A DNA stretch of 19,677 nt from Cytophagales bacterium (GTDB taxonomy: Bacteria > Bacteroidota > Bacteroidia > Cytophagales > Cyclobacteriaceae). The stretch covers positions 1 to 19,677 of the forward strand of contig JAJCYK010000280.1 of NCBI GenBank assembly GCA_029262935.1, written 5' to 3'. This document shows, piece after piece, positions 1 through 19,677 of this stretch (positions are counted from its first letter, which is position 1; each line of letters starts with the position of its first letter). The position numbers and the translations under genes were made by a program. The notes under the pieces are model-generated. The model did not search any database and was not told the origin of the DNA. It worked only from the letters and a program-made list of their open reading frames with translations.

Positions 1-20
1 AAGTAAACAGTCTACGGATT

Positions 21-1910
21 ATGCAAGAGAAAGGTAACATCTCCATACATACGGAAAATATATTTCCAATAATCAAGAAATTTCTTTATTCAGATCACGA
101 AATTTTTCTGAGAGAGTTAGTGTCAAACGCAGTTGACGCCACACAAAAGATCAAACGCCTATCATCGTTGGGAGAATACAAAGAAGAACTTGGTGAACTA
201 CAGGTTGAGGTATCAATAGATAAGAAAGCCAAGACCATTACTGTCAGTGACCAGGGTATTGGTATGACCGCCGATGAAATAAAAAAATACATTAATCAGA
301 TCGCATTTTCAGGAGCCTCTGAGTTTGTTGAAAAATTCAAAGATGCCGGGGACGCTCAAGAGATTATAGGAAAGTTCGGCCTGGGTTTTTATTCGGCCTT
401 TATGGTTTCGGAAAAAGTTGAAATCATTACTAAATCCTATCAAGAAGACGCTAAACCAGCACGCTGGGAGTGCGATGGAAATACAGAATTCGAAATCACT
501 TCAGTAAAGAAAAAAGATAGAGGTACGGACATCATTCTCCATATTAATGAGGATTCTGAAGAATTTTTGGAAGAGGCAAGAATCCAGGGTATACTTGATA
601 AGTATGCCAAGTTCCTTCCAATCACGGTAAAGTTTGGAGAAAAGGACCAAAGCGTAGAAGATGGTAAAGATGATGAAGGAAAGGTCAAATACAAAACTGA
701 AAAGGTTGACAACATCATCAACAATACCCATCCTATCTGGACCAAAGCTCCTTCGGAATTAAAAGATGAAGATTACTTACAATTTTATAAGGAACTGTAC
801 CCCTTTTCTGAGGAACCACAATTTTGGATTCATCTTAATGTAGACTACCCCTTTAACCTCACCGGTGTGCTCTATTTTCCAAGACTTAAGAGTGATTTTG
901 AAGTACCCAAGAATAAAATACAGCTCTATTCCAGACAAGTATTTATTACAGATGAAGTCAAAGACATCGTTCCTGAATTTCTTATGCTGCTTCACGGAGT
1001 GATTGACTCTCCGGATATTCCTTTAAATGTTAGCCGTAGCTTTTTACAATCAGACAGTAATGTAAAGAAGATAAATGCCTACATCACCAAAAAAGTGGCT
1101 GATAAATTAGGTGAGTTGTTCAAAAAGGATCGTACGGGGTATGAAGATAAATGGTCGAATATTGGCATGTTTGTAAAATATGGGATGCTTTCGGAAGAGA
1201 AATTTTACGAGAAAGCCAAAGATTTTTGTTTGTTGAAAAATACTGCTGGTGAGCACTTTACCTTAGATGAATATCGTGAGAAGGTGCAAGTAAACCAAAA
1301 AGACAAGGACGATAAGGTAGTATTTCTATATACCAACGATCTGGCCAAACAAGATAACTTTATTCAATCTGCCCAAAAACGAAGTTATGACGTGCTGGAT
1401 ATGCATGACATCATTGATACCCATTGGATCAATCACCTGGAACAAAAACTCGATAATACGCAATTAAAACGAGTTGATGCGGATACCGTAGATAAGCTAA
1501 TTGATACCGGTGATAACCAGGAAAGTGTGCTCTCTGAAGAAGAGAAGACCACGTTGCAGGAGGTTTACACCAAGGCCATCGGGAATCCAGCACTAGCTGT
1601 CCAAATTGCTTCATTGGCACCAGATGAATTGCCTGTCACTATTACATTGCCAGAATTCATGAGACGGATGAAAGACATGGCGGCTACGGGTGGTGGTATG
1701 CCTTTTATGGGCAACATGCCAGAGTCTCATAATGTTTCAATCAATGCCAATCATCCTATGAGTGCAAAAATTCTCAACGCCAAAAGAGAGGACACTAGGA
1801 TAAAGTTTGCCAAACAGGCTTACGATCTAGCCTTGTTAAGTCAAAACATGTTGGAAGGATCTGCATTGACTCAGTTCATTCAACGCAGTGTTGACTTGGC
1901 ATCTAAATAG
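21..1910 (+). CDS. htpG: Molecular chaperone HtpG (bacterial Hsp90)
   Basis: Cytosolic ATP-dependent Hsp90 chaperone that acts as a dimer on partly folded clients. The 629-aa length fits bacterial HtpG. The N-terminal GHKL ATPase motifs are in order: ELVSNAVDA (residues 32-40, with the Mg-binding Asn36), DQGIGMT (77-83) and GKFGLGFYS (117-125, the ATP lid glycines). The middle domain keeps the LNVSRSFLQ segment, which carries the Arg that contacts ATP. The C-terminal dimerisation part has a Met/Gly-rich stretch (MGNMP) and then a helical end. The ATG at 21 leaves only 20 bases of upstream sequence, so promoter and neighbours cannot be seen. The stop directly abuts the stop of the convergent aldolase gene. 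All family landmarks are present, with no truncation or frameshift. Confidence 0.97.
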   Translation: MQEKGNISIHTENIFPIIKKFLYSDHEIFLRELVSNAVDATQKIKRLSSLGEYKEELGELQVEVSIDKKAKTITVSDQGIGMTADEIKKYINQIAFSGASEFVEKFKDAGDAQEIIGKFGLGFYSAFMVSEKVEIITKSYQEDAKPARWECDGNTEFEITSVKKKDRGTDIILHINEDSEEFLEEARIQGILDKYAKFLPITVKFGEKDQSVEDGKDDEGKVKYKTEKVDNIINNTHPIWTKAPSELKDEDYLQFYKELYPFSEEPQFWIHLNVDYPFNLTGVLYFPRLKSDFEVPKNKIQLYSRQVFITDEVKDIVPEFLMLLHGVIDSPDIPLNVSRSFLQSDSNVKKINAYITKKVADKLGELFKKDRTGYEDKWSNIGMFVKYGMLSEEKFYEKAKDFCLLKNTAGEHFTLDEYREKVQVNQKDKDDKVVFLYTNDLAKQDNFIQSAQKRSYDVLDMHDIIDTHWINHLEQKLDNTQLKRVDADTVDKLIDTGDNQESVLSEEEKTTLQEVYTKAIGNPALAVQIASLAPDELPVTITLPEFMRRMKDMAATGGGMPFMGNMPESHNVSINANHPMSAKILNAKREDTRIKFAKQAYDLALLSQNMLEGSALTQFIQRSVDLASK

Positions 1911-2513
1911 TTAACCTGAGCAACTTTTTAGAGCTTTCAATAAACGTTCATAAGCGATGGTAAGCGTCGTGCCGAAAGTAAATATACCTTCGGCATGGCC
2001 GGCCATAGCCATGAAGCCCAGCTCACTTAATGGACTTTTTTTCCACAGCCTGGCGATCTCACCAGCCATCTCCGGGGTGCCATACGGGATGGATTCCGAG
2101 GTGGTAGGAACCTTATAGATTGAGGCTTCCCACAAAGGCTGGTGATGCACATGTATTACTGCTTGAATGGTTTTATCCAAACGATAAAACATATCATGCG
2201 TCATGGATTCACTGCTAGCAGCTATCAAGCCTTCACTATTTACTTGGTTATGCTCGATAGCAACGTGAGTGACCCAGGCATAATGCGCTTCATTTAACTG
2301 GGACAAGTGACCAGTAGATGATCCGGAAATGATGAAACCCGGTTCATAACGTCGACTTAAGTTGCCATATCCAATGCCATTCTGATAAGCACCAATAAGA
2401 TTCTGACTAAATAACGTTGTTCTTATTTGCTCTAACTCACTCCAGGGAGCGGTTCTAGGTAATGGTTTTTCCTGCCAATTTTGTGCGTATTTTATGTATC
2501 CCTCATCTTTCAT
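1911..2513 (-). CDS. Class II aldolase/adducin family protein (MtnB-like or methylthioribulose-phosphate aldolase)
   Basis: A 200-aa class II aldolase/adducin-fold enzyme. Visible landmarks are GNLSRR (50-55) and SGSST (63-67) for phosphate binding, a Glu in SSESMTH (Glu102) at the catalytic acid/base position, the zinc pair His121/His123 in HVHH, and His173 in AGHAEG as third zinc ligand. The active site therefore looks complete. Its ATG overlaps the mtnA stop (ATGA at 2510-2513), so it is translationally coupled to mtnA and probably acts on that product, 5-methylthioribulose-1-phosphate. Two reactions are possible: MtnB dehydration in the full methionine salvage pathway, or aldol cleavage to dihydroxyacetone phosphate in the DHAP shunt or 5-deoxyribose disposal. 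No mtnC, mtnD or mtnK is visible here, so the sequence alone does not decide; hence no gene symbol. Confidence 0.85.
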   Translation of the reverse strand: MKDEGYIKYAQNWQEKPLPRTAPWSELEQIRTTLFSQNLIGAYQNGIGYGNLSRRYEPGFIISGSSTGHLSQLNEAHYAWVTHVAIEHNQVNSEGLIAASSESMTHDMFYRLDKTIQAVIHVHHQPLWEASIYKVPTTSESIPYGTPEMAGEIARLWKKSPLSELGFMAMAGHAEGIFTFGTTLTIAYERLLKALKSCSG

Positions 2514-3622
2514 TGCTTTCTTTCTGGGAATAATTCCAATATAGATGCTTCGCTTGCTTTACAAATTCCTCTTTCGGTTATAAGACCAGAAATCAACCTG
2601 GAGGGAGTAACATCGAACGCAAAGTTGGCGGCTTTGCTTTCTGGGGGAGTCAGAAGGACCTCTTTTAACTCATTTTGATGAAGGCCCTGAATGTATTTTA
2701 CCTCACGCCCATCCCGTTGTTCTATGGGAATTTCTGCCACTCCGTCTTTGATATTCCAGTCAAATGTGGAACTGGGTAGTGCCACATAGAAAGGAACACC
2801 ATTGTCTTTAGCAGCCAACGCTTTTAAGTATGTTCCAATCTTATTTGCCACATCACCAGTATATGTTGTACGGTCCGTACCTACTAACACCAAATCCACT
2901 AATCCATTTTGCATAAGATGCCCCCCCACATTGTCACTGATTACCGTGTGTGGTACTTGATGCTCCTGCAGTTCCCAGGCAGTTAGTCTTGCCCCTTGAT
3001 TTCTAGGCCTGGTTTCATCCACCCACACATGAACGGCTATTCCCGTATCATGGGCGGCATAAATTGGAGCAGTGGCTGATCCATAATCAACAAAAGCCAA
3101 CCATCCCGCATTACAATGTGTGAGGATATTCACCGGCTTACCCTTCTTTGCTTTACTCAGGTCTTTTATAAGGGACAACCCTTGGATACCGATGCTCTTA
3201 CAATGATTTGCGTCCTCGTCGGCAATTAGCCGAGCCGTTTGGTAAGCTATTGACACTTTATCAGCTACCTCTTGACCTTGAGCCATGGCGTCCAATTGAC
3301 GCTGTACTGCCCATGCGAGGTTCACGGCAGTGGGTCTGGCATCTAGCAACATCTTCGCCGCTTGATGCAGTTCCTGAGAAAAATTGTGTCCTTCAATAGC
3401 TGCCGCTCTTGCCGCCAGATACATTCCAAACCCTGCAGCGGCACCGATTAATCCAGCTCCTCGAACATGCATATCGGCAATAGCCACGGTCATCTCCTGA
3501 ACATTGACTATAGTTTCTACCTTAAAAACATGAGGCAGGCTTCGTTGATCGATAATATGAACCTTGGAGGGTTCACCTTCGTCTAGCCATATGGTACGAT
3601 AATGTCTGTCTCCGACTTTCAT
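2510..3622 (-). CDS. mtnA: S-methyl-5-thioribose-1-phosphate isomerase (MtnA family)
   Basis: Cytosolic aldose-ketose isomerase converting 5-methylthioribose-1-phosphate (or the 5-deoxyribose analogue) to the ribulose form, in salvage of methylthioadenosine or 5'-deoxyadenosine. At 370 aa it has the usual eIF2B-like architecture. The N-terminal RGAGLIGAAAG (54-64) is followed by THCNAG with the catalytic Cys170 and by VGTDR with the catalytic Asp250. The 80-residue spacing equals that of Cys160/Asp240 in the Bacillus subtilis enzyme. GDVANKIGTY (256-265) and the VALPSSTFDW segment complete the site. The loop after Asp250 reads RTTYTGD, whereas typical methionine-salvage MtnA has RIAANGD; this may mark a subfamily. 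It is the first gene of a two-gene unit with the aldolase (ATGA overlap) and lies behind the lpdA terminator. No clear promoter was found upstream. Confidence 0.93.
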   Translation of the reverse strand: MKVGDRHYRTIWLDEGEPSKVHIIDQRSLPHVFKVETIVNVQEMTVAIADMHVRGAGLIGAAAGFGMYLAARAAAIEGHNFSQELHQAAKMLLDARPTAVNLAWAVQRQLDAMAQGQEVADKVSIAYQTARLIADEDANHCKSIGIQGLSLIKDLSKAKKGKPVNILTHCNAGWLAFVDYGSATAPIYAAHDTGIAVHVWVDETRPRNQGARLTAWELQEHQVPHTVISDNVGGHLMQNGLVDLVLVGTDRTTYTGDVANKIGTYLKALAAKDNGVPFYVALPSSTFDWNIKDGVAEIPIEQRDGREVKYIQGLHQNELKEVLLTPPESKAANFAFDVTPSRLISGLITERGICKASEASILELFPERKQ

Positions 3623-3708
3623 GAAAGTAATTTATAAAAAAGTCAGTAAACTCATTTAGAAAAGAATGGGGTAGCGAAGGTTACCTTTTTCTTCGATGAT
3701 AATAAAGG

Positions 3709-3740
3709 GTTGTCTGGCAATAGTTAGTGGACAACGCCAG
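3709..3740 (-). repeat. Overlapping inverted repeats in the mtnA leader
   Basis: Two interlocked inverted repeats lie in the lpdA-mtnA spacer: GTTGTC (3709-3714) pairs with GACAAC (3730-3735), and TGGC (3715-3718) pairs with GCCA (3736-3739). The two stems cross, so they are alternatives rather than nested. There is no loop at either crossing, so a normal H-type pseudoknot is unlikely. They may be an operator or a chance arrangement. The rest of the spacer (3623-3747) shows no exact TAnnTTTG element on the mtnA strand. Confidence 0.25.
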
Positions 3741-3747
3741 GACTTCT

Positions 3748-3777
3748 AAAAAGGGCCTTTTGACCGGGGCCCTTTTT
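3748..3777 (-). terminator. Intrinsic terminator of lpdA
   Basis: Perfect 10-bp inverted repeat AAAAAGGGCC (3748-3757) / GGCCCTTTTT (3768-3777) with a 10-base loop. It begins 2 bases after the lpdA stop and, on the minus strand, ends in a run of five T. It separates lpdA transcription from mtnA downstream. Confidence 0.85.
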
Positions 3778-3778
3778 A

Positions 3779-5173
3779 CTATAAATGAATTACCTCCCCA
3801 TAGGCTGCAGCGGCGGCTTCCATCACAGCCTCAGACATGGTAGGGTGAGGATGCACCGTTTTAATTATTTCGTGACCGGTTGTTTCCAGTTTGCGAGCTG
3901 CAACCACCTCCGCGATTATTTCTGTTACATTAGCTCCAATCATATGAGCTCCTAACCATTCTCCATATTTAGCATCAAAGATTACTTTTACGAACCCTTC
4001 TTTGCTTCCTGCTGCGCTAGCTTTCCCTGAAGCGCTAAAAGGAAATTTCCCTACTTTTATCTCATATCCTGCCTCAATAGCGGCGGCTTCCGTATAGCCC
4101 ACCGACGCAATTTCTGGGCTGCAGTACGTACATCCTGGTAAGTTTTGATAGTCAAGAGCCTCAGGATTTTGTCCAGCGATTTTTTCTACACATATTATTC
4201 CTTCTGCAGAGGCGACATGGGCCAACCAGGGCCCTTTAATTACATCTCCAATGGCATATACATCGGGTTGGTTGGTTCGATAAAAATCATCAACTGAAAT
4301 CCTTCCTCGATCCATGGCTATGCCTCTCTTTTCTAAGCCAATGTTTTCCACGTTTGCAGCTACGCCAACCGCAGATAGTACCACATCAGTTTCAATAATT
4401 TCTTCTCCTTTGGCAGTTTTTATATGCACTTTAGATCTCTTGCCTTTAGTGTCAACAGCGGTAACCTCCGATTTGGTTTTGATAATAATTCCAGACTTTT
4501 TAAAGCTCCGTTCGAGTTGTTTACTAACTTCCACATCCTCCACTGGAACTATGGTGTCCAAATATTCCACCAGGGTCACTTTGGTACCTACTGCGTTATA
4601 AAAATATGCGAATTCTGAACCAATAGCTCCACTGCCAACGATCACCATATCCTTAGGTTGCTTACTTAATACCATAGCTTCGCGGTATCCAATGATCTTA
4701 GTGCCATCAATAGGCAACCCCGGCAGTTCCCTGGATCGTCCCCCAGTCGCCACAATGATATGATCCGCCTGATAGGTGGTAGTAACTCCTTTTTCGTCAG
4801 TGACATCTACCGTTTTAGGAGCATTTAAGGCACCCGTTCCTACCAGATGATCAATTTTATTTTTCTTAAATAGGAATTGAATTCCTTTACTCATCCCTTC
4901 AGCTACACCTCGACTTCTATTGACCATGGCACTAAAATCAGCCTTGGCGTCTTTTACCTGAATGCCATAATCAGCGGCATGATTGATGTACTCGAAAACC
5001 TGGGCACTTTTTAATAAAGCCTTAGTTGGTATACATCCCCAGTTTAAGCAGATTCCACCAAGTTCTGCGCGTTCTACCACGCCCACTTTTAAACCCAACT
5101 GGGAGGCCCGTATTGCCGCCACATAGCCGCCAGGTCCACTACCAATTACAATCAAATCATATTTTGCTGCCAT
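3779..5173 (-). CDS. lpdA: Dihydrolipoyl dehydrogenase (E3)
   Basis: FAD-dependent disulfide oxidoreductase that reoxidises dihydrolipoamide with NAD+ as the E3 subunit of 2-oxoacid dehydrogenase and/or glycine cleavage complexes. The 464 aa show the FAD motif GSGPGG (11-16), the redox disulfide Cys42/Cys47 in GGICLNWGCIPTK, the NAD-binding GSGAIGSEFAYF segment, the second FAD motif ending in YAIGDV, and the C-terminal HPHPTMSE with the His443/Glu448 catalytic pair. All catalytic residues are present. No E1 or E2 gene is adjacent, so the partner complex cannot be assigned from context. It is transcribed away from fabG, with a candidate promoter at 5213-5243 and its own hairpin terminator, so it is probably monocistronic. 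Confidence 0.97.
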   Translation of the reverse strand: MAAKYDLIVIGSGPGGYVAAIRASQLGLKVGVVERAELGGICLNWGCIPTKALLKSAQVFEYINHAADYGIQVKDAKADFSAMVNRSRGVAEGMSKGIQFLFKKNKIDHLVGTGALNAPKTVDVTDEKGVTTTYQADHIIVATGGRSRELPGLPIDGTKIIGYREAMVLSKQPKDMVIVGSGAIGSEFAYFYNAVGTKVTLVEYLDTIVPVEDVEVSKQLERSFKKSGIIIKTKSEVTAVDTKGKRSKVHIKTAKGEEIIETDVVLSAVGVAANVENIGLEKRGIAMDRGRISVDDFYRTNQPDVYAIGDVIKGPWLAHVASAEGIICVEKIAGQNPEALDYQNLPGCTYCSPEIASVGYTEAAAIEAGYEIKVGKFPFSASGKASAAGSKEGFVKVIFDAKYGEWLGAHMIGANVTEIIAEVVAARKLETTGHEIIKTVHPHPTMSEAVMEAAAAAYGEVIHL

Positions 5174-5212
5174 ATTTAATTCAGATTAGACTTTTCACGA
5201 TTAGCACGGATG

Positions 5213-5243
5213 CAAATTTAACGCATTTGTTCAGAGAAAAAAA
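5213..5243 (-). promoter_or_regulatory. Candidate Bacteroidota promoter for lpdA
   Basis: On the minus strand an exact TAnnTTTG -7 element (TAAATTTG, 5220 down to 5213) lies 40 bases upstream of the lpdA ATG. Nineteen bases further upstream is TTTT (5243-5240), one mismatch from the Bacteroidota -33 element TTTG. Spacing and position fit; no transcription data are available here. Confidence 0.5.
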
Positions 5244-5303
5244 TAGTGTGTGGCAAGAACTAGGGACTCTTTATCGAAGCCCTTTGGACAAAATGTGCTA
5301 GCA

Positions 5304-5335
5304 TTTTTATTTGGGAAAGGAAAAATATATTTTTG
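5304..5335 (+). promoter_or_regulatory. Candidate Bacteroidota promoter for fabG
   Basis: TATTTTTG (5328-5335) matches the Bacteroidota -7 consensus TAnnTTTG and sits 22 bases before the fabG ATG. TTTT at 5304-5307, 20 bases upstream, is a one-mismatch -33 element. It shares the 184-bp divergent spacer with the lpdA promoter; nothing else was recognised in that spacer. Confidence 0.5.
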
Positions 5336-5357
5336 AACACGCAACTAAAACATAACT

Positions 5358-6104
5358 ATGAAAGCACTCGAGGGTAAAACCGCTTTAATCACTGGCGCCT
5401 CCAAAGGAATAGGACGAGCTATAGCTAATGAATTTGCACAACAAGGAGCTCAAATAGCCTTTACCTACCTGTCAAGTGTAGAGAAAGGGGAAGCCTTGGA
5501 AAAGGAATTACAAGCGACAGGTGTCAAAGCCAAAGGCTATCGATCCGACGCATCCAAGTTCCATGAAGCAGATCAATTGATTCAACAAGTGGTGGAAGAC
5601 TTCGGTGGTTTAGACATTTTGGTAAATAATGCCGGCATCACCAGGGATAACCTACTTATGCGCATGTCCGAAGCGTTATGGGACGAAGTCATCGATATCA
5701 ATTTGAAATCGGTGTTTAATACCGTAAAAGCGGCTACCCGTACTTTTATGAAACAAAAAAGTGGCTCAATCATAAACATGACTTCAGTGGTGGGCATTAA
5801 GGGGAATGCCGGTCAAGCCAATTACGCGGCTTCCAAAGCTGGCATCGTGGGTTTTACCAAATCTGTAGCGCTAGAATTAGGGTCTCGAAACATTCGAAGT
5901 AATGCGATCGCACCGGGATTCATTGAAACCGAAATGACCGATCAGCTTGATGAAAAAACGGTACAGGGGTGGAGAGATGCCATACCATTGAGAAGAGGGG
6001 GCCAACCAGAAGACGTCGCGCATTGTGCCGTATTTTTAGCTTCCGACCGATCATCCTATATTACTGGTCAAGTGTTGCAAGTAGATGGCGGAATGTTAAC
6101 TTAA
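5358..6104 (+). CDS. fabG: 3-oxoacyl-[acyl-carrier-protein] reductase FabG
   Basis: Short-chain dehydrogenase/reductase catalysing the NADPH-dependent reduction of 3-oxoacyl-ACP in fatty-acid elongation, in the cytosol. The 248-aa length is typical. Visible motifs are the Rossmann TGASKGIG (12-19), NNAG (90-93), active-site Asn115, Ser143, Tyr156 and Lys160 in YAASK, the PGFIETEM segment, and the C-terminal SSYITGQVLQVDGGM typical of FabG. The ATG at 5358 follows a candidate promoter, and the A-rich 5' leader lacks a strong SD, as usual in Bacteroidota. The next gene starts 71 bases downstream on the same strand and could be co-transcribed. Other FabG-like SDRs (for example acetoacetyl-CoA reductase PhaB) share these motifs, so the exact substrate is inferred from overall similarity. 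Confidence 0.92.
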   Translation: MKALEGKTALITGASKGIGRAIANEFAQQGAQIAFTYLSSVEKGEALEKELQATGVKAKGYRSDASKFHEADQLIQQVVEDFGGLDILVNNAGITRDNLLMRMSEALWDEVIDINLKSVFNTVKAATRTFMKQKSGSIINMTSVVGIKGNAGQANYAASKAGIVGFTKSVALELGSRNIRSNAIAPGFIETEMTDQLDEKTVQGWRDAIPLRRGGQPEDVAHCAVFLASDRSSYITGQVLQVDGGMLT

Positions 6105-6175
6105 CCACACTTTGAATTGAGGCATAAACCATTTAGGCAAAATCCTCGTTTCATAACTACCCCCTAAAGAATTGC

Positions 6176-8254
6176 ATGGAAAGATCAGCATTGATTTTAG
6201 AAAGTTCGCCGTGGTTCGTGATTGTTTGCTTGATAGTTGGTGGACTGGTTGCTTATCTTTTGTACCAAAAGTCTGGCCCATGGGGTAAAAAAGCCCACTA
6301 CTTTTTAACGGTCTTGCGTTTTATCCTCACTTCAATACTTTGCTTCCTTCTGGTTGGGCCGATATTAAAGCAATTCAAAAACCGGGTTGAAAAGCCCAAT
6401 TTCGTTTTGGCCATTGATAATTCTAGGTCTGTTGCAGAAGTGGTGGATTCTTCCAAATTAAAAACTGATGTCCAGCGGATTTTGGATTTGGGAAAGTCAT
6501 TGGAAGAAGCCGACTATCAAGTAGAATACCGGTCGCTGACGGAAACCTTGTCAGGTCTTGACTCCTTAAAATTTAATCATCATACCACTGCCTTAAATGC
6601 TGTTTTTCAAAATATTCAAACGGACTATGAAGGGCGAAACCTCAAAGGTATAGTTTTATTTAGTGATGGTATTCACAACCAGGGGCTTTCACCGGCGTTT
6701 ATACCCTATGGTTTCCCTATCCATACCGTGGGATGGGGTGATACCATTCCTCAAAAAGACTTGCGACTGAAGACCATACACTACAATAAGATAGCCTATC
6801 AAGGAAATCAATTTATCATTCGAGCTGAAATCTTAAATGAAGGGTTTCAAGGACAGTCCATCGAAGTACTCTTATCCTCGGGAAATAGCATCTTAGAGCG
6901 AAAATCTTTGAAGCTTACCAGTACTCCCCAGCTTCTAGAAACGGAATTTGTACTTGATGCCAGCAGCAAAGGACTAAAGGACTTTCAAATTTCCGTGAGT
7001 CCTTTGGCCGAGGAATTTACCACCAGCAATAACTCGAGACATGCGTATATAGATATCATCGAAGGTCAGCGCAAAATACTGCTGGCGGCTAGGAGTCCTC
7101 ATCCAGACATAAAAGCCATTAGGAGTGCCTTGGAAAACAACCAGAACTATCAATTAGAATTGCACATTCCCGGAGTATCTGCCATACCTACTGAAGAGTA
7201 TGATCTGCTTATTTTGCATCAAATTAGTAAACAAGCTGTTAGTCAAGTCGGTGTAATAGCCAACATGTTACAGGGTGGTATACCTACCTGGTCTATTTTG
7301 GGAAGCAAAAGCAACCTTCCTAGATTTAATGGTGAAAATAGCCTGGTGGAAATAAAGCCCATCAATTTTCAAAGAGATCAAGTTACGGCAGAAGTAAATG
7401 CTGCGTTTTCAAAATTTCAACTATCCGACCCCCTCAAGGAGATGCTTAGTAGAAATAATCCAGTAAGTGTGCCCTTTGCCAATTACAATTTAAGCGGGGG
7501 TGCAGAAACCTTACTCACTCAAAAAGTGGGAAACTTGTCCACTGCGAATCCGCTGTTGGTAGTAATGAATGACGGCGAGCAGAAAGATGCGGTCATGATC
7601 GGTGAAGGCATGTGGCAATGGCGACTGCAGGATTTTGACAAAAATCAAAGTTTTGAGTTATTTGATGAGCTGATTGGCAAACTTGTACAGTATTTGTCTT
7701 CTAATGAAGATAAAAGTCGCTTTAAGGTTTACCCACTTAGCACAGAATTTCATGTTAATGAACCGGTGGTACTCGAAACAGAAGCCTATGATGAAATCTA
7801 TGAGAGGATATTTGGACAAACAGTAGAGCTTGTTTTGAGAAATGCAAGTGGCCAAGTTAACTCATACAATTACACCACCAGTACGGGGAACAGTCAATAC
7901 CGTATTAGCGACCTACCCGCAGGGGTATACTCCTATCAAGCGTCAACTACTATAGAAGGTAAATCACATGCTAGCCAAGGACAATTTAGTATTACGGAAT
8001 TGCAATTAGAGTCGTTAAACTTGACCGCGGACCATCAGCTATTACGAAGCTTGGCAGATAAAACCCGTGGTGTTTTTTTTAAGAATGATCAATGGGATAG
8101 TTTGGCGAACATCTTAACCACCGATCAAGCACAAGGTGTAATTTTTAGTGAAGAAACGTTTGTACCTTTAATTAAATGGACATGGGTACTGGCAATGCTG
8201 CTTTTGTTAGTTTCCACCGAATGGTTTTTTCGGCGGTATTACGGATCTTACTAG
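6176..8254 (+). CDS. Membrane-anchored VWA-domain protein, function unknown
   Basis: A 692-aa protein I recognise only at domain level. Two hydrophobic helices lie near the N-terminus (about residues 12-30 and 41-63), and then a von Willebrand A fold begins with AIDNSRSV. The metal-ion-dependent adhesion site looks intact: Asp81-x-Ser83-x-Ser85, Thr137/138 in HHTTAL, and Asp164 in FSDG. A long beta-rich region follows, with a segment around residues 300-400 that may be a glutamine-amidotransferase-like fold. One last TM helix (about 667-683) ends in a short basic tail. The topology suggests that most of the chain lies in the periplasm, held in the inner membrane. Similar VWA proteins occur widely in Bacteroidota without assigned function. 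It sits between fabG and a class A PBP with about 70-bp gaps, which hints at an envelope-related role. Confidence 0.8.
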   Translation: MERSALILESSPWFVIVCLIVGGLVAYLLYQKSGPWGKKAHYFLTVLRFILTSILCFLLVGPILKQFKNRVEKPNFVLAIDNSRSVAEVVDSSKLKTDVQRILDLGKSLEEADYQVEYRSLTETLSGLDSLKFNHHTTALNAVFQNIQTDYEGRNLKGIVLFSDGIHNQGLSPAFIPYGFPIHTVGWGDTIPQKDLRLKTIHYNKIAYQGNQFIIRAEILNEGFQGQSIEVLLSSGNSILERKSLKLTSTPQLLETEFVLDASSKGLKDFQISVSPLAEEFTTSNNSRHAYIDIIEGQRKILLAARSPHPDIKAIRSALENNQNYQLELHIPGVSAIPTEEYDLLILHQISKQAVSQVGVIANMLQGGIPTWSILGSKSNLPRFNGENSLVEIKPINFQRDQVTAEVNAAFSKFQLSDPLKEMLSRNNPVSVPFANYNLSGGAETLLTQKVGNLSTANPLLVVMNDGEQKDAVMIGEGMWQWRLQDFDKNQSFELFDELIGKLVQYLSSNEDKSRFKVYPLSTEFHVNEPVVLETEAYDEIYERIFGQTVELVLRNASGQVNSYNYTTSTGNSQYRISDLPAGVYSYQASTTIEGKSHASQGQFSITELQLESLNLTADHQLLRSLADKTRGVFFKNDQWDSLANILTTDQAQGVIFSEETFVPLIKWTWVLAMLLLLVSTEWFFRRYYGSY

Positions 8255-8322
8255 CAGGTTTCACAAGACCGTAAGCAATAAGGTAGAAGAACTTTACGTT
8301 AGCCGGGTAATCAGTAGTTGTT

Positions 8323-10638
8323 GTGCAATACATCCGATATTTATATTCCAGATTTTCTTCGTTTTACCAGCAAAATCACTGGTTTCGTATATTCTTAAGG
8401 TCATGCCTGGGACTAGGAGTGGTGGCGATCCTTGTGGTCGTAGTATTTTACTATGCAGTAGCTTGGGGTTCTTTTGGTAAAATACCTGACCGTGAATCAA
8501 TTCAGAGTTATCAGAACGATACCGCTTCGGAAGTGTACTCAGTGGATAGTGTTTTGATTGGAAAATACTTCTTACAAGAGCGCACCAATGTTGCTTTTGA
8601 GGACCTACCCAATCATTTGATTGAAGCTCTCATTGCCACTGAAGATGTGCGTTTCTACCAACATCAGGGCGTTGACTACAGAAGTTTATTTAGGGTAGCT
8701 ATTAAATCACTACTACTTCAAGATCAAAGCTCCGGGGGGGGAAGTACTATTACTCAACAATTAGCAAAAAACATATTTCCTCGTGAAGGTACGGGCTCTT
8801 TTAATTTAGCAATTAATAAAGTAAAAGAAATGATCGTTGCAAGGCGGATAGAGGAGGTTTATACTAAATCAGAAATCTTAGCTTTGTATTTTAATACTGT
8901 GAGTTTTGGCTATAACGCCTTTGGTATAGAAACTGCATCAAAACGATTTTTTAACAAACCCCCAAATTTACTCACCATTCAAGAGTCAGCAGTGCTGGTA
9001 GGGATGTTAAAAGCAACCACCCTTTATAACCCTTACCGCAACCCAAAAAGAGCGGAAACAAGGAGAAATCTTGTATTTCATCAGATGATGAAATACCAAT
9101 TTCTGAATACCGCCAATTTTGATTCCCTCAAAACCTTGCCCATGGAGATCAACTTTACTTCTACTACCCACAATGAAGGGACAGCCACATATTTTAGAGA
9201 ATATTTGCGGGCGGAAATTCAAAAATGGGCTAAAGAACAAACGACCGAAGAGGGCGATCCAGTGAACCTGTATACGGACGGTTTGAAAATCTACACTACC
9301 ATCCATTCTAAAATGCAACAGTATGCTGAAGAATCAGTCGAACAGCACATGACTGAGCTACAGCAAGTGTTTTACAAACATTGGGGCAAAACCCGGCCCT
9401 GGCACAAAAACCCACGTACTTTACTTAATGCCATTCGCAAAACCCCCAGGTATCAAAACCTAAAATCTCAAGGCATGCAAGAGTCTGAGATTCAAGAAAT
9501 ATTTAAAAAGCCCTATACCATGAAAGTGTTTACCTGGGAAGGCGAAAAAGAAATGGAATTATCACCCTTAGATTCCATTAGACACTATCTGTATTTTTTA
9601 AACGCCGGCTTTATGGCAATGGATCCGCAGAATGGCGCAGTCCGAGCTTGGGTTGGGGGTATTAATCACAAGTACTTTAAATACGATCATGTAAACGTCA
9701 ATACCAAAAGGCAGGTAGGTTCGGTCTTCAAGCCCATTGTTTATGCAGCTGCTTTGGAGAGCGGCGTAAAGCCTTGTGACTTTGTTAGCTCCAAACGCAT
9801 CACCTATACCAATTTCGATGACTGGTCTCCTGGAAATGCCGACGACAATTACCAAGGATATTACTCTGTCAAAGGAGCACTAGCACAGTCGGTAAATACA
9901 GTTTCCGTCAAAGTGCTTAAGCGTACCAGCATAAGTCGTGCGATAGAAATGGCACGTATTATGGGAATTTCCAATGAAATACCAGAAGTGCCGTCAATTG
10001 CATTAGGAACTCCAAACATTTCACTCTTTGAAATGGTTGGAGCTTTTGGGTCTTTTGCCAACCAAGGAAATAGCGTAAAGCCAAGATACCTAAGCAAGAT
10101 TGTGAATCAGCAGGGAAATGTATTGGCGGATTTCGAAGTTAAAGTTACTTCCCAAAAAGCGATGTCAGCGAATACCGCTACCATGATGTTGCATATGATG
10201 AAAAACGTAGTGGACAAAGGCACAGCCCAACGTTTAAGAAGTGTTTACAAATTAAAAAATGATATAGCTGGAAAAACAGGTACTACCCAAAGTCATGCCG
10301 ATGGATGGTTCATTGGGGTTACCCCCAAACTTGTTGCTGGAGCTTGGGTGGGTAGCGACGATCCAAACATCCATTTCAGGACCATTACTTACGGGCAAGG
10401 CGCAGCCATGGCTTTACCCATTTGGGCTTTATTTATGCAACGAGTAAATGCAGACAAAGAATTTGATGTAATCCGTAAATCCAAATTTCCTAGCCCCTCA
10501 AGCACGCAACAACAGGCAATGGATTGTGTGGATTATAAAGAAAGCAGAGATTTTCACTATCTTTTTCAACAGATCTTGGGAAATAGAAAAAAACGTCCGT
10601 TAAAACGAAAACAACGGAAACGTAACAGAAGATATTAG
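8323..10638 (+). CDS. mrcA: Class A penicillin-binding protein (PBP1A-type, bifunctional)
   Basis: Inner-membrane peptidoglycan synthase with a periplasmic glycosyltransferase (GT51) and a transpeptidase domain, 771 aa. One TM helix (about 27-47) follows a short cytoplasmic N-terminus. The GT51 motifs are EDVRFYQHQG with Glu107, GGGSTITQQLAKN, and KVKEMIVARRIEE with the second Glu near 169. The transpeptidase motifs are SVFK with nucleophile Ser467, SVN at Ser523-Asn525, and KTGT at Lys651-Thr654. Both activities look intact. The start is GTG at 8323: an in-frame TAA lies at 8308-8310 and no ATG occurs before the TM helix. The C-terminus is a very basic tail (RKKRPLKRKQRKRNRRY). A run of eight G (8734-8741) encodes part of the GGGS motif. 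The stop overlaps that of the convergent gene. Confidence 0.95.
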   Translation: MQYIRYLYSRFSSFYQQNHWFRIFLRSCLGLGVVAILVVVVFYYAVAWGSFGKIPDRESIQSYQNDTASEVYSVDSVLIGKYFLQERTNVAFEDLPNHLIEALIATEDVRFYQHQGVDYRSLFRVAIKSLLLQDQSSGGGSTITQQLAKNIFPREGTGSFNLAINKVKEMIVARRIEEVYTKSEILALYFNTVSFGYNAFGIETASKRFFNKPPNLLTIQESAVLVGMLKATTLYNPYRNPKRAETRRNLVFHQMMKYQFLNTANFDSLKTLPMEINFTSTTHNEGTATYFREYLRAEIQKWAKEQTTEEGDPVNLYTDGLKIYTTIHSKMQQYAEESVEQHMTELQQVFYKHWGKTRPWHKNPRTLLNAIRKTPRYQNLKSQGMQESEIQEIFKKPYTMKVFTWEGEKEMELSPLDSIRHYLYFLNAGFMAMDPQNGAVRAWVGGINHKYFKYDHVNVNTKRQVGSVFKPIVYAAALESGVKPCDFVSSKRITYTNFDDWSPGNADDNYQGYYSVKGALAQSVNTVSVKVLKRTSISRAIEMARIMGISNEIPEVPSIALGTPNISLFEMVGAFGSFANQGNSVKPRYLSKIVNQQGNVLADFEVKVTSQKAMSANTATMMLHMMKNVVDKGTAQRLRSVYKLKNDIAGKTGTTQSHADGWFIGVTPKLVAGAWVGSDDPNIHFRTITYGQGAAMALPIWALFMQRVNADKEFDVIRKSKFPSPSSTQQQAMDCVDYKESRDFHYLFQQILGNRKKRPLKRKQRKRNRRY

Positions 10639-11108
10639 AAAGGCAGTTGATATCGCATCCCGGCATTAACGAACCACTGCCCGGTGGTACCAGTCACATA
10701 TTTAAATTCCGTAAAGGGCTGCAGGCTGTTTAAATCCAAAAAGCCCCCAACTCCTAAGTTTAGACCACCATAAGTGCCATAGGATATCAGATCACTGGCC
10801 TCTTGGATTTCCGTTTTGAATAAATGAATGCCAGTAAACACATAGGGTACCAACACTAAGTCCCAAGGAACCTCATAGTTAAAATCGATATTAATGACAC
10901 TAGGTTGCATGGCAATCTGTTCTTCAAAGAAGGTGGCATATGCCACCCTCACACCCCAGTGTCTAAATTGGTAACCGAGTTGAACTTGAGCACCCCATTG
11001 GTTGAGGTCAGTACCATAGGTGGCACTTGCCCCTAAATTGGCTTGCGCAGATAGTTGTAGGCTAAGTAATCCTATGACTAAGCTTAGTAGTGATTTCTTC
11101 ATTAACAT
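10635..11108 (-). CDS. Small outer-membrane beta-barrel protein
   Basis: 157 aa with a signal peptide (MKKSLLSLVIGLLSLQLSA, predicted cut before QAN). The mature part of about 135 aa consists of alternating polar/hydrophobic, aromatic- and glycine-rich strands (for example GAQVQLGYQF, WGVRVAYAT, LVPYVFTGIHL, GGLNLGVGGFL) and ends in Phe, the usual terminal residue recognised for barrel assembly. The size would suit an eight-strand barrel like OmpX/OmpW, but I cannot assign a family. The second Met (start at 11102, giving MKK) is an equally good or better start. It is last in the four-gene exported cluster, 32 bases after the pseudocaspase gene, so it may be its outer-membrane partner. Its TAA overlaps the PBP stop on the other strand. 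Confidence 0.75.
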   Translation of the reverse strand: MLMKKSLLSLVIGLLSLQLSAQANLGASATYGTDLNQWGAQVQLGYQFRHWGVRVAYATFFEEQIAMQPSVINIDFNYEVPWDLVLVPYVFTGIHLFKTEIQEASDLISYGTYGGLNLGVGGFLDLNSLQPFTEFKYVTGTTGQWFVNAGMRYQLPF

Positions 11109-11140
11109 AGTGACCCATAAGTGATGAAAATCGTTGGAAA

Positions 11141-12349
11141 TTAACGACCCTCCCTAGGCTGAAAAGTAAATCTGTTACCAGAATTATGATCCCCAAACTC
11201 TACATATATCGGTTTGGGATGCAACTTTTCGAATTCTTCGATTAATTCTAGCCAACTGAACTGATGACTCACCGGCTTGTTCATATAGGAAATAAATGCT
11301 TTGCTTAGAGGGGATCCATCCCCATAGCTAGCATTCCATTTATAGTCCTCCATTCCAGATAACAAACCGATCCTAGTGGTTCCAGTACGGTCTACTTGTG
11401 AAGGTCCAGGAGCGCCTTTTTTGACTATCAAAGGATGGTTCCTGGCCAAAGGTAGTGCCTCACCTCTGCCTTTAACAGCGTCCATCAGCATAAAGATATG
11501 AGGAACAGGTATGTTGTTCAATATTGACTGCAATACTTCATAGGAAAGGTAAGTAACATTTACCTTTTCTTCCTTTATACTATTTTTACATACTAAATGA
11601 CCCGTGCCCTGCTCAACATCATAAAACCCGTATCCAGCAAAGTAAACTAACAGTTGATCGTGAGGCCCGTAGTCCTTTTTGGCATATTCTTGAAGTTTAT
11701 CCAAAATATCAAAAGTGGTGGCATCACGTACCAAATCGATCTGAAACCCTTTGAATTCCAACTCGCGGGCGAGTCTCTCTGCGTCCCGAATAGGTCCATT
11801 TAAGTTGCTCCAGGCATTGTACTCATCAATACCAATTATTAAAGCGTAGTCTTTCCGTTGCGAGGGCTTTACCTGTACTTCAAGTTTACGTTTGTGCTGT
11901 AATGCTCCAAGTTCATTCTGAACCACCAAAACAATGTTGTTAGCCCCTTCTGCCAATACGATTGGTTGTTCAATCCAAGCATCAAATAGGTAGCCGGACG
12001 GTTGTGCGGGATCCTCGAAGCTATCGTAAGTTTTAATAATCTCGTCATTCAGTATAACTGTTACTTTTACTAAAGGAGATTGGGAGTTGATTCCTAATTT
12101 TAAGTTGGTGAATTCTTCCCTAAGGATTTCTTGATCATCGCTTGGATAAATCCACTTGATGGTAGGCTTTAGGGATTTTTCAACAGCTTTAGGATTATTT
12201 ACTTTTACATTTATACTAGTGCTTTTCCCAGATATCGTCTGTGCCAGAGAGGGCAAAGAAACTAAGCCTAGCAAACAAATAAAAATGCCAGATATTAATT
12301 TTGAAAAATTATTGTTTAACCACACGTTGGTAAATTGACTTTTGTCCAA
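11141..12349 (-). CDS. Secreted caspase-fold protein lacking the catalytic dyad (pseudocaspase)
   Basis: 402 aa. It has a signal peptide (hydrophobic core about 17-36, predicted cut before Gln37), an Ig-like beta domain (about 62-160, starting PTIKWIYPS), and then a peptidase C14/caspase p20 fold (about 165-300): YALIIGIDEYN, LNGPIRDAERLARELEFKGF, DQLLVYFAGYGFYD. A p10-like end follows (TRIGLLSGMEDY, GSPLSKAFISYM, and GNRFTFQP near the terminus). In active family members the two key motifs read GHG and D-x-C-x-SG. Here they are G-Tyr240-G and Asp290-Ala-Val292-Lys-Gly, so both catalytic His and Cys are missing while the fold motifs stay in frame. A scaffold or binding role is more likely than proteolysis. 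The start is uncertain: TTG at 12349 (after GGAGG) overlaps the adhesin gene by 41 bases; GTG at 12325 is an alternative. Confidence 0.82.
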   Translation of the reverse strand: MDKSQFTNVWLNNNFSKLISGIFICLLGLVSLPSLAQTISGKSTSINVKVNNPKAVEKSLKPTIKWIYPSDDQEILREEFTNLKLGINSQSPLVKVTVILNDEIIKTYDSFEDPAQPSGYLFDAWIEQPIVLAEGANNIVLVVQNELGALQHKRKLEVQVKPSQRKDYALIIGIDEYNAWSNLNGPIRDAERLARELEFKGFQIDLVRDATTFDILDKLQEYAKKDYGPHDQLLVYFAGYGFYDVEQGTGHLVCKNSIKEEKVNVTYLSYEVLQSILNNIPVPHIFMLMDAVKGRGEALPLARNHPLIVKKGAPGPSQVDRTGTTRIGLLSGMEDYKWNASYGDGSPLSKAFISYMNKPVSHQFSWLELIEEFEKLHPKPIYVEFGDHNSGNRFTFQPREGR

Positions 12350-12581
12350 ATACCTCCATTCTCAGAAGATATACTCCATTAGAAACAGCATTTCCGGATG
12401 AATTTGTTCCATCCCACTGCACTTTGTAAAATCCGGCATTTTGCCGGCCTTGTACCAGAACCTTAATTCTGCGTCCCCTTAAATCATAAACCGCCAAATT
12501 TACATCTTTAGATGCTTCTAAATCTGGCACCGAATATTCCACCTGCAATATATCAAAGAATGGATTAGGATACACTGCTGA
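12309..12581 (-). other. T9SS type A C-terminal sorting domain region
   Basis: This encodes the last 90 residues of the giant protein. It has the standard features of the T9SS C-terminal domain: YPNPF at its start, a central VYDLRGRRI beta strand, a Gly-Asn-rich turn (SSGNAVSNG), YLLRM, and a short basic end (RVVKQ). It is known as the secretion and anchoring signal in Bacteroidota. Confidence 0.88.
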
Positions 12582-15500
12582 TAAGCTCACATTTAAAGGA
12601 ATTAGCTGTTCTTCCAGGTAACTTGGCGATCCGTAAATCACCTGGAAAGTGTTAACTCCTGAATTGTCGAAAGAATATCCCGTAACGGATCTCATATCAA
12701 TTACGCGTTCCAAATCCTTGTGATACAGCCACATTTCCTGGTTCAATGGTATATCCATCACTCCTCCCCAATTTAGGTCTATAGTTGGGTGGTCTATATT
12801 AGAATCTACGGTAAAATCCCAGGTTTGGTTGCCTACTACTGGTACTATGTCGCGACTGAAGTTTGGTGCAAAATACTCCGAGTGCTTGAAGCTCAAATCC
12901 AAGTACTTAATAAATCTTGGTGGTCTAATTCGGTCAAAAATATCTTTGCTATTTTGTGCTGCGTACCGCATCCCAAATCCACCTAAATTATTAGAAAAAC
13001 TGTCAGCTCTTAGCTCGAATGAAACTACCCATTCCCCATCTTCCATAGTGGAAGGCCCGTTTACAGCATGTGTCCTACCTCCCTGAATAGCAGGGTCTTT
13101 TTCTAATGGCACCACTAGTGTAGCCAACTGCTCGGAAAATACAAATGCGCCTCCCAAGGTATTTAGTACATCAGATTCCCGGTAACCCCTTTCATAAGTG
13201 GTCAGCTGATTATCTACTCCTTCAATAATGGGATTGGATCCTAAAACGTCCGTCCATGATAAGTTAAAGGTGTACGGGTTGCCTATCAAATTCCACCCTG
13301 GTACTAATGAGTATTCATAATCAGCATCGTTTAACAATTCTGTAGTGCCGGTACCCGTGTCCACATCTGTAGGATCTTTAACAATAAGCCAATAACCCTG
13401 CCCTCGATTGATATTTGTCAGTCCAGATTGATATTCTATAACGCCTGTGCCACTATGTGAGAAAAGACGCCAGTTAGTTTGATCGTAACTACCCAAGTCG
13501 TCCTCGAAGGTATTGACGATACTGGACTGATCTAAATCCAAAGGCACTGAAACCAGGTTGTAACTATTTACATCCTCCCCGAAAACCAAGGACTCAAAAT
13601 CCAAGCCAGTATCAGGGTACTGAATGTAAGTAACCCCTAGCAAGTTGGCTGAATTTCCTGCTGCATCATTAGCTATGAATTCGTATTCGAAGCCCATTTC
13701 GTCAAACACTTCCTCGGTTACCGTGATGGCGAAATTATTAGAAGTAGAGGTTAAATCTCTCGTAACCCACCCATCCTTAGGAGCAGTGAGGCTTTTAAAA
13801 ATAAACAGTACCCGTTCTACCGCAAGGTCTCCTCCAATCTCTACGCTATAGGTCACACTTCCAGAATTGGCTATATGTAATCTTGGCAATGCTGAAGCTG
13901 TTATTGAAATGGGTTCGATGTCCGGATCTCGGATGGGTCCAATAGAGGCACTTTGTACCGGTCTACCCGGTGAAACTCCAGTTAGAGCTGCCGGGGTAAC
14001 TTCAAAAATGATACTTGTTCCTAAATCGTCCACTGTTAATCGATAGCTCTGATCCGTTGCTCCTACTATGGCCACTCCATCTCGTAACCAACGATACGTA
14101 GAGTTTCCTTCTGGGTCCATATCAGCATCAACATATGTATAGATGCCATTCAATTGCTGTCCCACTTCGGAGGTCCCTGCCACACTTATTGATGTGGCTA
14201 TGGGTACTGAATTAGCTGCAACAACCGGGCCAATCGGGGCACTTTGAACGGCGCTGCCCATGGATGCGCCTGAAGTTGCAATTGGCACTACTTCAAATAT
14301 CAATGTGGCACCTAAGTCTAAAACCGAAATAGTATAGGTTAGCGCTGTCTCACCGGGAATTGCGGTGTTATCTCTTAACCACCTATAGGTGCTGACTCCT
14401 TCTGGGTCACTATCCGCATCGTTGAATGTATATATGCCAGTGAGTACCTGACCAACTTCTGGGGACCCGCTAATACTTACATCTGTGGCAGACGGAATCG
14501 TATTGGCGGCACCAATAGGCCCTATTGCTGCACTCAATGCGGGGTTGCCTGGAGACACCCCTGAAATCGCTATTGGGGTAACTTCCAAGACAATAGTTGT
14601 ACCTTGATCTGCTGATTGTAGTGTATAGGTTAACCCAGTAGCTCCGGTAATGCTTGCCCCTTCTCTGAGCCATCTAAACGTGGTAGTCCCTTCAAGATCT
14701 CCATCGGAGTCACTATAAACATAACTCCCGGTCAAAGTAAATCCCACCTCGGTTGTACCAGTGATTTCCACCGAGTTCGCAACCGGGGGAGTATTTGCCG
14801 GCAATACAGGGCCGACTGCGGAGCTTTGAGAAGGGCTACCTGGAGAATCCCCTGACAAGGCTACTGGGAGTACTTCAAAACTAATATTCGATGCTTCGTC
14901 CTCAAGCTGTAAGGTATAGGTTTGGGCCGTAGCACTTCCTATGGGAATGCCATCTCTAAGCCAACGAAATGTTGAGGCTCCCTCCAAATCTCCATCCACA
15001 TCGCTGTAGGTGTAATTTCCTGTTAATACTTCGCCAACTTCCGGTGAACCAGATATGGACAAATCCGTTGCCACAGGTGGATCGTTTGACAACAAAATAG
15101 GGCCGACTTCAGCACTTTGCACAGGGCTTCCAGTGGTTGCTCCAGTCAGGGCTACTGGAGTGACCTCAAAAGCAACATTAGTGCCTACATCTGCTAGCAG
15201 TAATAAATAAGTTTGATTCGTGGCCCCAACAATCGCGGCACCGTCTCTAAGCCAACGAAATGTGGTGGTCCCCTCTAAATCGCCATCAGGATCTGTAAAA
15301 GTATAGCTCCCCGTGAGTAATTGACCATCCTCCGGTATTCCGTCGATGATAACTGCAGTGGCATTTGGAACCGAGTTTGCTGCACCGATGGGTCCTACAC
15401 CAGAACTTTCAACCGCGGTACCGTTCAAGACTCCTGACACGGCTACGGGTGTGACTTCAAAGGTAACAATGGCATTTTGGTCTGCAATCATCAAAGTATA

Positions 15501-18095
15501 GGTTGCACTGATTGCTCCCGCTATTGCTACCCCATCCCTAAGCCATCTAAACGTAGAGACGCCCTCCAGATCACCATCGGCATCGTCATATGAATAACTC
15601 CCTGTAAGTACCTGCCCTACTTCAGTGGTCCCGGAAATCAATAAACCTGTTGCGATAGGTGCCGTGTTTGCTGGAAGTACAGGCCCGATAGAAGTGCTTT
15701 GCACAGCTGTTCCTACAAGTACGCCTGTGGTAGCCACCGGGGTGACTTCAAATACCATTAAAGCTCCTTCATCGTCTACTATTTGAGTATACGTGATACT
15801 AGTGGCTCCTACAATCGCAGCACCGTCTCGTAACCAACGGAATGTTGATAGTCCCTCTAAATCTCCATCTGCATCAGCATAAACATAACTTCCTGTTAGC
15901 AGTTGGCCAACTTCAGGAATACCACTGATGTTTATAGTATTTGCGGTAGGAGCGGTATTGGCAGGTAAAATTGGTCCTACTGAAGTGCTTAATACCGCGG
16001 TACCAACCAGTACTCCAGTCTGTGCCACAGGGGTTACTTCGAAAATGATGTTTGTCCCTTCGTCGGATACCGTCAACGTATAGGTTTGGAAGGTAGCTCC
16101 TGCTATTTCTGCACCATCCCTAAGCCAACGAAATGTGGTGACTCCTTCAAGGTCACCTTCGCTATCGTCGTAAGTATAGTTTCCGGTAAGGGTTTGACCT
16201 ACCTCCAGGGTTCCGCCAATAGTGACGGCGGTGGCACTAGGTATGGTGTTGGCCGCACCTATGGGACCAACGCCAGGGCTTTCAACCACGGTTCCTATTA
16301 GTACACCGGTGAGGGCTACTGGAGTCACTTCAAAAGTAATTACAGTCGCTTCATCGTCAATGATTAAAGTGTAGGTGACAGTAGTCGCTCCGGCGATAGC
16401 AACCCCATCCCGCAACCAACGGAAGGTAGAAGTACCTTCTAAATCCCCATCTAAGTCAGCATAGGTATAACTTCCTGTTAGTACTTGTCCCACTTCGGTG
16501 GTCCCGGAAATGGACACGTTTGTAACTAATGGGCCGGTATTAGCAGGTAGCACAGGGCCTACTGCTGGGCTTTGGATCGCAAGGCCAGTTACAACTCCGG
16601 TGAGGGCTACTGGAGTCACTTCAAAAATAATATTTGTCCCATTATCAATACTTGCTAAAGTATAGTTCAAAGCGGTCGCACCTCCTATGGCTACGTCATC
16701 GCGCAACCAACGGAAGGTAGACGTGCCTTCTAAATCTCCATCTGCATCAGCATAAACATAACTGCCGGTGAGGATTTGCCCCACTTCTATCGTTCCAGTA
16801 ATGGCCACAGTGCTCGCCGTAGGAGCCGTATTGGCCGCAAGGATCGGTCCGACGCCAGGGCTTACTACAGCAATGCCCGTAAGCACACCGGTTAAGGCCA
16901 CTGGGGTCACTTCAAACGTGATGATGGCATCTTGATCGTCTATCAGCAAGGTGTAAGTAGTCCCAGTAGCTCCCACTATGGCTACATCATCGCGCAACCA
17001 ACGGAAAGTAGACGTGCCTTCTAAATCTCCATCGGCATCAGCATAAACATAACTGCCGGTGAGGATTTGCCCCACTTCGATCGTACCAGTAATGGCCACA
17101 GTGCTCGCAGTAGGAGCCGTATTCGCCGCAACGATCGGTCCGACACCAGAGCTTACCACAGCAGTACCGGTAACCACACCGGTTAAGGCCACTGGGGTCA
17201 CTTCAAACGTGATGATGGCATCTTGATCGTCTATGAGCAAGGTATAAGTAGTCCCAGTAGCTCCCACTATGGCTACATCATCGCGCAACCAACGGAAGGT
17301 AGAAGTACCTTCTAAATCTCCATCTGCATCAGCATAAACATAACTTCCGGTGAGGATTTGGCCCACTTCTATCGTTCCAGTAATGGCCACAGTGCTCGCT
17401 GTAGGAGCATCGTTAGTTATAGTTACAGTAATGGAAGAGGTAACGGTTATTAAGCTGGCATCAGTTACCGCGGCGTCAATGATGTGGGTTCCCACCGACA
17501 ACGTAGAAATGGTAACTAGAGCTCCCACTCCAAAATCTCCATCAATACTGGAGGTCCAAGTAATTTGATCAGTAAGGTCGCCATCTTCATCATCAGTAGC
17601 GGTACCGCTAAAATCAATTGATACGCCCTCACCAAAACTTGAAGCGTCTGCTGGGCCTAGTATAGTAACTTCCGGAGGAGTATCATTATCTTCTATTGTT
17701 ATGGTATGGATGGTATTCGTTCCTAAAGAGCCGCTACTAGGAACACCAAGAGTAATTATTACAGTCTCGTCTGCCTCTGTGTCAGTATCGTCTATTACGG
17801 TTACCGTAATGTCTCCGGAGGTAGCGCCTGCAATGATATTCAGTGGAGTAGTGGTAATGGTATAGTCATCTGTTGCACCTTCAATAGCGGTGCCAGTTAA
17901 GGTAAATGGAACTGTTACATCAACGGCCGCGGCGGCATCGAACTGCACCGTTACTGTAAACGTCCCTACAGCTTCAACATCAGATTGGGAAGTAGTTGTA
18001 AAGTCCACCACTTGCCCGTAGCTTGTAATACTGAGTAATCCAGCAATAAATATCAAGCCTATTTTTAGAAATTTTATGCTATCACTTGGGAACAT
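12309..18095 (-). CDS. Giant T9SS surface protein with Calx-beta and 12 Ig-like repeats
   Basis: 1928 aa, a predicted cell-surface or adhesin-like protein. Order: signal peptide (1-27, Gln28 at +1), Calx-beta domain (about 28-143, ending DNDTPPEV), one Ig/cadherin-like domain (about 144-229), and 12 tandem Ig-like repeats of exactly 97 aa (230-1393). A 445-aa region (1394-1838) containing the GWNLIGNPY motif common in Bacteroidota secreted proteins follows, then a type A T9SS sorting domain (about 1839-1928: YPNPF, LAVYDLRGRRIK, NGVYLLRM). The sorting domain predicts export across the outer membrane and attachment or release. Most repeats carry DxDGDLEG, which could bind Ca2+. The start is the ATG at 18095: it is 4 bases after the upstream stop and directly precedes the signal peptide. 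An in-frame extension to 18155 would overlap the upstream gene and spoil the leader. Confidence 0.9.
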   Translation of the reverse strand: MFPSDSIKFLKIGLIFIAGLLSITSYGQVVDFTTTSQSDVEAVGTFTVTVQFDAAAAVDVTVPFTLTGTAIEGATDDYTITTTPLNIIAGATSGDITVTVIDDTDTEADETVIITLGVPSSGSLGTNTIHTITIEDNDTPPEVTILGPADASSFGEGVSIDFSGTATDDEDGDLTDQITWTSSIDGDFGVGALVTISTLSVGTHIIDAAVTDASLITVTSSITVTITNDAPTASTVAITGTIEVGQILTGSYVYADADGDLEGTSTFRWLRDDVAIVGATGTTYTLLIDDQDAIITFEVTPVALTGVVTGTAVVSSGVGPIVAANTAPTASTVAITGTIEVGQILTGSYVYADADGDLEGTSTFRWLRDDVAIVGATGTTYTLLIDDQDAIITFEVTPVALTGVLTGIAVVSPGVGPILAANTAPTASTVAITGTIEVGQILTGSYVYADADGDLEGTSTFRWLRDDVAIGGATALNYTLASIDNGTNIIFEVTPVALTGVVTGLAIQSPAVGPVLPANTGPLVTNVSISGTTEVGQVLTGSYTYADLDGDLEGTSTFRWLRDGVAIAGATTVTYTLIIDDEATVITFEVTPVALTGVLIGTVVESPGVGPIGAANTIPSATAVTIGGTLEVGQTLTGNYTYDDSEGDLEGVTTFRWLRDGAEIAGATFQTYTLTVSDEGTNIIFEVTPVAQTGVLVGTAVLSTSVGPILPANTAPTANTINISGIPEVGQLLTGSYVYADADGDLEGLSTFRWLRDGAAIVGATSITYTQIVDDEGALMVFEVTPVATTGVLVGTAVQSTSIGPVLPANTAPIATGLLISGTTEVGQVLTGSYSYDDADGDLEGVSTFRWLRDGVAIAGAISATYTLMIADQNAIVTFEVTPVAVSGVLNGTAVESSGVGPIGAANSVPNATAVIIDGIPEDGQLLTGSYTFTDPDGDLEGTTTFRWLRDGAAIVGATNQTYLLLLADVGTNVAFEVTPVALTGATTGSPVQSAEVGPILLSNDPPVATDLSISGSPEVGEVLTGNYTYSDVDGDLEGASTFRWLRDGIPIGSATAQTYTLQLEDEASNISFEVLPVALSGDSPGSPSQSSAVGPVLPANTPPVANSVEITGTTEVGFTLTGSYVYSDSDGDLEGTTTFRWLREGASITGATGLTYTLQSADQGTTIVLEVTPIAISGVSPGNPALSAAIGPIGAANTIPSATDVSISGSPEVGQVLTGIYTFNDADSDPEGVSTYRWLRDNTAIPGETALTYTISVLDLGATLIFEVVPIATSGASMGSAVQSAPIGPVVAANSVPIATSISVAGTSEVGQQLNGIYTYVDADMDPEGNSTYRWLRDGVAIVGATDQSYRLTVDDLGTSIIFEVTPAALTGVSPGRPVQSASIGPIRDPDIEPISITASALPRLHIANSGSVTYSVEIGGDLAVERVLFIFKSLTAPKDGWVTRDLTSTSNNFAITVTEEVFDEMGFEYEFIANDAAGNSANLLGVTYIQYPDTGLDFESLVFGEDVNSYNLVSVPLDLDQSSIVNTFEDDLGSYDQTNWRLFSHSGTGVIEYQSGLTNINRGQGYWLIVKDPTDVDTGTGTTELLNDADYEYSLVPGWNLIGNPYTFNLSWTDVLGSNPIIEGVDNQLTTYERGYRESDVLNTLGGAFVFSEQLATLVVPLEKDPAIQGGRTHAVNGPSTMEDGEWVVSFELRADSFSNNLGGFGMRYAAQNSKDIFDRIRPPRFIKYLDLSFKHSEYFAPNFSRDIVPVVGNQTWDFTVDSNIDHPTIDLNWGGVMDIPLNQEMWLYHKDLERVIDMRSVTGYSFDNSGVNTFQVIYGSPSYLEEQLIPLNVSLSAVYPNPFFDILQVEYSVPDLEASKDVNLAVYDLRGRRIKVLVQGRQNAGFYKVQWDGTNSSGNAVSNGVYLLRMEVFGQKSIYQRVVKQ
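13917..17408 (-). repeat. Twelve tandem 291-bp coding repeats (97-aa Ig-like units)
   Basis: The units run without indels. R1 is 17408-17118, R2 17117-16827, R3 16826-16536, R4 16535-16245, R5 16244-15954, R6 15953-15663, R7 15662-15372, R8 15371-15081, R9 15080-14790, R10 14789-14499, R11 14498-14208 and R12 14207-13917. The consensus skeleton is: EVGQ-LTGSYxYxDxDGDLEG, S/T-TFRWLRDG, I-x-GAT, TYTL, FEVTPVALTG, and VGPI-AANT at the unit end. R1-R3 are near-identical. R11 and R12 are the most diverged (DPEG and TYRW in place of DLEG and TFRW). Confidence 0.95.
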
Positions 18096-18099
18096 TCGA

Positions 18100-18837
18100 T
18101 TAGTCTGGAGTGTCTGGAGGAGCTGGAAGTACTCTTGGTCCGCTAGAACCGCCACTTTCAGTTAATAATATCACCACTGGTACCGCTACGGCCAGGGGAA
18201 TAAACTTAACAAATAATGGTATTTTCCTATTTATAGAAAAATACCCACCTTGATCAAATTGCGTAGAAGATGTACTGCTAATCTTTACAGTATACCCTTG
18301 GCCGGGTTTGGTGTCAATAGGAATATTCCATAAGTACTCACCATCATTTTGTGTTCTGACGATGGTGCTTACTTTTCTATCATCCCGAAACAATTCTACA
18401 TCAACATATTCACTAGAATTGCTCCCAAGCCAGGTAATACTTTGTGGCGTGCCTCTCCTAATTGACCCTTCTGTTGGATAACTAACCTTTAAAGGCGAAA
18501 AGGTAAGTAGTGCCCTTACCTCAAAAGTGAGATCCCCATCAAAAGCCACTAATTCTTGACTAATATCCCAATCAATGGATTTATTTTTACCTGGCAGAAT
18601 ACCTTCTCCAACGTCTCCATTTACATAGAGTAGCGGCAATTCGTAGTTATTCGCAGAACTAAAAAGGTAGACCGTGAAGATCTGTCCAGGTAATTCTTCT
18701 AGTAAGTCATAAGTAATCCTTACCAGTTGGTCATCGATTTGACTTGCACCAATGCTGGTCACCTGCTGGGCATAGGTATCCACAGATACGGCCATTAGAA
18801 TCCCTATAAATATCTTTCTGAGTATATACTTCCCCAT
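18100..18837 (-). CDS. Exported membrane-anchored protein with Kre9/KNH-like domain
   Basis: 245 aa. The signal peptide (1-23, cut TYA|QQ) is followed by a conserved-looking beta domain (25-111: VTSIGASQIDDQLVRITYDL, NGDVGEGILPGKNKSIDWD, FDGDLTFEVRA). A second domain (112-203) resembles the Kre9/KNH or Ser-Thr-rich Ig-like family: P-x-EGSIRRGTPQSITWLGS, VDVELFRDD, GEYLWNIP, GYTVKISS, FSI. A hydrophobic segment (about 206-226) then leads to a short Gly/Ser/Pro tail. The N-terminal domain type is not one I can name. It is first in the four-gene run, 4 bases upstream of the giant T9SS protein, behind a candidate promoter. It may anchor or assist that protein at the membrane, which is inference from position. 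Confidence 0.78.
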   Translation of the reverse strand: MGKYILRKIFIGILMAVSVDTYAQQVTSIGASQIDDQLVRITYDLLEELPGQIFTVYLFSSANNYELPLLYVNGDVGEGILPGKNKSIDWDISQELVAFDGDLTFEVRALLTFSPLKVSYPTEGSIRRGTPQSITWLGSNSSEYVDVELFRDDRKVSTIVRTQNDGEYLWNIPIDTKPGQGYTVKISSTSSTQFDQGGYFSINRKIPLFVKFIPLAVAVPVVILLTESGGSSGPRVLPAPPDTPD

Positions 18838-18862
18838 TTGTGTCTATATAACAAATTGGACA

Positions 18863-18894
18863 CACAAGTTACTTATTTGCGCCGTATATACAAA
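18863..18894 (-). promoter_or_regulatory. Candidate promoter of the four-gene exported cluster
   Basis: On the minus strand TTTG (18894-18891) is followed after exactly 19 bases by TAACTTGTG (18871-18863), an imperfect match to the Bacteroidota TTTG-N19-TAnnTTTG arrangement, 26 bases before the ATG at 18837. The sequence upstream (18895-18930) is strongly AT-rich. The -7 element deviates from consensus, so this is tentative. Confidence 0.42.
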
Positions 18895-18980
18895 AAATAT
18901 AATTATATATTTAAAAAGTACTATCCAATCAATTAGAAGTACCAATCCCTGCGGATGCTGTTAATTCTGAAAATTCTATG

Positions 18981-19008
18981 AAAAAAGGCCTATTTCTCTT
19001 CCTTAGGC
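18981..19008 (-). terminator. Weak possible terminator overlapping the clpC stop
   Basis: On the minus strand GCCTA (19008-19004) can pair with TAGGC (18992-18988) across an 11-base loop, followed by a six-T run (18986-18981). The stem is only 5 bp and overlaps the last clpC codons, so efficiency is doubtful. Without it clpC could read into the downstream cluster. Confidence 0.35.
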
Positions 19009-19677
19009 ACTTTCTTTTTGCGGATTTTGATCTTGAGCTCTTCCCCTTTGCCGTTGTAGTCGGCTACGATGACATCGCCTTCGTTAACTTCGCCTTTGAG
19101 AATCTCTTCGGCAACAACGTCTTCCAAGTACTTTTGAATCGCTCGATTTAAGGGACGTGCTCCGTATTGGGGATCAAACCCTTTATCAGCTAGGAAGTCC
19201 TTGGCTTTAGGAGTAAGCTCTACTTGATAACCCAAGTCGGTAATTCGGCTAAATAGTTTACCTAAGGTAATATCAATGATTTTATGAATGTCTTCTCGTT
19301 TCAGTGAATTAAAGACGATCACATCATCCAATCTATTAAGGAACTCCGGGCTGAAGGTTTTCTTCAAAGCTTTTTGGATGGTTGATCTCATAACATCATC
19401 CATATTTTCATCCTTAGCATTGGTAGAGAAACCAATGCCTGCACCGAAGTCTTTGAGATCACGGGCGCCAATGTTGGAAGTCATAATGATAATAGTATTT
19501 CTAAAATCTACTTTACGACCCAGTCCATCTGTTAAGATGCCCTCATCCATCACTTGCAGCAATATGTTGAAAACATCTGGATGTGCCTTTTCAATTTCAT
19601 CCAATAGCACCACGCTATAAGGTTTCCGTCTTACTTTCTCAGTAAGCTGACCACCTTCTTCATATCCAACATAACCG
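18990..19677 (-). CDS. clpC: ATP-dependent Clp protease ATP-binding subunit ClpC (3' part)
   Basis: C-terminal part of a Hsp100/Clp AAA+ unfoldase; the 5' part lies beyond the window edge, with the frame open to 19677. From the edge the chain reads GYVGYEEGGQLTEKVRRKPYSVV (pore-loop region), then Walker B LLDE, sensor 1 TSN (in IIIMTSNIGARDL), the arginine-finger region FSPEFLNRLDDVIVF, and sensor 2 YGARPLNRAIQKYLEDVVAEEIL. It ends in a lysine-rich tail (KIRKKKVPKEEK). GGQLTEKVRRKPYSV and the AEEIL end favour ClpC over ClpB, in which the corresponding stretch is usually GGYLTEAVRRRPYSV. ClpC feeds unfolded substrates to ClpP in the cytosol. The missing N-terminal half prevents checking of the first AAA domain and the ClpP-docking loop. 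Confidence 0.92.
   Translation of the reverse strand, partial: GYVGYEEGGQLTEKVRRKPYSVVLLDEIEKAHPDVFNILLQVMDEGILTDGLGRKVDFRNTIIIMTSNIGARDLKDFGAGIGFSTNAKDENMDDVMRSTIQKALKKTFSPEFLNRLDDVIVFNSLKREDIHKIIDITLGKLFSRITDLGYQVELTPKAKDFLADKGFDPQYGARPLNRAIQKYLEDVVAEEILKGEVNEGDVIVADYNGKGEELKIKIRKKKVPKEEK

Follow-up and report, generated by a model that had tools for sequence, protein, structure and literature searches.

Prokaryotic caspase homologues with a substituted catalytic dyad are already known. The available part of an early survey gives an intact dyad for 84% of bacterial metacaspases, with Tyr for His and Ser for Cys as the commonest substitutions (PMC3501461). A later survey, in its available part, counts 858 substituted proteins among 9,994 orthocaspases and reports such pseudo-forms as very rare in Bacteroidetes (10/1078; PMC6426788). 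As far as the same part goes, the pseudo-orthocaspases of Cyanobacteria and Alphaproteobacteria are p20-type C14 proteins with a substituted dyad that form conserved clades; YS and YN forms are named, and the cyanobacterial YS form carries a TAT-like leader (PMC6426788).

Here we describe an exported caspase-fold protein encoded on a 19,677-nucleotide stretch of contig DNA from a Cytophagales bacterium, referred to as the window. The protein resembles the pseudo-orthocaspases above in its p20-type C14 domain, its substituted dyad and its membership of a conserved clade. It differs from the forms named in the available part of that survey in that its clade has Val at the Cys site and mostly keeps the His, is hosted by Bacteroidota, places an Ig-like domain in front of the caspase fold and is tied to a type IX secretion (T9SS) cargo protein; the ten Bacteroidetes pseudo-forms counted there may include relatives of this clade (PMC6426788). 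What sets it apart is the Val site with a mostly kept His, the Ig front, the T9SS cassette and the intact counterparts that occupy the same cassette; among the matches listed in the open-licence PMC literature, no paper describes such cassettes or Val-type pseudocaspases in its title or abstract. At a probability of roughly 0.55, we read the protein as a pseudo-orthocaspase that arose from a T9SS-cassette caspase through a single loss of the catalytic Cys and that binds, without cutting, the giant protein encoded beside it.

Two other groups of proteins invite comparison. Gingipains and the PorU sortase, which belong to peptidase family C25 of clan CD, serve the T9SS as cargo or machinery and carry a C-terminal domain (CTD), whereas the window protein is a C14 protein that lacks both a CTD match and the catalytic Cys. 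Like the window protein, they bring a caspase-like fold into T9SS biology, and RgpB combines an Ig-like domain with the caspase-like fold, according to the available part of PMC4804311. At E 0.001 the window protein matched no C25 or T9SS_sortase profile, and neither TIGR04183 nor PF18962, the T9SS sorting-domain profiles, matched it. MALT1 paracaspase, an active, intracellular enzyme, also joins a caspase to an Ig domain (PDB entry titles read 'caspase-IG3'); going by entry names, its Ig domain follows the caspase, whereas that of the window protein precedes it.

An exported caspase-fold protein with a replaced dyad

The features of the window protein and its two cassette neighbours are collected in Table 1. 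The protein belongs to the Peptidase_C14/caspase-fold superfamily (PF00656), since its profile match exceeds the curated cut-off and its AF2 model adopts a caspase fold. When the model was searched against the PDB, the best match to the caspase part was MALT1; the N-terminal part received no reported match, but as most matches began at about residue 160 this carries no information on that part. It fell short of the cut-off for the EACC1-associated caspases (NF047832), at 42.7 bits versus 140. Active C14 peptidases are recognised by a His-Cys dyad in the motifs GHG and D-x-C and by a p10 substrate-binding loop (TSGGK-x-YV-x-DG in relatives of the window protein), the role of the loop being that assigned to it in caspases in general. 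The window protein lacks both the dyad and the loop, and is predicted to have no peptidase activity. With p20 homology and a replaced dyad residue, it fits the definition of a pseudo-orthocaspase given in the available part of PMC6426788.

The preliminary description had reported replacement of both dyad residues within a retained caspase fold, an observation that we confirm. Its reading of this as genuine loss of the peptidase dyad in a protein still selected for its fold is borne out by the orthologues described below, and its assignment of the protein as secreted agrees with an export leader that we read by eye. The protein-collection version of the sequence (P0002) begins eight residues later than the TTG start used here.

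Table 1. Coordinates of the caspase-fold protein, its parts and its cassette neighbours in the window.
Feature	Position	Strand	Basis
Exported caspase-fold protein (pseudo-orthocaspase), 402 aa from TTG start	11141..12349	-	ORF, Pfam C14, AF2/PDB, orthologues
N-terminal export signal, ~residues 1-36, hydrophobic run ending SLPSLAQ	12242..12349	-	By eye, with predicted helix 7-31
N-terminal Ig-like beta sandwich, ~residues 60-160	11870..12172	-	Seven strands 63-158 in model; Ig call by eye
Caspase fold, residues 163-402	11144..11863	-	Pfam C14, AF2 model, PDB matches
Tyr240, catalytic His position (GYG)	11630..11632	-	Sequence and alignment
Val292, catalytic Cys position (DAV)	11474..11476	-	Sequence and alignment
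Cys254, sole mature-protein cysteine, invariant in clade (26/26)	11588..11590	-	Alignment
His388, invariant in clade (26/26)	11186..11188	-	Alignment
Giant T9SS cargo, 1948 aa: Calx-beta, long Ig_AIR9 (A9) run, constant C-terminal module	12309..18155	-	ORF, profile matches
Constant ~510-aa C-terminal module of giant, T9SS sorting domain at end	12309..13922	-	Profile and homologue matches
Small exported protein, 245 aa, Kre9/KNH-type Ig-like domain, first cassette gene	18100..18837	-	PF10342, 1.2e-6

The nucleophile was lost once and the His later, in part

Searches of a protein collection and of genomes yielded 26 distinct orthologues, the window protein included. At the Cys292 site, 25 of these have Val and one has Ala, and Cys is found in none; the His240 site holds His in 19, Tyr in five and Gln in two. 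A comparison group of 67 relatives was chosen for having the catalytic Cys, and all 67 also have the His. A further set comprised 76 hits at 73 loci: both sites are visible in 71 hits, every one of which is His/Cys, and the remaining five are fragments that do not show both. Before these counts were made, we dropped L070-L074 (same content as the G001, G202, G168, G047 and G246 contigs), P0002 (the window protein itself), P0010 and P0026 (regarded as duplicates of the G202 and G246 copies) and three distant C14 proteins, L124|6, P0019 (His/Ser) and P0020 (His/Cys); the short P0008 was left out of the domain identities only.

In a quick tree of 93 rows, built from an alignment that kept the catalytic columns, a single branch (SH-aLRT 100) separates the 26 orthologues from the 67 Cys-bearing relatives. 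The tree requires one state change for the Cys, independent of rooting, and three for the His. Thus, as read from the alignment and this tree, the Cys was lost first and once, and the His changed afterwards in some lines. When we attempted to root the clade with more distant caspases, in a second quick tree that likewise kept the catalytic columns, it fell among the cassette caspases; because support was weak and long branches met, this nesting is not claimed. The earlier supposition that both dyad members were lost jointly is not supported, as the Cys changed once clade-wide and the His separately, in only 7/26. The preliminary description had also reckoned with close orthologues that keep both GHG and D-x-C: GHG is kept in 19/26, D-x-C in 0/26. 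Tyr240 is ruled out as a signature residue, given the His and Gln found at its site. Outside the tree, P0019, a distant 529-aa C14 protein, carries a His/Ser dyad (DVS), in what looks like an independent nucleophile change; it is the one aligned row apart from the clade with a residue other than Cys at the nucleophile site.

Constraint has shifted within the protein

The dyad-intact cassette caspases of the same family (L036, L037, L039 and others) share with the window protein the Ig-like N-terminus followed by C14, the export leader and the place in the cassette. They differ in keeping GHG, D-x-CFGGTFD and TSGGK-x-YV-x-DG, and in having a fast Ig domain and a slow p10, unlike the clade. We took the columns whose conservation among intact relatives reaches 90% and scored each as kept if at least half of the clade retains it; by this measure the clade keeps 7/8 columns in the Ig domain, 29/36 in p20 and only 14/41 over residues 292-398. 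Both the CFGGTFD loop and TSGGK-x-YV-x-DG, the motif of p10, are eroded, which does not bear out the earlier statement that p10-like landmarks were preserved. Domain identities were compared between pairs matched at an overall identity of 40-60%; in the nucleophile-less clade (139 pairs) they were 0.49 for Ig, 0.56 for p20 and 0.39 for p10, versus 0.26, 0.58 and 0.58 in the intact group (1780 pairs), values that serve as description and not as a test since the pairs are not independent. The Ig domain is far more conserved inside the clade than among intact relatives. Several residues are invariant in the clade yet rare or absent at the matching site of the intact group, among them three of the Ig domain (Tyr120, Trp125, His152) as well as Cys254 and His388. 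Judged by this conservation, constraint in the nucleophile-less clade has passed to the Ig domain. At the level of sequence, then, the clade has had its catalytic and p10 loops eroded and has kept p20, the Ig domain and its gene partnership, a pattern that points to a caspase fold retained for a job other than cutting.

Erosion of the dyad, the catalytic loop and the p10 substrate loop could also mark a decaying relic heading for loss, and, of the five genomes of genus g47, one that is 87% complete has no copy. We find this hardly credible, as no broken frame was seen among the 26 orthologues, 108 columns reach a conservation of 92% or more across the clade, and p20 identity is close to that of the intact relatives. 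Synonymous sites are saturated, dS being undefined in 57/60 comparisons, so only dN was used and no dN/dS ratios; the low dN of p20 (0.12-0.38) against saturated dS fits purifying selection.

A lone cysteine beside the His loop

All 26 orthologues have Cys254, and 25 of them have no other cysteine in the mature protein. Cys254 lies two residues after the hairpin that follows the His loop: in the model, strands 241-244 and 249-252 come after the GxG loop, and if the two form a hairpin, residue 254 would be expected opposite residues 239/240. This arrangement, together with the His kept in 19/26, would suit a protein that is still an enzyme, or is redox-active, and uses the lone Cys254 in place of Cys292. 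We regard such a relocated thiol as decidedly unlikely. The catalytic-position His is gone from seven of the 26 orthologues, the window protein among them, so there can be no general Cys254-His240 pair, and the p10 substrate loop is gone in the clade. Cys254 also occurs in 9/67 dyad-intact relatives, and hence is no nucleophile substitute in those. The invariant His388 sits, by sequence, near the C-terminal strand and outside the catalytic loop; in the 67 intact relatives its site holds Asn, Asp or Glu and His in 0/67. Cys254 and His388, both invariant in the clade, are a candidate new dyad, yet Cys254 extends to the nine intact relatives just mentioned. As to the alternative dyad with which the preliminary description had reckoned, a Cys in the old pocket is thus conceivable, Cys254 being the candidate.

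Distribution of the nucleophile-less form

The nucleophile-less form was found in 6/7 genomes of two genera, G001 sharing its genus with the window genome. The clade records are metagenome-assembled genomes labelled Cyclobacteriaceae, Flammeovirgaceae and Bacteroidia. Among 395 sampled genomes of the phylum, the form had no match at E 1e-80 besides the window, and a first scan of genome contigs with a single protein as query gave no relative. The query for intact loci was a profile built from the nucleophile-less clade; it located them in 103/390 sampled genomes of the family, and so they represent nearest relatives and not all C14 proteins. PorU scored above cut-off in 5/6 clade genomes, the sixth having fragments only.

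Pseudoproteases frequently act as decoys or regulators, as FLIP-type pseudocaspases do for active caspases, and the window protein might play this part towards an active caspase of the same cell. We consider this very improbable. Each of the six clade genomes has one match at E 1e-40, which is the nucleophile-less form, and an intact cassette caspase accompanies it in 0/6. No other C14 protein was found in G047 (a draft given as 100% complete) and no other C14 domain in the incomplete genomes G001, G202 and G246; G168 and the window's genome, G000, have one further C14 protein each, which could in principle be a partner. That of G000 (contig C657, L001, 1-2289, minus strand) has its caspase domain from the start and an intact dyad (SGHGCQ, VDACHSG), and is not of the cassette type. 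Change in place, from protease to binder, fits the facts better than a decoy or a relic.

A three-gene cassette with a giant T9SS cargo

The caspase gene is the third of a cassette in which a small Kre9/KNH-type protein, with a C-terminal hydrophobic segment discerned by eye, is followed by the giant T9SS cargo and the exported caspase. The giant gene lies directly upstream of the caspase gene and overlaps its longest ORF by 41 bases. As the preliminary description had proposed, this neighbour is a T9SS protein: its sorting domain matches TIGR04183 at 26.8 bits (cut-off 23), while the 22.6 bits of PF18962 fall short of the 27 required. The giant also matches the ZirU family NF040485 above cut-off, in 12 stretches. 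Within its Ig_AIR9 run, a 291-base tandem repeat (window 16685-17408, 2.5 copies, 93% match) is probably a recent repeat expansion.

A homologue of the giant's tail is encoded directly upstream of the caspase at 6/6 nucleophile-less loci and 56/64 intact loci; two of the eight intact loci that lack it there are at a contig edge. In another 72 intact loci, most of them with lower scores, the giant is directly upstream in 42, and four of the other 30 are at an edge, so the pairing is common and not universal. These counts do not support the idea that a T9SS neighbour is peculiar to the inactive protein. Where the giant is complete within the region, a Kre9-type gene directly precedes it at 2/2 nucleophile-less and 30/39 intact loci. 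The bodies of the giants vary, with FG-GAP and Vps10-type repeats (L036, L037), Kelch and fn3 (L039) or A9 repeats (window). Their C-terminal module is near full length in 48/59 hits beside intact caspases and 6/6 in the clade, duplicates set aside, and 36/37 of its conserved columns are kept in the nucleophile-less clade. Its AF2 model has a mean pLDDT of 60.2 and is poor in the middle. Comparison of six clade modules with 51 from intact loci revealed no conserved Lys or Arg lost with the protease, such as a lost cleavage site would leave; all five K/R columns are kept, which gives no sign that intact caspases cut the module. One column of the module switches: giant residue 1812 is Asp in 51/51 modules beside intact caspases, and His in five and Asn in one of the six in the clade.

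Gene adjacency is the sole link between caspase and giant, and the giant is missing directly upstream at 8/64 and 30/72 intact loci; the two could be mere neighbours, the caspase-fold protein having a periplasmic function of its own (e.g. sensing or scaffolding) and sharing only the operon. This we think rather unlikely, as the order and spacing of the pair are kept at all six clade loci, in two genera, and in most of the nearest intact relatives, while the C-module is common to the giants compared, whose bodies vary. In addition, the longest ORFs of giant and caspase overlap by 17 to 50 bases at 5/6 clade loci, to an extent that depends on the choice of start.

Our preferred reading is that of a binder derived from a protease. 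An ancestral cassette caspase would have lost its catalytic Cys once and its His later and partially. The Sec pathway would deliver the caspase-fold protein, which itself carries no T9SS tail, to the periplasm, where, as the adjacency of the genes suggests, it may bind the giant encoded just upstream. Contact would most likely be made with the constant C-terminal module of the giant, through the Ig domain and the caspase surface, and the protein might then assist the export or anchoring of the giant as a chaperone, retainer or docking factor that does not cut. At the step where the nucleophile-less form only binds, the dyad-intact relatives would cut. Against a simple version of this account stand the fully kept K/R columns and the many intact members without a giant. 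Going further, and tentatively, the cassette could be an undescribed cargo-handling system of this Bacteroidota family in which the caspase fold, and not just its peptidase activity, is the working part, one lineage having dropped proteolysis and kept the fold as a cargo binder. One operon and one cargo module, with and without the caspase nucleophile, amount to a natural experiment, one in which the roles of prokaryotic caspase folds that depend on cutting can be told apart from those that need binding alone. The cassette also ties C14 caspases, which are mostly considered in connection with cell death and stress, to the export of surface proteins.

Variation at and around the locus

A penicillin-binding protein homologue is encoded on the opposite strand 1-35 bases past the caspase gene in G047, G168, G246 and G202, and 502 bases past it in the window, which makes the locus syntenic within the clade. 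In the window, a gene for a 157-aa protein with an export-type N-terminus (10635-11108, minus strand) lies between the two; this protein has no Pfam match, and weak homologues (E about 1e-4) are found elsewhere in other genomes. The gap between the caspase and penicillin-binding protein genes is only 1-6 bases in G047, G168 and G246. Among intact loci, L037 (G034) and L146 (G395) each hold a tandem pair of cassettes, each cassette with its own intact caspase. At L169 (G012, contig C16) an intact-dyad, cassette-type caspase lies in a 1053-aa open frame and is possibly a fusion. At the related intact-dyad loci L106, L107, L137 and L141, the Kre9-type gene and the caspase gene flank a gene for a protein of ~390 aa in place of the giant, an arrangement that is a short version of the cassette.
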